Shown here in pieces: positions 1 through 64,000 of a stretch of 64,000 bases of DNA. Position 1 is the first letter of the stretch, and every line of letters starts with the position of its first letter. The translations under genes and the position numbers were made by a program. This DNA comes from Pseudaquidulcibacter saccharophilus. Its GTDB lineage: Bacteria > Pseudomonadota > Alphaproteobacteria > Caulobacterales > Aquidulcibacteraceae. The notes beneath the pieces were generated by a model. It searched no databases, was not told where the DNA came from, and was given only the letters and a program-made list of their open reading frames with translations. Location: assembly GCF_019455445.1 (NCBI RefSeq), contig NZ_JAHWUS010000002.1, forward strand, positions 186,001-250,000. Reading direction: 5' to 3'.

Positions 1-1
1 C

Positions 2-640
2 GTTTGGCGTGAATATTTTATGCCACAGGCCAATGTTGTTTCCGAGCTTTTGAAACGAATTAATTTGGCAACAATTCCAAATACAGATGCGCCGACCGCG
101 ATTGAAAAGTCTTTATTGGCAATTCAAAACGACCAAGAAGCGGCAAATCTTGTCGAAGAAATACTTGATATTTCTAAATTAAAACAAGGTCTTGCGCGCG
201 ACACGTTGGATATTGCCAAGCGCCTTCGGCAAAAAGCGAAACGCCAAACCGCAGAGCCATTATCAAAAGAAATTGCCAATATTTTGCAAGAGGTTTTGCA
301 ATTAAAAGGCACGCCAAGCACGGTTTTTGAAAAAGTGCAGTCTTTGGGCAAATCAATCGGTGTTGATTTTACCGACTGGGCCAAGGAATGGGATTTAAAA
401 ATACAAAAAATTCAAACTGTTATTGATGCAGACTGTGAAGTTATTTTCGATGTCGCAATGCCAAAACGTTTTGAATATTATGATGGTATTCGTTTTGAGA
501 TTTTCACCAAAGATAGCGATAAATCATTGGCAAGTGGTGGGCGTTATGATGGCTTGATTGCCGAGCTTACTAAGGGTGAAAAGAATATTTCTGCGGTTGG
601 TGCGGTAATTCGACCAGAAGTAATTTTAGGGGGCAAATAA
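2..640 (+). CDS. hisZ: ATP phosphoribosyltransferase regulatory subunit HisZ, 5'-truncated by window edge
   Basis: The frame is open from base 2 with no start codon in view, so only the C-terminal 212 residues are present. HisZ is a catalytically inactive relative of histidyl-tRNA synthetase that activates short-form HisG in the first step of histidine synthesis. The synthetase-like core is visible as FEYYDGIRFEIF (fragment residues about 157-168) and the motif-3-like ASGGRYDGLI (about 177-186). HisG follows at once, overlapping by one base, and is the short form that needs HisZ. A true HisRS would carry an anticodon-binding domain after this point; the gene stops instead, which supports HisZ. 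Confidence 0.88.
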   Translation, partial: VWREYFMPQANVVSELLKRINLATIPNTDAPTAIEKSLLAIQNDQEAANLVEEILDISKLKQGLARDTLDIAKRLRQKAKRQTAEPLSKEIANILQEVLQLKGTPSTVFEKVQSLGKSIGVDFTDWAKEWDLKIQKIQTVIDADCEVIFDVAMPKRFEYYDGIRFEIFTKDSDKSLASGGRYDGLIAELTKGEKNISAVGAVIRPEVILGGK

Positions 641-1338
641 TGGCGGGTGATGAAATCATTTTTGGTTTGCCTTCTAAAGGTCGCCTAAAAGAACAATGTG
701 AAGCGTGGCTTGTAAAGCGCGGGCTTTTCCTAAAGCAAACCGGTGGTGAGCGCGGTTATGCCGCCCATTTTGACGGTGAGCCGATGGTTGAAGTTCGCCT
801 TATGTCATCTTCTGAAATCTCTAAATCATTGCTTGCGGGTGAAATGCACCTTGGGATTACTGGCGAAGATTTAATCCGTGAACAAAGCCCAAAATCAGAT
901 GAACAAGTAGAGTTTGTTCACAAACTTGGCTTTGGTCGCGCCGACGTGGTGGTTGCTGTTCCCGATGGTTGGATTGATGTTTCAACGATGGGCGACCTTG
1001 CCGAGGTTGCAAGCGATATACGCCGTACAAGCGGAAAGCGTATGCGTATTGCCACCAAATTTGCCCGCCTTACGACCGAATTTTTTGAAAAATGTGGTGT
1101 GTTGGATTACCGCATTGTTTATTCTGGTTCGGCAACCGAGGGGGCGCCGGCAAATGGCATTGCCGAGGCAATTGTTGATATTACCACATCGGGCGCAACA
1201 TTAATTGCCAATAATCTTAAAATCATTGATGACGGTTTGATTTTATCGTCACAAGCCTGTTTGATAAAATCACGAACTGCAATACTATCTCCCAAGCAAT
1301 CCGCTTTAATGAATGAATTAACACGGAAATTTGGATAA
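640..1338 (+). CDS. hisG: ATP phosphoribosyltransferase, short form (HisG-S)
   Basis: This 232-residue protein catalyses condensation of ATP with PRPP, the committed and feedback-inhibited step of histidine biosynthesis. The N-terminal GLPSKGRLKE (residues 9-18) and the PRPP-binding loop DITTSGATL (180-188) are typical of HisG. At 232 residues it lacks the C-terminal regulatory domain of long HisG (about 300), so it should work as a hetero-octamer with HisZ. Its ATG overlaps the hisZ stop in TAATG, implying translational coupling. Confidence 0.93.
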   Translation: MAGDEIIFGLPSKGRLKEQCEAWLVKRGLFLKQTGGERGYAAHFDGEPMVEVRLMSSSEISKSLLAGEMHLGITGEDLIREQSPKSDEQVEFVHKLGFGRADVVVAVPDGWIDVSTMGDLAEVASDIRRTSGKRMRIATKFARLTTEFFEKCGVLDYRIVYSGSATEGAPANGIAEAIVDITTSGATLIANNLKIIDDGLILSSQACLIKSRTAILSPKQSALMNELTRKFG

Positions 1339-1413
1339 TTTTCTTGCACATTTTGTAATATTTGTCACAATGCAAATAAAAGTTTTGGTTGCTTTGAACC
1401 CTAAGGGATGAAA

Positions 1414-1749
1414 ATGTCCGATATTGCCCATTCTTCTGAAGACTTAAAAAGTGCGGTGTTTCGATTTGATAAATCGCTTACCAATCTTGAACATTGTTTA
1501 GGGCAGGCGGTTGCCAAAATTGCCGAACTTGGGCGATCAACTGGTTATGCTGATGCCAAGGCCGAAGTTGCACTGGCTTCAATTAATCAGGCTTCAATTA
1601 ATCAATCATCGCTTGATGATGAGCTTGTTTCAAAAGAGCTTGAAATTGCCAAGGCACGTGAGCACGAACTTGAAGAGGCCGTCAAACACGCCCGTACCGC
1701 CCTTAATGAAGCTATTGAAGATATTAGAACCGTTTTAGGACCAGTTTAA
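1414..1749 (+). CDS. DUF4164 family coiled-coil protein upstream of ZapA
   Basis: A 111-residue, charged, helical protein with no membrane segment, matching the small DUF4164 proteins that precede zapA in alphaproteobacteria. An in-frame ATG exists at 1408, but AAGGGA (1403-1408) overlaps it and lies five bases before the ATG at 1414, so 1414 is the better start (MSDIAHSSED). The segment ASINQASINQ is encoded by a 15-base tandem duplication near 1566-1597. It ends one base before zapA. Function is unknown; a role in the divisome next to ZapA is inference from context. Confidence 0.72.
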   Translation: MSDIAHSSEDLKSAVFRFDKSLTNLEHCLGQAVAKIAELGRSTGYADAKAEVALASINQASINQSSLDDELVSKELEIAKAREHELEEAVKHARTALNEAIEDIRTVLGPV

Positions 1750-1750
1750 A

Positions 1751-2152
1751 ATGGCAAATGTAAGCATTGAGATTAATGGTCATAAATATAATATGGGCTG
1801 TGAAGATGGCCAAGAAGAGCATTTAATCCGTCTTGGTCGTTATTTTGATAACCATGTCAAAAACCTTGCCAAAGGGGTTGGGCAAATTGGTGATCAGCGC
1901 CTTTTTTTAATGGCGGCACTTTTGATTGCCGATGAAAATTACGAACAAAAGCAAAAGCTTGATGCCCTTCAGGCCGAACTGATGCGCCTTAAAGATGCGC
2001 GCCCGAATGGTGAAGAAGAAGTTCAGCAAGCCAGGCAGGCGGCAAAAGATATTGAATTTCGTGCCGTTGAAACTTTGGACGAAGTTACAAAAATCTTTCA
2101 CCACGCTGCCGATCGGCTTGATGAGCTATCTGTCGAGCTTAATAAGGCATAA
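1751..2152 (+). CDS. zapA: Cell division protein ZapA
   Basis: ZapA binds FtsZ and cross-links protofilaments in the Z ring. The 133-residue product begins with the conserved beta-hairpin (SIEINGHKYNMGC) and RLGRYFDNHV, followed by a long amphipathic coiled coil from about residue 60 to the end that forms the tetramer. It sits immediately downstream of the DUF4164 gene as in many alphaproteobacteria. The usual 6S RNA and formyltetrahydrofolate cyclo-ligase neighbours are not downstream; instead a convergent SDR gene follows after 13 bases. Confidence 0.9.
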   Translation: MANVSIEINGHKYNMGCEDGQEEHLIRLGRYFDNHVKNLAKGVGQIGDQRLFLMAALLIADENYEQKQKLDALQAELMRLKDARPNGEEEVQQARQAAKDIEFRAVETLDEVTKIFHHAADRLDELSVELNKA

Positions 2153-2165
2153 TTACAGATTTGGC

Positions 2166-2924
2166 TTATACTTGTGCCAAGCCACCATCCACGCTTAATT
2201 CAATGCCATTGACATAGCTTGCACCATCAGAGGCAAGAAATAATACGACATCGGCAATTTCATCAGGTGTGGCGGCGCGTCCAGATGGTGCAGCTTGGGC
2301 AACATATTGTTTAAATCCTTCAATTGCTGCGGCATCCATCTTTAGGCCATTTTGCATAATTGGGGTAATTGTTACCCCAGGGCTAAGGGCATTAACGCGG
2401 ATTTTACGTGCTTTTAAATCATTTGAAAATGACCTTGCAAATGAACGAACAGCGGCTTTTGATGCATTATAAAGGCTTAAATTGGGCATTCCTTTATTGG
2501 AAACAACTGATGCAGTAAGGATTACTGATGCACCGTCTAATGTATATGGCAATAATTCTTGCACCGTGAAAAATACACCTTTGACATTTATGTCAAAAGT
2601 TTTGTCAAATTCATCAGAAGATGTTGCGCCAAAAGAATTGTTTTCCGCAATACCGGCATTGGCAAAAACTACATCAAGTTTTTCACCGCTTGCTGCGACT
2701 GCTTCAACCATGGTTTTGATGCCATTAATTGTTCCGACGTCGGCAATAATTATTTCGGCACTGTCACCAATTAATTCTTTGGCGGCTTTTAAGGTGCTTT
2801 CATTGCGCCCAGTTATAAATACTTTTTTTGCGCCCAATTTTGCAAATTTGATTGCGGTTTCAAGGCCAATTCCGGTTGAGCCGCCGGTGATGAATACATT
2901 TTTTCCATTAAAATTATAAGGCAT
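2166..2924 (-). CDS. Short-chain dehydrogenase/reductase (SDR)
   Basis: A classical SDR of 252 residues, a cytosolic NAD(P)-dependent oxidoreductase. The cofactor loop GGSTGIG is at residues 14-20, NAG at 89-91, catalytic Ser near 139 and the YxxxK pair at Tyr152/Lys156; the C-terminal NGIELSVDGGLAQ is typical. AAGGAAC precedes the start by about six bases. It is divergent from an ArsR-like regulator, with a palindrome in the shared intergenic region, so it is probably the regulator's target. The substrate cannot be inferred. Confidence 0.88.
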   Translation of the reverse strand: MPYNFNGKNVFITGGSTGIGLETAIKFAKLGAKKVFITGRNESTLKAAKELIGDSAEIIIADVGTINGIKTMVEAVAASGEKLDVVFANAGIAENNSFGATSSDEFDKTFDINVKGVFFTVQELLPYTLDGASVILTASVVSNKGMPNLSLYNASKAAVRSFARSFSNDLKARKIRVNALSPGVTITPIMQNGLKMDAAAIEGFKQYVAQAAPSGRAATPDEIADVVLFLASDGASYVNGIELSVDGGLAQV

Positions 2925-2964
2925 GTGGGGGTTCCTTTTGTAAAGTTCATTAGTGCGGAAAAAG

Positions 2965-2993
2965 CGAACTAATAGTTCGTAATTACCGAACTA
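2965..2993. promoter_or_regulatory. Palindromic operator between SDR and ArsR-like genes
   Basis: CGAACT (2965-2970), AAT, AGTTCG (2974-2979) is a perfect 6+6 inverted repeat. A further half-site CGAACTA lies at 2987-2993 and an AGTTC at 2944-2948. The cluster sits in the 104-base gap between divergent genes, where an autoregulating ArsR-type protein would bind. Which regulator binds is inference. Confidence 0.6.
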
Positions 2994-3028
2994 TTGAAAT
3001 ATGTCAAGCCTTATGTTATGAGGTTTAT

Positions 3029-3352
3029 ATGAGGCAAGAAAAACAACCACGCACTGAAGATTTGGTAATAACTGATATTTTATCGGCACTTGGTGACCCT
3101 GTGCGCTTTGCAATTGTGAAGCATTTGTATGAAAATAAATGTCAGCTTAATTGCACGCAGGCTGTTACGCCTTTTGCCAATATAGCCAAATCTACATTAT
3201 CTGGTCATTTTCGGGTTCTGCGTGAAAGTGGGCTTATTAGTGTTCGTAAACAGGGTGTTGAAAATATAAATTCAGTTCGTGTTGACGATATTAATTCACG
3301 ATTTCCCAACTTGTTGAATTCGATTTTAAGTAATGATTATAGTATTACTTAA
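3029..3352 (+). CDS. ArsR-like winged-helix transcriptional regulator
   Basis: A 107-residue DNA-binding protein. ILSALGDPVRFAIVKHLYE (residues 17-35) is the ArsR-type first helix, and ANIAKSTLSGHFRVLRESGL (50-69) is the helix-turn-helix with its recognition helix, followed by the wing VRKQGVENINSVR. Two cysteines (39 region, LNCTQ, and CQLNC) are present but no classic metal-binding CVC box, so metal sensing is not supported. GAGG lies five bases before the ATG. It is divergent from the SDR gene and probably represses it and itself through the palindrome at 2965. Confidence 0.82.
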   Translation: MRQEKQPRTEDLVITDILSALGDPVRFAIVKHLYENKCQLNCTQAVTPFANIAKSTLSGHFRVLRESGLISVRKQGVENINSVRVDDINSRFPNLLNSILSNDYSIT

Positions 3353-3425
3353 TACTCACTTCACAGTATTGCCTAAAATGTAATCAATAACGCATAATAT
3401 TTACGCATTGAAATGTTGCGCTGCG

Positions 3426-3451
3426 ACATTGCAAGTGCAATGTGCTTTTTT
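3426..3451 (+). terminator. Hairpin with T-tract between ArsR-like gene and Anbu operon
   Basis: ACATTGC (3426-3432), loop AAGT, GCAATGT (3437-3443), then GC and a run of Ts. It can be the intrinsic terminator of the ArsR-like gene or a leader hairpin of the following operon. An overlapping alternative pairing AATGT (3412-3416) with ACATT (3426-3430) exists. Confidence 0.6.
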
Positions 3452-3509
3452 ATGCGGCAAATATTTTCATTTATGCTTCATTTGATTTCGGAGAGGAATT
3501 TGAGAGCAT

Positions 3510-4961
3510 ATGAAAAAAACTGGCTTTGATGAAATGTGGGGCGGTGGAAACACACGTTCAATTCGCAAACCCTATTTAAGTTTTGCCAAATGGGTCGATG
3601 AAGTTTCTGTTGATGAAATGCTTGTCCGGCAAGCTAGTGCCGAGCAGATTTTCCGTAAAACTGGTATCACTTTTGCTGTCTATTCCAATGATGAGGCAGA
3701 AGAAAGAATTATTCCGTTTGATATTGTTCCGCGCATTATTGCCGGTGATGAATGGGATAAATTATCAGAAGGTCTTATCCAGCGCGCCAATGCCATAAAT
3801 ATGTTTCTTTCCGATATATATGGCAAAAAAGAAATCATGAAAGCGGGTATTTTGCCTGAAGATTTGATTTATGCAAATCCGCAATATCGCCTGCAAATGA
3901 CTGTTATCAAGCCGCCACATGATGTTTGGTCACATATTTCGGGTATTGATATTGTGCGCACCGGCGCCGATGAATTCTTTGTCCTTGAAGATAATGCCAG
4001 AACCCCATCAGGTGTTAGCTATATGCTTGAAGATCGTGAAGCAATGCAAAGATTGTTTCCGTCATTAATTGAAAAACATAAGATTCGCCCTGTTAGCCAA
4101 TATACTGATTATTTGATTGAAACCTTGCGTTCGGTTGCGCCACCAAATGCCAGTGCCGATCCAATGGTGGTTATTCTTACCCCTGGGCCATATAATTCCG
4201 CATTTTATGAACATTCATTCTTGGCAGACCGCACAGGTGCAGAACTGGTTGAAGGAAGTGATTTATTCGTAAAAGATCGCAAGGTATTCATGCGAACCAC
4301 CGAGGGGCCACAACAAGTCGATGTTATTTACCGCCGTGTTGATGACGACTTCATCGACCCGTTAATGTTCAACCCTGATTCCATGTTGGGCGTGCCGGGT
4401 CTTATGGATGCCTATGCCCAAGGGAATGTAACGATTGTAAATGCCCCAGGAACAGGAATTGCCGATGATAAGGCGATTTATTCCTATATGCCAGAAATTA
4501 TCAAATTCTATACTGGCAAGGATGCTATTATTCCAAATGTTGAGACCTATCGCTGCCGTGAGCCTGATAAGTTGAAATATGTAAATGATAATTTGGATAA
4601 ATTGGTTGTGAAGTTGGTCGATGGATCTGGCGGCTATGGCATGTTGGTTGGACCAACCTCAACCAAGGCACAGATTGAAGATTTTAGAAAAGCACTATTA
4701 AAAGAACCCCATCGTTTTATTGCGCAGCCAACATTGGCGCTTTCAACCTGCCCAACCTTAACTGAAAAAGGGTTATGCCCGCGTCACGTTGATTTGCGTC
4801 CATTCATTTTGACGGGTTCAAATGGGGTTAAAATCGTCCCCGGTGGTCTTACACGTGTGGCATTGACCGAAGGCTCGTTGGTGGTCAACTCATCACAAGG
4901 TGGGGGAACCAAAGATACATGGGTGGTTGATGAAAATAATCTAAAAGTGGTGGAGGAATAG
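3510..4961 (+). CDS. Circularly permuted ATP-grasp protein of the Anbu operon
   Basis: The 483-residue protein belongs to the circularly permuted ATP-grasp family (DUF404/DUF407), whose members are thought to form amide or peptide bonds using ATP; the substrate is unknown. Recognisable family segments are MWGGGNTRSIRKPY near the N-terminus, FVLEDNARTPSGVSYMLEDR (about 157-176) and the nucleotide-binding KLVDGSGGYGMLVGPTS in the C-terminal half. It is the first gene of a run with an alpha-E protein, a transglutaminase-like protein and an Anbu peptidase, the canonical Anbu operon order. GGAGAGG lies 13 bases upstream. Confidence 0.9.
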   Translation: MKKTGFDEMWGGGNTRSIRKPYLSFAKWVDEVSVDEMLVRQASAEQIFRKTGITFAVYSNDEAEERIIPFDIVPRIIAGDEWDKLSEGLIQRANAINMFLSDIYGKKEIMKAGILPEDLIYANPQYRLQMTVIKPPHDVWSHISGIDIVRTGADEFFVLEDNARTPSGVSYMLEDREAMQRLFPSLIEKHKIRPVSQYTDYLIETLRSVAPPNASADPMVVILTPGPYNSAFYEHSFLADRTGAELVEGSDLFVKDRKVFMRTTEGPQQVDVIYRRVDDDFIDPLMFNPDSMLGVPGLMDAYAQGNVTIVNAPGTGIADDKAIYSYMPEIIKFYTGKDAIIPNVETYRCREPDKLKYVNDNLDKLVVKLVDGSGGYGMLVGPTSTKAQIEDFRKALLKEPHRFIAQPTLALSTCPTLTEKGLCPRHVDLRPFILTGSNGVKIVPGGLTRVALTEGSLVVNSSQGGGTKDTWVVDENNLKVVEE

Positions 4962-5894
4962 ATGTTATCAAGAACTGCTTCTTCACTTTATTGGATTGGT
5001 CGCCATATTGAACGTGCAGACTTTACTGCGCGCCTAATTGATGCCGGCCTTAAATTTGATATGCTTCCCTTTAGCGAAAGCCCTTCTGGTATTCAGTCGG
5101 CGTTTGAGGCATCGGGAGCAACCTTGATTTATCCGGGTGATAAGGCCAAGGCCAAGCGTAAGCAAATTATCAATTTCATGTGCTTTGACGAAAGTAACCA
5201 AAGCTCTGTGATTTCATGCTTTGGCAAGGCGCGCCACGATGCTCGCGCGGTTCGTACCGCTTTAACCCGTGAAGTTTTTGAAGAATTAAATGAGGCATGG
5301 CTAAACTTTAAAAAAGTTCAAAATGCGGTCAAAAACGATGATTTTGGAACATTTGTTTCCTGGGTTGAGGATGTAGTGCGCGGTTTTGAAGGGGCATTAC
5401 ACCGGACAATGCTACGGAATGAATGTCTGTGGTTCATCCGCCTTGGTGCGGCGGTGGAACGTGCCGACAATACCGCAAGACTGTTGGACGTTAAATATCA
5501 CGTCCTTTTACCAAGCAAAGAGCATATTGGCGGACCAATTGATCAAGCGCAATGGACAACACTTTTAAGAAGCGTTTCGGCAGAAACCGCATATCGGTGG
5601 CTTTATCGTGAAGGGCTTGTTGCGTGGGATGTTGCAGAACTCTTGATATTAAAACAAGAAATGCCGCGCTCACTTGCCGCTTGTATTTCTGAAATAAACC
5701 TTATTTTATCACGACTTCGTTCAAGTAACGGGCGAACAGGTGCGGCGGATAGAAAAGCGCGCGCCATAGAGAATAAAATAAAAGGCACCAATATAAATAA
5801 TATCTTCCAATCTGGATTGCATGAATTTTTGGTGCAGTTTCAAATTGATAATAATTCATTGGGGCATTCAATTGCCGAACAATTCTTATTCTGA
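4962..5894 (+). CDS. Alpha-E domain protein (DUF403) of the Anbu operon
   Basis: A 310-residue all-helical alpha-E protein. The signature start LSRTASSLYWIGRHIERAD (residues 2-20) and the second RLGAAVERADNTARLLDVKY (about 162-181) are family hallmarks, showing an internal repeat of the ERADxTARL element. It abuts the ATP-grasp stop codon with GGAGG inside the upstream gene, so the two are likely co-translated. Alpha-E proteins always travel with this ATP-grasp family; the biochemical role is not established. Confidence 0.9.
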   Translation: MLSRTASSLYWIGRHIERADFTARLIDAGLKFDMLPFSESPSGIQSAFEASGATLIYPGDKAKAKRKQIINFMCFDESNQSSVISCFGKARHDARAVRTALTREVFEELNEAWLNFKKVQNAVKNDDFGTFVSWVEDVVRGFEGALHRTMLRNECLWFIRLGAAVERADNTARLLDVKYHVLLPSKEHIGGPIDQAQWTTLLRSVSAETAYRWLYREGLVAWDVAELLILKQEMPRSLAACISEINLILSRLRSSNGRTGAADRKARAIENKIKGTNINNIFQSGLHEFLVQFQIDNNSLGHSIAEQFLF

Positions 5895-5900
5895 TTTAAA

Positions 5901-6731
5901 ATGCATATAGATATTGATCATATAACCAAATATTCGTTTTCCCATCCCACCAAGATGGTTATCCAGACTTTGCGTCTTACGCCGCAATCAAATTCGGTAC
6001 AGAATATCTTGTCATGGGATATTAATGTTGATTGCGATGCCAAACTTAGTCCTTTTTACGATGCTTATGGAAATTTGTGCCATCTCTTGGCAATCGAAGA
6101 ACCTGTGCAAGAGTTTTCAATCGAGGTTATTGGTTCGGTTGATACCTATTCAACATCTGGTGTAATTGCCGATTTGGACGCAAATTTCCCGCTTGCGGTT
6201 TATAAACGTTTTACGTCACTTGCTTGTTTTTCCCCTGAATTAAAAGAATTTGCATTCACTGTGGCAAATGAAAAAGACGATTTGGGAAAAGCGCATCAAT
6301 TACTTGGTGAAATATATAAAATCATGCGCTTTGATACTTCGGCGACCGATGCGCAGACCGATGCGGTGCAAGCATTTGCGGCAAAATCAGGGGTCTGTCA
6401 GGATTATGCCCATATTTTCATTGCCTGTTCACGTCTTTTGGGAATGCCGTCACGCTATGTTTCTGGGCATTTGTTACGCCAAGACGGCGCAAATTTACAA
6501 GAGGCAAGCCACGCATGGGCGGAAACTTATATATCGGGTCTTGGTTGGGTTGCGTTTGACCCCGCAAACGGTATTTGTTCCGATGAGCATTATGTAAAAG
6601 TTGCCATTGGTCTTGATTACCGCGATGCCGCACCAATTGCGGGTGCAAGGTATGGAGGCGGACAAGAAACATTATCGGTCGGTTTGAATGTTCGTAAGGC
6701 AGGATTACAATTTCAGTCGCAATCGCAGTAA
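5901..6731 (+). CDS. Transglutaminase-like cysteine peptidase of the Anbu operon
   Basis: A 276-residue protein with an N-terminal beta-rich bacterial transglutaminase-like domain followed by the papain-like core. The catalytic triad is visible: Cys166 in SGVCQDYAH, His204 in ASHAWAETY and Asp220 in FDPANG. No signal peptide is present, so it is cytosolic. Such proteins may cleave or form isopeptide-type bonds and are constant members of Anbu operons. It starts six bases after the alpha-E stop, with only a weak ribosome-binding site. Confidence 0.9.
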   Translation: MHIDIDHITKYSFSHPTKMVIQTLRLTPQSNSVQNILSWDINVDCDAKLSPFYDAYGNLCHLLAIEEPVQEFSIEVIGSVDTYSTSGVIADLDANFPLAVYKRFTSLACFSPELKEFAFTVANEKDDLGKAHQLLGEIYKIMRFDTSATDAQTDAVQAFAAKSGVCQDYAHIFIACSRLLGMPSRYVSGHLLRQDGANLQEASHAWAETYISGLGWVAFDPANGICSDEHYVKVAIGLDYRDAAPIAGARYGGGQETLSVGLNVRKAGLQFQSQSQ

Positions 6732-6845
6732 TTATGATTGATTTATGACTTAACTATTGCTCTGTTATGACAAATAAGGAATCAATGGTTCTTTGTTTCT
6801 TTCGCCTTGGATTTTGGGGCGCTGAATTCGGGGGGAATTCTAAAA

Positions 6846-7592
6846 ATGACCTATTGCGTGGGTATGTTGATTGATGCGGGGCTAATCATGATGGCCGACA
6901 CGCGCACCAATGCCGGCATTGATAATGTCTCAACATTCAAGAAAATGCATATTTTTGAAGGCAAAGATAGGTTTATTTCAATTGCCACCGCAGGCAACCT
7001 TTCGGTTACGCAGGCGACACTTTCAAAACTTGAAGAAGGCATCAAAAATCCTGAAACCGATGAAGTTGAAACCCTTGAAACCGTTCCAACAATGTTTCGC
7101 GCCGCCGAACTTGTGGGCAAGGTTTTGCGTTCAACCCAATTGCAAATCAAAGCTGGCTACGAAGCAGAGGGGGTAAGCTTTGGCGCAACCATGCTTTTGG
7201 GGGGGCGTATTGGCGATGGGGCATTAAAACTATTTTTGATTTATGATGTTGGCAATTCGATTTCATGCGGTCGTGAAACGCCATACCTACAAATTGGTGA
7301 ATTGAAATACGGCAAACCAATTCTTGACCGTGCGCTTACTTCTGAAACCCCATTTAATGAAGCGGTGAAACTTGGTTTGATTTCATTTGATTCAACCATG
7401 CGCTCTAATTTGGCGGTTGGCTTGCCGATTGATATTGTGATGCTTCGCAATATTCCAAATTCAAAACCGGCGTTTTACCGCGTTGAACGAACCGATCCTT
7501 ATTTCCAAACCCTATCACGCGAATGGGGTATTAAATTACGTGAGGCGCAGGCATCAATACCACGCCCACCATTCGTTTCACCACTTGAATGA
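6846..7592 (+). CDS. Anbu peptidase (ancestral beta-subunit proteasome homologue)
   Basis: Ntn-hydrolase of the 20S proteasome/HslV superfamily. Starting at the ATG at 6846 gives MTYCVGMLIDAG, placing Thr2 as the N-terminal nucleophile after Met removal; an upstream in-frame start would bury it, and GGGGGG lies ten bases before this ATG. MMADTRTNAGIDNVSTFKKM (about 16-35) carries the conserved Asp and Lys of the active site. The protein is 248 residues. Anbu forms open helical or lock-washer rings in other bacteria; its native substrate is unknown. The stop overlaps the next start in ATGA. Confidence 0.92.
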   Translation: MTYCVGMLIDAGLIMMADTRTNAGIDNVSTFKKMHIFEGKDRFISIATAGNLSVTQATLSKLEEGIKNPETDEVETLETVPTMFRAAELVGKVLRSTQLQIKAGYEAEGVSFGATMLLGGRIGDGALKLFLIYDVGNSISCGRETPYLQIGELKYGKPILDRALTSETPFNEAVKLGLISFDSTMRSNLAVGLPIDIVMLRNIPNSKPAFYRVERTDPYFQTLSREWGIKLREAQASIPRPPFVSPLE

Positions 7593-7612
7593 TTTTTAAA
7601 AAGGCCATGCAA

Positions 7613-9157
7613 ATGAAAACCAAAACCATTTTAATTGCGTCTTCATTTGCCTTGCTTGCTTCGCCTGCATTTGCGGACATTAATAAGGCGCGCCAAGCGC
7701 TTATAAATGAGATGCCAATCCCAGAGCTTGAAAATGCAATGGATAGCGGGGCATTCACTTCGGTCGAATTAACCCAAGCATCACTCGAGCGAATAAAGAA
7801 ATATAATGGCAAATTGGGCGCGGTCTTAAACATAAACCCAGATGCACTTAGTGCCGCCAAGGCCGCAGATGCCGCCCGCAAAAATGGCGTCAAAAGCCCG
7901 ATGTTGGGTATTCCAATTCTGGTAAAAGACAATGTTGATACATTGGATAAAATGCCAACCACGGCGGGTTCATTGGCATTAAAAGATAATTTTACGGGGC
8001 GCGATAATCCTGCGGTTGCCAAACTTCGTGCTGCTGGTGTTATAGTCCTTGGCAAGACCAATTTGTCCGAATGGGCTAATATGCGCGGCGATAGCTCCAT
8101 AAGTGGTTGGAGTGGTTTGGGCGGGCAAACCCATAATCCATATGATTTAAAACGCACGACTTGCGGTTCATCATCGGGAACAGGGGCGGGGGTTTCGGCA
8201 TCTTTTGCGGTGATTGGTATTGGTTCGGAAACCGATGGATCAATTATTTGCCCTTCTAATATGAATGGCTTGGTGGGATTAAAACCGACTGTCGGCCTTG
8301 TATCGCGCACCCATGTTATCCCCATTTCGGCAACTCAAGACACGCTGGGCGCAATGGGGCGTAATGTTATTGATGTTGCCATTATGACCAACATTATGGC
8401 GGGAACAGACCCGCTTGATAGTGCAACAATTGATGCGGATAATCATAAAATAGATTATTCGGCGGCAATGGGTGGCGCAAGCCTTGTTGGCAAGCGTCTT
8501 GGCATTTTGCGCGATAATATCGGTGATAATCCCAAAACCAATGCCGCATTCAACAAAACCGCCGAAAAGTTAAAAGCTGCGGGGGCAATATTGATTGAAA
8601 TTCCCACCAATCGCCTACAACAAGTTAATGAGGGCGAAGGCGTGGTTTTGCATTATGAATTAAAGGATGGTTTGAATAAATATTTGGCGTCCACAAATTC
8701 AAAAATGCGCACGTTAAAAGATCTGATTGCATTTAATAATGCCAATGCCGACAAAGAGTTGCAATTCTTTGGGCAAGAAGACTTTATCAAGGCCGAGGCG
8801 ACAACAGGGCTTGATGCACCCGAATATATCCACGCAATTAATCGTTCGCATGATTTGGCGGGGGCAAATTTAAATATCCTATTTGAAACCTACAAGCTCG
8901 ATGCGCTAATTGGTCCATCATATGGTCCGGCGTGGCTGATTGATGATATTTATGGCGATCAATATAGTGGCAAATCCATGAGCGGCATGGCGGCTGTGGC
9001 GGGCTTCCCGCACCTTAGTGTGCCAATGGGGCAGGTGCAGGGGATGCCGGTTGGTTTATCCTTCATTGGCAAAAAATGGGATGAGGTGGGCATTTTATCG
9101 CTTGGTATCGCATTTGAAAACCTTGGGAAAATGCGTCAACCACCAAAGTTGGATTAA
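7613..9157 (+). CDS. Exported amidase (amidase-signature family)
   Basis: A 514-residue amidase hydrolysing a carboxamide. Three in-frame ATGs (7589, 7607, 7613) exist; 7613 has AAGG (7601-7604) eight bases upstream and yields a clean signal peptide, MKTKTILIASSFALLASPAFA, so it is preferred. The Ser-cisSer-Lys site is visible: Lys105 in LVKDNVDT, the GSSSGTG loop (185-191) and SETDGSIICPS (205-215), where the usual GSIR arginine is Ile. It follows Anbu by an ATGA overlap if the first ATG is used, so it may be transcribed with the Anbu operon. Substrate unknown. Confidence 0.87.
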   Translation: MKTKTILIASSFALLASPAFADINKARQALINEMPIPELENAMDSGAFTSVELTQASLERIKKYNGKLGAVLNINPDALSAAKAADAARKNGVKSPMLGIPILVKDNVDTLDKMPTTAGSLALKDNFTGRDNPAVAKLRAAGVIVLGKTNLSEWANMRGDSSISGWSGLGGQTHNPYDLKRTTCGSSSGTGAGVSASFAVIGIGSETDGSIICPSNMNGLVGLKPTVGLVSRTHVIPISATQDTLGAMGRNVIDVAIMTNIMAGTDPLDSATIDADNHKIDYSAAMGGASLVGKRLGILRDNIGDNPKTNAAFNKTAEKLKAAGAILIEIPTNRLQQVNEGEGVVLHYELKDGLNKYLASTNSKMRTLKDLIAFNNANADKELQFFGQEDFIKAEATTGLDAPEYIHAINRSHDLAGANLNILFETYKLDALIGPSYGPAWLIDDIYGDQYSGKSMSGMAAVAGFPHLSVPMGQVQGMPVGLSFIGKKWDEVGILSLGIAFENLGKMRQPPKLD

Positions 9158-10536
9158 AGCAATTTCCCTGGATTCAATATCCCTTTGGGGTCAAGTGTTT
9201 GCTTTAATGAGCGCATGATATTTAGCTCAATCTCACTTCGCGAATTATGAAGGAAATCGCGCTTTTCAAGTCCTATGCCATGCTCGGCAGAGACAGAACC
9301 ACCAAGTGATTTAAGCGGCGTGTAAACCAATTCTTCAATTTCGCGGTGGGTATTGTTTTCCCAAACTTTGGGCGAAACCGCAATATGAAGGTTGCCATCA
9401 CCCAAATGACCGAAAACTGAAACCTGTGCAATATCGCCCCATTTTTCCTTAACATTTTGTGTTAAGTCATTGATATAATTATCCATATCCTTAATTGGCA
9501 TCGAAACGTCAAATAATGCCAATGGTGACAAAAGCTCGTATAGACCTGCAATATCTTCACGAATTGCCCAGATTGATTTTGCCTGTGCTTCGGATTGCGC
9601 AATTACACCATCGACCAATAATTCATTTTCGGCAAATTCTGCAAAGCAATCGTCAAAATGCTCTTTATCCTTTTCAGGGTTTAACCCCCAGGTTTCAAAA
9701 ATTGCGTAATAGGCGTGTTCTGTTGCCAATGGCGCAGGATTACGACCTGAATCCTTGGTCAAAAGGCGGTAATGATCACCCCACAAAACCTCAAATGAGG
9801 TTAGGTTGCCGCCAAAGGCGTTTGATGCCGCCTTGAAAATATTGGTCAGCGCCGCAAAATCATCAACCGCAACAAACGCCATATTTTTGGATTTGGTTTT
9901 GGGGTGAAGGCGTAAAACCGCCTTGGTTACAATGCCCAATGTGCCTTCTGCGCCAATGAATAATTGTTTTAAATCATAACCCGTGTTGTTTTTCAAAAGG
10001 CCATTAAGTGATGAAACAATTGTGCCATCCGCCAAAACGGCCTCGATCCCTAAAATTTGTTCGCGCGTCATACCGTAGCGAATTACGGTATTGCCGCCCG
10101 CATTGGTCGAAATATTGCCACCAATTGTGCATGAACCGCGTGCACCCAAATCAACCGCATAGTTTAAATCATGCTCTGATGCGACTTGATGAACTTTTTC
10201 AAGTGGTGTTCCGGCTTCCACCAACATGGTTTTACCGATTTCATCAACCGAAATAACTTTGTTCATACGCTCCAAAGAAATTTGAACCTGCTCTTTGGTG
10301 CAATCGGTGCCGTGCACTAAGCCTGTCAAACCACCAGAAGCAACAACGCCAATTGCATTATCGTTACAAATTTTCATAATTTGCGATAATTCTTCGGTGG
10401 TTTTGGGGCGCACAACACAAAGGGCGTTGCAAATGGTTTTATTTAACCAATCGCCAGAGCGTTTTTGAACATCTTCACCATGAATAACGCCGCTTTCGCC
10501 ACAAATTGCGATGAATTTATTTATGATTTCGGTCAT
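9154..10536 (-). CDS. FAD-binding oxidase of the GlcD/D-2-hydroxyacid dehydrogenase type
   Basis: A 460-residue flavoprotein of the VAO/PCMH family. The N-terminal FAD domain shows VVRPKTTEELSQIMKIC and RGSCTIGGNISTNAGG; the C-terminal domain shows GHLGDGNLHI and SAEHGIGLEKRDFL, typical of D-lactate, D-2-hydroxyglutarate and glycolate dehydrogenases. Which 2-hydroxyacid is oxidised cannot be told. It lies 12 bases downstream of the VWA gene with GGGAGC as ribosome-binding site. Its stop codon interlocks with that of the convergent amidase in TTAA (9154-9157). Confidence 0.87.
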   Translation of the reverse strand: MTEIINKFIAICGESGVIHGEDVQKRSGDWLNKTICNALCVVRPKTTEELSQIMKICNDNAIGVVASGGLTGLVHGTDCTKEQVQISLERMNKVISVDEIGKTMLVEAGTPLEKVHQVASEHDLNYAVDLGARGSCTIGGNISTNAGGNTVIRYGMTREQILGIEAVLADGTIVSSLNGLLKNNTGYDLKQLFIGAEGTLGIVTKAVLRLHPKTKSKNMAFVAVDDFAALTNIFKAASNAFGGNLTSFEVLWGDHYRLLTKDSGRNPAPLATEHAYYAIFETWGLNPEKDKEHFDDCFAEFAENELLVDGVIAQSEAQAKSIWAIREDIAGLYELLSPLALFDVSMPIKDMDNYINDLTQNVKEKWGDIAQVSVFGHLGDGNLHIAVSPKVWENNTHREIEELVYTPLKSLGGSVSAEHGIGLEKRDFLHNSRSEIELNIMRSLKQTLDPKGILNPGKLL

Positions 10537-10548
10537 TTTTGCTCCCGT

Positions 10549-11724
10549 TTATTTATTCAATTCTTTCATGGCATTATCAAGCCCCTCTAACGTCATGGGA
10601 AACATGCGATGGGGGCCAATAATTTGCCGTATCATATCAGTTGATGCGCTATAATGCCAATAATCAGGCCGCACAGGATTTATCCATATAAGGTGTGGGA
10701 ATTGATTTACCAAGCGTTCAAGCCATACTGCGCCGGCTTCTTCATTCCAATGCTCAACCGAGCCACCCTTCATTGCAATTTCATAGGGCGACATGGCGGC
10801 ATCACCAACCACAACCACTTTATAATCGCCGGAATATTTATGCAAAACATCATATGTATCAATGCGTTCGGTATTGCGACGGTTATTTTTGTGCCATAGT
10901 GTTTCATATAGGCAATTATGGAAATAATAATGTTCAAAATGTTTGAATTCGGATTTTGAGGCGGAAAATAATTCTTCGCAAACTTTTATGTGATCATCCA
11001 TCGAGCCACCAATATCGAACAATGCCAAAACCTTGACATTATTGCGGCGTTCCGGACGAAGAACGACATCAAGATAGCCATCCTTTGCAGTTTTGTTTAT
11101 TGTGCCGGCCAGGTCCAATTCGTCAGCAGCGCCCATGCGCGCCCATTTGCGCAGACGTTTAAGGGCAACTTTGATGTTACGCGTGCCGATTTCGACATCA
11201 TCATTTAAATCTTTAAATTCCCGTTTTTCCCAAACTTTTACGGCGCGGCGGTGGGTGCTTTGGCCGCCAATTCTTATGCCTTCGGGGTTATAGCCAGAAT
11301 GCCCGAATGGTGATGTGCCGCCCGTACCAATCCATTTATTGCCGCCTTGATGCTTTTCCTTTTGCTCTTCAAGGCGTTGTTTTAAGGTTTCCATTAATTT
11401 GTCAAAACCACCCAATGCCTCGATTTGTTTTTTCTCTTCTTCCGTCAGATATTTTTGGGCGAGGGCATTTAGCCATTCGTCAGGGATTTCGGCGGATATT
11501 TCGCCATTAATGCCTTCAAGGCCTTTAAAAGTTTTGCCAAATATCAAATCAAATTTATCAAGATTACGTTCGTCCTTGATGAGTGATGTTCGGGCAAAAT
11601 AATAAAAATCTTCAAGGCGTGTTGGGATAACTTCTTTTTCAAGACCTTCAAGCAGCATCAAATATTCTTTGAGAGAAACGGGAATTTTTGCATCCCTTAG
11701 GGCATAAAAGAATTTAAGCAACAT
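10549..11724 (-). CDS. CoxE-like VWA domain protein
   Basis: A 391-residue protein with a C-terminal von Willebrand A domain carrying a variant MIDAS, LFDIGGSMDDH (DxGxS), as in CoxE-family proteins that work with MoxR/CoxD AAA+ ATPases to mature metalloenzymes. An acidic/helical N-terminal part and a basic middle (VALKRLRKWARMGAADELDL) precede it. No AAA+ gene is adjacent; the neighbours are the FAD oxidase downstream and DUF3597 upstream. The partner ATPase may be encoded elsewhere. Confidence 0.85.
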   Translation of the reverse strand: MLLKFFYALRDAKIPVSLKEYLMLLEGLEKEVIPTRLEDFYYFARTSLIKDERNLDKFDLIFGKTFKGLEGINGEISAEIPDEWLNALAQKYLTEEEKKQIEALGGFDKLMETLKQRLEEQKEKHQGGNKWIGTGGTSPFGHSGYNPEGIRIGGQSTHRRAVKVWEKREFKDLNDDVEIGTRNIKVALKRLRKWARMGAADELDLAGTINKTAKDGYLDVVLRPERRNNVKVLALFDIGGSMDDHIKVCEELFSASKSEFKHFEHYYFHNCLYETLWHKNNRRNTERIDTYDVLHKYSGDYKVVVVGDAAMSPYEIAMKGGSVEHWNEEAGAVWLERLVNQFPHLIWINPVRPDYWHYSASTDMIRQIIGPHRMFPMTLEGLDNAMKELNK

Positions 11725-11767
11725 AACGTAAATTTACATTTGTTTGCATTTTGTGCAAGAAATAAAA

Positions 11768-11787
11768 ACGGGGGCAAAAGCCCCCGT
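11768..11787 (-). terminator. Rho-independent terminator after the DUF3597 gene
   Basis: ACGGGGGC (11768-11775), loop AAAA, GCCCCCGT (11780-11787). Read on the minus strand it is followed by TTTTTATTT. It lies 22 bases past the DUF3597 stop and separates that gene from the VWA-FAD oxidase pair. Confidence 0.85.
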
Positions 11788-11809
11788 AAATTATTTTTGA
11801 ATTGGTGAT

Positions 11810-12214
11810 TTATTTCAAATCATCTGGAACAACGCCACCATTTTTGGCAAGTTCATTCATAACCGCTTTATGAAGCCAAATATTCATTGATGCGCTGTCG
11901 TTTGTGTCACCAGTAAAGCCAAGCTCGCCGGCAAGCTCTTTGCGATTTTCAAGGCTTGAATCAAGTCCAAGTAATTTCATCAAATCGACAATTGAAACTT
12001 TCCAATTTAATTTTTGGCTATTATTGCTTGCCAAATTATCAAGTATGGCGGCGACATCGACCGCATCAATCGCAACTGGTTGCGGTGCAGCTGTTTGCGC
12101 AATAGGTGTTTCAACTGGCGCAGGTGCAGCAGCCTGCGGAGCCGGTGCAGGTGCAGGTGCTGCTTGTGCTTTGTGTCCAAATATTGCGTCTTTAATTTTT
12201 GAGAATATTCCCAT
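11810..12214 (-). CDS. DUF3597 domain protein
   Basis: A 134-residue protein with three parts: MGIFSKIKDAIFGHK, an Ala/Pro-rich linker (about residues 16-48), and the conserved DUF3597 domain from VDVAAILDNLAS to the end, with LNWKVSIVDLMKLLGLDSS and ELGFTGDTNDSASMNIWLHK. The fold resembles small helical domains; the function is unknown. It is monocistronic, followed by a strong terminator. Confidence 0.85.
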   Translation of the reverse strand: MGIFSKIKDAIFGHKAQAAPAPAPAPQAAAPAPVETPIAQTAAPQPVAIDAVDVAAILDNLASNNSQKLNWKVSIVDLMKLLGLDSSLENRKELAGELGFTGDTNDSASMNIWLHKAVMNELAKNGGVVPDDLK

Positions 12215-12297
12215 TTTTTACTCCGTTGGTTTGCATCCCTCGGAATGTAAATTAAATTGATTGCAATATTGCGACAAGTAAAAATAATTTAAACCAA

Positions 12298-14211
12298 TTA
12301 TTTGTCCACAATCGGTAAGTAAATCGCACTTCCCATATTTGGCGCAAAGTGAACTTTTATTTCCGCTTTTTTATAATCCTCTGGTTTTGCATTGAAAATA
12401 TTTGGCACAAAGGTTTGCGGATTGCGATCATAAAGTGGGAACAAGCTTGATTGTACTTGTACCATTATTTTATGACCTTTTTTAAATACGTGGTTTGCAT
12501 TTGGCAGGCCGAATTTAAAATGTTCAATTTGGTCGGCTTTTAATGCACGTGGTGCCGCAAAACTATCAACATAGCGCCCACGGAAGATTTCCAAACCAAC
12601 TGCAAGCTGATAGCCTTGTAATTCTGGGTGCATTGTATCTTCTTCAGGGTAAACATCGATAAGTTTAACAACATAATCGCCATCGGTTCCGCTGGTTGAT
12701 GCAAATAAATCGACCATCGGTTGCCCCATAATATGAATATCTTTATCAAGGACGGGGCTTTCAAAAACCGCAACGTCAGGGCGATCTGAATATGGTCTTT
12801 GGTCGCTAACTAGCCATGGTTTCCACTGATTTGCATCGCGTGAATTTACCGGACGCATAACAAAGGGAATTGGTTTTGCGGGGTCGGAAATATATTCAAC
12901 ATCACCGCTTTGTGCCGGCGCACTAAAGCTTAGGCTATTGTTTACATTCAAATAAAGTGGGGTTTTAGGAGTTTTATTCCAATCCTTGGTTTCCTGCCAC
13001 TCATCTTTACCGGTTGCATAGGTTAGGACAGGTGGGGTTTTGGGGTCGGGTGCGTCTTTCAAATAATGGTCTAGGAATGGCTTCATATATTTTACGCGCC
13101 ATTCGGTTGCCGTGTCGCCCTTCCATTTGAATGGCCCAAGGTTATAGGCGTCATAATTAACTTGGGAATGGCGCCATGGGCCAATTACCAAATATAATTT
13201 GTCGTTATTTTTGTCTTTTGGTTCAAGGGTTTCATATAGTTTTGGTGCGCCATATGAATCTTCCTGATCCCATTGCCCAACCACAAGCATGGTTGGAACT
13301 TTTAATGGCATATCCTTTGCCCATTTATCGACAGCTTGTTTTGACCAGAAGTCGCTATAAGCTGGGTTCTGCATTAGTTTTTGGGCGAACGGATATTTTT
13401 CAATTCCCCATTTACGGGCATAGTCACCGGCAGATCCCGCAGAGAGAAATTTTAAATATTCATCACCGCCACCATTGGGAACATCATCATTATCGCCTTT
13501 ATTGGTGGTCATTGCGGTGACATAATCAAATGTATTTTGGCGGAATGCACCATTATGGAACCAATCATCGCCCATCCAGCCATCAACCATCGGGCTTTGC
13601 GGAACAGAGGCCTTTAGGGCAGGGTGTGGGTTTATTGTGGCAACAAATGAAGTGAAGCCAAGGTAGCTAGATCCCGTAATGCCAACCTTGCCATTTGATT
13701 CCTTGACGTTTTTAACCAACCAATCAATTGTATCATAGGCATCAGTTGATTCATCGATGCCGGTTTTGTTTAACTCGCCGACAATTGGGCGGTTCATAAT
13801 CATTTCGCCTTCTGAACCATTTCTGCCACGTATATCTTGATAAACGCGGATATAATTATCTTCGATAAATTCCTTATCCATAACTGGCAAAATTTCACTG
13901 GCTTTTAATGAAACATTGCGTGATGCCATTCTGCGGGCGTTATATGGCGTACGAGATAATAAAATAGGCGCATTTTTTGCATCCTTCTTCATTACAATCA
14001 CCGTATAAAGTTTTACGCCATCGCGCATTGGCACCATTTCAACGCGTTTAATATAATCGGCTTCGGGGCGGGTGAAATCATAGTCTGGATACATTTCAGG
14101 CGTCATTGGCGTTACGGCCGTCGGTGCATTTTGTGCAATGGCAACAAGCGGTAATAAACCGACCCCGAATGATATTGCAAAAGCCGCCTTTAATGTTATG
14201 TTTTTAGACAT
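12298..14211 (-). CDS. Exported CocE/NonD family hydrolase (X-Pro dipeptidyl-peptidase S15 type)
   Basis: A 637-residue secreted serine hydrolase. A signal peptide covers roughly residues 1-26 (KAAFAISFGVGLLPLVAIAQ). The alpha/beta-hydrolase nucleophile is Ser182 in GSSYLG; PMRDGVKLYTVIVMKK and QDIRGRNGSEGE are family segments, and the C-terminal jelly-roll (from PFVMRPVNSRDAN) is typical of CocE/glutaryl-7-ACA acylase relatives. It hydrolyses an ester or amide of unknown identity in the periplasm or outside. Confidence 0.87.
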   Translation of the reverse strand: MSKNITLKAAFAISFGVGLLPLVAIAQNAPTAVTPMTPEMYPDYDFTRPEADYIKRVEMVPMRDGVKLYTVIVMKKDAKNAPILLSRTPYNARRMASRNVSLKASEILPVMDKEFIEDNYIRVYQDIRGRNGSEGEMIMNRPIVGELNKTGIDESTDAYDTIDWLVKNVKESNGKVGITGSSYLGFTSFVATINPHPALKASVPQSPMVDGWMGDDWFHNGAFRQNTFDYVTAMTTNKGDNDDVPNGGGDEYLKFLSAGSAGDYARKWGIEKYPFAQKLMQNPAYSDFWSKQAVDKWAKDMPLKVPTMLVVGQWDQEDSYGAPKLYETLEPKDKNNDKLYLVIGPWRHSQVNYDAYNLGPFKWKGDTATEWRVKYMKPFLDHYLKDAPDPKTPPVLTYATGKDEWQETKDWNKTPKTPLYLNVNNSLSFSAPAQSGDVEYISDPAKPIPFVMRPVNSRDANQWKPWLVSDQRPYSDRPDVAVFESPVLDKDIHIMGQPMVDLFASTSGTDGDYVVKLIDVYPEEDTMHPELQGYQLAVGLEIFRGRYVDSFAAPRALKADQIEHFKFGLPNANHVFKKGHKIMVQVQSSLFPLYDRNPQTFVPNIFNAKPEDYKKAEIKVHFAPNMGSAIYLPIVDK

Positions 14212-14309
14212 GATGATTATTTCTCCGCATGATAGAATTTGGTGAAACCAAGGTTTAGAATGTTTTGAACAAAAATAAAGTTACCTTGGCATAATTTTGG
14301 ATGGTTTTT

Positions 14310-14783
14310 ATGAATAAGAAGAATGTTTTTGCAAAAGCGGTGGATATCGCACCAAATTCTAAGGTTTCACTTTATCCTGAACCATTTTATTCGATGATGA
14401 AATTACGCGAAAAAAGAAGGTTGGGCGACTATTTTGGGCTTTCAAAATTTGGTGTTAATCAGACAATAATAAAGCCAGGTGGCATATCTGCACTTTTTCA
14501 CGCCCACAGCCATGAAGAAGAATTTATCTATATCCTAGAGGGTGAAGCAGTATTAAAAACCGACGATGGTGAGCATGTTTTATCCAAAGGAATGTGTGCG
14601 GGTTTTCCAGCCGGCGGCAATACCCACCAGCTTATGAATAAAAGCGATAAGGATGTCGTTTATCTTGAAATTGGTAATCGTGATGCAAATGACAGTGCTT
14701 CTTACCCCGATGATGATATTACCGCCCACAAAAATGCAGACGGTAATTGGGTTTTTAACCACAAAGATGGCACGCCATATTAA
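14310..14783 (+). CDS. Cupin domain protein
   Basis: A small single-domain cupin of about 157 residues. The metal-binding motif 1 is HAHSHEEEFIYILEGEAV (H-x-H-x3-E-x6-G) and motif 2 contains GFPAGGNTHQLMN. A start at 14301 is possible, but GGATGG (14299-14304) is placed correctly only for 14310. The C-terminal HKNADGNWVFNHKDGTPY is shared by a group of uncharacterised proteobacterial cupins. Catalytic activity is unknown. Its stop interlocks with the convergent dienelactone hydrolase stop (14780-14783). Confidence 0.83.
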   Translation: MNKKNVFAKAVDIAPNSKVSLYPEPFYSMMKLREKRRLGDYFGLSKFGVNQTIIKPGGISALFHAHSHEEEFIYILEGEAVLKTDDGEHVLSKGMCAGFPAGGNTHQLMNKSDKDVVYLEIGNRDANDSASYPDDDITAHKNADGNWVFNHKDGTPY

Positions 14784-15493
14784 TCCGCAAATGCTTCTTT
14801 TAAATGTGCTTCCATTAATGCAAAGGCGCGCTTTGCACTTTTTTCATTATAAACCAATCCGGCGTCATGGTTTTTGGCGTGCGGGTTGGTAAAGGCGTGT
14901 GATGTGCCGCCAAAGGCGTGAAGTTGCCAATCGGCATTGCGCGAGGTCATTTCTTTGCACCAATCAACCATCGCATCAGGCAAGGCGAGGGGGTCGTTAA
15001 ATCCATGACAAGCAAGAACTTTGGCTTTGATATCCCCCTCATTATCAAGGCCGTTGGGATAGAAAAGCCCGTGGAAGCTAATGGCGGCTTTGATTTCATC
15101 GGTGCCAGAGCGCGCTAAATCCATCGCGCACATACCACCAAAGCAAAAACCGATGATTGCGATTTTGTTTTTATCGACAATGTTTAGCCCTTGGGCAAAA
15201 TTTAATGCACCTGTTAAACGACCCAAAAGCTTGGCGCGATCTTCAACCAACGGCATCATAAGATGGGAATTATCGCCGGCTGGATTGCCGCGAACGCCTT
15301 TGCCATAAACGTCAATTGCGATACCTACATACCCAAGTTTTGCGAGATTTCTTGCGATGTTCTGGTCAAAATCACCTTGCCCAGCCCAAGCATGAGATAT
15401 TAATACGGCAGGTTTTTTGCCTTCTCCTTCATACGCAATGAATGCTTCTGAAGTAATGTCGCCACCCTTATAGTCTTGGAAAATCTCGGTCAT
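14780..15493 (-). CDS. Dienelactone hydrolase family protein
   Basis: A 237-residue alpha/beta hydrolase. The nucleophile is Cys117 in GFCFGGMC, the Cys-type elbow of dienelactone hydrolases; the catalytic His lies in GGTSHAFTNP. VLISHAWAGQGDFDQNIA near the N-terminus gives the oxyanion region. No other aromatic-degradation gene is nearby, so a general carboxylesterase or lactone-detoxifying role is as likely as chlorocatechol metabolism. Confidence 0.86.
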   Translation of the reverse strand: MTEIFQDYKGGDITSEAFIAYEGEGKKPAVLISHAWAGQGDFDQNIARNLAKLGYVGIAIDVYGKGVRGNPAGDNSHLMMPLVEDRAKLLGRLTGALNFAQGLNIVDKNKIAIIGFCFGGMCAMDLARSGTDEIKAAISFHGLFYPNGLDNEGDIKAKVLACHGFNDPLALPDAMVDWCKEMTSRNADWQLHAFGGTSHAFTNPHAKNHDAGLVYNEKSAKRAFALMEAHLKEAFAD

Positions 15494-15710
15494 AATAAAT
15501 CCCTTTGTTTGGCAATTGATATTAAATTATTGTGGCTTGTTCAAGGCTAATTTTTTAAGGTGACAAAACTTACGAGATATATTTTTATACGCCTAACAGA
15601 AAATAATTCTGCAAATATCTAGGGATTAAGATTAATTGTTTGGCATGTTGCCTTTAACAAGTTGAAAGATGGTGTAATACCGACTGACGCCATAATTTAC
15701 ATATTTACAA

Positions 15711-15762
15711 GAATATAATTCTTTTTTATAGGTTAATTTGTCGCTATAAAGGAATTATATTC
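15711..15762. promoter_or_regulatory. Nested inverted repeat upstream of Lrp-type regulator
   Basis: GAATATAATTC (15711-15721) and GAATTATATTC (15752-15762) are exact reverse complements; nested inside are TTATAG (15726-15731) and CTATAA (15744-15749). The block ends 21 bases before the regulator ATG, a plausible autoregulatory site. Intergenic space 15494-15783 otherwise shows no gene. Confidence 0.6.
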
Positions 15763-15783
15763 GCATTTAGAGGGTTTTGTACC

Positions 15784-16275
15784 ATGGGCGCACGTAAAGC
15801 AGGTAGTCTTGATAAAATTGACCGTAGAATAATAAAGGCACTTATGGAACGTGCCGATATACCTATTGCTGAGCTTGCAAAGAAGGCCGGTCTTTCACAA
15901 ACCCCATGCTGGCAACGTGTCCAAAAGCTTGAGCAAAATGGTGTTATTCAAAAGCGGGTTGCAATTGTTGACCCCAAGGCAATCGGCCTAAATTTAACGG
16001 TTGTGGTTGCAATTGAGGCCAATGAACATACCGCAAATTGGCTTGCCAAATTTACCAATTACGTCACCAAGCACCCGCAGGTGGTTGATGTATTGCGCAT
16101 GGCTGGCGATGTTGATTATGTTTTGAAATTAATTGTCGAAGACATGGCGTCATATGATAAATTTTACAAAGGCTTGATTGAAAATGTGCCTTTGAAAAAT
16201 GTTTCATCACGCTTTGTTATGGAAACCATTAAAAACACAACGGTTCTTGCGGTTCCTGAACCTGAAGACGATTAA
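15784..16275 (+). CDS. Lrp/AsnC family transcriptional regulator
   Basis: A 163-residue feast/famine regulator. The N-terminal helix-turn-helix spans about residues 8-55 (LDKIDRRIIKALMERADIP, then LSQTPCWQRVQKLEQNGVI), linked to a RAM ligand-binding domain (VVVAIEANEHTANWLAKF to the end). Proteins of this family bind an amino acid and act as octamers. AGGG lies upstream in AGAGGGTTTTGTACC. A nested inverted repeat directly upstream is a likely autoregulatory operator. Target genes cannot be deduced. Confidence 0.9.
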   Translation: MGARKAGSLDKIDRRIIKALMERADIPIAELAKKAGLSQTPCWQRVQKLEQNGVIQKRVAIVDPKAIGLNLTVVVAIEANEHTANWLAKFTNYVTKHPQVVDVLRMAGDVDYVLKLIVEDMASYDKFYKGLIENVPLKNVSSRFVMETIKNTTVLAVPEPEDD

Positions 16276-16298
16276 AAATCATCATAACAATTAGGGCT

Positions 16299-16814
16299 TT
16301 ATTTTCCCGAGCAATCAAAATTATAGGTTTTCCAACCATACCAGCCTTGCTTGTCGCTATTGATATAGTTTTTATATTGTAATGATCTTTCGGCACGTAA
16401 TTGGGCGTAATCTATACGCTCTCTATATTCATTATAGTGTTCTTGGAACGCGGTTTTTAGTTGTTCATTCATTGCGTTTAGTGGTTTGCAATATTTATGG
16501 CTATCGCCGCTTTTCTTTAGTTTGAACTTTTTGTTGAATTCATTGGAATATTCGCAATAATTTACAACAATATCTTTTAACCATGCGGGGCGGTTTGTTG
16601 ATAATTCTGCGGATTTTACCAAATTGCAGGTTGATACCAATTTGTCTGCATATACACCCCAGTCACGAGCTTGGGATAAACCATACAATGCCTGTTCAAT
16701 TTCATATAATGTTTTTGCTTCTGGTGATGAATTTGGGCTTTGGGCATTGCCAAGGTTTGGCGATAACCCCAACATCAGCCCCAATAACATAATTTTAATC
16801 GCGGATTTTTTCAT
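16299..16814 (-). CDS. Secreted protein of unknown function
   Basis: 171 residues with a clear signal peptide (KKSAIKIMLLGLMLGLSP, cleavage near LGNAQ, residue 25). The mature part is basic and helical with four cysteines (STCNLV, VNYCEYS, KYCKPL, NFDCSG) that could form two disulfides in the periplasm. I do not recognise the family. It sits between an Lrp gene (convergent) and rmuC (same strand, 65 bases upstream). Confidence 0.7.
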   Translation of the reverse strand: MKKSAIKIMLLGLMLGLSPNLGNAQSPNSSPEAKTLYEIEQALYGLSQARDWGVYADKLVSTCNLVKSAELSTNRPAWLKDIVVNYCEYSNEFNKKFKLKKSGDSHKYCKPLNAMNEQLKTAFQEHYNEYRERIDYAQLRAERSLQYKNYINSDKQGWYGWKTYNFDCSGK

Positions 16815-16878
16815 ACTAGCCCCCTGATATAATGAAACATATCATATGAAAACGACATTTTAAATATGTTGATTTTGA

Positions 16879-18144
16879 CTACTCATCATCATCAAGCAAG
16901 TCGGTAATCGAAATCATATTTGCTTTGGTGGCGGGAATTTGTTCGGCATCAACATTCTTTAAGCTGCGATTAATGGCGCGCGTGCGGGTTTCGGCCTCGG
17001 TTACAGTTTTTTGGGCGGTGTCTAATTGCTTTCTAAGTTTATCCATAACGCCGCCATAATTGTTAAACTCACGCTTTGCAGCTTCCAAAATCTTCCATAC
17101 TTCGGATGAGCGTTTCTCAATTGCCAAGGTTCTGAAACCCATTTGCAAACTGTTTAACAACGCCGCCAATGTGGTTGGGCCAGTGATTACAACGCGGTTT
17201 TTTGATTGTATTTCCTGTACAAGGCCGGGGCGGCGTATGATTTCGGCAAAAAGCCCTTCAGTCGGCAGATACATAATCGCAAAATCGGTTGAATAGGGTG
17301 GAAAGATATATTTATCCTGAATATCTTTTGCCTGTTTTTTAATTACTTTTTCAAGATTAGCACTTTGAAGATCAACGGCTTCGGCATTGCCGTCATCTTG
17401 TGCTTTGGCAAGGCGTTCGTAATCTTCTTGCGGAAACTTGGCATCAATGGCAAGAAAAACGGGGCTGTCTTGTTCTTTACCAGGTAATCTAACCGCAAAT
17501 TCCACCAATTCACTAGAGGCGGGGTTGATGCGAACATTCTTGTCAAATTGGTTTGGGGTTAAAATATCTTGGAGTAGCATCTCAAGCTGAACCTCGCCCC
17601 AAGTGCCGCGTGATTTAACGTTTGTAAGCACACGTTTTAAATCACCAACCCCGGTGGCAAGGTTTTGCATTTCGCCAAGGCCTTTATGAACTTTTTCAAG
17701 ATGATCTGAAACCTGTTTAAAACCTTCGCCAAGGCGTTCAGTCAAGGTCCCTTGAAGTTTTTCATCAACTGTTGCGCGCATTTGTTCTAATTTTTGCTCA
17801 TTACCTTCGCGCAATTTATCAAGGCTTGTAATTAAGGTTTCAAGCAATGCCTTTGAATTTGCATCATTTTTATCAATTAGCCCTTGGAGTTTATTATTGC
17901 TTTCATTGCGAAAATCACGAAACCCACCGGATAATTCACTGCGCAATGCCCGCATTTCTTCAAATGAATTGCCAAGAAAATGCTTTAGGCCATTTTCCAA
18001 AACCTCAAGGCGGTAATTTATTTTTATTTGTGCCTTATTGGCTGATTCAAAACCTAGATAGCCGAATATTAATGCGCCAAGGGCAAATATAGCAGTAAGA
18101 ATTGCAATTATAATTATTAGGTCTGGTGATGCGACGTTTGACAA
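16879..18144 (-). CDS. rmuC: DNA recombination protein RmuC
   Basis: A 421-residue RmuC family protein. An N-terminal transmembrane helix (LIIIIAILTAIFALGALIFG, about 9-28) is followed by a long coiled coil (about 35-150) and the RmuC domain with VKSRGTWGEVQLEMLLQDIL (about 192-211), DAKFPQEDY and PTEGLFAEIIR. RmuC limits inversions at short inverted repeats and has a nuclease-like fold. The C-terminal acidic tail ends TDLLDDDE. Confidence 0.92.
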   Translation of the reverse strand: MSNVASPDLIIIIAILTAIFALGALIFGYLGFESANKAQIKINYRLEVLENGLKHFLGNSFEEMRALRSELSGGFRDFRNESNNKLQGLIDKNDANSKALLETLITSLDKLREGNEQKLEQMRATVDEKLQGTLTERLGEGFKQVSDHLEKVHKGLGEMQNLATGVGDLKRVLTNVKSRGTWGEVQLEMLLQDILTPNQFDKNVRINPASSELVEFAVRLPGKEQDSPVFLAIDAKFPQEDYERLAKAQDDGNAEAVDLQSANLEKVIKKQAKDIQDKYIFPPYSTDFAIMYLPTEGLFAEIIRRPGLVQEIQSKNRVVITGPTTLAALLNSLQMGFRTLAIEKRSSEVWKILEAAKREFNNYGGVMDKLRKQLDTAQKTVTEAETRTRAINRSLKNVDAEQIPATKANMISITDLLDDDE

Positions 18145-18286
18145 TTAAATAACCCCTTTTGTAGGATTGTGGCACATGTGTACGACAAATATGGGCATAT
18201 GTTATAAGAATTGCAATTAACGCGCTTTTCGTCTATATAAAGCCAAATTATTGAGAGTTTTATGTCTGAGATTGTAGTAACCAAAT

Positions 18287-18326
18287 AACCACATTGCCCT
18301 TGTTTATAGGGCCTTTTGTTGTGGTT
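18287..18326 (+). other. Nested hairpin in the leader of the YjhX-like gene
   Basis: Outer stem AACCACA (18287-18293) with TGTGGTT (18320-18326); inner stem GCCCT (18296-18300) with AGGGC (18308-18312). It ends 60 bases before the yjhX start and is not followed by a T-tract long enough for a clear terminator. It may be a structured leader or a small RNA end; this is inference. Confidence 0.4.
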
Positions 18327-18386
18327 TCGTGATGCGGCGGCTAATTGCCCCCGCAATTATTTGGTTATTTAATCGGAAATCCTAAA

Positions 18387-18644
18387 ATGAATATATCACG
18401 GTCCGAACAACGGACTTTGCACGTGCTCGCAAAAGGTGGGCGCATTGCGCACTTTCGCGAAAATTCAAAAAACATAAATAAAGTAATATGTTATACGCGC
18501 GAAGGCCTTATTTTGGCAGATTGCACATTATATGTCTTTCAAAAATTAAGACAAAAAGGTCTTATAAAATCCAAAAATGGAGAGCCATATTCAATTAATT
18601 CTGATGGTCTAAGGACTGTTAGGGCGCAATTGGACAATAGATAA
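18387..18644 (+). CDS. YjhX family (DUF2084) putative toxin
   Basis: An 85-residue protein matching E. coli YjhX along its whole length: [40 protein letters not shown] and the ending TVRAQLDNR. The ATG at 18387 gives the family N-terminus. YjhX has been proposed as the toxin of the YjhX-YjhQ pair, where YjhQ is a GNAT acetyltransferase; no such partner is adjacent here, and YjhX alone is widespread in alphaproteobacteria, so a toxin role is uncertain. A strong terminator follows. Confidence 0.85.
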
Positions 18645-18651
18645 ATTAAGG

Positions 18652-18683
18652 CGCCACCAGATTATTCTGGTGGCGTAATTTTT
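18652..18683. terminator. Strong terminator between yjhX and the M48 protease gene
   Basis: CGCCACCAGA (18652-18661), loop TTAT, TCTGGTGGCG (18666-18675), then TAATTTTTATTT. A perfect ten-base stem between convergent genes; the T-tract favours termination of yjhX. Confidence 0.85.
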
Positions 18684-18703
18684 ATTTTAAATTTTTTTGG
18701 TTA

Positions 18704-19807
18704 TTAATCTTCGCTATTTGCATTGAACTTACATGCGTTACGCAAGTTAGACATGTCGGCTTCTGTTATTGCTGATATACCAGTTCGGTTGCCAATTATT
18801 TTTAGTGCATCATTGGTTCTTGTAATATATGACGGATGAGTTGATACTATTTCATCCAATGCATTATCCCTCAAATTAGATAATTTATGTAATTTTTTAA
18901 ATGAGGTTCTGGCACCATCCGCCGAATAGCCGCTTGAAAGTAATAGTTCGATTGCTTCTCTGTCAGCCCTGCTTTCAACCTTTCTGCTATACCCGTAATC
19001 CATCATTTTTTGGGCTAAAGTAATCTTGGTTGCAGTATCGCCAGTTGATAAACCACCAAATAATGCATCAAATCCGGTTTTCTGTATCAAAGAAGTCATT
19101 GGATCACGGTTTTTTGCATGGCTAATTTCATGAGTAATAACCATTGATAATTCGTCACCCGTTAGTTTTCTAGCAAGTGAACAGAATACAACTATTTTAT
19201 TTGCAGGAAGGGTGACTGCATTTATTGGTCCACCACGAACGAAATAAATGTCAATTGGATCATTAATGCCGGCTCTATTGCCTAGTTCACGTGTCCAAGC
19301 AAAAATTTTAAAAATGGTGGCCTTGTCTTCGTTTCTTGTATCTTCATCGGGAAGATCGCGCCCCTTTACAATATAATTAATTGCTTGCGCGGATATTTTA
19401 TCTTCGCTTTTGAAGGGTATCATCTTTGCAATGCTTGGAGTAATAACAGGCCAAACAGTTAACGAGCCAATTATTACAACCCATGCAATAATACTAATCT
19501 TGGTGATTTTATTTTTGATTAGTTTATTGATTTCATGTGTGTTTTTTATTTGTGGCGCTTTGGTGGAGATTGTTTGAAGTATTTGACTATCTTTATTTGT
19601 TATAATGTAAGAAGTCTTTGAAAGACTTATCCTAAACTCATCATCTCTTTCACAGAAAAAATCCCTTTGCAATTCCTCGTAATAATATGATGATAAGTAG
19701 TTTTCTTCATAATCATATACTTTTATCAAATCATCCATTAACGCTAGGCGAACTAATCGTCCTGTCGCTTGGCTGCCGTCATAATAAATAATATCATGTT
19801 CCATCAT
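18704..19807 (-). CDS. M48 family metallopeptidase, membrane-anchored
   Basis: A 367-residue zinc protease. A cytosolic-looking N-terminal domain (1-100) is followed by one transmembrane helix (SIIAWVVIIGSLTVWPVI, about 105-122) and a peptidase domain with HEISH at 226-230, preceded by GGPINAVTLPANKIVVF and followed by the third ligand region SRADREAIELL. Its ATG overlaps the stop of the YjgN-type gene in ATGA, so the two are translationally coupled. M48 proteases of this kind often degrade or mature envelope proteins. Confidence 0.88.
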   Translation of the reverse strand: MMEHDIIYYDGSQATGRLVRLALMDDLIKVYDYEENYLSSYYYEELQRDFFCERDDEFRISLSKTSYIITNKDSQILQTISTKAPQIKNTHEINKLIKNKITKISIIAWVVIIGSLTVWPVITPSIAKMIPFKSEDKISAQAINYIVKGRDLPDEDTRNEDKATIFKIFAWTRELGNRAGINDPIDIYFVRGGPINAVTLPANKIVVFCSLARKLTGDELSMVITHEISHAKNRDPMTSLIQKTGFDALFGGLSTGDTATKITLAQKMMDYGYSRKVESRADREAIELLLSSGYSADGARTSFKKLHKLSNLRDNALDEIVSTHPSYITRTNDALKIIGNRTGISAITEADMSNLRNACKFNANSED

Positions 19808-20859
19808 ATCGGGCTCATATCAAAATATGGAAGTTCCCAAGTGTCAGATATTCCTTCAGCCCTTGCGCTTATCTCTTCATTATGTTCAAAGATTGCATCA
19901 AGATTTTCAGGGGGGATATCAATCTCAAGATTATCGATGATGTATTTCCAATAAAATGAGGCCGTAAAAGGGGCTAAAAGCCCGAGAGATACGGTCATCA
20001 AAATTGCGTTTTTAAGGGTAACAAAAAGAAATCCTCTTGCCGTAATCTCAAGCCTGATGATGCAGCCATTAATTGAAATACGGTTTGCAATTTCTTGTAA
20101 TGCTTTTGCGCGATAAAAAGCCATTGCGGTTACTAAAAATATCCAACTCATCGCAAAGTTTGCATACCCAAAAACTAATGTATAAAATTGAGAATTGCGG
20201 ATAAGATCGAAGACGCCCAAATATTTTAGCAAAAAGTTCCATAAGGTAATTAGTATTAATGTTGAAAACCATCCGAGTGCAAATTCAGGATATAAATTAG
20301 TGCTTTTATTCTCGAAACAAAAACTTATGTTGCCCCACTTTGTGTTTTGCCAAACTCTTCTTGCCACAGATATGCGCATTTTGGGGTGCCACCAACCAAA
20401 TGTAAGCGCTAATAGAATGTTGTGACCAAGAAAACGGAGTGCAAAACCAATTGCGCTCTTGGAAAGGGAAAAATTTATACCTTTCCAATATGTTCTATCC
20501 AAAATATATGCACGGGCGCGCCAAATCCCAATTCCAGAAATAAATGACAATAATAGATACAGGAAAAGTGCGATGAAGCTATAAATTAAAGGGTTTAAAG
20601 CTATTTGTGATAATTTTGATACCAGCCAAATTGGCCCAAATATCATGAACAATGCAATGCCAAAACCTTTGAATAATTCATCGCCAGTCCCTTTGTATTG
20701 AAATGGCTCTCCATCAAGGCGTGTTGAGCCCCATAGAAAGCCTCTTATATTGGCGCGCGCCCAAAACCTGTACAATGTCGCAGAGGCAATATTATATAAT
20801 ATATTACGCTTGGCTAATGGTTTGATGCATTCAAAAGAAGTGTCGGTTGTAATTTCCAT
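19804..20859 (-). CDS. YjgN-type (DUF898) polytopic membrane protein
   Basis: A 351-residue integral membrane protein with about six to seven hydrophobic segments. NILYNIASATLYRFWARANI, where the conserved YRFW element sits, and the second-half TFGWWHPKMRISVARRVWQN are typical of DUF898/YjgN proteins, which contain repeated TxGxYxFW-like elements. The function is unknown; pairing with an M48 peptidase downstream is a recurrent arrangement. A GGGGG stretch precedes the start (20871 region on the minus strand). Confidence 0.85.
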   Translation of the reverse strand: MEITTDTSFECIKPLAKRNILYNIASATLYRFWARANIRGFLWGSTRLDGEPFQYKGTGDELFKGFGIALFMIFGPIWLVSKLSQIALNPLIYSFIALFLYLLLSFISGIGIWRARAYILDRTYWKGINFSLSKSAIGFALRFLGHNILLALTFGWWHPKMRISVARRVWQNTKWGNISFCFENKSTNLYPEFALGWFSTLILITLWNFLLKYLGVFDLIRNSQFYTLVFGYANFAMSWIFLVTAMAFYRAKALQEIANRISINGCIIRLEITARGFLFVTLKNAILMTVSLGLLAPFTASFYWKYIIDNLEIDIPPENLDAIFEHNEEISARAEGISDTWELPYFDMSPI

Positions 20860-20924
20860 AATACCCCCTAGTTAAAGGGGTATATGTATCTAAGGTAGAG
20901 GTCAATAAAATTATTGCTATGTAA

Positions 20925-21410
20925 TTATTTTTTTACATTCAATTTGCTATTATCTAGTGGAATAGCGCTTGTACGTTTTGCAATTCGAATAACAATTCGT
21001 GATTGAACATCGGATACAAGGCCAATGCCAAGCAATTTATCACGTAAAAATGCGTCATAGGCGTGCATGTCAGAGGTTACGATACGCATCATGTAATCAA
21101 CCGCGCCAGTGACAGTTGCACAATCAACAACTTCTGGCCAGCCAGCGATTTCTTCCTCGAATTTCTCAAGATTTTCACGGGTAGGCAATGCAAGTTTTAC
21201 CGATGCCATAACTTCGAAATCAAGACCCAATTCTTCACGGTTTAACAAAGTAACGCGCTTTTGGATTACGCCAATTTCTTCAAGTCTCTTGATTCGTCTC
21301 CAACATGGTGAAGAAGACAGTCCAATTCTGTCGGCGATTTCAGCCACGGATAGCGCCGCGTCGTCTTGGATAAGCTCCAGAATGCGGAAATCAATTGCAT
21401 CTAATTCCAT
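20925..21410 (-). CDS. Lrp/AsnC family transcriptional regulator (second copy)
   Basis: A 161-residue Lrp-type regulator. An upstream in-frame start adds 25 hydrophobic residues, but AGGGGGG lies about eight bases before the ATG at 21408-21410 and MELDAIDFRILELIQDDAAL is the standard N-terminus. LSSSPCWRRIKRLEEIGVI is the recognition-helix region and VMASVKLALPTRENLEKFEE begins the RAM domain. It differs considerably from the regulator at 15784, so they are separate paralogues. Confidence 0.9.
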   Translation of the reverse strand: MELDAIDFRILELIQDDAALSVAEIADRIGLSSSPCWRRIKRLEEIGVIQKRVTLLNREELGLDFEVMASVKLALPTRENLEKFEEEIAGWPEVVDCATVTGAVDYMMRIVTSDMHAYDAFLRDKLLGIGLVSDVQSRIVIRIAKRTSAIPLDNSKLNVKK

Positions 21411-21707
21411 TAATATACCCCCTAATAAAAATCCCAATAGGTATAATATTCGATAAAGTCCAGAGAAATTAGTTAAAAATTTCAATTATTTTTGCATAAT
21501 TACATATATAGGGCAAGTATTTGTTTATATTTGCGGACGCAAAGCAATAAAACTAGACCAAAGTAAGGTTGTAAAAATAGCTAATATTAAAATTTATAAT
21601 TGTTTGAGTGGTTGTTGCTATATAAAAAATCATTTGCAGCATAAATGTGATTTGTTACTTGCCACAAAATGAAAGCTGTAATAAAGCCCTCGGCTCGAAA
21701 CCAACGT

Positions 21708-21784
21708 GGCTGGGTAGCTCAGCTGGTTAGAGCGCACGACTCATAATCGTGAGGTCGAGAGTTCAAGTCTCTCCCCCGCCACCA
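21708..21784 (+). tRNA. tRNA-Met (anticodon CAT), elongator type
   Basis: A full cloverleaf with encoded CCA. Anticodon stem CACGA/TCGTG brackets the loop CTCATAA, anticodon at 21742-21744; T arm GAGAG-TTCAAGT-CTCTC; D arm GCTCAGCTGGTTAGAGC. The acceptor strands are GGCTGGG and CCCCGCC, which pair except for T at position 4 against C (21711/21777). The sequence resembles alphaproteobacterial elongator tRNA-Met rather than initiator; tRNA-Ile(CAU) is the alternative and cannot be wholly excluded by eye. Confidence 0.9.
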
Positions 21785-21788
21785 CTTT

Positions 21789-21812
21789 CCCACAAAATAA
21801 TTGTGGGGCTTT
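21789..21812 (+). terminator. Terminator of tRNA-Met
   Basis: CCCACAA (21789-21795), loop AATAA, TTGTGGG (21801-21807), then GCTTT, five bases after the CCA end. Confidence 0.7.
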
Positions 21813-21981
21813 AGAACAGATTAAGTCTTGATTGAAAGACAATATCTAAAGCATAAAAATAACAAAATTACTAAATATTGGTCATTGTCATATTGCCCTG
21901 CGGCATATGAGTTACTTAGTCTTTTAATTGCAACTGATTAATGCTAATTGCCGATTTTGTAATTAGCTAAATAGATGCGAC

Positions 21982-22683
21982 ATGGATAAAAAAGATAGAA
22001 AAGCCTTGGTAATGTTTTCGGGTGGTCAAGACAGTGCTACCTGCCTTGCGTGGGCGCTTGAAAATTTTGAATCTGTTGAAACTATTGGCTTCGATTACGG
22101 ACAACGCCATTCAGTAGAACTTGAACAGCGCAAAATTGTCCTTGCCGAAATGCGCAAATTATACCCGCATTGGAATGATATATTGGGTGAAGATTTTGTT
22201 CTCGATATTCCTGTATTGGGTCAAATATCTGATTGTGCCTTAACCAAAGAAGCTGAAATAACTTATGGCGAAAATGGTTTGCCAACCAGTTTTGTTCCGG
22301 CAAGAAATTTGCTTTTTATCGACCTTGCAGGTGCCTTAAGTTATCGCCGTGCAATTTATGATTTGGTCGGTGGAATGTGTGAAACCGATTTTTCTGGCTA
22401 TCCTGATTGCCGTCGCCATACGATTGATTCATCGGCCAGAACCTTGTCGCTTGGCCTAGAGCAAAATTACCTTATCCATACGCCATTAATGCACATTAAT
22501 AAGGCCCAGACATGGAAAATGGCGTTTGACCTTGGCGGGCAACAATTTGTTGATTTAGTTATTGAGCATACACATACATGCTATCTTGGTGATCGTACGC
22601 ATCGGCATGATTGGGGCTATGGATGCGGTACATGTCCGGCGTGTGAGCTGCGTGCAAATGGATATTCTGAATGGATGGGGTAA
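21982..22683 (+). CDS. queC: 7-cyano-7-deazaguanine synthase QueC
   Basis: QueC converts 7-carboxy-7-deazaguanine to preQ0 with ATP and ammonia, on the way to queuosine. The 233-residue protein shows the PP-loop SGGQDS (residues 13-18), GFDYGQRH, and the zinc cluster CGTCPAC near the C-terminus. Sequence before the ATG has no Shine-Dalgarno motif. The final 15 codons ([15 protein letters not shown]) are repeated 149 bases downstream in altered form, so the 3' end of this gene has been rearranged. queE follows. Confidence 0.95.
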
Positions 22684-22832
22684 AGGCAATGGAACGACCA
22701 GCGACCACGGGTCGCCGGCGGGTGTCCGCCGCGCCCGCGCAGGCATTTTGCAAGGCAAAATTAGCCGTGAGCGATAAAGATTTTCCGGCGTGTGAGCTGC
22801 GGGCAAATGGTTATCAAGAGTGGCGGGGCTGA
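22635..22832 (+). repeat. Duplicated queC tail flanking a GC-rich three-hairpin segment
   Basis: An 18-base sequence starting TCCGGCGTGTGAG occurs at 22635-22652 inside queC and again at 22784-22801. The second copy continues as [15 protein letters not shown] and a stop, a diverged version of the queC C-terminus. Between the copies, three perfect hairpins follow one another: GCGACC/GGTCGC (22701-22715), GGCGG/CCGCC (22717-22730), ATTTTGC/GCAAAAT (22745-22761). The first 60 bases are far richer in G+C than the surroundings. Confidence 0.8.
22689..22832 (+). CDS. Possible 47-codon open frame ending in a second queC tail
   Basis: ATG at 22689 opens a frame of 47 residues: a basic start (MERPATTGRRRVSAAPAQ), a linker, then [15 protein letters not shown], which copies the QueC end. 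AAAGG lies just upstream. It is more likely debris of a rearrangement than a functional gene, but it is open and has a usable start, so it is recorded. Confidence 0.3.
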   Translation: MERPATTGRRRVSAAPAQAFCKAKLAVSDKDFPACELRANGYQEWRG

Positions 22833-22837
22833 ACGCC

Positions 22838-23479
22838 ATGACATATTCAATTAAAGAAATCTTTTTCACCCTCCAAGGGGAAGGTGCGCATTCAGGGCGC
22901 GCCGCGATCTTCTTGCGCTTTGCTGGATGTAACCTTTGGACCGGGCGTGAAGAAGACAGGTACAAAGCAATCTGCCAATTTTGCGATACGGATTTTGTCG
23001 GCACGGATGGTGAAAACGGCGGTAAATATGAAACCGCCGAAATGGTTGCCAATCTTGTCGATAAGATATGGTGCGACCATACAGAAAATCAAAACAGAAA
23101 ATATATTGTTTGCACCGGTGGGGAGCCGTTGTTGCAAATTGATGCGCCGTTTATTGATGCGCTTCACCAAAAAGGTTTTACCATCGCCATTGAATCCAAT
23201 GGCACAATAAAGGCACCAATTGGTATTGATTGGATTTGTATTAGCCCAAAAAAAGGTGCGCCGATTTTGCAAACTTCTGGCAGCGAACTAAAATTCGTTT
23301 ATCCGCAAGAAGGGTTTGAACCACAGCAATTTGAAAGTTTGGACTTTCAAAATTTCTTTATTCAGCCAATGGATAACGAAAATTATGAAGAGAATTTGAT
23401 TAAATGTGTGGTTTTTTGCCAGACCAATCCCAAATGGTCATTAAGTTTGCAAACCCACAAAATTATCAATATTCCTTAA
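22838..23479 (+). CDS. queE: 7-carboxy-7-deazaguanine synthase QueE
   Basis: A radical-SAM enzyme that contracts the 6-carboxytetrahydropterin ring. From the ATG at 22838 the product is 213 residues; MTYSIKEIFFTLQGEGAHSG is the family N-terminus. The cluster cysteines are Cys31, Cys46 and Cys49, the Cx14CxxC variant found in a QueE subgroup instead of Cx3CxxC. CTGGEPLLQ and FIQPMDNENYEENL are further signatures. It is paired with queC; queD is not in the window. Confidence 0.94.
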   Translation: MTYSIKEIFFTLQGEGAHSGRAAIFLRFAGCNLWTGREEDRYKAICQFCDTDFVGTDGENGGKYETAEMVANLVDKIWCDHTENQNRKYIVCTGGEPLLQIDAPFIDALHQKGFTIAIESNGTIKAPIGIDWICISPKKGAPILQTSGSELKFVYPQEGFEPQQFESLDFQNFFIQPMDNENYEENLIKCVVFCQTNPKWSLSLQTHKIINIP

Positions 23480-23608
23480 CCAAATTAAATTAGATTATGT
23501 TAATAACCCCTGTTACAAAGGGGGATTATGGCACCCTAATTGCGTAATGAATCCGAATTAAATGAGATTAACCAAATTGCGCCATTTTGGGGCGGGAGAA
23601 ATAATAAT

Positions 23609-24724
23609 ATGGAATACCCAAATGACATAAAACCACTTACAGGGCTGCGCTTTATCGCTGCTTCGTGGTTGTTGATTTATTTTTTCTGGAAACGGTTGGG
23701 TTTAGAAGGCGCGGTTCCAGATGTTGTTGCTTTTGGCTATATGGGGGTCGATTTATTCTTTATCCTATCTGGTTTCGTGCTTGCGCATGTTTATGGCCCA
23801 CAGGTTGAGGCAAAAAATTATAGCCATAAGGGGTTCATTTGGGCGCGTCTTGCCCGTATTTATCCATTACATATCCTTATGCTAAGTGTGATGATTGGTC
23901 TTTGGATTGTTGGTTCAAAACTCGGTTTTACTTATGATGCCTCTGCATTTGATGTAAGCCAAATTCCATTTCATATCGCATTGTTACAGGCTTGGGGCTT
24001 TGTTAATTCCGATGGTTGGAACTTCCCATCATGGTCAATTTCTGCGGAATGGTTTGCGTATTTAACTTTCCCAATTTCATTTTATTTGGCATCAAAATTC
24101 AAAAATTCTAAGATTGGTGGTTTGTTTGCCGTATCTGCATTGTTTGTGGCGATTTATATTCTTACTGCGCTAATTGGTAAGATGGAGCTTACAAATATGA
24201 CTTGGGAAGGTGGTATTTTGCGCATTATCCCGGCATTTATGGCGGGTGTTATGTTGTGGTTTGTTGGCCGCGATATTCGCCTTGGCCAAAAGGCCGCTTA
24301 TGCAGGGGTGTTTGCGTCATTCCTAATGCTTTTTGTGGCAATGACTATTTTTAAATCGCCAATGATGATTTGGTTTACGCTTGCGGCGATTGTATTCTTT
24401 TTTGCCGAAACTTCAAAATATGAAAATGGCGGCATTTGCTCTAACAAGGTTTGGGTTTACTTAGGCGAGGTTAGCTTTGCAATGTATATGGTTCACTTGC
24501 CGGTCGATATTTTGACTTGTAAAGGGATTATGAAATTTGCGACCGCATTCCATGAAAAACATCATTATATTTGTTTCTTTGCTGGTATGACGCTTAGTTT
24601 GATTGCCGCAATCACTGCCCATGAATTATTTGAAAAACCAGTGCGTAATTTTATGCGCACCCATACCCCGTCATGGATAAAAAAGGGAAAAAAGTCATTA
24701 AAACCGGTTGAAAATGCGGCCTAA
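23609..24724 (+). CDS. Acyltransferase-3 family membrane protein (OafA/YrhL type)
   Basis: A 371-residue integral membrane O-acyltransferase with about ten transmembrane segments. LTGLRFIAASWLLIYFFWKR, GYMGVDLFFILSGFVLAHVY and RLARIYPLHI are the conserved N-terminal features (the usual active-site His is replaced in RFIAASWLL, where most members have RxxAxxxVxxxH). GGGAGAA is nine bases before the ATG at 23609. Such enzymes acetylate or succinylate surface polysaccharides; no polysaccharide genes are nearby. Confidence 0.87.
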   Translation: MEYPNDIKPLTGLRFIAASWLLIYFFWKRLGLEGAVPDVVAFGYMGVDLFFILSGFVLAHVYGPQVEAKNYSHKGFIWARLARIYPLHILMLSVMIGLWIVGSKLGFTYDASAFDVSQIPFHIALLQAWGFVNSDGWNFPSWSISAEWFAYLTFPISFYLASKFKNSKIGGLFAVSALFVAIYILTALIGKMELTNMTWEGGILRIIPAFMAGVMLWFVGRDIRLGQKAAYAGVFASFLMLFVAMTIFKSPMMIWFTLAAIVFFFAETSKYENGGICSNKVWVYLGEVSFAMYMVHLPVDILTCKGIMKFATAFHEKHHYICFFAGMTLSLIAAITAHELFEKPVRNFMRTHTPSWIKKGKKSLKPVENAA

Positions 24725-24725
24725 C

Positions 24726-25721
24726 TCATTCAATTCTATCGGTTTCAATTGAAATATATTTGATTTTATCTGTTTGCGAATAGATTAAAATTGCTTTTTT
24801 GCCTTCGATAATAATTTCTTTGATATCTGCATCATTCGGCAGTTTGTTTTCAAAAAACAGGCTGCCGTTTTGTTTTGCATCATTAAAAATATTGCGGATT
24901 TTTTCTTTTAATTCGGCGCGTCTTAATTCTTCAAAACGCCGTCTTGGCCCTTCGGCAATTACACGCAATGCGCCGCGAAATAAATTGATTTCACTTTCCG
25001 AAAATTGCGCGCGCACTAATGAATTCTTCAAGGTTTCAACCATGTTTTCACGCCGATCAGCGGGCCAAAAGAAACCAATTTCATCAAGTTCGGAAATTAA
25101 AAAATCAAACAAATTCTCAAAATATTTACGTGGTGCGGCTTCATGGCTTGCTATATTCCAACCATCTGGCATTTTATCGCCATCACGGACCGCCCAAAGA
25201 TATGAGAATACCGCAACAGATTGCGCCAAATTAAGGCTTGGGAATTTAAAATCGGTCGGATAGGTAACTATATAATCGGCGGAGATTAAATCAATTTGAT
25301 CAAGCCCAAGCCGCTCATTACCAAATAGCACCACCGGCCTATGTCCGTCTTTTATTGCCTGTGAAATAAGTTTTACTGCTTCGGATGGGCTAATTAATGG
25401 CTTGTCTAATTGGCGCGGTGTGCCAGAGGTGGCGAAAATAATTGTCTTGTCTTGGGTTGCTTCTGACGTGGTGTTGCAAAGCCTTGCATCATCCAAAATC
25501 CAGCTTGCCCCCGCTGAAACCGCAGTGGCCTTTTCATTCGGGAAGCCGTCACGCGGATTAACAATGATTAGTTCAGATAAGCCGAAATTTGCCATTGCGC
25601 GCGCCGCCGCACCAATATTTTCCCCCATCTGCGGCTTTATAAGTGCAATAGCAGGGGCAGGGGGCGGTGGCGGCAATGCCGCACGATCAGCATTGGAGGG
25701 AAGGGGCTTAGAAGTGGTCAT
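24726..25721 (-). CDS. TrmJ-like RNA 2'-O-methyltransferase (SpoU/TrmH family)
   Basis: A 331-residue SPOUT methyltransferase. A proline/alanine-rich N-terminus precedes the domain start ALIKPQMGENIGAAARAMAN; knot motifs VVLFGNERLGLDQ and FPSLNLAQSVAVFSY follow, then a helical C-terminal extension with an additional short beta-like tail (ILIYSQTDKIKYISIE). E. coli TrmJ modifies position 32 of tRNA anticodon loops, and this is the likely role. The gene is convergent with the acyltransferase with one base between. Confidence 0.87.
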   Translation of the reverse strand: MTTSKPLPSNADRAALPPPPPAPAIALIKPQMGENIGAAARAMANFGLSELIIVNPRDGFPNEKATAVSAGASWILDDARLCNTTSEATQDKTIIFATSGTPRQLDKPLISPSEAVKLISQAIKDGHRPVVLFGNERLGLDQIDLISADYIVTYPTDFKFPSLNLAQSVAVFSYLWAVRDGDKMPDGWNIASHEAAPRKYFENLFDFLISELDEIGFFWPADRRENMVETLKNSLVRAQFSESEINLFRGALRVIAEGPRRRFEELRRAELKEKIRNIFNDAKQNGSLFFENKLPNDADIKEIIIEGKKAILIYSQTDKIKYISIETDRIE

Positions 25722-25891
25722 TCATGTGATTTATTATTTAAAAATCATAATTGCAACTAACAATGTAATAAAGCAATTATAGAGTAATGATTGAATGTTA
25801 TACAACCTTGACTGTTTGCAAATGTCGGGGTTTAAAATATACACTATGTTAAAATCATAAGTAATATTTCAAATGAATATAGGTGGTAAAT

Positions 25892-26461
25892 ATGAATAAC
25901 GAAGATATTGAAAAATCACCAAATGAAACGGCGTCTTATGAAGTTAAGGAAGAAGCCAAGTTTTATGTTGTATCAAGCGAAAAATTTTGGATTTTGACAA
26001 TTGCTTCGTTGGGTTTTTATACTTTGGTTTATTATTTTTTAAATTGGGAAGCATATAGAAATGCTACCCGAAAAGATATATCGCCGTTTTGGCGCACAAT
26101 TACCTTTCCGTATTTTGTGTTTGATTTCCGCGATAAAGTAAAAGAATTGTGTGATGAGAAAGATGTAAAAACGGGGTATGAATTCGATATTTTACCCTTT
26201 GCTATGGTATTAACATACGTCTTGTCGTCGCTTATTGTTTATAAACAAACAGACTCTGGCAGTTTTCATTATGGGTTATTCGGCGCTGGTATGGCAATTA
26301 GTATTTTCCAATCACGATTTAGAAAATTTATCAATATTGCTAGCGGTGATGAACTTGGCGAAAGTAACAGTAAACTAAGCCTAGAAAATTATTTCTGGCT
26401 TGGGTTATTATGGTTCTTGTTAATTTTATCTCTTATGTTTGTTAAGGCAAAATATTTGTAA
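25892..26461 (+). CDS. Membrane protein of unknown function, paralogue 1 of 3
   Basis: 189 residues from the ATG at 25892 (AGGTGG six bases upstream). After a charged N-terminus comes FYVVSSEKFWILTIASLGFY, then LNWEAYRNATRKDISPFWR, two central hydrophobic segments and a C-terminal one. The pattern (V-S-x-x-K-x-x-x-L, then N-W-x-A-Y, then I-S-P-x-x-R) recurs in the next gene, showing duplication. Similar proteins are annotated only as hypothetical membrane proteins, DUF4234-like. A-T content is higher than the flanks. Confidence 0.72.
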   Translation: MNNEDIEKSPNETASYEVKEEAKFYVVSSEKFWILTIASLGFYTLVYYFLNWEAYRNATRKDISPFWRTITFPYFVFDFRDKVKELCDEKDVKTGYEFDILPFAMVLTYVLSSLIVYKQTDSGSFHYGLFGAGMAISIFQSRFRKFINIASGDELGESNSKLSLENYFWLGLLWFLLILSLMFVKAKYL

Positions 26462-26602
26462 GTTTAAGGTGGATATCTTAGGTATAATAATTTTACCAAA
26501 AAGACCAATTGGGGTGTTGACTAGCTTTTACCATTATGTAATCTTGAGTATATTAAGTTGTATTCCCCCCCGCCCATCAGCAAAAATGTTTGGAGTTTAG
26601 TA

Positions 26603-27211
26603 ATGACTGTTACGACAACATACGAATTTGAGAATTGTGAAACTGCACCTCCGTTTTATGTAGTTTCACCAGTTAAATTACTGCTCCTCACAATATTTAC
26701 ATTTGGTTGTTATAATGTTTTTTGGCTTTATCAAAATTGGAAAGCATATTCGAAATATAATGAGAAAAAAATCTCTCCATTATTTCGATCAATTTTCGCC
26801 CCATTTTTTATCTATGACTTGTTAAAATCAGCCCGTGAGCATGGTGACGGAAAAGCAATCTCCGATATGGCCGTTGTCATTGTTTCTATGGCATATATTA
26901 TTTTATTCTTCATAGTCGGATTTTCACTTGTACCAAATCCAATGGGGCATTTAATTATTAGTTTTCATTTCTCTTACTTAAACGGTACTGGGCTATTATT
27001 AATTGGTCTTATGTTTTGGATTCAGTGGCGGCTTAATATCATCTGTGGCGATGAGTTTGGAAAATCAAACGATAAGTTAAGCATAGAAAATTTTGTTTGG
27101 ATTGGATTTATGTGGGTTGCATTTACCAGTGCTTTTATCTGGAGCGGTGCAAATAAAGAAGAAGCAGCCAAATGGGGACTTACAACTAATTTCACCGTCA
27201 CTAAGGATTAG
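26603..27211 (+). CDS. Membrane protein of unknown function, paralogue 2 of 3
   Basis: 202 residues from the ATG at 26603, with TGGAG eight bases upstream. FYVVSPVKLLLLTIFTFGCY and NWKAYSKYNEKKISPLFR align with paralogue 1, and GDEFGKSNDKLSIENFVWIG aligns with GDELGESNSKLSLENYFWLG there. About four transmembrane helices. The 141-base gap before it contains a run of seven Cs. No function is known. Confidence 0.72.
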   Translation: MTVTTTYEFENCETAPPFYVVSPVKLLLLTIFTFGCYNVFWLYQNWKAYSKYNEKKISPLFRSIFAPFFIYDLLKSAREHGDGKAISDMAVVIVSMAYIILFFIVGFSLVPNPMGHLIISFHFSYLNGTGLLLIGLMFWIQWRLNIICGDEFGKSNDKLSIENFVWIGFMWVAFTSAFIWSGANKEEAAKWGLTTNFTVTKD

Positions 27212-27249
27212 TATTTAAAATTCAATAATTATTTTTAAGTGATAATTTT

Positions 27250-27846
27250 ATGAGCCAAGATAGCGTTTTGCAATCAAATGATAATGGATATTTATGCTTA
27301 TCATCTGGTGATTTATCGGGCGTTATAATAGGTAGTTTTGGATTATATAATAGCAGGTGGATTTCATCTCAATGGCACAGTAATGCAATATCAAGCATAA
27401 ATAGTTTTAGCAAATTTTTTGCATTAATAGGTAATTTTTCACTCCCATTTCTTATATCAACAATATGGAAGATTGAAATATCCGAAAGAAAATATAAGCC
27501 ACACTTTGTAATATTGTATTTACTAGCATTTCTTAGAATTATAGTCAGTATTACGAAAATTGTTATTCTAATTCATTGCTTAAATGAAAATGATGGGTTG
27601 GGTTTGTTCAATTTATTGCTTTGGAATTTTTATATATATCCAATTGGGTTGATTTTATCCGTCTTAATTTCTGTTCTTATTCAGAAACATATAAATAGAA
27701 TAGCAGGCTTTGAAATTGATTTTAGTGCCTCAAATAAGGGATTAGGCATTTTAATATTGCCAATTTCAATACAAGTGTTGGCATATATATTTTTTCCAAT
27801 AACAAATTTTCTAATAATGCTTTTTACTATTGGTTATCGTGTTTGA
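27250..27846 (+). CDS. Membrane protein of unknown function, diverged paralogue 3 of 3
   Basis: 198 residues, about four hydrophobic segments, very AT-rich. The alignment to the two preceding proteins is loose: SSGDLSGVIIGSFGLYNSRW matches the first helix region and KHINRIAGFEIDFSASNKGL matches the GDE-region before the last helices, but the NW-x-AY and ISP elements are eroded to SSQWHSNAISSINSFSKFF. It may have changed function. Start at 27250 has only a weak ribosome-binding site (AAGTGA). Confidence 0.62.
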   Translation: MSQDSVLQSNDNGYLCLSSGDLSGVIIGSFGLYNSRWISSQWHSNAISSINSFSKFFALIGNFSLPFLISTIWKIEISERKYKPHFVILYLLAFLRIIVSITKIVILIHCLNENDGLGLFNLLLWNFYIYPIGLILSVLISVLIQKHINRIAGFEIDFSASNKGLGILILPISIQVLAYIFFPITNFLIMLFTIGYRV

Positions 27847-27883
27847 GGTATTGAACGCCTTAAATAATATAAGGAAATAGAAT

Positions 27884-28140
27884 TTAACCATTCCTACTCA
27901 ACCTTTCAAACCGTTCCTCCAATTCCTTCATTAAATCGTCGCGTTGTTTTTGGCGTGATTGATAGTCTTCTGGTGCATGGTTTGCGCCGATTAATCGCGA
28001 AATCTTTACGACTTTTTCTAAAATCACTAATTGCCTCCGTGCGCTTTCGGTTTCGCCATCAATAAGTGATTGCAAAATTCGTTCGCGCACTTTGGCAAAA
28101 GTTCGTCTAATTCCTTGTTGGTAGTTGGGGTTTTATTCAT
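27884..28140 (-). pseudogene. Small helical protein, probably frameshifted, beside the terminase-like gene
   Basis: An open frame of 68 codons (28090-27884, GTG start) encodes a charged coiled-coil protein ending LMKELEERFERLSRNG. Upstream in another frame an ATG at 28140 opens MNKTPTTNKELDELLPK, which would run straight into VRERILQSLIDGETESARR if one base were inserted near 28090-28096. This looks like a single gene of about 85 residues broken by a one-base deletion, or a sequencing error. It is divergent from the terminase-like gene. No family recognised. Confidence 0.5.
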
Positions 28141-28221
28141 CGTATTATTATTGCACCTAAAAGATTTGGGGTGGATAGGGGGGCGCAATCCCCATTTTTT
28201 ATACCCGTCATAAAATATGCC

Positions 28222-28542
28222 ATGACTTATGAACCATTACCAAATCCAAAACACGAAAAATTCGCCCTTGCACTTGCGCGGGGTATGTCCAAAGAAAATG
28301 CCTATGCCGAAGCAGGGTTTATTGGCGGGCGGACTGCCGCAAGCCGATTGTCAACAAATGTCAACATTTTGGCGCGTGTGCAAAAATTGCAAGAAATTGC
28401 GCAAAATCGCAATGAAATCAATGTTGATACATTGTTACAAGAACTCGAAAAAGCGCGAAAATTGTCAATTTCTTTGGGGCAAGGCAGCGCCGCCGTTTTG
28501 GCAACAATGAGCAAAGCAAAATTATTAGGGTTGATGAAATGA
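28222..28542 (+). CDS. Phage terminase small subunit-like protein
   Basis: 106 residues from the ATG at 28222. KHEKFALALARGMSKENAYA, then AGFIGGRTAASRLSTNVNIL and RVQKLQEIAQN, follow the terminase-small-subunit pattern of a DNA-binding helix-turn-helix (KxxxFxxxxxxGxSxxxAYxxAG, AASRLxxNxxIxxRVxxL). No large terminase, portal or other phage gene is near, so this is an orphan, either a prophage relic or a recruited DNA-binding protein. The alpha-helical C-terminus (LLQELEKARKLSISLG) is also terminase-like. Confidence 0.7.
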   Translation: MTYEPLPNPKHEKFALALARGMSKENAYAEAGFIGGRTAASRLSTNVNILARVQKLQEIAQNRNEINVDTLLQELEKARKLSISLGQGSAAVLATMSKAKLLGLMK

Positions 28543-28651
28543 TTAATTCCAAAGTCGCACTGAAAAAAATACAAAACCTACTAGATTTTATTGTCACTTT
28601 CGCTATTGGTAGCGGCATCAAGGGCAATTAATAATTTACGAAAGGTTCGTT

Positions 28652-29869
28652 ATGTCTAAAATTAAAGTTGCAAATCCGGTTGTCGATCTCGATGGCGACG
28701 AAATGACCCGTATCATCTGGTCAATGATTAAAGAATATTTGATTTTCCCATATCTTGATTTGCCAATCGAATATTATGACCTTTCTGTTGAAAATCGCGA
28801 TGCCACCGATGACCAAGTTACTATCGATGCTGCAAAAGCAATCCAAAAATATAATGTTGGTATCAAATGCGCGACCATCACCCCAGATGAAGCACGTGTT
28901 ACCGAGTTTAATTTGAAAAAAATGTGGAAATCACCAAACGGCACAATCCGTAACATCCTTGGTGGTGTGGTTTTCCGTGAACCTATCATTTGCCAAAACG
29001 TTCCACGCCTTGTCCCTGGTTGGACTGCGCCAATCGTTGTTGGTCGTCACGCATTTGGTGACCAGTATAAAGCAACAGATTTCAAAGTTCCTTCTGCTGG
29101 TAAACTAACTATGAAATTTACCCCAGATGATGGCGGCGAAGAAATTGAATACGAAGTATTCCAATATCCTGGTGCCGGTGTTGCAATGGGTATGTATAAC
29201 CTTGATGAATCAATTCGTGAATTTGCGCGCGCGTCATTCAACTATGGCTTGCTTCGCAATTGGCCGGTTTATCTATCAACCAAAAATACAATTCTTAAGG
29301 CTTATGACGGCCGTTTCAAAGATATTTTCCAAGAAACTTTTGATGCAGAGTTCAAAGATAAATTTGCGGCTGCTGGCATCGTTTACGAACACCGTTTGAT
29401 TGACGATTTGGTGGCTTCTGCACTTAAATGGTCTGGTAAATTCATTTGGGCTTGTAAAAACTATGACGGCGACGTGCAGTCTGACATGGTTGCACAAGGC
29501 TTTGGTTCATTGGGCTTGATGACGTCTGTATTGATGACCCCAGATGGCAAAACCATCGAAGCCGAAGCGGCACACGGTACTGTTACCCGCCACTATCGCC
29601 AACATCAAAAAGGCGAAAAAACTTCTACCAACTCAATTGCTTCAATCTTTGCTTGGACCCGTGGTCTTGCACACCGTGCGAAACTTGATGACAATGCTGA
29701 ATTGGCGAAATTCTCTGCTACTTTGGAAAAAGTTGTGGTTGATACCGTTGAAAGCGGCTTCATGACAAAAGACTTGGCTCTATTGGTTGGTGACGAGCAA
29801 AAATGGCTTACCACTGAGGGCTTCTTGAAAAAAGTTGCTGAAAACCTAGAAGCAGCAATGGCTGCGTAA
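28652..29869 (+). CDS. icd: NADP-dependent isocitrate dehydrogenase
   Basis: A 405-residue enzyme of the TCA cycle, oxidising isocitrate to 2-oxoglutarate with NADP. It belongs to the dimeric eukaryote-like subfamily common in alphaproteobacteria: [20 protein letters not shown] at the start, [19 protein letters not shown] with the isocitrate-binding Ser/Asn/Arg, and [20 protein letters not shown] for NADP contact. AAAGG lies seven bases before the ATG. It is monocistronic with a strong terminator 117 bases downstream. Codon use looks more biased than in neighbours, as expected for high expression. Confidence 0.97.
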
Positions 29870-29985
29870 TAGCGTCAAATTGGTGCGTCGAAATTTTTTG
29901 AAATAGTTCACTATTACAAAAAATTTTCTCCTACCACTTTTTAGCTATTACTTGCCATTGATGGCGAAAATTGAATTTATTAAAG

Positions 29986-30012
29986 GCGCGAATTTCGGTT
30001 CGCGCTTTTTTT
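29986..30012 (+). terminator. Terminator after icd
   Basis: GCGCGAA (29986-29992), loop TTTCGG, TTCGCGC (29999-30005), followed by seven Ts. Confidence 0.9.
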
Positions 30013-30048
30013 GTCAACAAGGCAAATTATTTGTGATAGACTCAATAA

Positions 30049-30378
30049 ATGATTGAGAATTACCAATGGCAAATAACTGATTACGGTCTTGAAACCAATG
30101 TGGGGCAGAATGAATATGCCATTTCGGTTGCTGAATTGTTCAAAACTTTCAACTATGAGGGAATTGAACTATTTTATTCACTAATCCTACTGATGGGGCG
30201 AGAATGGGTTATTCGTGATGATATTGTCGAAATTTATCCTCTCGCGGTTAAATATCACGCTAAAAAACATGCTATTAATTTCAATCAAGAAATTCTTATG
30301 CGTTCAATTGAGTTTTATATTGATAATGATACTTGGCTAAAATCACGCCCAATTAAAGCGTTTATGCATAAATTATAA
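30049..30378 (+). CDS. Hypothetical protein
   Basis: 109 residues, soluble, mixed helix and strand, no signal peptide. EGIELFYSLILLMGREWVIR and YPLAVKYHAKKHAINFNQEI are the most ordered parts. I do not recognise a family. The ATG lies 37 bases after the icd terminator T-tract with no clear Shine-Dalgarno motif, and a TTGTGATAGACTCAATAA stretch precedes it, so it might be leaderless or weakly translated. It could be a recently arrived gene. Confidence 0.55.
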   Translation: MIENYQWQITDYGLETNVGQNEYAISVAELFKTFNYEGIELFYSLILLMGREWVIRDDIVEIYPLAVKYHAKKHAINFNQEILMRSIEFYIDNDTWLKSRPIKAFMHKL

Positions 30379-30490
30379 AATAAAATTACAAGTTACAGAT
30401 TTACCTAATTTTAGTCATATATTCGCCTTAATTAAATTTAATTAATGCCGCCGTTAAATTGGCAATTATATTTCAAAAAGAGGGGAAATT

Positions 30491-31027
30491 ATGAAAAGGA
30501 AGTTGCTTGGACTTGTGGTTACAAGTCTTACTTTTATCGCTGCACCAGTTTTTGCAAAAGACACAAGTGAATATAAAAAAGCGCTTGCTGCATGTAAGGC
30601 ATTTGATGCAGATACTTTTGTTAAAAGCGTGTCCTCTGACAAGAGGGTCTTGAAAAAATTCACACCCAAAGATGTATATTTTGGAACTTTAGAGGCAAAT
30701 AGTGAAACTGTTTATGAGGTAAAATATTCGCCAAAAGATTTTTCTTTTCCATACTCTTATGTAGGAAAAAATATCGATAATGAAGATTTATGGGTCGATA
30801 AATCTACTTTGAGTGATGAGTATCCCACTTATGCAAAAGTCAATATTTCACGTGATGATACCAATCAATTGAAAGTGCGTTGGCAGATTGCGGAATATGA
30901 AATCGCAGAAAAAGGCAAGGTAGGGAAATTTATAAGCACATCTGGCAAAATCCAGCAAATGGAATTCAGTCCGAACGGCAAAAATAATTGTTGGGAATTA
31001 TCTGCTGTTTATAATGTGAAAGAATAA
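30491..31027 (+). CDS. Secreted protein of unknown function
   Basis: 178 residues with a signal peptide (MKRKLLGLVVTSLTFIAAPV, cleavage after VFA at residue 22). The mature part has two cysteines (LAACKAF and NNCWEL) likely joined in the periplasm, and a beta-rich middle. AGAGGGG lies about five bases before the ATG. It heads a run of four co-directional secreted proteins; the next gene starts two bases after its stop, so they are probably an operon. Family not recognised. Confidence 0.72.
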   Translation: MKRKLLGLVVTSLTFIAAPVFAKDTSEYKKALAACKAFDADTFVKSVSSDKRVLKKFTPKDVYFGTLEANSETVYEVKYSPKDFSFPYSYVGKNIDNEDLWVDKSTLSDEYPTYAKVNISRDDTNQLKVRWQIAEYEIAEKGKVGKFISTSGKIQQMEFSPNGKNNCWELSAVYNVKE

Positions 31028-31028
31028 T

Positions 31029-31673
31029 ATGATGAAAGCATCTAATATTGCTTTGGTCTTATCATTATTTGCGGTTTCATCTTGCGGCGCATTGAATAAT
31101 AAAATTAACAAAGAAGTGGCGATTAACAAAAAGACGCTTATTAATTTTAGGGTCGATTTGATAAATCCTGATAGCAAAATGGCAAATGGTTTTGATAATC
31201 CCGCATTTAAACAGCTTCATGCTGATTTGGCAGAGGTTCTGCCGGATTTTAAACAAAACATTTGTGTTAATAGTCCAAATGCACCTTTAACAGATGAAAT
31301 TATTTCTAAATGTGCCGGCAATCAAAATTTTACAATTGGTGACATGATTGAAGATGCCACATCAATAGGTGTTTATGACCTAAACAAAGATGGTAAAGAA
31401 GATCTCATAATCGCAATGGGCGGCAATACTGGTCTCTCTGGTCTTGGTACATGTGGTGCAAGGCAATATCGGTTTTATGAGAATATTGGGAATGATTACC
31501 GCCCAATCGGCAAAGTGAATGTATTGAATGCGCAAACGCTTTATGTTTATGACAATGCCGGAAAAAACAAGTTTTCAAGCTTGTTATGGAAAAGTGAAAT
31601 TGGCTGCGATGGTAATCCGTTAAAAGGTGAAAGCTATCAAAGTTACGATTATAAAAAAGCAAGTTATTATTAA
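31029..31673 (+). CDS. Lipoprotein with EF-hand/FG-GAP-like motif, paralogue A
   Basis: 214 residues. The signal peptide ends in the lipobox VSSC (Cys19), so the protein is probably lipid-anchored. The core contains DLNKDGKEDLIIAMGGNTGL, a Dx[DN]xDG calcium-binding-like loop, then GTCGARQYRFYENIGNDYRP. The same two blocks recur in the next two genes. The motif resembles single FG-GAP/VCBS repeat loops, but one copy per protein is not a propeller. Function unknown. Confidence 0.72.
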   Translation: MMKASNIALVLSLFAVSSCGALNNKINKEVAINKKTLINFRVDLINPDSKMANGFDNPAFKQLHADLAEVLPDFKQNICVNSPNAPLTDEIISKCAGNQNFTIGDMIEDATSIGVYDLNKDGKEDLIIAMGGNTGLSGLGTCGARQYRFYENIGNDYRPIGKVNVLNAQTLYVYDNAGKNKFSSLLWKSEIGCDGNPLKGESYQSYDYKKASYY

Positions 31674-31690
31674 ATAACGAGGGGGAATAA

Positions 31691-32284
31691 ATGAAATTTT
31701 CTGGTGCCTTGTTGGTTACATGCCTTTTGGTTGCTTCAAATGCTTATGCCGGCACAAAATATCCCATGCCTTTGATTTGGGATTATAATCCAACACAACA
31801 AATAAGAACTACATTATGGGAAAAGCCAACCATAAAAAATGACTTGACCGAAGTTTACAACGATTGGGTAAAAAGAAATTGTTATGGTATCGATGACATT
31901 GCGGCATGTGTTGCCGGCAATCCTGGATATTCCCAAAATGGTTTATTTGACGATATTGCAATCGCCACACCCGATTTAAACAATGATGGTAAGCGCGATT
32001 TGATATTATATATGGGTTCAAATACTGGGCTTATGGGGTCTGGCTCTTGTGCAATGACAGATGTTTGGTTTTATGAAAACACAGGCACAGATTATCGCAA
32101 TATTGGCAAAAGCGGTTTTGTTGTACGGGCTGATATTGCGCTTGGTGCCCCAAAGGCAAAGGGTAAATTTCGCGACATAGTTACAAATATCAAAAATGAT
32201 AGCTGTAATAATGGCAAAAAAATCCCGCCACAAATTGATAAATATAATTATAAAACAAATTCTTATTACGATAACGAAGGATAA
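31691..32284 (+). CDS. Secreted protein with EF-hand/FG-GAP-like motif, paralogue B
   Basis: 197 residues with a signal peptide (MKFSGALLVTCLLVASNAYA). TKYPMPLIWDYNPTQQIRT begins the mature protein, followed by CYGIDDIAACVAG, TPDLNNDGKRDLILYMGSNT and WFYENTGTDYRNIGKS. GAGGGGG precedes the ATG by five bases. Four to six cysteines imply disulfides. It aligns with the next gene nearly end to end, showing a recent tandem duplication. Confidence 0.75.
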   Translation: MKFSGALLVTCLLVASNAYAGTKYPMPLIWDYNPTQQIRTTLWEKPTIKNDLTEVYNDWVKRNCYGIDDIAACVAGNPGYSQNGLFDDIAIATPDLNNDGKRDLILYMGSNTGLMGSGSCAMTDVWFYENTGTDYRNIGKSGFVVRADIALGAPKAKGKFRDIVTNIKNDSCNNGKKIPPQIDKYNYKTNSYYDNEG

Positions 32285-32291
32285 ATATTTT

Positions 32292-32894
32292 ATGAAATAC
32301 ATTGCTTCTTTAGCTTTAATTTCATGCCTTTTCGCAAGTTCCGCCAATGCAAAAGGAAAATACCCAATGGAATTGATTTGGGATAGCGGTCCTTCGCAGA
32401 ATGTGCGCACTGAATTAGTTTCAAAGCCAACGATAAAAGCTGATATTCAACAAGCCTATGATGGTTGGGTTGAAAATAATTGCTATGGTCAAAAAGACTA
32501 TGAGGCATGTCTGAAAAACCCACCTAAGCCACCGCTTACAGATGTTTTTGATGTGCTCGCGGTTGCAACACCAGATTTAAACAATGACGGTAAGCGTGAT
32601 TTAATTATCTATATAAGTGGTGAAACCGGAATGTCTGGCAATGGTCGTTGTGGTATCATGGAAGTTTGGTTCTATGAAAATATTGGAACAGATTATCGCA
32701 GCCTTGGGAAGTCAGAATTTTTACATTCTAACCAATTCTATTTGGGTGCACCAAAATCAAAAGGAAAGTTCCGAGATATTATTACAAAAGATGTTGATGG
32801 CTTTTGTTCCGGTGAAAAGAAGCCTAAATTTATAGGAAATCCCTATGATTATAAGAAGGGCGTATATTTCCCATTATATATTGAAACACACTAA
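32292..32894 (+). CDS. Secreted protein with EF-hand/FG-GAP-like motif, paralogue C
   Basis: 200 residues; the ATG at 32292 gives the signal peptide MKYIASLALISCLFASSANA. KYPMELIWDSGPSQNVRTEL, TPDLNNDGKRDLIIYISGET and WFYENIGTDYRSLGKSEFL mirror paralogue B; FDVLAVATPDLNN and APKSKGKFRDII are shared as well. It starts seven bases after paralogue B stops. Its stop interlocks with the hspQ stop in CTAA (32891-32894). No function known. Confidence 0.75.
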   Translation: MKYIASLALISCLFASSANAKGKYPMELIWDSGPSQNVRTELVSKPTIKADIQQAYDGWVENNCYGQKDYEACLKNPPKPPLTDVFDVLAVATPDLNNDGKRDLIIYISGETGMSGNGRCGIMEVWFYENIGTDYRSLGKSEFLHSNQFYLGAPKSKGKFRDIITKDVDGFCSGEKKPKFIGNPYDYKKGVYFPLYIETH

Positions 32895-33226
32895 TTTCTT
32901 AGGCCACCAACCAAGGAGTATTTCCCGATTTTTGGATTGAATTCGCGGAAATATTCCTGAATTTGTGGATGTTCAATTGGAATACCGCTTTCATCTGGCA
33001 TCAAATTCTGCTCGGAGACATATGCAAGATAATGGGTTTCATCATTTTCCGCCAACAAATGATAAAATGGCTGATTACGATCTGGGCGCATGTCTTCGGG
33101 GATGGAATTATACCATTCTTCACTATTTGCGAAAACTGGGTCAATATCAATGATAACACCGCGAAACGAAAATAAACGGTGCTGAACAATTTGTCCTATC
33201 CCATATTTTGCAGTTTTTACCAGCAT
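32891..33226 (-). CDS. hspQ: Heat shock protein HspQ (hemimethylated-DNA-binding YccV family)
   Basis: A 111-residue HspQ. ATGs at 33253 and 33238 are in frame, but GGAG lies six bases before the ATG at 33226, giving MLVKTAKYGIGQIVQHRLF, the normal start. FRGVIIDIDPVFANSEEWYN and QPFYHLLAENDETHYLAYVS are the core. HspQ is a small beta-barrel that in enterobacteria acts as an adaptor or enhancer for Lon and binds hemimethylated DNA. It is divergent from rlmE. Confidence 0.92.
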   Translation of the reverse strand: MLVKTAKYGIGQIVQHRLFSFRGVIIDIDPVFANSEEWYNSIPEDMRPDRNQPFYHLLAENDETHYLAYVSEQNLMPDESGIPIEHPQIQEYFREFNPKIGKYSLVGGLRN

Positions 33227-33309
33227 ATCAATCTCCATTGAAGGCTTAATCAAGAAATAGGTATGCTTTCGGGCTTTTACAATAATGAGTTTTCGTCTAT
33301 TTGCATAAT

Positions 33310-34032
33310 ATGAGTGAAACAGAAAACACCGATGATAACAAAAGACGCAGGCGCGTTACAACACCTGATAAAAAGGTTTTGCGCGGTGATGCGCATGAAA
33401 AGGTTCGTACTGCCAAAAAACGGTCCGTGCAATCGGCACGCTGGCTAGAGCGGCAATTAAACGACCCTTATGTAAAACTTGCGCAGGCAGAAGGTTGGCG
33501 CTCGCGTGCGGCATTCAAAATTATTGAGATTGATGATGCCTTCAAAATTTTTAAAAAGGATGCCAAAATTCTTGACCTTGGCGCTGCACCTGGTGGCTGG
33601 TCACAGGTTGCGATGAAACGTGGTGCCAAAAATATTGCCGCAATTGATTTACTTGATATTGATCCAATTGATGGTGTCGAAATTTTTAAAGGCGACTTTT
33701 GCGATAATGAAATGCAAAATGCTATTATAGCCTCACTTGGTGGTGCGCCTGATGTTATAATGTCTGATATGGCTGCCAACACTGTTGGTCACAGGCAAAC
33801 CGACCACATTCGTACAATTGCGCTTGCCGAACTCGCCGCCGATTTTGCCATTGAGTTTTTAAAGCCAGGTGGGCATTTTGTGTCAAAAGTTTTTCAAGGT
33901 GGCTCGCAAATTGATATGTTGAACCGCTTAAAACACAATTTTAAAACCGTGAAACATTTCAAACCAAATTCATCCCGCAAAGAAAGTGTAGAGTTATTTT
34001 TGGTCGCACTTCATAAAAAGGATAAAATATAA
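33310..34032 (+). CDS. rlmE: 23S rRNA U2552 2'-O-methyltransferase RlmE (FtsJ/RrmJ)
   Basis: A 240-residue SAM-dependent methyltransferase acting on the 50S A-loop. A basic N-terminus (DDNKRRRRVTTPDKKVLRGD) is followed by SRAAFKIIEIDDAF, the SAM motif LDLGAAPGGWSQVA, the active-site Asp in DVIMSDMAANTVGH, Lys in FVSKVFQGG and the final Glu in SRKESVELFLVA, completing the KDKE tetrad. ATG at 33310 chosen over an upstream TTG. guaB follows 45 bases downstream but has its own promoter. Confidence 0.94.
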   Translation: MSETENTDDNKRRRRVTTPDKKVLRGDAHEKVRTAKKRSVQSARWLERQLNDPYVKLAQAEGWRSRAAFKIIEIDDAFKIFKKDAKILDLGAAPGGWSQVAMKRGAKNIAAIDLLDIDPIDGVEIFKGDFCDNEMQNAIIASLGGAPDVIMSDMAANTVGHRQTDHIRTIALAELAADFAIEFLKPGGHFVSKVFQGGSQIDMLNRLKHNFKTVKHFKPNSSRKESVELFLVALHKKDKI

Positions 34033-34038
34033 TACTAA

Positions 34039-35565
<1,527 letters not shown>

Positions 35566-36864
35566 ATGCGTGACGGTGCGCGCGTTCAGGCTGCAATTGA
35601 AGTATTAACCGACAGTGCCGAACATCACCGCCCACCCGCGCTTTCATTGCGTGATTGGGCGGTTAGGCATCGTTTTGCCGGCTCAAAAGATCGTTCGGCA
35701 ATTGGTGATATTGTGTTTATGGCGCTGCGCGTTCGTGCGATGTCTGAATTTGCGCTTGAGGCGGAAACACCACGGGCATGGGCATTAGGTGCCTTGAAGT
35801 TTGGGTTTTCTTATGAAATCGAAAAAATTCAAGAGCTAGCAGTCGAAAATGAACATTCATTTGGCGCCTTAAGCCTTGAGGAAATTGAGGCATTAAGCAA
35901 GCCAGTTTCGGATGCACCACATTTCGTTTTGGGTAATTATCCAGATTGGCTTGATGAAAGCCTTGAAAGGATTTTTGGCGAAAATCGTGCTGTTGAAATG
36001 GCTGCAATGGCCAAACCTGCACCGCTTGATTTGCGTGCGAATGTTTTGAAAATAAATCGTGATGATTTAATTACAGAGCTTTCAACATCTCCCAAGCTTA
36101 CTCAAAAGCCTGATGCAACCGCACTTTCGCCATGGGGCGTAAGAATTCCTTGGGGTAATGGGAAGAACTTCCCTTGGGCGACCGAATTTTCATACCTTAA
36201 AGGTGAATTTGAGGTGCAGGATGAGGCAAGCCAATTAGTTGCACTTTTAACAGGTGTAAAAGAAGGTATGTTAATTGCCGATGTTTGCGCTGGTGCGGGT
36301 GGTAAAACCCTTGCGCTTGCAATGATGGCAAATAATAATGCCAAAATCATTGCCTATGACAAAGATCAAAATCGGATTGCGCCAATATTTGAACGCCTAA
36401 CTCGCGCGGGTGTAACATGCGTTGATGTTCGCACTCAAAGACGTGGGCATGAACTTGAAGATATTAATGGCAAATGCGACATAGTTTTGGTTGATGCACC
36501 ATGCACCGGTTCGGGGACATGGCGACGCGCACCGGATACGAAATGGCGTATAAGCCCGCAAAATATTGAAACCCGTCAAAATAACCAACAAGAAGCATTA
36601 TCAATTGCCGCCCCATTGGTTAAATCGGGCTCTTTGATTGCCTATGCAACTTGTTCAGTTTTACCAGAGGAAAATGATGATACAATTGGCAAATTCCTTG
36701 AAAATAATTCTGAATTCACGCTAAAACCAATTGATAAGCATTTAGAAGAATTGGGTTTCAGTCACTTGCTTGAAAAATGCCATAAAACTAAATATGGCAT
36801 TCAGTTCACGCCATATAAATCAAATACAGATGGCTTTTATTTCGCGGTTATCGAAAAAAATTAG
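35566..36864 (+). CDS. rsmB: 16S rRNA m5C methyltransferase, RsmB/NOL1-Sun family
   Basis: A 432-residue RNA cytosine-5 methyltransferase. SAM motif I is [16 protein letters not shown]; the two catalytic cysteines are in [15 protein letters not shown] and [13 protein letters not shown]. The N-terminal NusB-like helical region (1-110) supports RsmB-type over RsmF. It is wedged between guaB and guaA with no gap on the 5' side and 11 bases on the 3' side, an arrangement seen in other alphaproteobacteria. Confidence 0.88.
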
Positions 36865-36875
36865 ATGAGGACAAA

Positions 36876-38444
36876 ATGACAAATATTGATAATAACAAGC
36901 ACGAAATTGTGTTGATTGTTGATTTTGGCTCACAAGTGACCCAGCTTATCGCACGCCGTGTTCGTGAATGTGGTGTTTATTGCGAAGTTCATCCATATAA
37001 TCGCACCGCAGAATTTCTAAAAACCCATTCGCCAAAGGCAATTATTTTCTCTGGCGGTCCTGACAGTGTATTGCGTGAAAATTCACCGCGTGCGCCAAAA
37101 GAGTGCTTTGAGCTTGGGGTTCCTATTCTTGGCATTTGTTATGGGCAACAAACCCTTATTACCCAATTGGGCGGCATTGTAGAGGGTGGACATGCGGCTG
37201 AATTTGGTCGTGCTGATGTAGAAGTCTTGAAGAATAGCCCACTTTATGACGGTATTTGGGAAAAAGGTGGCAAATACACCGTTTGGATGAGCCACGGTGA
37301 CCGTGTTACCAAACTTCCAGAGGGCTTTGAAGTTCTTGCATTCTCTGAAAATGCACCATTTGCCATTGCCGCAAATGAGACCAAAAAGTACTATACCTTT
37401 ATGTTCCACCCAGAAGTGGTTCATACGCCAGACGGCAAAGAATTAATCAATAACTTCCTGACCAAAATTGCTGGTTGCCATAATGACTGGTCAATGGCGG
37501 CATTCCGTGAAGAAGCAATTGCGAAAATACGTGCCCAAGTTGGTAAAGGTAAAGTAATTTGTGGTCTTTCTGGTGGGGTTGATTCATCGGTTGCTGCGGT
37601 TCTTATTCACGAGGCAATCGGCGACCAACTTACATGCGTATTCGTTGATCATGGTCTTTTGCGCGCGGGTGAAGCAGAACAAGTGGTCGATTTGTTCCGT
37701 AATCATTATAATATTCCGCTTATTCATGCCGATGAAAGCGAACGTTTCCTTGGGGCATTGGCGGGTGTTACCGACCCAGAGGTAAAACGCAAAACTATTG
37801 GTAAGCTTTTCATTGATGTATTTGAAGAAAAAGCCAAAGGTGTTGGTGGTGCAGAATTCCTTGCCCAAGGTACGCTTTACCCTGATGTTATTGAAAGCGT
37901 TTCATTTGATGGTGGTCCATCGGTTACCATTAAATCGCACCACAATGTTGGCGGCCTTCCAGAACGCATGAATATGAAATTGCTTGAACCATTGCGTGAT
38001 TTGTTCAAAGACGAAGTGCGCGCATTAGGTGAAGAATTGGGGCTTAATCACCAATTCGTTTCACGCCATCCATTCCCTGGTCCTGGTCTTGCCATTCGTA
38101 TTCCAGGCGATATTACACGTGAAAAATTGGAAATTTTGCGTAAGGCAGATGTCATTTATCTTGAAGAAATCCGCAATGCCGGTCTTTATGATAAAATATG
38201 GCAGGCGTTTACCGTATTGCTTCCGGTTAAAACTGTTGGTGTTATGGGTGATGGGCGAACATATGATTATGTTTGCACATTGCGTGCGGTAAATTCCACA
38301 GATGGCATGACTGCCGATTTCTATCCGTTTGAAATGTCATTCCTTGCACGTGTTTCAACACGAATTGTTAATGAAGTTAAAGGTATCAACCGCGTAACCT
38401 ATGACATAACCTCAAAACCACCCGGCACGATTGAGTGGGAATAG
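36876..38444 (+). CDS. guaA: GMP synthase (glutamine-hydrolysing)
   Basis: A 522-residue enzyme converting XMP to GMP. The class-I glutaminase domain has Cys in [10 protein letters not shown] and His/Glu in [12 protein letters not shown]; the ATP pyrophosphatase domain has the PP-loop [14 protein letters not shown] (about 231-244), followed by the dimerisation domain ending [12 protein letters not shown] lies ten bases before the ATG. It acts directly after GuaB, and the two flank rsmB in one transcription unit. Confidence 0.97.
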
Positions 38445-38447
38445 TTT

Positions 38448-39101
38448 ATGTACGTCCCTGAACATTTTAATGAAACTAACCGTTCAGAGATTGCAGCAAT
38501 TGTTGAAAACTACCCGCTTGCGACATTGGTTGCCAATGGTTCGGGTGGTTTGATTGCAAACCATATCCCTATGCTTACAAAAAAGAACGGGGTAGGGGAT
38601 ATTATTGAATTTCATGGTCATATCTCACGCCACAATCAACTTTTTTCCGAAGTCGCTGATGGTGAGGAAGTGCTTTTGATTTACCGTGCTGAGGATTCTT
38701 ACATAAGTCCGAATTGGTATCCATCAAAGCAGGAACATCATCGCCAAGTTCCAACCTGGAACTATCGTGCGGTTCATTTTTATGGCAATATTGAATTTAC
38801 CGATGACATAACGTTTCTGCGAGTTTTGTTGGCGCGGCTTACCAATCATCATGAAGCAAAAATTGGTGAACAAAATCCGTGGAAAATGTCAGATGCGCCA
38901 CGCGATTATATTGAAGGAATGATGCAGGAAATAATAGGCGTTAAAATCACAGTCACCGGATTTTTTGCCAAAAGCAAAATCAGCCAAAATAAGGCCTATA
39001 ATGACTATGTATCGGTCCACGATAAACTGGAAGCAATTGGCAAAACCGATTTATCAAATGCTATGGCTCGCAAAGTTCGGGATTTGAAGCGTAATATATA
39101 G
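38448..39101 (+). CDS. PaiB family FMN-binding protein
   Basis: A 217-residue flavin-binding split-barrel protein of the PaiB family (MYVPEHFNETNRSEIAAIVE, ATLVANGSGGLIANHIPML, VPTWNYRAVHFYG). In Bacillus PaiB is described as a negative regulator of sporulation and degradative enzymes, but it has no DNA-binding domain and the family's biochemical role is unclear. It starts three bases after the guaA stop and is probably a passenger in that operon. Confidence 0.88.
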   Translation: MYVPEHFNETNRSEIAAIVENYPLATLVANGSGGLIANHIPMLTKKNGVGDIIEFHGHISRHNQLFSEVADGEEVLLIYRAEDSYISPNWYPSKQEHHRQVPTWNYRAVHFYGNIEFTDDITFLRVLLARLTNHHEAKIGEQNPWKMSDAPRDYIEGMMQEIIGVKITVTGFFAKSKISQNKAYNDYVSVHDKLEAIGKTDLSNAMARKVRDLKRNI

Positions 39102-39109
39102 TTATCCAA

Positions 39110-39511
39110 TTACTGAATTTTTGATTTATACTTCATTATATTGGGCAAGTTAATTTCAATCCAATCGACCAATGTTTCCATTCTTATTGCAATTTCTTTG
39201 CCCATTTCTGACAAAGAATATTCAACATGCGGTGGGATTACTGGATAGGCGGTTCGGATTATAAAACCATCTTGTTCAAGTGTTTGCAGTGTTTGGGAAA
39301 GCATTTTTTCAGAGACGCCTTGAAGTTTTCTTCTTAGATCACTGTAACGCAACGTGCCGCCTAAAAGTGCTACAAGTGCAAGAAGGCCCCATTTATTAGT
39401 AACGTGTTTAAAAATTTCACGAGATGGACATTTATCGGAAAACACCATTCCTCGTTCAATAGCCTTTGATATTGACCCTGTTGATAATTTTGTTTGAGAA
39501 TTATTTTCCAT
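39110..39511 (-). CDS. HxlR family (DUF24) transcriptional regulator
   Basis: A 133-residue winged-helix regulator. The hallmark CPSREIFKHVTNKWGLLAL (from Cys28) and GTLRYSDLRRKLQGVSEKML (about 51-70) are HxlR signatures. Cys28 is the only cysteine and matches the position used for redox sensing in HypR/QorR-like members. It is divergent from an NmrA/QorB-type reductase with 99 bases between, a pairing typical of quinone or electrophile stress circuits. Confidence 0.9.
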   Translation of the reverse strand: MENNSQTKLSTGSISKAIERGMVFSDKCPSREIFKHVTNKWGLLALVALLGGTLRYSDLRRKLQGVSEKMLSQTLQTLEQDGFIIRTAYPVIPPHVEYSLSEMGKEIAIRMETLVDWIEINLPNIMKYKSKIQ

Positions 39512-39610
39512 TTAACTGTTGCTTTTTGATACTAACTTTTTTGTATGTACTTGTAAATAATATAGCTGAATAATAAATTCAAGCCCATAAACCAAAAAAT
39601 GGAGATTGAA

Positions 39611-40462
39611 ATGATTTTTATTGCTGCTGCAACATCACAATTGGGTAATTTGGTTATCCAATCACTTCTTGAAAAAATTCCGGCATCGCAAATTATTGCG
39701 GGCGTAAGAGATACGAACAAGGCGCAAAACTTAAGTGCCAAAGGCGTTACTTTAAGAATTGCCGATTATAATGACCCTGATGGTCTTGAACGCGCACTTT
39801 TGGGTGTTGATAAATTACTATTAATTTCATCTGGCGATATTGCCGCCAGCCGTCAACAGCAACATGCAAATGTTATTGATGCCGCAAAAAAAGCTGGCGT
39901 TGGTTTGATTGCTTACACATCTATTTTAAATGCAGACACATCCGAGCTTTTACTAGCTAAAGATCACCAAGAAACTGAAAAATACTTAAAAGCATCTGGC
40001 GTGCCTTATGTATTCTTACGTGACGGTTGGTATATTGAAAATTATACCGGTTCTATTCCTGTTGCCTTGCAGCATGGGGCAATTATAGGAGCATCTGGTG
40101 ATGGTAAAATATCCGCAGCAGCACGAAAAGACTATGCAGAAGCTGCGGCAGTTGTTTTAACCTCAGATGGTCACGAAAACAAAATTTACGAATTGGCTGG
40201 GGATAATGCTTTCACCTTGAATGAATATGCCGATGAATTATCGAAACAAGTGGGTAAAACGATCCCTTATGTAAATCTTCCAAAAGATGAGTATGCGGCA
40301 GCATTGGTTGGTGCAGGGCTTCCTGAAGCACTTGTGAATATTTTGGCGGATTCTGATATTGGTGCTTCAAAGGGGCAGCTATATTCAAAAAGTAAAGACC
40401 TTGGTGGCTTAATAGGTCGCCCAACCACAACTTTAAAAGATGTGATTGCATCTTCAATATAA
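39611..40462 (+). CDS. NmrA-like NAD(P)-binding reductase (QorB type)
   Basis: A 283-residue atypical SDR with an N-terminal Rossmann loop AAATSQLGNLVIQSLLEK and GVDKLLLISSGD. It lacks the classical YxxxK catalytic pair, as in NmrA and QorB quinone reductases; KDHQETEKYLKASGVPYVFL is the family's central region. The ATG at 39611 has GGAG six bases upstream, better than the in-frame ATG at 39599. Likely regulated by the divergent HxlR protein. Confidence 0.85.
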   Translation: MIFIAAATSQLGNLVIQSLLEKIPASQIIAGVRDTNKAQNLSAKGVTLRIADYNDPDGLERALLGVDKLLLISSGDIAASRQQQHANVIDAAKKAGVGLIAYTSILNADTSELLLAKDHQETEKYLKASGVPYVFLRDGWYIENYTGSIPVALQHGAIIGASGDGKISAAARKDYAEAAAVVLTSDGHENKIYELAGDNAFTLNEYADELSKQVGKTIPYVNLPKDEYAAALVGAGLPEALVNILADSDIGASKGQLYSKSKDLGGLIGRPTTTLKDVIASSI

Positions 40463-40485
40463 TATTAAATTGGATATAGTGGGGC

Positions 40486-40920
40486 ATGCATAATTTTGTC
40501 CCACAAATCCGTTGCTTTGTAGAAAAAGATCGTGAAGCGGTAATAGCACTATGGCAAGAATGCGAACTCATACGTTCTTGGAATGACCCAGACAAAGACA
40601 TAGATCGCAAAGTTGCATTTCAGCCTGAATGGTTCTTTATAATGACTTATGGCGACAGTGTAATTGGCACAATTATGGCTGGTTACGATGGTCACCGTGG
40701 TAGTGTGTTTTATCTTGCCATAGCAAAAAAGTACCAAGGGCATGGGCTGGCTAGTAGATTAATGCAACATGCGGCAGATGAATTGAAAAAGGCTGGCTGT
40801 CCCAAAATAAATTTGATGGTACGTAGTAGCAATATTGAAGTTTGCACTTTTTATGACAAGATTGGCTACAAACAAGAAGACATAGTCTCTTATGGAAAGC
40901 GACTTATAAAAGACGATTAG
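40486..40920 (+). CDS. GNAT family N-acetyltransferase (YpeA-like)
   Basis: A 144-residue acetyltransferase. The acetyl-CoA loop is QGHGLASRLMQH (QxxGxA), with VIGTIMAGYDGHRGSVFYLA as beta4-beta5 and KINLMVRSSNIEVCTFYDKI as the C-terminal signature. It matches the YpeA group, whose substrate is unknown. Gene neighbours do not help. Distance to yjhX (22 kb) argues against a YjhQ role. Confidence 0.87.
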   Translation: MHNFVPQIRCFVEKDREAVIALWQECELIRSWNDPDKDIDRKVAFQPEWFFIMTYGDSVIGTIMAGYDGHRGSVFYLAIAKKYQGHGLASRLMQHAADELKKAGCPKINLMVRSSNIEVCTFYDKIGYKQEDIVSYGKRLIKDD

Positions 40921-40941
40921 ATTTATTAATTGGGAGAAAGT

Positions 40942-41148
40942 ATGGGCAATTCATTTCAATGCGTAAAATGTGGTCACGGTGATTATACATCTGAAAGAAT
41001 TTCGACTGAGGGTGGGATTTTTTCCCGCTTTTTCAATGTTTCTACTAAAAAATTTACCGCAATATCATGCAGAAAATGCGGCTATACAGAGCTTTACAAA
41101 GGACATGCTTCACTGGGGGGTAAGATAGTAGATTTTATCGGTGGTTAA
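40942..41148 (+). CDS. Small zinc-ribbon protein
   Basis: A 68-residue protein with two CxxC knuckles, CVKCGHGDYT and CRKCGYTELY, separated by 36 residues including a glycine-rich hydrophobic stretch (EGGIFSRFFNVSTKKF), then GHASLGGKIVDFIGG. This is the pattern of the zinc_ribbon_13 type, annotated as putative nucleic-acid-binding proteins. GGGAGAA is four to ten bases before the ATG at 40942. It is short and its stop interlocks with the SBF transporter stop (41145-41148). Confidence 0.8.
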   Translation: MGNSFQCVKCGHGDYTSERISTEGGIFSRFFNVSTKKFTAISCRKCGYTELYKGHASLGGKIVDFIGG

Positions 41149-42113
41149 CTGATTTTAGACGCGTATCTAGCCGCAATCACACTGCAAACCATTAATTGCA
41201 ATTGGTGATAAATCATTGTTGGTAGGATGATTATTCCAAGCACAGGGCTTCCTGCAAATAATATTGCGGCAATTGGTGCGCCATTGGCAAGACTTTTTTT
41301 TGATCCGCAAAAAACGCCAGCAACCTCATCTTCATGGCTAAAGCCTAAGCTTTTGGCAGTTATGGTTGTTATAAACAATACTAATGCCAAAATTATTGCG
41401 ACAATTGCAAATATCAAAACCAACTGTAACGCCGGAATTTTTGACCAAATATTTGAAATATTGGAATGACAAAAGGCAACAAAGACGATTAAAATAATTG
41501 TTGTTCTGTCAAGTGTGTTAATTATTTTCTTATTTTTTTGCAAAAACTCTTTCAAAATTGGGCGTAAAACTTGGCCCAAAATGAAAGGTATAAGCAGGGT
41601 TTTCATGATATCCAAAACGGCCCCAAGCACGTCCAAATGTCCACCATTTGTCGTTGCCGTTATTAATGAAATATAAAATGGGGTAATTATCATTCCCAAT
41701 ATACCGGAAAGGGTTGCGTTAAACACTGCACCAGCAACATTCCCTTTGCCAATTGCGGTCATTGCAACCGACGAAGATATAGTAGAGGGTAGGGCGCAGA
41801 GAAAAAATAGGCCTAAACGTACTTCAGGCGACAAAAAATCAAGTCCAAAATAAATTGCAAAACCTATTATAGGAAATAATACAAAAGTAGTTGCCTGTAC
41901 CAAAAGGTGCAAACGCCAAGCTCCTAGGCCTGCTTTGATTGCACCAAATGAAAGATTTGCACCATGCAAAAAGAATACAAGGCTTATTCCCCAAGTTGTT
42001 ACTAGGCCAAGGTGTAATGGAGAATTATCACCACCTAATTGAGGGAATATAAATGAAAAAATGACGGCCAGTAACATAGCAATTACAAAGCCGTCTATTT
42101 TTATAAGTTTCAT
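41145..42113 (-). CDS. SBF-like bile acid:sodium symporter family transporter
   Basis: A 322-residue membrane protein with about ten transmembrane helices. FLHGANLSFGAIKAGLGAWR (about 48-67), FFLCALPSTISSSVAMTAIG and GVFCGSKKSLANGAPIAAIL are conserved SBF_like segments, the last two being the crossed unwound helices that bind sodium. Transport substrate unknown; members move organic anions or pantothenate-like compounds. It ends 12 bases from the start of the carboxypeptidase gene upstream on the same strand? In fact the dacA-type gene stops at 42126, so this gene follows it closely and may be co-transcribed. Confidence 0.88.
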   Translation of the reverse strand: MKLIKIDGFVIAMLLAVIFSFIFPQLGGDNSPLHLGLVTTWGISLVFFLHGANLSFGAIKAGLGAWRLHLLVQATTFVLFPIIGFAIYFGLDFLSPEVRLGLFFLCALPSTISSSVAMTAIGKGNVAGAVFNATLSGILGMIITPFYISLITATTNGGHLDVLGAVLDIMKTLLIPFILGQVLRPILKEFLQKNKKIINTLDRTTIILIVFVAFCHSNISNIWSKIPALQLVLIFAIVAIILALVLFITTITAKSLGFSHEDEVAGVFCGSKKSLANGAPIAAILFAGSPVLGIIILPTMIYHQLQLMVCSVIAARYASKIS

Positions 42114-42125
42114 TTTTTGCTTAGC

Positions 42126-44045
42126 TTATTTAACAATTGAACATTGACCGCCAGCAGATTTAACTGCTTTACACGCAAGGTTGGCCGCATCGTTTCCGAG
42201 TCCAGTAATGCGTGCACGAAACCAAGTTCCTCGCTCATCTTCAAACTTCACAACTTGTTTTGCCGCAAATGAAGGGAAATAAGACGACATCATAGCCAAA
42301 GTATTATTCGCATCTGATTTGGTTTTAAATGCACCAACTTGAACAATGGCATTGCCGCGCTGATTTTTAAGCGCCATTTGACGTGATTGTTCACGTTTAA
42401 GAGCAGCGTCACGTTCCTTGCTTTCAGCAAGAAGGCGTGCAGCTTCTTTTTGTTCAGCAAGTTTTTTTGCGGCATCTCGTGCCTTTTTTTCTGCAAGCTG
42501 ACGTTTGGCTGCTTCTAATTTTTCATCGTGTTCAATTTGCGCAATGCGTTCATCTTCACGGGCTTTTGCCTCTAAACGCATTTTTTCAATTTCGTCAGAA
42601 TTATTATTAGCCTGTGTCTCTAAAGAAGCCATAACCAAGCTATTATTTGTGGTTGCTTCTGGCACAGTAAACTCAAGGCCATTGTGGGGGTCGCTGTTGA
42701 TGTTTGGTGTTGCTACCGCAGCCATAACAATTGGCGCTTGCGTATCTGTTTTTGGCTCTTCTATTTTACCACGCAAGTCCTCACTTGGAGTGTTCTCATT
42801 TTCAGACATTACCACAGGCGCCGATTGTGTTATTGGTGCACTGAATGACATAACAACTGGGTTAGAAGCCGTTGATTGAGTTTTGGTCTCAACTTTTACG
42901 GGGGGTGCAGCTGCCATCATTGTTGGGGTTGAAGTCTCTTCTGAACCTTCGTCATCGCCACTAGACGCTTTGATATCAACATCATCATTAGAGATATCTT
43001 TTTGATGATCTGTACGTTCGTTCATAGAAAACTTAACGGGAACTGGGGTTGGTGTCGGATTGTTTTGTGCCATATTATAGCTACGCTCGCTATATTTAGG
43101 CTGATCCATCAAAATTGCTTCAGCATCTGCACGATCATCTTCTGATAAATTTGCCAGAGAGTAATTTACACTTGGAGCTTGTGCATTTCGTATTACACCG
43201 ATTTGATTGTATGATGCTTCTATAAGGTTTTCTACACGAAGATCGCGTTCACGCCACGAAGAACCACCCATTACAACTGTAACAAGGCGATGCCCACCAC
43301 GGCTTGAAGTTGCTGCAAGATTATAACCAGATGCACGTGTTAAGCCTGTCTTTAAGCCATCAACACCTTCAACTTTTCCTACAAGGTGGTTATGGTTGTT
43401 AATCCGTTGACCATTATAAACCATGTATTCAGTGCTAAACCAATGATATTGACGCGGAAAATCACGGCGAATTGCGATTGCAAGTTTTGCCAGGTCTTCG
43501 GCAGTTGTGACTTGTTGTGAATTAGGAAGGCCAGAAGCATTTTTAAAGGTGGTATTACTCATACCAAGTTCATGTGCCTTTGCGGTCATACGTTCAGCAA
43601 AAGCAGATTCTGAACCTGCTAGTCGTTCAGCAACAGCAACTGCCGTGTCATTGGCTGATTTAGTTACAAGCGATAAAATTGCGGTCTCGACATCAACTGA
43701 ATTGCCTGCACGGACACCAAGTTTTGTCGGGCTTTGGGATGCGGCATATTTTGAGTAAGTAATTTGGTCTTCAAAATTGATACGACCATCTTCAATAGCT
43801 TCAAACAGCAAATAAAGCGTCATAACTTTTGTAATAGAGGCCGGATAACGCTTTTCTGTTGCGTTCATTTCATGGAGAACAACACCATTGTCAGCATCAA
43901 CAACAATCTCGGCACGTTTGCCACCGGCATAGCTTGGCGCGGCAAATGTTAATATTGAAACTGCACTTACCAATCCGATTGAAAACCTTGTGGTAAAATT
44001 CGTATTGCACAAAAAACGTGACTTGATGGTTTTAGTTTTAACCAT
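42126..44045 (-). CDS. D-alanyl-D-alanine carboxypeptidase with C-terminal SPOR domain
   Basis: A 639-residue S11 penicillin-binding protein. After a signal peptide (cleavage near SYAGG, residue 40) comes the catalytic domain with SITK (Ser70, Lys73), SAN (130-132) and KTG (232-234). Then about 330 residues of low-complexity acidic/threonine-rich linker and an Ala/Glu/Lys-rich coiled coil (about 485-560) lead to a SPOR domain (IVQVGAFKTKSDANNTL to the end) that binds denuded septal glycan. It should trim pentapeptides at the division site. Transcribed just ahead of the SBF transporter. Confidence 0.93.
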   Translation of the reverse strand: MVKTKTIKSRFLCNTNFTTRFSIGLVSAVSILTFAAPSYAGGKRAEIVVDADNGVVLHEMNATEKRYPASITKVMTLYLLFEAIEDGRINFEDQITYSKYAASQSPTKLGVRAGNSVDVETAILSLVTKSANDTAVAVAERLAGSESAFAERMTAKAHELGMSNTTFKNASGLPNSQQVTTAEDLAKLAIAIRRDFPRQYHWFSTEYMVYNGQRINNHNHLVGKVEGVDGLKTGLTRASGYNLAATSSRGGHRLVTVVMGGSSWRERDLRVENLIEASYNQIGVIRNAQAPSVNYSLANLSEDDRADAEAILMDQPKYSERSYNMAQNNPTPTPVPVKFSMNERTDHQKDISNDDVDIKASSGDDEGSEETSTPTMMAAAPPVKVETKTQSTASNPVVMSFSAPITQSAPVVMSENENTPSEDLRGKIEEPKTDTQAPIVMAAVATPNINSDPHNGLEFTVPEATTNNSLVMASLETQANNNSDEIEKMRLEAKAREDERIAQIEHDEKLEAAKRQLAEKKARDAAKKLAEQKEAARLLAESKERDAALKREQSRQMALKNQRGNAIVQVGAFKTKSDANNTLAMMSSYFPSFAAKQVVKFEDERGTWFRARITGLGNDAANLACKAVKSAGGQCSIVK

Positions 44046-44550
44046 GTTCTCTAACTTTTCCTAATCCCCTATTTTTCAATAGAAGGTTAATCCGCGCCCC
44101 AGCGGGCAAAAATTAGGCGGACATTATTTCCAACTTGGGTCGGCCCCATACTCAACCTATCAGCAGAATAAAAAATAAATCCCAGAAAAACAATCAAACC
44201 AGATGTTATTTTTCTATTTATGTCAAAAATTTAAGCTATTTCTGCGTATATTAGGCATATTCACTCATAAATTACTTAATAAAATATTATAAATTCATTA
44301 ACCTTTGGGCGGTTTTTGATGGCGTTACACGTTGCTAATTGCGTATTAAAATGCCGCAAATTTGATATATTTGTCATCTAAGGTACGAATTTATTTATAT
44401 TTTCGCTTTTTTTAATTTTTAAATTTTATGAGAATAAATCAATTTTTACGTAACATATATTTTTTGTAATGTTGAAAAGACAAGCTTCTGCTATGACTTA
44501 TTTAAAAATAGGCCATAGCAGTGAATTATATTTATGGCGGAAAATATCTA
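44046..44550. other. 505-base intergenic region between dacA-type gene and ychF
   Basis: Very AT-rich, with no convincing gene on either strand. It must carry the promoter of the carboxypeptidase (reading left). At its right edge CTGCTATG (44488-44495) pairs with CATAGCAG (44514-44521), with inner TATTT/AAATA, a stable hairpin 30 bases past the ychF stop that may serve as its terminator although the T-tract is poor. Confidence 0.6.
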
Positions 44551-45651
44551 TTAGTTATTGAACCTAAAGTGCATTACATCACCATCTTGAACGATGTATT
44601 CTTTCCCCTCGAGGCGCATTTTACCGTTTTCTTTTGCACCTTGTTCACCGTTAAACTTTACGAAATCTTCGTAGGAAATAGTTTCAGCACGAATAAAGCC
44701 TTTTTCAAAGTCACCGTGAATAACTCCGGCTGCCTTTGGCGCAGTCCAATTTTTGTGAATTGTCCATGCACGTGCTTCTTTTGGGCCAACTGTGAAATAA
44801 GTTGCAAGGCCAAGAAGCTCGTATCCTGCGCGAATAAGGCGATTTAGTCCCGGTTCTTCAAGACCAACTGTGTCGAGATATTCTTTTGCCTCTTCATCAT
44901 CTAAAACTGCAAGGTCAGCCTCCATTTGCGCACAAATGGTTACGCATTCGGCGTTATGGGTTTTTGCATATTCTTCAACGCGGCGTGAATAATCATTTCC
45001 ACTTGCGGCGGCATCTTCATCAACATTACATACGAAAAGCACTGACTTTGAAGTCAAAAGTTGAAGCATGTCCCAAGCTTTTTTATCTTCATTGTCAGGT
45101 ATATAAAGGCGGGCAGGTTTACCTTCATCCAGCAATTTTTTTGCCTCTAGGCATAATTCGAGAGTTTTTTTAGCCTCTTTATCTCCGCCAGACTTCGCCT
45201 TTTTTTCAAGGTTTGTGATACGTTTCTCAACGCTTTCAAGGTCGGCAAGCATTAGTTCGGTTTCGACAACTTCCATATCGTCAAGCGGATCAATTTTTCC
45301 AGAAACATGGGTGATGTCATCATTGTCGAAGCAGCGCAAAACATATGCAATAGCATCACATTCGCGGATGTTTGCAAGGAATTGGTTGCCAAGTCCTTCG
45401 CCTTTTGATGCGCCTTTAACAAGACCAGCAATATCTACAAAGTTCATACGTGTTGGGATTATTTCTTTTGAACCAACTATTTTGGCAAGTTCGTTAAGGC
45501 GTGGCTCTGGCATAGCAACTTCGCCAACATTTGGCTCAATTGTACAAAATGGATAATTTGCCGCTTGTGCTGAAGCTGTTTTAGTCAAAGCATTGAATAG
45601 CGTCGATTTCCCAACATTTGGTAAGCCAACAATCCCACATTTAAAGCCCAT
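44551..45651 (-). CDS. ychF: Ribosome-binding ATPase YchF
   Basis: A 366-residue Obg-family P-loop NTPase that prefers [23 protein letters not shown] gives the Walker A motif; [20 protein letters not shown] is G3/switch; NVDEDAA the altered G4; and the TGS domain closes at [16 protein letters not shown]. The ATG at 45651 is used because GGGAAGA lies eight bases upstream and family length is 363-366; a longer frame would overlap the next gene. Confidence 0.95.
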
Positions 45652-45680
45652 AATAATCTTCCCATCTGGCTGTGATAAAC

Positions 45681-46298
45681 TTATTTCATCGCCTTTAGAC
45701 AATTAATGGTAAGATTTAAAGTGCTATTGATGCTAAAGCCCAAAACTTCTAGGCCCTCAAGTAAAAGACCTGTACCAAACCAAAATAGTAATTCCAAAAT
45801 TGCCATTAATAATTCATTTTTATCAAGGCGCCGTGGTGAGCCTTTTTCATATTTTGAAAAATTTGGTATGACGCGAGGAACTTTCTTTTGATATTCACGG
45901 AATTCGTCGCCATAAATTAATATCATCAAGTTTTCTTGACGATTAATAATATAGGTAAAGATAACACCCGCCATTATAGGCAAAAAAATCATTAATTGAA
46001 TACGTGCAGAAATTATGCTTAGGCCAATCATCGCAATATATGCCATTAAGCATTTCGGATGGCGCACTATCGAATACGGGCCCTGTGTACTAATTTGGTC
46101 GCGGTAAAAATAAAACTTTGAAAAAAATCTACCGATTGCGCCAATTGCAATTAATAAAGCGCCAATCATATCCATTGTATCGTGTAATATGCTATTATCA
46201 CGGTAAAGCGGTGCAAAAGCAAAGAATACAACGGTGCTTAATAGCGCACATAGCCAAAATTCTTTAAAACTAAATTGCCTTATTTGATTCATGGCCAA
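45681..46298 (-). CDS. Isoprenylcysteine carboxyl methyltransferase-like membrane protein
   Basis: A 205-residue membrane protein with about five helices and the ICMT/PEMT signature: [20 protein letters not shown] followed by [20 protein letters not shown]. These residues bind SAM in ICMT. Bacterial members methylate lipids or small hydrophobic substrates, most unassigned. It lies 29 bases upstream of ychF on the same strand, and a terminator separates it from the barrel gene to the right. Confidence 0.85.
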
Positions 46299-46357
46299 TC
46301 CCGAATTATCTTCGTTTGCGCTTTATTGTTATGATATTACAATATTATGACAATAAA

Positions 46358-46383
46358 AAGCCCCCACAATTATGTGGGGGCTT
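46358..46383. terminator. Strong bidirectional-looking terminator after the OmpA-like barrel gene
   Basis: AAGCCCCCACA (46358-46368), loop ATTA, TGTGGGGGCTT (46373-46383). On the minus strand it is followed by TTTTTATTG, fitting termination of the barrel gene 27 bases after its stop. Confidence 0.9.
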
Positions 46384-46410
46384 AATTTGTATTAATTTAA
46401 TCGATAAATA

Positions 46411-46920
46411 TTAGAATTTATGGACATATGAAACGCCAAAGTTGTCAACTTTTTGCTCTGTGTAGCGTGTATAATCTGCACGAATACCGTTATTTGTATC
46501 TAGCATATATTGTGCGCCAACACCTGCTGCAAAGCTACCATCGTCATTTTTAACTTTTAGGCCAGCAGCTTTTGCTTCTTCCCATGTGTGGTGGTAGCCG
46601 ATACGTCCCAAAACGCTAAATTTATCATTTACCGGTGCGGTACCAACCGCATATGCGCCAAGATCGCCTTTGTTTTTATATTTTACGCCTTGATAAGTAT
46701 CTTCATTAACACCAAAACCACCTTCTGCTTCAACACCAAAGTATGGGTTAATTTGAGTGCCTACTTTACCAGTAATAGATGCGGTGTCAGTATTTTTGGT
46801 GTGATGCTGAGTTACACCTGCATTCACATATACATTTTCTTGTGCAGAAGCTGCGCCTGCAACAAGTAAAGTTGATGAAATCAATGCACCGACCATGATT
46901 GTTAGTTTGTTATTTTTCAT
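46411..46920 (-). CDS. Small outer-membrane beta-barrel protein
   Basis: A 169-residue porin-like barrel. AAGGAGA is six bases before the ATG at 46920; MKNNKLTIMVGALISSTLLV then AASAQ is the signal peptide. The mature part is alternating aromatic/hydrophobic strands (NVYVNAGVTQHH, YFGVEAEGGFGV, FSVLGRIGYHHTW, FAAGVGAQYML) ending YVHKF with terminal Phe, the BAM signal. It fits the eight-stranded OmpA/OmpW-like outer membrane family. Strong ribosome-binding site and terminator suggest high expression. Confidence 0.87.
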   Translation of the reverse strand: MKNNKLTIMVGALISSTLLVAGAASAQENVYVNAGVTQHHTKNTDTASITGKVGTQINPYFGVEAEGGFGVNEDTYQGVKYKNKGDLGAYAVGTAPVNDKFSVLGRIGYHHTWEEAKAAGLKVKNDDGSFAAGVGAQYMLDTNNGIRADYTRYTEQKVDNFGVSYVHKF

Positions 46921-47222
46921 TTTCATTCTCCTTAAAATCGTGGACTTTTCATCCGCGCAAATTGAATTTAGGATTAGTATTTGCACAATTCAAATTGCAA
47001 TGTGGTAATGTTAAGAGGTGAAAAAGTGTGTGTGGTCAACAAGTTACACAATGTGTCTTAATTGTGTTCTTAAGATAAACAGGAGGTAAATATGCCGTAT
47101 TTGTGACACAAGTATGGAAATATTTTAATTGTTGAAACGTGCACAATGCAATAAATTCAAGAATTAACGATAGTTACATTTTTAGAAAAGGATTCTTAAA
47201 ACTTTTCTGATAATCTGTTGTA
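46921..47222. other. 302-base intergenic region with palindrome and a tiny SD-led frame
   Basis: Divergent promoter space for the barrel gene (left) and the methyltransferase (right). It holds ACACA-A-TGTGT (47046-47056), a perfect palindrome, and AGGAGGT (47081-47087) five bases before ATG-CCG-TAT-TTG-TGA (47092-47106), a four-codon frame. No other gene is visible. Confidence 0.5.
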
Positions 47223-48218
47223 ATGGCATTAAAGATAGCGGTTCCGAAATTAGATAATCCAAAGCTCCAAGCAGTTGGGGCGAAGCTTCGCGCATGGTGG
47301 AATGGCGAAGAAAGTATTCCTGTCGAAACTAATGAAGAGGCCACTGAAATAAAGCATGAGCAAAATGAGGCTGCGCCTGAAGAAGCTTTAACCGTAAGCA
47401 CTGATACAGAAAAAAAAAGCGAAAATAAAAAAGATAATTCTGCTAAGCAGGCTGAACTTATTAAATATGCTGTTTTAGAAAAACTGTTTGGCGAAGGACG
47501 TGCCGCGCCTGCTGATGGTGAAGTTGATAAATCAATTATTGAAGGTATGCCATTTACTTATGCCGATAAAAAACAAAAACTATATCTATTTGGTACTGAG
47601 CCATGCGCTGCGATTTTTGGTTGGTTGAATCGCTACGAGCTAGAAATTGAAGCTTATGAAGCCAATCCTGTTATATTGCAGCGTGCAAAAGACTTTTTGT
47701 CTAAAAAGGGAATAGGATCAAAAATTAAATTTCATTCTTATGATAAAAGCCCAAAATCTCTACCTAAAAATAAAGCATCGCAATTATTAATTTATGCCCA
47801 GGCCACAAGCTTTGAGGCAATGGAAGCAATTGCGTTTTCACTTGCACGTATTTTAAAGCCGGGTGGCGAGGCAATATTATTTGACTATTTTGCAAAAGAT
47901 GGTGAGTCTGAAATTGCAAACGACAAACAATATGGCCGTAGCTTTATGTATGAAAGCGACATTGCACCTTTAATGGATGCTGCTGGCGTTGTTATTGCTG
48001 AACAAGAAGATATTGGGGCGCACCTTTTAAATTCTTATAGACAAAGACGAATTAAAACCATTGAAAGCTGGGATGCGATTCAGGCGGATTTGATTAAACT
48101 TGGTGGCATTGAGGTTGCAAATCAGGCTCTTGAGGCAACTGCAGCTTGGAATAAGCGTATTGAGGCAATTAAAAAAGGCAAAATGGTTGTAAAAAAATTC
48201 AGGCTTATGTTGGACTAG
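47223..48218 (+). CDS. Class I SAM-dependent methyltransferase with N-terminal extension
   Basis: 331 residues. Residues 1-90 are charged and low in complexity (EDNSAKQAEL, EEALTVSTDTEKKSENKKDN). The methyltransferase fold begins at QKLYLFGTEPCAAIFGWLNR and includes EAYEANPVILQRAKDFL and ARILKPGGEAILFDYFAK. The usual GxGxG of motif I is replaced by FGTEPCAAIFG, so SAM binding may be weak or lost. The C-terminal WNKRIEAIKKGKMVVKKFRL occurs in a group of alphaproteobacterial methyltransferases. Target unknown. Confidence 0.7.
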   Translation: MALKIAVPKLDNPKLQAVGAKLRAWWNGEESIPVETNEEATEIKHEQNEAAPEEALTVSTDTEKKSENKKDNSAKQAELIKYAVLEKLFGEGRAAPADGEVDKSIIEGMPFTYADKKQKLYLFGTEPCAAIFGWLNRYELEIEAYEANPVILQRAKDFLSKKGIGSKIKFHSYDKSPKSLPKNKASQLLIYAQATSFEAMEAIAFSLARILKPGGEAILFDYFAKDGESEIANDKQYGRSFMYESDIAPLMDAAGVVIAEQEDIGAHLLNSYRQRRIKTIESWDAIQADLIKLGGIEVANQALEATAAWNKRIEAIKKGKMVVKKFRLMLD

Positions 48219-48303
48219 CATAAATTCTGTATTTGTTGAGTTTTTTGCTTTAAAATGTCTATTATATTTGCCAAAAGAAAATAAATTACCTTTTGGTGGG
48301 CAA

Positions 48304-49062
48304 ATGGCTGAAGATTTGAATATTGCTGTCCTTAATGCAACTTATAAATTAGAACAAAGCGATAATGAGGGCAGGCGGGTCGTTGGAACGGTTTGGTTGG
48401 TCAATCTTGGGAGTAAATCCAATCCCAAAATTGCACTTGTTTCCGCGCACCACGTTCTTGATGGTATGAAACGCAATGAAGCAGTTGTTCATTGGCGTGC
48501 CCAAGATGATAATGGAAATTGGCATCGTTATCCAACCCCAATTACAATTCGCGATGATAATGGAAATGGAATATGGCTTCATCATCCTGAAAAAGATATT
48601 GCCGTAATGTGGATTAATGCCCCCGAAAGTGTCGTAAATAATGCAATAATGTACGAGAATTTGGCAGGCGAAAGAACCATATCAGACCTAGATATAAATC
48701 TTGGTGATGAGATGTTGGCACTTGGGTACCCAAAAGGATTAAGTGCAAATGATCTTGGGTTCCCAATATTGCGTTCTGGTAAAGTGGCGTCTTACCCAAT
48801 TGTGCCTATCAGGCAATTTCCGAGCTTTTTGATGGATTTTTCTGTGTTTTCGGGTAATTCTGGCGGGCCTGTATATATGTCCGACAAAATATTAAGCCGT
48901 ACCAAAGACAATAAAAAAGATAAGAGATTTATTGCGGGTCTTTTGACACAGCAGGTCAATATAGACTCTGAACGCCTTGAAATCGGAATTGTACTTCATG
49001 CAAGCTTTATCAAAGATATGCTAAAAGAGCTTGAAGGTGATGAAGATGACTTAATCAGTTAG
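48304..49062 (+). CDS. Trypsin-like serine protease domain protein
   Basis: 252 residues from ATG 48304 (GGTGGG just upstream); a TTG start at 48268 is an alternative. The chymotrypsin-fold triad is visible: His50 in VSAHHVLDG, Asp98 in KDIAVMWI and Ser186 in FSGNSGGPVY. There is no signal peptide or PDZ domain, so it is an intracellular, stand-alone protease. GDEMLALGYPKGLSANDLGF matches Deg-like domains. Its stop interlocks with msrB (49059-49062). Confidence 0.82.
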   Translation: MAEDLNIAVLNATYKLEQSDNEGRRVVGTVWLVNLGSKSNPKIALVSAHHVLDGMKRNEAVVHWRAQDDNGNWHRYPTPITIRDDNGNGIWLHHPEKDIAVMWINAPESVVNNAIMYENLAGERTISDLDINLGDEMLALGYPKGLSANDLGFPILRSGKVASYPIVPIRQFPSFLMDFSVFSGNSGGPVYMSDKILSRTKDNKKDKRFIAGLLTQQVNIDSERLEIGIVLHASFIKDMLKELEGDEDDLIS

Positions 49063-49421
49063 TCTGGTTTAAAGTCTAAAACTGCACCATTTATGCAGTA
49101 TCTTAATCCCGTTGGTTTTGGTCCGTCTTCAAATACATGCCCTAGGTGAGCACCGCAATTGTTGCAATGTACTTCTACGCGTTCATAGCCAATGTCATAG
49201 TCAGTGGATGTGCCAATTATTTCCTTTTTTGCTGGTTTAAAAAAGCTTGGCCATCCAGACCCAGAATCGTATTTTGCGTCACTTGAAAACAATTCGGTAT
49301 GGCAGGAAGCGCAATAATATATTCCAGCGCGCTTTTCGTAGTTTAAAGGTGATGAAAATGGGCGTTCAGTAGCGCCTTCAAGGGCGATTTTTTGTTGTTC
49401 TTTGCTAAGCTTCTTTGTCAT
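49059..49421 (-). CDS. msrB: Peptide-methionine (R)-S-oxide reductase MsrB
   Basis: A 120-residue methionine sulfoxide reductase. From the ATG at 49421 the protein starts MTKKLSKEQQKIALEGATER. The zinc cysteines are Cys37/Cys40 and Cys86/Cys89; the catalytic Cys109 sits in GLRYCINGAVL. AAAAGG within the end of dinB is its ribosome-binding site. It follows dinB by one base, so the two are co-transcribed, linking oxidative damage repair and translesion synthesis. Confidence 0.95.
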   Translation of the reverse strand: MTKKLSKEQQKIALEGATERPFSSPLNYEKRAGIYYCASCHTELFSSDAKYDSGSGWPSFFKPAKKEIIGTSTDYDIGYERVEVHCNNCGAHLGHVFEDGPKPTGLRYCINGAVLDFKPD

Positions 49422-49422
49422 T

Positions 49423-50694
49423 TCAGAACCTTTTAAATATATCTCTACCAAATTTATCAGAAATTTTATCAATAGCACGTTCAAGTTCTAAATTCTTGTC
49501 CACTTCCATAAATAAGTCATAATTATTTTGTGAATTTTCATCTAAAAGTTCTGATAAACCTATACCAATGAGGCGAAATGGGGATCTTGCCATTTCTTTT
49601 TTCAACATCTCATCTGCAAATTTAAATATCGTCTTTGCGGTTTGAGTTGGGGCTGTACTTATTTGGCGCGTAATGGTTTTAAAGTCATGTGTTTTAAGTT
49701 TTATATTTATCGTTTTACCAACTAGCTTTTTAATTCGTGCAGTTCTGGCAAGTTTTTCGCATAGGTTTTTCAAAGCCGTTCTAATATATTCATAATCTTT
49801 TACATCTTCAACGAATGTAGTTTCTGTTGAAATACTTTTGGTATTATGTTCACTTTCCACCTTGCGATTATCATTGCCGTTGGCGATGTTATATAACCAT
49901 TCGCCATGTTCCCCGAATTGGCTGATGAATTTGAATTTATTGGCCTTGGCGATATCTCCAATTAGTTTATAACCTAATTTATTAAATCTTGCAGCCGTTG
50001 CTTTGCCTACACCATGTAGAAAGCCTATTTCACGATTCCATAAAAGTTTTGGAACCTCTGCCTTGGAAATAATATAAAAGCCACGTGGTTTATCCATATC
50101 TGATGCGGTTTTTGCCAAAAACTTGTTTTCAGATAGGCCTATTGAAATCGTAATTCCAATTTCATCTTCAATTCTATTTGCAATTTTAGCCAAAAGTTGT
50201 GCTGGGTTAAGACCATGAAGTTTTTGGGTTCCAGATAAATCTAAATAAGCCTCATCAATAGACACTGCCTCAACTGACGGGGTTATTTCTTCAAAAATTG
50301 AACGTATTTTCCTTGCGTTTTCACTATACAGCTTCATATCAGGTTTTATAAAAACCGCATTCGGACATAGTTTGCGTGCCATAAATGTTGGCATTGCCGA
50401 TTTTACACCGTAAGAGCGCGCAATATAGCATGCAGTTGAAACCACACCACGTTTTCCACCGCCGATAATGACGGGCACATTCTTTAATTCTGGGTTCTCG
50501 CGCTTGTGAAGGGCTGCATAATATGCGTCACAGTCAATATGTGCGATATATAGATTATTAAGTTCGTTATGTGAGACTACCCGCCTAGAATGGCAATTTG
50601 GGCATTGTTCGGCATAATATTCATGTTTATTGGGGCCTTCATTTCTGTTTTGGCCTTCAAATATGTTAATGCAGTCTCGGCACAGGTTCGGCAA
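49423..50694 (-). CDS. dinB: DNA polymerase IV (DinB) with N-terminal zinc-finger-like segment
   Basis: A 423-residue Y-family polymerase for translesion synthesis. An N-terminal extension has CxxC pairs at Cys5/Cys8 and Cys31/Cys34, a zinc-finger-like element seen in alphaproteobacterial DinB. The palm follows: HIDCDAYYAALHKRENPEL, YIARSYGVKSAMPTFMARKL, and SIDEAYLDLSGTQ with the catalytic Asp-Glu. The C-terminal little-finger domain covers about residues 290-390. No LexA-type GTTC repeat was seen upstream. Confidence 0.92.
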   Translation of the reverse strand: MPNLCRDCINIFEGQNRNEGPNKHEYYAEQCPNCHSRRVVSHNELNNLYIAHIDCDAYYAALHKRENPELKNVPVIIGGGKRGVVSTACYIARSYGVKSAMPTFMARKLCPNAVFIKPDMKLYSENARKIRSIFEEITPSVEAVSIDEAYLDLSGTQKLHGLNPAQLLAKIANRIEDEIGITISIGLSENKFLAKTASDMDKPRGFYIISKAEVPKLLWNREIGFLHGVGKATAARFNKLGYKLIGDIAKANKFKFISQFGEHGEWLYNIANGNDNRKVESEHNTKSISTETTFVEDVKDYEYIRTALKNLCEKLARTARIKKLVGKTINIKLKTHDFKTITRQISTAPTQTAKTIFKFADEMLKKEMARSPFRLIGIGLSELLDENSQNNYDLFMEVDKNLELERAIDKISDKFGRDIFKRF

Positions 50695-50756
50695 TGTAAA
50701 TTTAACCCAATTCTAATAAAACTGTCTTATAATGTTTTATAATTTGGAGATAGTGT

Positions 50757-51146
50757 TTGGTGGGCGAGCAAATCATAAAAAATAAGAAAAAAGTTATGAT
50801 TGTTGAAGACAATGAGCTTAACATGAGGCTTTTTCGTGATTTGCTGCATGCATTTGGCTATGATACTGTTGAAACCAATGATGGTTTAAAGGCATTAGAA
50901 CTTGCAAAAGATGAGATGCCAGATTTGATTCTAATGGATATTCAGCTTCCACATGTTTCGGGGCTTGATGTTACCCGTTGGATGAAGGCAGACAGTGAGA
51001 CAGAGCATATACCGATTATTGCCGTGACTGCTTTTGCAATGCGCGGTGATGAGGAGAGAATTAAGGAAGGTGGATGCCAATCGTATCTGTCAAAACCAAT
51101 CTCTGTTAACACTTTTATAGCAAAGATAAGAGAATTTATTGGTTGA
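50757..51146 (+). CDS. divK: Single-domain response regulator DivK
   Basis: A 129-residue receiver protein controlling cell polarity and the CtrA pathway. [20 protein letters not shown], phospho-Asp61 in [27 protein letters not shown] and the Lys in LSKPISV match Caulobacter DivK closely. No ATG suits the start: TTG at 50757 lies six bases from GGAGA, and GTG at 50760 nine. The next ATG (50796) would truncate beta1, so a non-ATG start is used. pleD follows. Confidence 0.93.
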
Positions 51147-51240
51147 TAGTAGATTATGATTCTTTTAATTTATTCTAGCTAGAATAAAACTGGTTTTCTG
51201 GGGGTTTATTAGAAGCTTTTGGATGCCATCAGGGTGATGA

Positions 51241-52605
51241 ATGACCGCGCGTGTATTGATTGTTGATGATGTTGCTACGAATGTTCGTTTACTGGAGGCA
51301 AAACTCCAGCACGAATATTATACCGTCATTTCAGCAACGTCAGGCGAAGAAGCAATTATGCGCGCCATCGAAGAAAATCCTGACGTTATTTTACTAGACG
51401 TTATGATGCCGGGGCTTGATGGTTTTGAAACCTGCCGTCGGTTAAAAGAAGACCCAAAAACTCACCATATACCTGTTGTTATGGTTACTGCTCTTGACCA
51501 AAAATCGGATAGGATTCGTGGTCTTTCTGTTGGCGCAGACGATTTTTTATCTAAGCCCATTGACGATACTTTATTGCTTGCACGCGTTCGCTCTTTGGCC
51601 AAGTATAAAAGTATTGCAGATGAACTGCGCTCGCGAGAGGCAGTTGGTCGTAGGATTGGCGTTATTGATGAAATGCAACAAGGTGAAAATGGTCTTGGTG
51701 CTAGGGTTATAATACTTGAAGATGATGCAAAGCGCGGTGAACGGTTAAAAAGAATCTTAAATGAAGAGCAGCGCGCGCTTTTGATGGAGGAATCTAATCA
51801 ACTGGGTCCAGACGGTCATTCGTCTGTTGAGCTGTTGATTGTTTCTGCATCAGGAAAGACATTTGACGGCCTACGCTTGGCTGCCCATATTCGTTCACAA
51901 TTTAATACCCGTAGTCTTCCAATTTTAGCGATTGTTGATGCAGAAGATCGTACAAGGTCCATTAGGGCGTTGGAAATTGGCGTAAACGACATTATTAATC
52001 GTCCATTAGATGAGGATGAATTAAAGCTTAGGGTTCGCACTCTAGTGCGTCGTAAACGTTATATTGAGAATTTACGACTTAGCGTGGACGCGACTATGGA
52101 AAAAGCTGTCACTGACCAGCTTACTGGACTTCATAATCGTCGTTATATGGAAACACAGCTTAAAGCATTGCTTGAACGTACAAAACGTGGTGGTGCACCG
52201 GTATCAGTTATAATTGCAGATATTGACCACTTTAAACGCGTTAATGACCTTTTTGGTCATGATGCAGGGGATGAGGTTATCCGCCAATTCTCAGAAAGGT
52301 TAGCATCTAACTTCCGTCCACGTGACCTTGCTTGTCGTTTTGGCGGTGAAGAATTTGTAGTTATTATGCCGGATACTTCTGCGGAAGATGCATACATAAT
52401 TGCAGAACGGCTTCGGGTTGCCGTATCTGGTGATCCATTCCATATTGGTTCAAATAAAGACCCGCTTGAGGTTACTGTTTCTGTGGGTGTTGCAATCGGC
52501 AACCGTGCAGATGATGATACTGATGTGGTTATAAAACGCGCTGACCAGGCGCTATATGCGGCGAAACAAAGAGGTCGTAACCGCGTTATTGCCAACGTGG
52601 CATAA
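51241..52605 (+). CDS. pleD: Diguanylate cyclase response regulator PleD
   Basis: A 454-residue two-receiver diguanylate cyclase that makes c-di-GMP at the pole. REC1 has Asp53 in VILLDVMMPGLDG; REC2 (about 155-270) has Ser in place of the phospho-Asp (LLIVSASG), as in PleD. The GGDEF domain carries GGEEF (368-372) and the inhibitory I-site RPRD (359-362), so product inhibition is expected. The divK-pleD pair, with rpmG next, is the Caulobacter arrangement. Confidence 0.96.
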   Translation: MTARVLIVDDVATNVRLLEAKLQHEYYTVISATSGEEAIMRAIEENPDVILLDVMMPGLDGFETCRRLKEDPKTHHIPVVMVTALDQKSDRIRGLSVGADDFLSKPIDDTLLLARVRSLAKYKSIADELRSREAVGRRIGVIDEMQQGENGLGARVIILEDDAKRGERLKRILNEEQRALLMEESNQLGPDGHSSVELLIVSASGKTFDGLRLAAHIRSQFNTRSLPILAIVDAEDRTRSIRALEIGVNDIINRPLDEDELKLRVRTLVRRKRYIENLRLSVDATMEKAVTDQLTGLHNRRYMETQLKALLERTKRGGAPVSVIIADIDHFKRVNDLFGHDAGDEVIRQFSERLASNFRPRDLACRFGGEEFVVIMPDTSAEDAYIIAERLRVAVSGDPFHIGSNKDPLEVTVSVGVAIGNRADDDTDVVIKRADQALYAAKQRGRNRVIANVA

Positions 52606-52659
52606 ATTTAGAATTCAGTGATAATTTAAGAATATTTTTTGTGAAAGATTAAATAAACA

Positions 52660-52684
52660 AAAAGCCCGCCATTGGCGGGCTTTT
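52660..52684. terminator. Bidirectional terminator between pleD and rpmG
   Basis: AAAAGCCCGCC (52660-52670), loop ATT, GGCGGGC with TTTT (52674-52684). Symmetric A and T tracts allow termination of both convergent genes. Confidence 0.92.
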
Positions 52685-52705
52685 CGTATTTAAGTAATGG
52701 TAAAA

Positions 52706-52873
52706 TTACTTGATTTTACCTTCAACGAATTCAACGTGCTTACGAGCAACTGGATCGTATTTGTTCATACGAAGTTTTTCGGTTTTAGTACGAGCGTTTT
52801 TCTTGGTAACATAGAAAAAGCCTGTGCCAGCTGAAGAGTTCAAACGAATTTTAATAGAGGCCGGTTTAGCCAT
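52706..52873 (-). CDS. rpmG: 50S ribosomal protein L33
   Basis: A 55-residue protein, too short for most length cut-offs. It begins [20 protein letters not shown] and contains [14 protein letters not shown] and [17 protein letters not shown], the cysteine-free (zinc-independent) L33 type. GGAGGGG lies five bases before the ATG. L33 sits at the E site of the 50S subunit. It is convergent with pleD across the terminator at 52660. Confidence 0.96.
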
Positions 52874-52943
52874 AATAATCCCCTCCGCGGTTGCGGTGTT
52901 GTTAAAACTGAAGGTGCGCGTTGACCATAATTGAGAGCCTGTG

Positions 52944-54125
52944 TCAAGGTGAGGTTGCAGTGTTTTTAGTGAAAAAGTTTAAAAACAATGGCAAAAGTCC
53001 TATAATTGAAAGGATTAGCATAAATCCACTATTGCCAAATGCGTCCATTATATAGCCACCAACTGAAGGCGTTAGGGTCTGTGAAATGCAATATGTTGTG
53101 CCAAATGATGCATTTGCGGTGGCGATTTTGTCACCTTTAAAGTTTTCTGCGATTCCCACAAGGCCCATAGTATAAAACCCCGTTATAATTCCCGACCATA
53201 AGCATACGATTGCCAATATAAATAATTTTGAGAATGGAAACATAAGGCCAATTGGCAAAACAAATGCAATTATTGCAATTATGTTCAAAACGTTCTTTCG
53301 ACCGATTCTATCACCCAACATGCCAATTGGAAATTGAAGAATAACATTTCCAATTGCTGCCGCGGTCAATATATGCCCTGCAAATGCATCATCAAAACCT
53401 TGTTTGCGGCTCCAGACGGGGAAAAGATTGAATGCTGATGTCTCTAGGCCGCCAATTGCGAACGCAGGCATGAATAGCGCAGGGAATAAGAATATTAGCT
53501 TATATATACTGCTAAGGCGCTCCCCAGCATGTGGTTTTGAAGGTTGGAGTGTTTTTAAGAAGAATAATGGCGTACATAAAAAATTTAATATAATTGCGAC
53601 CAAAATCACATTGTTGCTTTGGTAACCTAATTGGGAGATTAATATGCCTCCAAGTCCAATTCCACCATAAAATATTACGGCATAAAGCCCAAATATCTTC
53701 CCGCGAATCGATGGTGGCGATATTTCTAATATCCAACTTTCTGATGCAATAAATAGGAAGGTACCCGTAATCGCGAACCCAATTCTTACAGATGTCCAAA
53801 TGGTTGGCGTATGGGCAAAAAATAGCGTCACATATAGTAACGCATTTAATATCATTACTATAATCAAAGCTTTTTTTGTAGGAATTATATTTAAAATTTT
53901 TGGAATAAATGGCGTCATAAATAATGGGGCAATGCCGATTATTGTTACCAATGCGCCAATTTCTTTTGGTGAAAGCCCATAATCATCCATTCTCAACGCA
54001 AATAAAGGCGCCAGAAGGCCGAAGCCAATAGATGATACAAAGCCCGCTGATAGCGCAACAACTAGTCCTGCAATCACGGGAAACGATATTTTTTCTAATT
54101 TTGGCTCATGTGTTGTTAAAGGCAA
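52944..54125 (-). CDS. MFS transporter
   Basis: A 393-residue major facilitator with twelve predicted transmembrane helices. [20 protein letters not shown] is TM1; [16 protein letters not shown] is the A-like loop between TM8 and TM9; [20 protein letters not shown] is TM5. The YjhB/YfkF-type arrangement suggests an efflux carrier. Substrate unknown. It is followed on the minus strand by 70 bases containing nothing and then rpmG. Confidence 0.88.
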
Positions 54126-54163
54126 TTTAAACTCCTAAAATTGCCTTTAACAAACCTAAGTAA

Positions 54164-55087
54164 TTACATCAATTTTATTTCACTTAATCGTTGTTCTAAG
54201 AATGCCTGGGCTGTTATTGGCGCAAACTGGCTATTGCCACATGATGGCAATGTTTCAATTAGATAGTCCGGATTGAAATGTAAGAAGAACGGCGTTGAAT
54301 ATCGTGCAAACTTTGCCCGTTCGGGTTGAGGGTTGATAACGCGATGAATTGATGACGGTAAAACACCATTTGTTAGGCGTGAAAGCATATCACCAACATT
54401 AATCGCAAGGCAGCCTTTGGGCGCGGTAACATTTTGCCAATTTGCTTCTTTGTCAAGAAGTTGAAGGCCTGGTTCATCTGCACCTAATAACAATGTTATT
54501 ACGTTAATATCGCCGTGCGCACCGGCACGAATTGCACCTGGTTCAATATCGCCAGTAACTGGTGGATAATGTAAAAGGCGCAATACCGAATTCCCATTGT
54601 CAACCTTGCTTTCAAAGAAATCGGCTTCAAGGTTTAGATAAATGGCGACAGATTTCAAAATTCTTTTACCTAGATCGTCAAATGCATTATAGAAAGTATC
54701 AACTGCGTCATTGAAATCATTGACGGCATCAACAATTATGTTTGGCGGCATATATTTTTCATATTTATGATTTTTAGGTAAGTTTCTGCCTTGGTGCCAG
54801 AATTCTTTTAAGTCGGCCTTATCGTGACCAACTGCAGTTTCAATACCAAACGGAACATAACCGCGGGCGCCGCCCAAGGTGGCCTTATATTTCATTTTGA
54901 CTTCTTCAGGTAAGGCAAAGAAAGTTTTAGATTTTTCTAAAACATTATCAATGATAAGTTGATCGACACCATGGTCGGCAACGACCGCAAATCCATATGT
55001 TTCAAACCATTTGCCAAGTTCTTGTGCAAAATCTTCCGGGCTTTGTGCCCATGTTTTCATTGAAACTGGTGGAATTATTGAATCCAT
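54164..55087 (-). CDS. Isopenicillin N synthase-like 2-oxoglutarate/Fe(II) oxygenase
   Basis: A 307-residue non-haem iron oxygenase from the ATG at 55087 (GGGGATAA upstream). Iron ligands are the HxD in GAHGDINVITLLLGAD and the distal His in SSIHRVINPQ; the co-substrate contact is RYSTPFFLHF. An N-terminal DIOX_N region (SMKTWAQSPEDFAQELGKW) is present. Bacterial members act on small acids or amino acids; substrate unknown. It is divergent from the GST gene. Confidence 0.87.
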   Translation of the reverse strand: MDSIIPPVSMKTWAQSPEDFAQELGKWFETYGFAVVADHGVDQLIIDNVLEKSKTFFALPEEVKMKYKATLGGARGYVPFGIETAVGHDKADLKEFWHQGRNLPKNHKYEKYMPPNIIVDAVNDFNDAVDTFYNAFDDLGKRILKSVAIYLNLEADFFESKVDNGNSVLRLLHYPPVTGDIEPGAIRAGAHGDINVITLLLGADEPGLQLLDKEANWQNVTAPKGCLAINVGDMLSRLTNGVLPSSIHRVINPQPERAKFARYSTPFFLHFNPDYLIETLPSCGNSQFAPITAQAFLEQRLSEIKLM

Positions 55088-55193
55088 ATTTATCCCCAAA
55101 ATTGTTTATCTGATATACGGCAATTATTATTTATGATTTAAGGTAAATCTTATAATAAATTATTACATAATAAAACTAGAGAGGTTAGGGTAG

Positions 55194-55913
55194 ATGTCAA
55201 ACGAGATTGAATTATTCTTCTGGGCAACACCAAACGGTTGGAAAATTTCAATTGCGCTTGAAGAAATGCAATTGCCGTACAAACTTAATTTGGTTGATAT
55301 TTCCAAAGGTGATCAATTTAAACCAGAGTTTTTGAAAATCAGTCCGAATAATAGGATGCCGGCAATTATTGATCCTACATTCATTGATGGTGCGCCAATA
55401 TCAGTTTTTGAATCTGGTGCAATTTTACAATACCTAGCTCGCAAGACGGGCAAGTTTTATGGCAAGAATGATCGTGAACGCATTTTAATTGACCAGTGGC
55501 TTTTTTGGCAGATGGCAGGGCTGGGGCCAATGGCGGGACAGGCATCACATTATAGGAATTATGCACCCAATTTGGTTGATGACCAAAAGCTCATTGAATA
55601 TGGGCGAAATAGATATTTTAATGAAGTTAGGCGCCTTTTTGGTGTCCTTGATAACCAGCTTGCGAATTATGAGTTTATTGCGGGCGAATATTCAATTGCT
55701 GATATGGCATGTTTCCCATGGATTAGAGCGTATGAGTTTGTCGGACAAGATTTGAAAGAGTTCAAAAAATTGTCAAATTGGTATGAAATCATAAATTCAC
55801 GCCCAGCCGTTCAGAAAGGGCTTGCAGTTGGAAAAGAGAGTAAGCGTGACCAAACAAAACTCAATAAAGAAGAAATTGAGGAACAGGCGCGCAATTTATT
55901 TGGCAAAAAATAA
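55194..55913 (+). CDS. Glutathione S-transferase family protein (YfcG/Ure2p-like)
   Basis: A 239-residue GST. The thioredoxin-like N-domain shows FFWATPNGWKISIALEEMQL, where Thr/Asn-Gly replace the usual Ser/Cys, and NNRMPAIIDPTF with the cis-Pro; the helical C-domain has SIADMACFPWIRAYEFVGQD. This pattern fits Nu-class (YfcG/YghU) GSTs with disulfide reductase activity. A hairpin of ACTCCC and GGGAGT (55913-55939) follows the stop and may terminate it. Confidence 0.88.
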   Translation: MSNEIELFFWATPNGWKISIALEEMQLPYKLNLVDISKGDQFKPEFLKISPNNRMPAIIDPTFIDGAPISVFESGAILQYLARKTGKFYGKNDRERILIDQWLFWQMAGLGPMAGQASHYRNYAPNLVDDQKLIEYGRNRYFNEVRRLFGVLDNQLANYEFIAGEYSIADMACFPWIRAYEFVGQDLKEFKKLSNWYEIINSRPAVQKGLAVGKESKRDQTKLNKEEIEEQARNLFGKK

Positions 55914-55981
55914 CTCCCCCCATTTTCAATAGAGGGAGTGTTTGGCGGGTTTATTTAGTTGATGCGTTGGTGGTGTCCGGG

Positions 55982-56524
55982 TTAATGGCCGGATTTTTCC
56001 ATGCCTTTCATGTCACCCATTGTCGCAGATTGACCTGGGTCAACAACTAATGGTGCTTCAAATTTAATTTTTTTGCCATCCGTAGTATTTAGCGTGATTT
56101 TAGCAACATCGCCCTCTTTAAGACCTGGTTTAATTTCAAACATCATTATGTGTTTGCCCATAGGTTCAAGCACAAGGTCGCCGCCAGCAGGAACTTCAAA
56201 ACTGTCAACTTTGCGCATTTGCATCATACCGTCGGCACTTTTTTCGTGAGTATGTAGTTCAGTTCTTTTTGAAAGATCATTTTCACCGCCAACAATCACA
56301 ACTGCTTTATCGGTTGAATTATGTATTGTTACATAAGCGGCAGTTTTATCTGTGCCACCCATTGGTACTCGAACGCGAGGGTTTTCGAGTTTTAAGCCAT
56401 CGGTTTCAATTGCAGCTACTTCATTCGTTGCGATTTCATTTGATTGTGTTGCTGGTGAATTAGCTTTTTGTGAACAAGCGCTAATAAATGCTATGGCAGA
56501 TATTGCTATAATTACTTTTTTCAT
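55982..56524 (-). CDS. PCuAC-type copper chaperone lipoprotein
   Basis: A 180-residue periplasmic lipoprotein. The ATG at 56524 has GGAG five bases upstream and gives MKKVIIAISAIAFISAC with lipobox ISAC (Cys17). The DUF461/PCuAC fold follows: AYVTIHNSTDKAVVIVG, TELHTHEKSADGMMQMRKVD and LVLEPMGKHIMMFEIKPGL, whose His and Met residues bind Cu(I) in the H-M-x10-M-x21-H-x-M pattern. PCuAC delivers copper to the Cu-A site of cytochrome oxidase. The C-terminus is Met/His-rich. Confidence 0.9.
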   Translation of the reverse strand: MKKVIIAISAIAFISACSQKANSPATQSNEIATNEVAAIETDGLKLENPRVRVPMGGTDKTAAYVTIHNSTDKAVVIVGGENDLSKRTELHTHEKSADGMMQMRKVDSFEVPAGGDLVLEPMGKHIMMFEIKPGLKEGDVAKITLNTTDGKKIKFEAPLVVDPGQSATMGDMKGMEKSGH

Positions 56525-57098
56525 GAAAACTCCGCTATAATAATTATATCTTATATGCGGCATTAAATAACATGGTGTTATAAAAAGAGCTGTGAATCAG
56601 TTTTAATGCAGCAGCTAATTAATCAGTCTTAATGTATGTAATTTAAAGGCATATTATTATAAATTAATATAAAACACATTGCTTTATTATAAAAATGGAC
56701 AAAATGTCATAGTATGCAAAAATGCAACGCAACTATCTATTTTTGCATTTATTGCTAAATGGTTATAATAAAATGCAACAATAATAGCATTGCGAGGCAT
56801 AAAATGACTATTATCTATTCATACTTTATCTGCATTGAAAAAATATTTCAATATAATGTCAAAAATGTGAATAATTTGTCCTGAGGTATGTGGAAGCGTT
56901 TTCATTTTTTTTATTATAGTCAAATTTTTTTTTATTTTTATGCTTGATTTTATTTTCGATATGCTGTTTAAGCCGCCACCGCACTTAAACATACTGTGAT
57001 TTGCGACAAGTTTGCAATTTTTTGCAATATGCAAGCACATTATTTTTCAAAAATTGGACTAAGTTAAACTTAGACAATTCACTATTACGAGGATAAAA
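56525..57098. other. 574-base AT-rich intergenic region with inverted repeats
   Basis: No convincing gene on either strand. Three structured elements: ATGCAAAAA (56714-56722) facing TTTTTGCAT (56740-56748); TGTTTAAG (56965-56972) facing CTTAAACA (56984-56991); and CTAAGTT-A-AACTTAG (57059-57073), just upstream of the small gene at 57099. It carries divergent promoters. Confidence 0.55.
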
Positions 57099-57299
57099 AT
57101 GGAAGGTGATTTCTGCACTAGCGAAGGCGCGCGCCGCCTTAAAACCAAAATTCAAGAATACTGGCGTGACCGTGGTTATGACGTAACTGTTGATTTGGTT
57201 GATGAAGGCTTTGTTCCTGCAATGCGTTCTGGCAGAACAGATGTTCGTTCAGATATGATAAATGGCTTACCGCGCCGTCGCATCCAACAGGATAGCTAA
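57099..57299 (+). CDS. Conserved small alphaproteobacterial protein
   Basis: A 66-residue basic protein: EGDFCTSEGARRLKTKIQEY, WRDRGYDVTVDLVDEGFVPA and SGRTDVRSDMINGLPRR. The last block (RxxVRSDMxNGLP) recurs in many alphaproteobacterial small proteins annotated only as hypothetical. GAGGATAAAA lies directly before the ATG. It has its own promoter region and a strong terminator, so it is a single-gene unit. Function unknown; nucleic-acid binding is possible but not shown. Confidence 0.78.
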   Translation: MEGDFCTSEGARRLKTKIQEYWRDRGYDVTVDLVDEGFVPAMRSGRTDVRSDMINGLPRRRIQQDS

Positions 57300-57366
57300 T
57301 TTTGCGTTTACTAGCTTTTATTTTTACGCTTAAATTTTTCTAAGAAATTTACATACTAAAAAATTT

Positions 57367-57400
57367 ATGCCACCGTCTCATAAAGATGGTGGCATTTTTT
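57367..57400. terminator. Terminator between the small gene and gph
   Basis: ATGCCACC (57367-57374) pairs with GGTGGCAT (57388-57395), extended inward by GTCT/AGAT with one G-T pair, then a T-tract. It lies between convergent genes. Confidence 0.88.
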
Positions 57401-57401
57401 A

Positions 57402-58100
57402 TTATGCAAAATTTTGCAATTTTTGACTTAGTTTAATGATTATATCAAATAATTCATCATAATGATTGAAAAATGCATCGGCGCCAAGGTCGTGTACTTT
57501 AATCTCTGTATAACCAAAAGAAGTTACTACAACAGGGATTTTAGCGGACTGCGCGGCAAGAACGTCATTTTCACTATCTCCAACCAAAATTGCCATATCG
57601 CGATTGCCACCAACGCCATCAATTGCTGTTAGCAAGTGGATAGGGTCTGGTTTGGTTTTCTTAGTGGATTCTGGCCCATATATGCCGATAAAATCGTCCA
57701 GAATTCCAAGCTCTTGCATAACCAATTCAGAAAGGTGTGTAGGTTTATTTGTGCAAACAACAAGTTTTGCACCAGATTCCTTTAGGACCTTGAGGCATTC
57801 TTGTACGCCTTCGTAAACCTTACTTCTTAGGGCGATACCTGCCTTATAGGTTTCAAGGAAAAATGGAACGTGCAAATCTAGTTCATCTTCAGTAATTTCA
57901 TAGCCAGCAACCTTTGCAGCCCTTTTAACTGCAAATCTTGCACCACGACCAATAATCCTTCTCATGTCATCTAGTTCTACATGCGGTAGTCCTAGTTTAT
58001 CCATCACTTCATTGGTCGCGCGCACCAAATCAGGTGCGGTATCAATTAAAGTACCATCAAGGTCAAAGGCAATTGTAAAATTATCTAAAGGTTTTGACAT
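57402..58100 (-). CDS. gph: Phosphoglycolate phosphatase (HAD superfamily)
   Basis: A 232-residue HAD phosphatase that clears 2-phosphoglycolate from DNA repair and related reactions. Motif I is FDLDGTLIDTAPDL (Asp12 nucleophile region), motif II VVCTNKPTH, motif III with Lys in STKKTKPDP, and motif IV LVGDSENDVLAA. A helical cap (about 20-90) is inserted after motif I. It is divergent from glmU with 89 bases between. Confidence 0.92.
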   Translation of the reverse strand: MSKPLDNFTIAFDLDGTLIDTAPDLVRATNEVMDKLGLPHVELDDMRRIIGRGARFAVKRAAKVAGYEITEDELDLHVPFFLETYKAGIALRSKVYEGVQECLKVLKESGAKLVVCTNKPTHLSELVMQELGILDDFIGIYGPESTKKTKPDPIHLLTAIDGVGGNRDMAILVGDSENDVLAAQSAKIPVVVTSFGYTEIKVHDLGADAFFNHYDELFDIIIKLSQKLQNFA

Positions 58101-58189
58101 GATTGTCTTATAGATTTTTGAATAAATAATTGCTAGCAGACAAAATGTAATTTATCGGTCTGGAATCAGACTTGAACAAAGGGCTTACC

Positions 58190-59551
58190 ATGACAGTTTC
58201 TAAAGCGCGCGCCGCAATAATTCTTGCAGCTGGTCAAGGCACAAGAATGAAATCTTCATTATCTAAAGTACTTCACAAAGTTGCTGGACGAGCGATGTTG
58301 GATTGGGTGATTGCTTTGGCACGTGATTTAGATTGTGAAAAAATTGTCGTTGTAACTGGGGCGCATAACCAAGATGCAACCAAGAAAGTTATAGCGCAAT
58401 TAGGTGAGGGGGCGCATGCGCTTCAAGAGCCACCAATGGGAACCGGTCACGCTGTTAATTGTGCAAAGGATGCAATGAGCGGTTTTGATGGAAACGTTAT
58501 TGTTCTTTACGCTGATACACCATTAATCACTAGGGAAACTGCCGTAAAAGCTTTTGAAGCAGTTGAAAATGGCGCTAGCGTTTCAGTACTAGGGTTTGAA
58601 GCAAAGATACCTGGCGCATATGGTCGATTAATTGAAAATAAAGATGGCGATTTACTTGAGATTGTCGAAGCAAAAGAAGCTACTGCCGATCAACTTGCAA
58701 TTAATCTATGTAACTCAGGTGTAATGGCGGCAAATGCAAAGGATTTATTCGCACACCTTGAAAATGTTACTAATGAGAACGCCAAAGGTGAATATTACCT
58801 AACTGATGTTGTTGGGCTTGCGGTTAATGCAGGGCAAAAATGTAAAGCGGTTCGCGGCACAGAAGATGAAGTTATGGGGGTCAATTCACGCCTTGAATTA
58901 TCGCAAGCAGAGGCCGCATTCCAAAGTAAAAAACGTGTTGAGATGATGGAAAAGGGTGTAACTTTAATTGCACCCGAAACCGTATTCTTTAGTCATGACA
59001 CTGAAATTGAAAACGACGTCACAATTGAACCAAATGTTGTATTTGGAGAAGGTGTTGTTGTTAAAAGCGGTGCAACAATCCGTGCCTTTACCCATATCGA
59101 AGGTGGCATAATTGGCAATGGTGCAATTATTGGCCCATATTCACGTATTCGCCCAGGTTCTGAAATTGGCAAAGATGTTCATATCGGAAACTTTGTTGAA
59201 ACCAAAAATGCCAAGCTTTCAGAAGGGGTAAAAGCAAACCACCTTACATATCTTGGCGATGTTACAATTGGTAAAAAAACCAATATTGGTGCCGGTACCA
59301 TTACTTGTAACTATGATGGTTATTTCAAATATAAAACTGAAATTGGTGAAGGTGTCTTAATTGGTTCTGACACTATGTTGGTTGCGCCGTTGAAAATTGG
59401 CGACAAGGCCATGACCGGTTCAGGTTCAACTATTACTGAAGACATTCCTGCGGGCGCATTATCTTTTGAACGTAATGCACAAACAATTAAGGAGAAATGG
59501 GCGGATAATTTCCACGCCCTAAGTTCCGCAAAAAAAGCGCAAATGAAATAA
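58190..59551 (+). CDS. glmU: Bifunctional UDP-N-acetylglucosamine pyrophosphorylase/glucosamine-1-phosphate acetyltransferase GlmU
   Basis: A 453-residue enzyme making UDP-GlcNAc for peptidoglycan and lipid A. The N-domain has AAIILAAGQGTRMKSSLSKV and VLYADTPLI; the C-domain is a left-handed beta-helix of hexapeptide repeats (GNGAIIGPYSRIRPGSEIGK) with acetyl-CoA contacts in GVLIGSDTMLVAPLKIG. The ATG at 58190 has AAGGG six bases upstream, preferred to a TTG 18 bases earlier. rpiA follows 24 bases later. Confidence 0.96.
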   Translation: MTVSKARAAIILAAGQGTRMKSSLSKVLHKVAGRAMLDWVIALARDLDCEKIVVVTGAHNQDATKKVIAQLGEGAHALQEPPMGTGHAVNCAKDAMSGFDGNVIVLYADTPLITRETAVKAFEAVENGASVSVLGFEAKIPGAYGRLIENKDGDLLEIVEAKEATADQLAINLCNSGVMAANAKDLFAHLENVTNENAKGEYYLTDVVGLAVNAGQKCKAVRGTEDEVMGVNSRLELSQAEAAFQSKKRVEMMEKGVTLIAPETVFFSHDTEIENDVTIEPNVVFGEGVVVKSGATIRAFTHIEGGIIGNGAIIGPYSRIRPGSEIGKDVHIGNFVETKNAKLSEGVKANHLTYLGDVTIGKKTNIGAGTITCNYDGYFKYKTEIGEGVLIGSDTMLVAPLKIGDKAMTGSGSTITEDIPAGALSFERNAQTIKEKWADNFHALSSAKKAQMK

Positions 59552-59575
59552 TATTAGCAAATTAATATAGGCAAG

Positions 59576-60283
59576 ATGATTATGGATGCAGATACACAAA
59601 AGGCGCAAGCTGCTGCCAAGGCAATTGAGTATGTTAAAGAAGGAATGTTGCTTGGGCTGGGAACTGGCTCAACTGCCGCACATTTTGTCCGCCAATTGGG
59701 TGAAAAGGTGGCAAATGGCTTCAAGGTTGCCGGTGTTCCAACGTCTATTGCCACCGAAACACTTGCCAAAGAAGTCGGCGTGCCACTTTTGAATATTGAT
59801 GAAGTAACAACACTTGATTTGGTTGTTGATGGTGCTGATGAGGCCGATGGTGCTTTAAATCTGATTAAAGGTGGTGGGGCGGCGCTTTTGCGTGAAAAGG
59901 TTATTGCGCACGCTTCTAAGCATATGATTGTCATTGCTGATGAGAGTAAATTGGTGAATACACTTGGTACATTTGCTTTACCAATTGAGATTATTCAATT
60001 CGCAACCTCCATTACAATCCATGAAATTAAGAATTGTTTGAAAACATGTGGTGTTAAAGGGGACGAGGTTGCAATTCGTCAAAAAGACGGTGCGCCATTA
60101 ATTACTGATAATGGTAATTTCATTCTTGATTGTAAGTGCATTGAAATACCTAACCCTGAATTACTTTGCTTTGAACTAAATAAAATCCCAGGCGTTGTTG
60201 AGAACGGCATTTTCCCGAACTTCAAAAACGCAAAACGTACTTTGGTATTGGGAACGCCAAACGGTGCAAAAGTTGTCGAATAG
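59576..60283 (+). CDS. rpiA: Ribose-5-phosphate isomerase A
   Basis: A 235-residue enzyme interconverting ribose-5-phosphate and ribulose-5-phosphate. LGLGTGSTAAHFVRQLG is the phosphate loop (about 24-40), DGADEADGALNLIKGGGAAL holds the catalytic Asp and Lys, and the C-terminal part contacts the base. Two in-frame ATGs exist at 59576 and 59582; AGG spacing slightly favours either. It sits between glmU and gor on the same strand. Confidence 0.96.
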   Translation: MIMDADTQKAQAAAKAIEYVKEGMLLGLGTGSTAAHFVRQLGEKVANGFKVAGVPTSIATETLAKEVGVPLLNIDEVTTLDLVVDGADEADGALNLIKGGGAALLREKVIAHASKHMIVIADESKLVNTLGTFALPIEIIQFATSITIHEIKNCLKTCGVKGDEVAIRQKDGAPLITDNGNFILDCKCIEIPNPELLCFELNKIPGVVENGIFPNFKNAKRTLVLGTPNGAKVVE

Positions 60284-60319
60284 ATTGAAATCTTTAACTC
60301 AAGTCATTATTTGTAAGTA

Positions 60320-61663
60320 ATGACTTATGATTTTGATTTATTCGTGATTGGTGCCGGTTCAGGCGGGGTTCGTGCGGCGCGTATGGCAGCAAGCTATGGC
60401 GCAAAGGTTGCCATTGCAGAGGAATATCGGATTGGCGGAACCTGTGTAATTCGTGGCTGTGTTCCCAAGAAGTTCTTGGTTTATGCTTCTGAATTTACAC
60501 ATAATTTTACGGAAATTGCCCCTTCGTATGGATGGTCAATTGGTGACATAAGTTTTGACTGGAAGACGTTGCGCAATAAAGTGCAGGATGAGGTTGCAAG
60601 GCTTTCGGCAATTTATAACCGCAACCTCGGTAATTCGGGGGTTGAAATTTTTGAAACCCGTGCCGAAATTTTGGATAAAAACCATATTAAGCTATCAGAT
60701 GGGCGTGTGCTAAGTGCCAAATATATTCTTATCGCAACAGGCGGCGCGCCATATATTCCAGATGAAATAATTGGTTCCGAGCATGCCATAAGCTCGAACG
60801 AGGTTTTCTTATTAGATAAATTGCCTAAATCAATTGTGATTAATGGCGGTGGTTTTATTGCGATTGAATTTGCCTTTGTCCTAAAGGGGCTTGGCGTTGA
60901 TGTTACGCTTGTTTATCGTGGTGAAGAAATCTTGCGCAGTTTTGACGATTGTATTCGTGCCGAAGTTCACGAAAATATGAAGAATCGCGGAATTCGTGTT
61001 ATCACCAAAGCAAACATAAATGAAATAAGCCCGATTGATGATGGGTTTAATGTGCATCTATCAAATGGCGAGATTATATTTGCAGGCAAGGTTCTGCTTG
61101 CATTGGGTCGTAAACCATATGTCAAAGGGCTTGGCCTTGAAAATGCGGGTGTCGAAATTGAAAATGACGCCATAAAGGTTGATGAGTATTCAAAAACCAA
61201 TATTGATAATATTTATGCCGTTGGTGATGTTACCAATCGCATAAATCTTACGCCTGTTGCAATCCGTGAAGGTGCTGCATTCGCGGCAACTATTTTCAAT
61301 AATAAACCAACCAAAATGAATTATGAAAATGTTGCCAGCGCAGTGTTTTCCCAACCACCTGTTGGCACTGTTGGTTTGACCGAACATGATGCGCGTGCAA
61401 AATTCGGACAAATTGATGTTTACAGAACTCGTTTCCGGCCAATGCGCATTGCATTATCAAATGATCAAACGCGGGTAATGATGAAATTGGTGGTGCGTGC
61501 ATCCGATAATATTGTGGTTGGCGTGCATATCGTTGGCGATGATGCCCCAGAAATGATTCAAATGGCGGCGATTGCGGTTAAAGCAGGGCTTACCAAAGAG
61601 CAGTTTGACGAAACCTGTGCAGTTCACCCGACAATGGCGGAAGAATTGGTGACGCTTAAATAA
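60320..61663 (+). CDS. gor: Glutathione-disulfide reductase
   Basis: A 447-residue flavoprotein. FAD loop IGAGSGGVRAARMAA (about 10-24), redox-active pair in GGTCVIRGCVPKK, NAD(P)-binding motif GGGFIAIEFAFVLKG with the Arg-rich segment YRGEEILRSFDDCIRAE indicating NADPH, and HPTMAEELVTL at the dimer interface His-Glu. It regenerates glutathione and may serve the two glutathione-linked proteins in the window. It follows rpiA at 36 bases. Confidence 0.94.
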   Translation: MTYDFDLFVIGAGSGGVRAARMAASYGAKVAIAEEYRIGGTCVIRGCVPKKFLVYASEFTHNFTEIAPSYGWSIGDISFDWKTLRNKVQDEVARLSAIYNRNLGNSGVEIFETRAEILDKNHIKLSDGRVLSAKYILIATGGAPYIPDEIIGSEHAISSNEVFLLDKLPKSIVINGGGFIAIEFAFVLKGLGVDVTLVYRGEEILRSFDDCIRAEVHENMKNRGIRVITKANINEISPIDDGFNVHLSNGEIIFAGKVLLALGRKPYVKGLGLENAGVEIENDAIKVDEYSKTNIDNIYAVGDVTNRINLTPVAIREGAAFAATIFNNKPTKMNYENVASAVFSQPPVGTVGLTEHDARAKFGQIDVYRTRFRPMRIALSNDQTRVMMKLVVRASDNIVVGVHIVGDDAPEMIQMAAIAVKAGLTKEQFDETCAVHPTMAEELVTLK

Positions 61664-62056
61664 GGAAGTTGAACACAAGTGGACGGAAGGGCGTTTTTAC
61701 CACCCCGATAACCAAAATATTTTTCAATTAATGTGAACATTTTTAAACAATATTTACAATGTGTAACAGCGATTATTTCTAAAAAAAACAATTGATAATC
61801 AATTTGTTAAACCGATTATTAGTGCTTATTTTTTGAATTGCCCCAAAATGTTGACATTTGTTGACATCCACCAAATTTAATACCGGCAAAAACCCTGACA
61901 TTTCCTGATATTTATCAGGAATGTGTCAAGACTTGTAAAAAATATTATAAGGGCAAAATTGGGGACGGTAATAGTGTTTTTGCTCCCCCACGAATGACCC
62001 TATTAGCTTTGGGGCGGTTAGTGTTTTAGATATTTGTTTTTGATTGGTATGGCAAT
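61664..62056. other. 393-base convergent intergenic region with TGACA repeats
   Basis: Lies between gor and an HI0933-type gene that both end here, so no promoter is needed. It nevertheless holds TTGACA at 61851 and 61861, TGACA at 61896, and an imperfect palindrome centred on CCTGAT-ATTT-ATCAGG (61904-61919) closing with TGTCA at 61924. A small RNA or an eroded gene is possible; no open frame is convincing. Confidence 0.5.
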
Positions 62057-63265
62057 TTAATTAATCCCGTTCGCACACGCCCAAGCGCTTGACCATGCCC
62101 ATTGGAAATTATATCCGCCCAGCCATCCGGTGATGTCGATACATTCACCAATGAAATAAAGACCGGGAACTTTTTTGCTTTCCATAGTTTTTTGATTCAA
62201 TTCATCGGTATCAATGCCGCCCTTTGTGACTTCTGCCTTGTAATAACCTTCATTACCGGCGGGCGTAAGTGGGAATGATTTGAGGCGTGTAATGAAATCA
62301 GTTATTTCATGGTTTTTAAGGCTATGAAGTTTTCGTTCGCCTAAATCCCCAACTAATTCTTTTGCAAGCCTGCTAGGTAATAATAAGGAAAGCGTGTTTA
62401 CAAAACTTTGATTTGGGTGCTTTTGCTTGGTGGATAGGATTTTCTTTTCAAAATCATGCCCTGCCGTAAAATCGATATATATTTCTTCGCCTTGATTTAT
62501 ATAGCTAGAGATTTGTAAGATTGCTGGCCCTGACATTCCTTTATGGGTAAAAAGAATTGCCTCTTTGAATGATGCGGATTTACTTGAAACAATCGCTTCA
62601 CAAGAAACCCCGCTAAGTGATTTAACCCAATCATATTTTTGCCCGCTAAAAACAAGCGGGACGAGGGCGGCGGATGGTTCATTGACGGAAATGCCAAATT
62701 GCTTGGCTATATCATATGCAAATCCTGTCGCACCAATTTTGGGAATTGATTTGCCACCGGTTGCTATAATTACATTTCTTGCGAGATATTCACCTTCTGG
62801 GGTGGTTATTTTAAAATCTTCATTTTTTTCAATTGAGGTTATTTCAACGCCAGTTTTGATTTTGATGCCTTTGCATGCCTCAGTAAGCATTTGTAAGATA
62901 TTATTTGCCCCGCCTTGGCGATCAACAAATAATTGCCCCAAAGTTTTCTCTACATATGGAATGTTTGCGCGCTTCACCATTTCAATGAAATCAGCGTTTG
63001 TAAATTGCAATAATGCCGAACGCGCAAATTGTGGGTTCTTTCCGTGAAAGTTCTTATAAGACACCTCTAAATTGGTGAAATTGCACCTTCCTCCACCAGA
63101 TATTAATATTTTTGTGCCAATCTTATCAGATGCTTCAAGCACGAGGGTCTTTTTGCCTTTTTGCCGAAGTTGTCCCGCGCAAAACAGACCGGCAGCACCC
63201 GCACCGATTATGATTGCGTCAAAAACTTTAATAGTTTCAGATAGTTTTAATATATTACGCGACAT
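62057..63265 (-). CDS. HI0933/YhiN family FAD-dependent oxidoreductase
   Basis: A 402-residue flavoprotein of the BaiN/HI0933 group. FDAIIIGAGAAGLFCAGQLR is the FAD motif; GTKILISGGGRCNFTN and NVIIATGGKSIPKIGATGFA are specific to this group; the C-terminal GECIDITGWLGGYNFQWAWS is the FAD-contacting end. Substrate is unknown in most bacteria. It reads leftwards and is divergent from ppk2 with 102 bases between. Confidence 0.9.
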   Translation of the reverse strand: MSRNILKLSETIKVFDAIIIGAGAAGLFCAGQLRQKGKKTLVLEASDKIGTKILISGGGRCNFTNLEVSYKNFHGKNPQFARSALLQFTNADFIEMVKRANIPYVEKTLGQLFVDRQGGANNILQMLTEACKGIKIKTGVEITSIEKNEDFKITTPEGEYLARNVIIATGGKSIPKIGATGFAYDIAKQFGISVNEPSAALVPLVFSGQKYDWVKSLSGVSCEAIVSSKSASFKEAILFTHKGMSGPAILQISSYINQGEEIYIDFTAGHDFEKKILSTKQKHPNQSFVNTLSLLLPSRLAKELVGDLGERKLHSLKNHEITDFITRLKSFPLTPAGNEGYYKAEVTKGGIDTDELNQKTMESKKVPGLYFIGECIDITGWLGGYNFQWAWSSAWACANGIN

Positions 63266-63367
63266 TTTGCCCCAGTGCTACAATTTGTCTCAAAATTTGG
63301 CGGGATAAAAAGTTCGATATGTGATATGAATTATCCATTACGAACGCCAAAAAATAAGGATTTATAC

Positions 63368-64000
63368 ATGGTTGCAACTACCACAAAAACAAAGACAAAT
63401 GCCACTAGGACGCGCACTAATGCTGTTACTAGACGCACAAATGCTGCAAAAACTGTTGCACAGGCTGATATCACCGAGAAAGCAGTTGAAGAAAGCGCGG
63501 TTACACAAAGCATTGATGCCGCGGTTGATGCTAAACTTGCTGCTACACAGGATATAGTAAAAAATACTAAACCGACGCCTACGGATTCCGACGGCGCATT
63601 AAAAGCAATTGAGGCGATTTTGAAAGGGGCATCAGAGGATGATGCAATTGCAATTCGTGCAAACCTTTTAAAGTGGGACAAGTTGGAACGTGGTATTCCA
63701 AAAAGCCCGGATGATGATTTGGTCGATGATTGGCGCAATGCAGTTTACCCATATAAAAACCGCATGCTTAGAAAGAATTATGAGAAGCAGAAATATAAGC
63801 TTCAAGTAGAGCTTTTAAAGCTTCAGGCATGGGTTAAAGAAACCGGGCAAAAAGTTGTTATCGTTTTTGAAGGACGTGATGCCGCCGGTAAAGGTGGAAC
63901 TATAAAACGCTTTATGGAGCATCTTAATCCACGTGGTGCGCGTACCGTAGCGCTAGAGAAGCCAACCGATGAAGAAAAAGGTCAGTGGTATTTCCAACGA
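63368..64000 (+). CDS. ppk2: PPK2-type polyphosphate kinase, 3'-truncated by window edge
   Basis: An open frame of 211 codons running off the window end, with no stop. AAGGA lies seven bases before the ATG. After about 135 residues of Thr/Ala/Lys-rich, low-complexity N-terminus with TKTKTNATRTRTNAVTRRTN, the PPK2 domain begins: YKLQVELLKLQAWVKETGQK, then Walker A FEGRDAAGKGGTIKRF and EHLNPRGARTVALEKPTDE. PPK2 enzymes transfer phosphate between polyphosphate and nucleotides. The second Walker motif and the lid are beyond the edge. Confidence 0.92.
   Translation, partial: MVATTTKTKTNATRTRTNAVTRRTNAAKTVAQADITEKAVEESAVTQSIDAAVDAKLAATQDIVKNTKPTPTDSDGALKAIEAILKGASEDDAIAIRANLLKWDKLERGIPKSPDDDLVDDWRNAVYPYKNRMLRKNYEKQKYKLQVELLKLQAWVKETGQKVVIVFEGRDAAGKGGTIKRFMEHLNPRGARTVALEKPTDEEKGQWYFQR

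Follow-up and report, generated by a model that had tools for sequence, protein, structure and literature searches.

A tailless orphan small terminase and a divergent gp1-type protein in Pseudaquidulcibacter saccharophilus: candidate parts of a split terminase of the resident gene transfer agent

Introduction

Why would a gene resembling a phage small terminase subunit (TerS) stand alone in a bacterial chromosome, divergent from a small gene whose reading frame is broken by one base? This arrangement lies in a 64,000-nucleotide stretch of Pseudaquidulcibacter saccharophilus DNA, the window (C5:186001-250000 of the 2.8 Mb genome G000). A first-pass annotation made from the letters had described the two genes and suggested that they form a domesticated DNA-binding module.

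The locus bears on questions that a review presents as open, namely how gene transfer agents (GTAs) choose their DNA and which protein is the TerS of the Caulobacter GTA (PMC11841831). According to the same text, the Caulobacter crescentus GTA has no known TerS, and deletion of the region upstream of terL left packaging intact (PMC11841831). The C. crescentus GTA and the one considered here are related alphaproteobacterial GTAs from hosts that NCBI taxonomy assigns to different orders, the Hyphomonadaceae being placed in Hyphomonadales.

We compared five genomes of the genus, G000 to G004, comprising the window genome and four relatives. G003 (Hyphomonadaceae bacterium UBA1933), the closest relative of the window genome, and G002 (Proteobacteria isolate HYPHO1) are metagenome-assembled genomes (MAGs). 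By kinship, G000 and G003 are not independent of each other, nor are G002 and G004.

Orphan small terminases without a C-terminal tail

The orphan gene, TerS-a (28222..28542, + strand, from its ATG to the end of the stop codon), encodes 106 residues predicted to form a helix-turn-helix (HTH) and a helical hairpin. It matches the PHROG family phrog_51, 'terminase small subunit', with an E-value of 7.9e-12, and Pfam Terminase_2 with an E-value of 1.3e-4 and 23.1 bits, under the curated cut-off of 26.1. The profile of the orphan proteins aligns over its full length with the TerS of Pam5 (21di, E 1.4e-23, residues 1-102 of the 134-residue chain). In the AlphaFold2 model (mean pLDDT 84.9), an HTH-like N-terminus is followed by a long helical hairpin; a Foldseek search with this model places known TerS structures on top, yet with E >1. 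The phrog_51 match and the Pam5 alignment uphold the initial description of the gene as terminase-small-subunit-like. Its identification as a phage-type TerS that retains the predicted DNA-binding and oligomerisation parts and is devoid of a C-terminal tail is well supported by sequence and model.

Of 29 other TerS ORFs, 19 reach the end of the profile and then continue for 19-46 further residues, and the remaining 10 match part of the profile only. The orphans would therefore be without a TerL-binding C-terminal part of the P22 and lambda type, which is the part of TerS that binds the large terminase (TerL) in these phages, as described in PMC9611059. The orphan thus resembles phage TerS (Pam5, phrog_51, Terminase_2) in the HTH and hairpin, aligned over its whole length, and in a self-matching repeat within the gene (see below); it differs from them in having no tail and no adjoining terL, and in occurring as two copies per genome.

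As had been reported, no phage gene was detected beside TerS-a: a PHROG search with the proteins of nine window neighbours had no match at E 0.01. The phage-like genes that surround an orphan terS in a phage satellite (PICI) are thus not seen among these nine neighbours, and no terL adjoins the orphan TerS genes at the loci inspected. A defence-system identity was rejected, as a PADLOC search with three proteins found no match.

The genus contains eight short TerS-like genes, two each in G000-G003; a third match in G002 is weak (E 0.10). They form two groups. TerS-a is found in the window and at G003 C4, G002 C3:584177 and G001 C15, whereas TerS-b is found in G000 and G003 (where a methylase gene and an rnhB-like gene, both named by eye, are close by) and at G001 C4 and G002 C3:122661. 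The chromosomal places of these genes differ except within the G000/G003 pair. No viral relatives were found for one TerS-b protein. TerS-like matches occur in 9 of 101 genomes (own plus relatives), and a search of 398 genomes of the order gave them in 16. G320, which belongs to a different family of this order, has a 132-residue TerS (L078 6843-7241, +) with no adjoining terL seen, and the halves of its repeat nearly match too. In the window, a 30-codon ORF (28539-28631, +) overlaps the TerS-a stop codon (ATGA), and its first 18 residues are the same in G003; this ORF could represent a coupled micro-gene or have arisen by chance.

The divergent partner is a gp1-type protein outside the GTA cluster

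The divergent partner, trans-a, occupies 27884..28140 on the - strand. A 68-codon GTG frame (27884-28090) is offset by one base, near 28090, from an upstream frame with its ATG at 28140, which confirms the reported break. The G003 ortholog is a single intact frame of 91 codons with the upstream ATG (L003 1899-2174, +). Homologues confined to the GTG start would have spoken against the joined frame; this ortholog begins upstream of the GTG. A programmed -1 frameshift, one of the explanations first offered, is not supported and was rejected, because this ortholog is read in one frame without any such event. The break may be a mutation or an assembly error. Between G000 and G003, dN/dS over the 68 shared codons is 0.20, which makes this frame very likely coding; across the gp1-type genes, the values are 0.16-0.26.

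Whether the two genes always adjoin has a divided answer. In all three genomes that have it, a neighbour of the trans-a kind lies divergent to a TerS-like gene, including in G002, where the pair is at an unrelated chromosomal locus. In contrast, five of the eight orphan TerS genes have no such partner in the surrounding 16 kb.

The relationship to GTA gp1 was examined with an HMM built solely from the trans copies of this genus. Its targets were 1440 ORFs, 149 of them in the gp1 slot, which came from 60 regions upstream of terL in other genera. Of the 29 matches at E up to 20, 23 are in that slot, compared with 6 of 14 for the reversed profile and at most 8 (of 15) for 20 column-shuffled profiles; the best slot E-value is 0.0042 for the real profile and 0.13 for the shuffled ones. 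Profile-profile comparison of trans with cis gp1 gives a probability of 87.2% (E 3.9e-6), against 0.14% for the reversed profile and at most 0.30% for 20 shuffles; its cis gp1 side consisted of 12 ORFs that had been selected from 60 by eye, and the HMM search of the 1440 ORFs is the unselected test. When 18 loci of the genus (7481 ORFs) are searched with the trans profile, the five cis gp1 ORFs come 9th, 10th and 12th-14th, only two with low E-values of 4.6e-5 and 7.9e-5 and the other three with 0.08-0.16, and the cis profile recovers six of the eight trans loci with E-values of 2e-8 to 0.04. Beyond the genus, among the 398 genomes that the search tool assigns to the order of the window genome, the trans profile matches only G362, and this match is probably a cis copy, judged by its neighbours.

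The gp1 protein of RcGTA is 107 residues long, with listed relatives of 92-114 residues. In PMC6854486 it is described as having three helices, the third of which is required to bind TerL, via the ATPase domain; this binding is reported together with a need for gp1 in gene transfer. Like RcGTA gp1, the partner is small and almost wholly helical, with a two-helix coil and a conserved C-terminal third helix common to it and GTA gp1, the comparison having been made with gp1-slot ORFs of other genera rather than with RcGTA gp1 letter by letter. The model of the G003 copy (mean pLDDT 75) is all-helical with three helices, and no HTH family was found in the partner. Unlike RcGTA gp1, the partner is encoded away from terL, none of the trans copies being immediately upstream of it, and is divergent from an HTH-containing TerS-like gene, and of the copy beside terL only the third-helix segment is left. 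The assignment of trans-a as a homologue of GTA gp1-type TerS, comprising a hairpin and the conserved third helix and located outside the GTA cluster, is well supported by these profile comparisons and by the predicted structure.

All five genomes of the genus contain a GTA-type terL, and the ORFs that follow it have similar sizes and order, by eye, in the four genomes whose contig continues. Just upstream, in all five, a micro-ORF carrying the gp1 tail motif overlaps terL in another frame. As merely 14-34 codons separate the upstream stop from the tail motif in each case, there is no room for a coil. Judging from these frames, the gp1 within the cluster has been reduced to the putative TerL-docking segment, and the coil-plus-tail protein is therefore found in the genus solely in trans.

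A second member of the trans family, trans-b, is present in all five genomes beside one conserved gene, which resembles a peptidoglycan-binding protein by eye. The tail of the G001 copy (L075 7508-7996, -) would be a separate short protein, like the cis micro-ORF, owing to an in-frame TAA between coil and tail.

Two side observations concern small proteins of this kind and of the window. Several gp1-slot ORFs upstream of terL in other alphaproteobacteria (L102, L111, L137, L139, L142, L147 and L154) have, by eye, an apparent N-terminal HTH-like segment, which conflicts with the statement that known GTA TerS proteins have no DNA-binding domain. Three neighbouring window genes (starting at 31029, 31691 and 32196, within 31029-32894) appear by eye to encode related small proteins with a common C-terminal stretch.

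A promoter-like motif common to the pair and the GTA operons

All eight TerS-like genes are preceded by a promoter-like motif consisting of [TA]ATCC, a spacer of 19-20 bases and a -10-like hexamer (consensus-like form TATCC-N19/20-TATAAT), which begins 36-38 nt before the start codon. Upstream of TerS-a it reads AATCC-N19-TAAAAT (28186..28216, +) and begins 36 nt before the ATG. The motif of the partner (28147..28178, -; TATCC...AATAAT) scores in the top 1.1% of 264 background genes. These scores come from a position weight matrix (PWM) made from the eight TerS-like promoters only, the motif having been spotted by eye before scoring both in these sequences and in the cis promoters. With this reservation, all eight TerS-like genes fall in the top 1.5% of the background in leave-one-out scoring; the five cis GTA operons all rank within its top 2.7%, and the three trans-a genes within its top 3%. 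By sequence, the motif is thus common to the orphan TerS genes, their trans-a partners and the GTA operons.

The strict motif alone is not specific: G000 contains 32 sites, several of them within genes, against 18 for a reversed-pattern control. One such site precedes a thiC-like gene (by eye). A phage promoter identity was rejected, since the motif precedes 3 of 239 viral terS genes, compared with 1.4% of shuffles, and so shows no enrichment there.

A self-matching repeat inside terS

The TerS-a coding sequence contains an iteron-like direct repeat, TGTCAAC-AAA-TGTCAAC (28349..28365, +), formed by the codons for L-S-T-N-V-N. In general form, the terS codons for R-L-x-x-N-x-x hold TGabcde-AAA-TGabcde, with a period of 10 bp. 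The G003 TerS-a has TATCAGG-AAA-TGTCAGG at the same place, and among the TerS-b genes TGATAGC occurs twice in three and TGATAGC/TGATAGT in the fourth.

The generality of this arrangement was assessed with 248 TerS domains collected from viral contigs by protein similarity, 247 of them usable, from which 125 representatives at most 80% alike locally were drawn. The comparison set each of the five variable bases in the first heptamer against the base ten positions further on. Within a gene, 3.51 of 5 bases match, and between genes 1.91, with 2.26 as the highest value in 2000 shuffles; agreement at 4 or more of the 5 positions is seen in 81 of 125 genes, where 12.6 are expected between genes and 25 is the maximum. 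At a 60% cut-off, this agreement holds in 30 of 61 genes (3.7 expected, maximum 11). The excess is greatest at a lag of 10 (1.26; next, 0.5 at lag 21) and at this one place. Random synonymous codons that keep the protein give a mean of 2.27 (2.49 being the highest of 300), and 19.8 genes then match at four or more positions (maximum 32). A clean set, from which the genes that suggested the idea and anything more than 60% like them had been removed, contains 55 representatives; their within-gene match is 2.98, where comparison between genes gives 1.64 and synonymous codons give 2.12, and 27 of the 55 agree at 4 or more positions (expected 3.1 and 9.6, maxima 8 and 19). A different asparagine column, taken as a negative control, shows no excess (1.86 vs 1.74). 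The repeat is absent at the level of 4 of 5 from 44 of the 125 viral genes. The exact window heptamer pair lies within the TerS ORF in 12 of the 31 viral contigs that contain it.

The viral set thus has a DNA-level constraint inside the terS coding sequence. Since the heptamer varies between viral genes and yet its halves match, the terS repeat is, on these comparisons, a DNA-level site, and it is probably pac-like. In P22, pac lies within the terS gene and is a 22-bp asymmetric sequence, as given in PMC9611059; by analogy, the natural reading of the repeat is as a candidate recognition site of TerS, likewise inside the terS coding sequence. Unlike P22 pac, it would be a direct repeat with a 10-bp period that is dispersed over a bacterial chromosome, its recognition being what we infer.

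Dispersed chromosomal elements

The pattern TGTCARSAAATGTCARS, with at most one mismatch, has 36 matches in G000 and 48 in G003, against none for the reversed-pattern control. It has 2 matches in G002 and 1, with one mismatch, in G001; none was found in G004 or in five genomes of other genera. The matches form 23 clusters in G000 and 28 in G003, the TerS gene counted, so that the window TerS repeat type occurs at about 22 other places in G000 and 27 in G003, of which the G003 cluster at C8:406691, a lone one-mismatch match, may be chance. The elements comprise box A, with two copies of TGTCAGG, and box B, with two of TGTCAAC; the starts of the boxes are 26-83 bp apart in the 27 elements with both recognised. 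The window contains one such element (61850..61974, -), with box B at 61850-61866, a box A-like repeat with one mismatch at 61894-61910 and the promoter-like motif at about 61944-61974, all on the - strand.

We aligned 37 elements (20 of 22 from G000, 16 of 27 from G003 and 1 from G002). In 34 of the 37, a promoter-like motif scoring over the 95% level of the background precedes the boxes in the same orientation, mostly 60-77 bp before the first of them; it is found on the other strand in 1 of the 37, and in 4.2% of shuffles. Six motif-plus-repeat places that were inspected all lie outside long ORFs. The TerS-b repeat occurs outside terS at three places in 0.62 Mb of sequence (with overlaps), each behind the motif in a looser pattern; two of the three are independent, L172 having been picked by the motif. 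As the elements carry the own repeats of TerS-a and TerS-b, both orphan families appear to have chromosomal elements.

An RNA element was rejected, since Rfam gives no match in ten loci (eight with elements) and only a tRNA in the window, and since no conserved fold was detected (27 sequences, with a consensus energy near -3.5 kcal/mol and a mean z of -1.1). A gene beside one G003 element (L265, about 700-2100) resembles, by eye, what we take to be a DpnI-type nuclease, and is absent from the matching place in G000.

Discussion

A tailless orphan TerS, a partner with a putative docking helix, a common motif and a dispersed repeat are most simply read together as a split small terminase. On this reading, to which we assign a probability of roughly 0.4, the pair would be tied to the resident GTA and would steer packaging to dispersed pac-like sites. 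The gene identities are well supported, and the function is one we infer from them. Both genes would likely be expressed together with the GTA. During GTA production, the orphan TerS would bind its own repeat and the dispersed copies, supplying DNA binding and the ring without a docking tail, and the gp1-type partner would supply the docking helix and dock the large terminase. Packaging of host DNA would then begin preferentially at the dispersed repeat sites, which may mark where packaging of the host's own DNA starts. The suggestion of a domesticated module is supported in the sense of a phage-derived DNA-handling module; the link to the GTA, the common motif and the terS repeat are additions to it.

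Several observations argue against the split terminase. G004 has a GTA and no detected orphan TerS, and the orphan TerS genes of G001 have no divergent partner. In G002 the divergent pair is present, yet just one repeat copy lies outside the gene. The trans-b genes are mostly without the motif (one of five in the top 5%), and the orphan TerS genes evolve fast, with dN/dS of 0.46 and 0.52 compared with 0.09 for terL. Because G002, G001 and G004 do not have the full set, three rival explanations stay in play.

The best placed of these, which we nevertheless consider unlikely, is that the orphan TerS has become a transcription factor whose HTH acts on the TATCC motif or on the repeat and controls the partner, the GTA operon and the elements. 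The divergent gene arrangement, the lost tail and the position of the common motif, near -35 of the TerS-like and trans-a genes and also before the GTA operons, would all suit a regulator, as would the two of six motif-plus-repeat places (L170 and L172) at which an ORF of >100 residues starts within 200 nt. The other four places have no such ORF, and the repeat lies within the gene rather than in its promoter and is present in viral terS genes, before which the motif is not enriched.

It is also possible, with a low probability, that the dispersed elements are non-autonomous mobile repeats of which the orphan terS genes are larger relatives, the link to packaging being one of ancestry only. 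Four of the 12 sites that were compared do differ in occupancy between the two species, since on one G000 contig two of ten sites are unoccupied in the matching G003 stretch and two further G003 sites are empty in G000; the differing places of orphan terS among G000/G003, G002 and G001 fit mobility as well. Against it, the other eight of those ten sites are occupied in G003, no terminal inverted repeats or target duplications were seen by eye in two clear occupied/empty pairs, and a plasmid or phage origin of the repeats is unsupported, as one element searched against plasmids and phages gave no match.

Least probable, and in our view improbable, is that the genes are functionless relics or act as decoys, poisoning the terminases of phages that infect the cell. 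The window copy has a broken frame, the G001 trans-b an in-frame stop and the TerS-like genes a fast rate of change; against this, the gp1-type genes have dN/dS values of 0.16-0.26, the motif is held in common with the GTA and PADLOC finds no defence match.

The limited library of literature that we searched contained no trans-encoded or split GTA TerS, no dispersed GTA pac sites and no terS repeat of this kind. The genus provides concrete candidates for TerS genes outside the GTA cluster, together with candidate DNA sites. The self-matching terS repeat, present in many phages, would offer a way to predict a pac-like site from sequence alone. A stronger form of the proposal, which we hold to be rather doubtful, is that packaging is addressed, with the orphan TerS and the relocated gp1-type protein forming a split recognition complex that starts at about 20-27 chromosomal pac-like sites; if this were true, the cell would choose which of its genes are exported.
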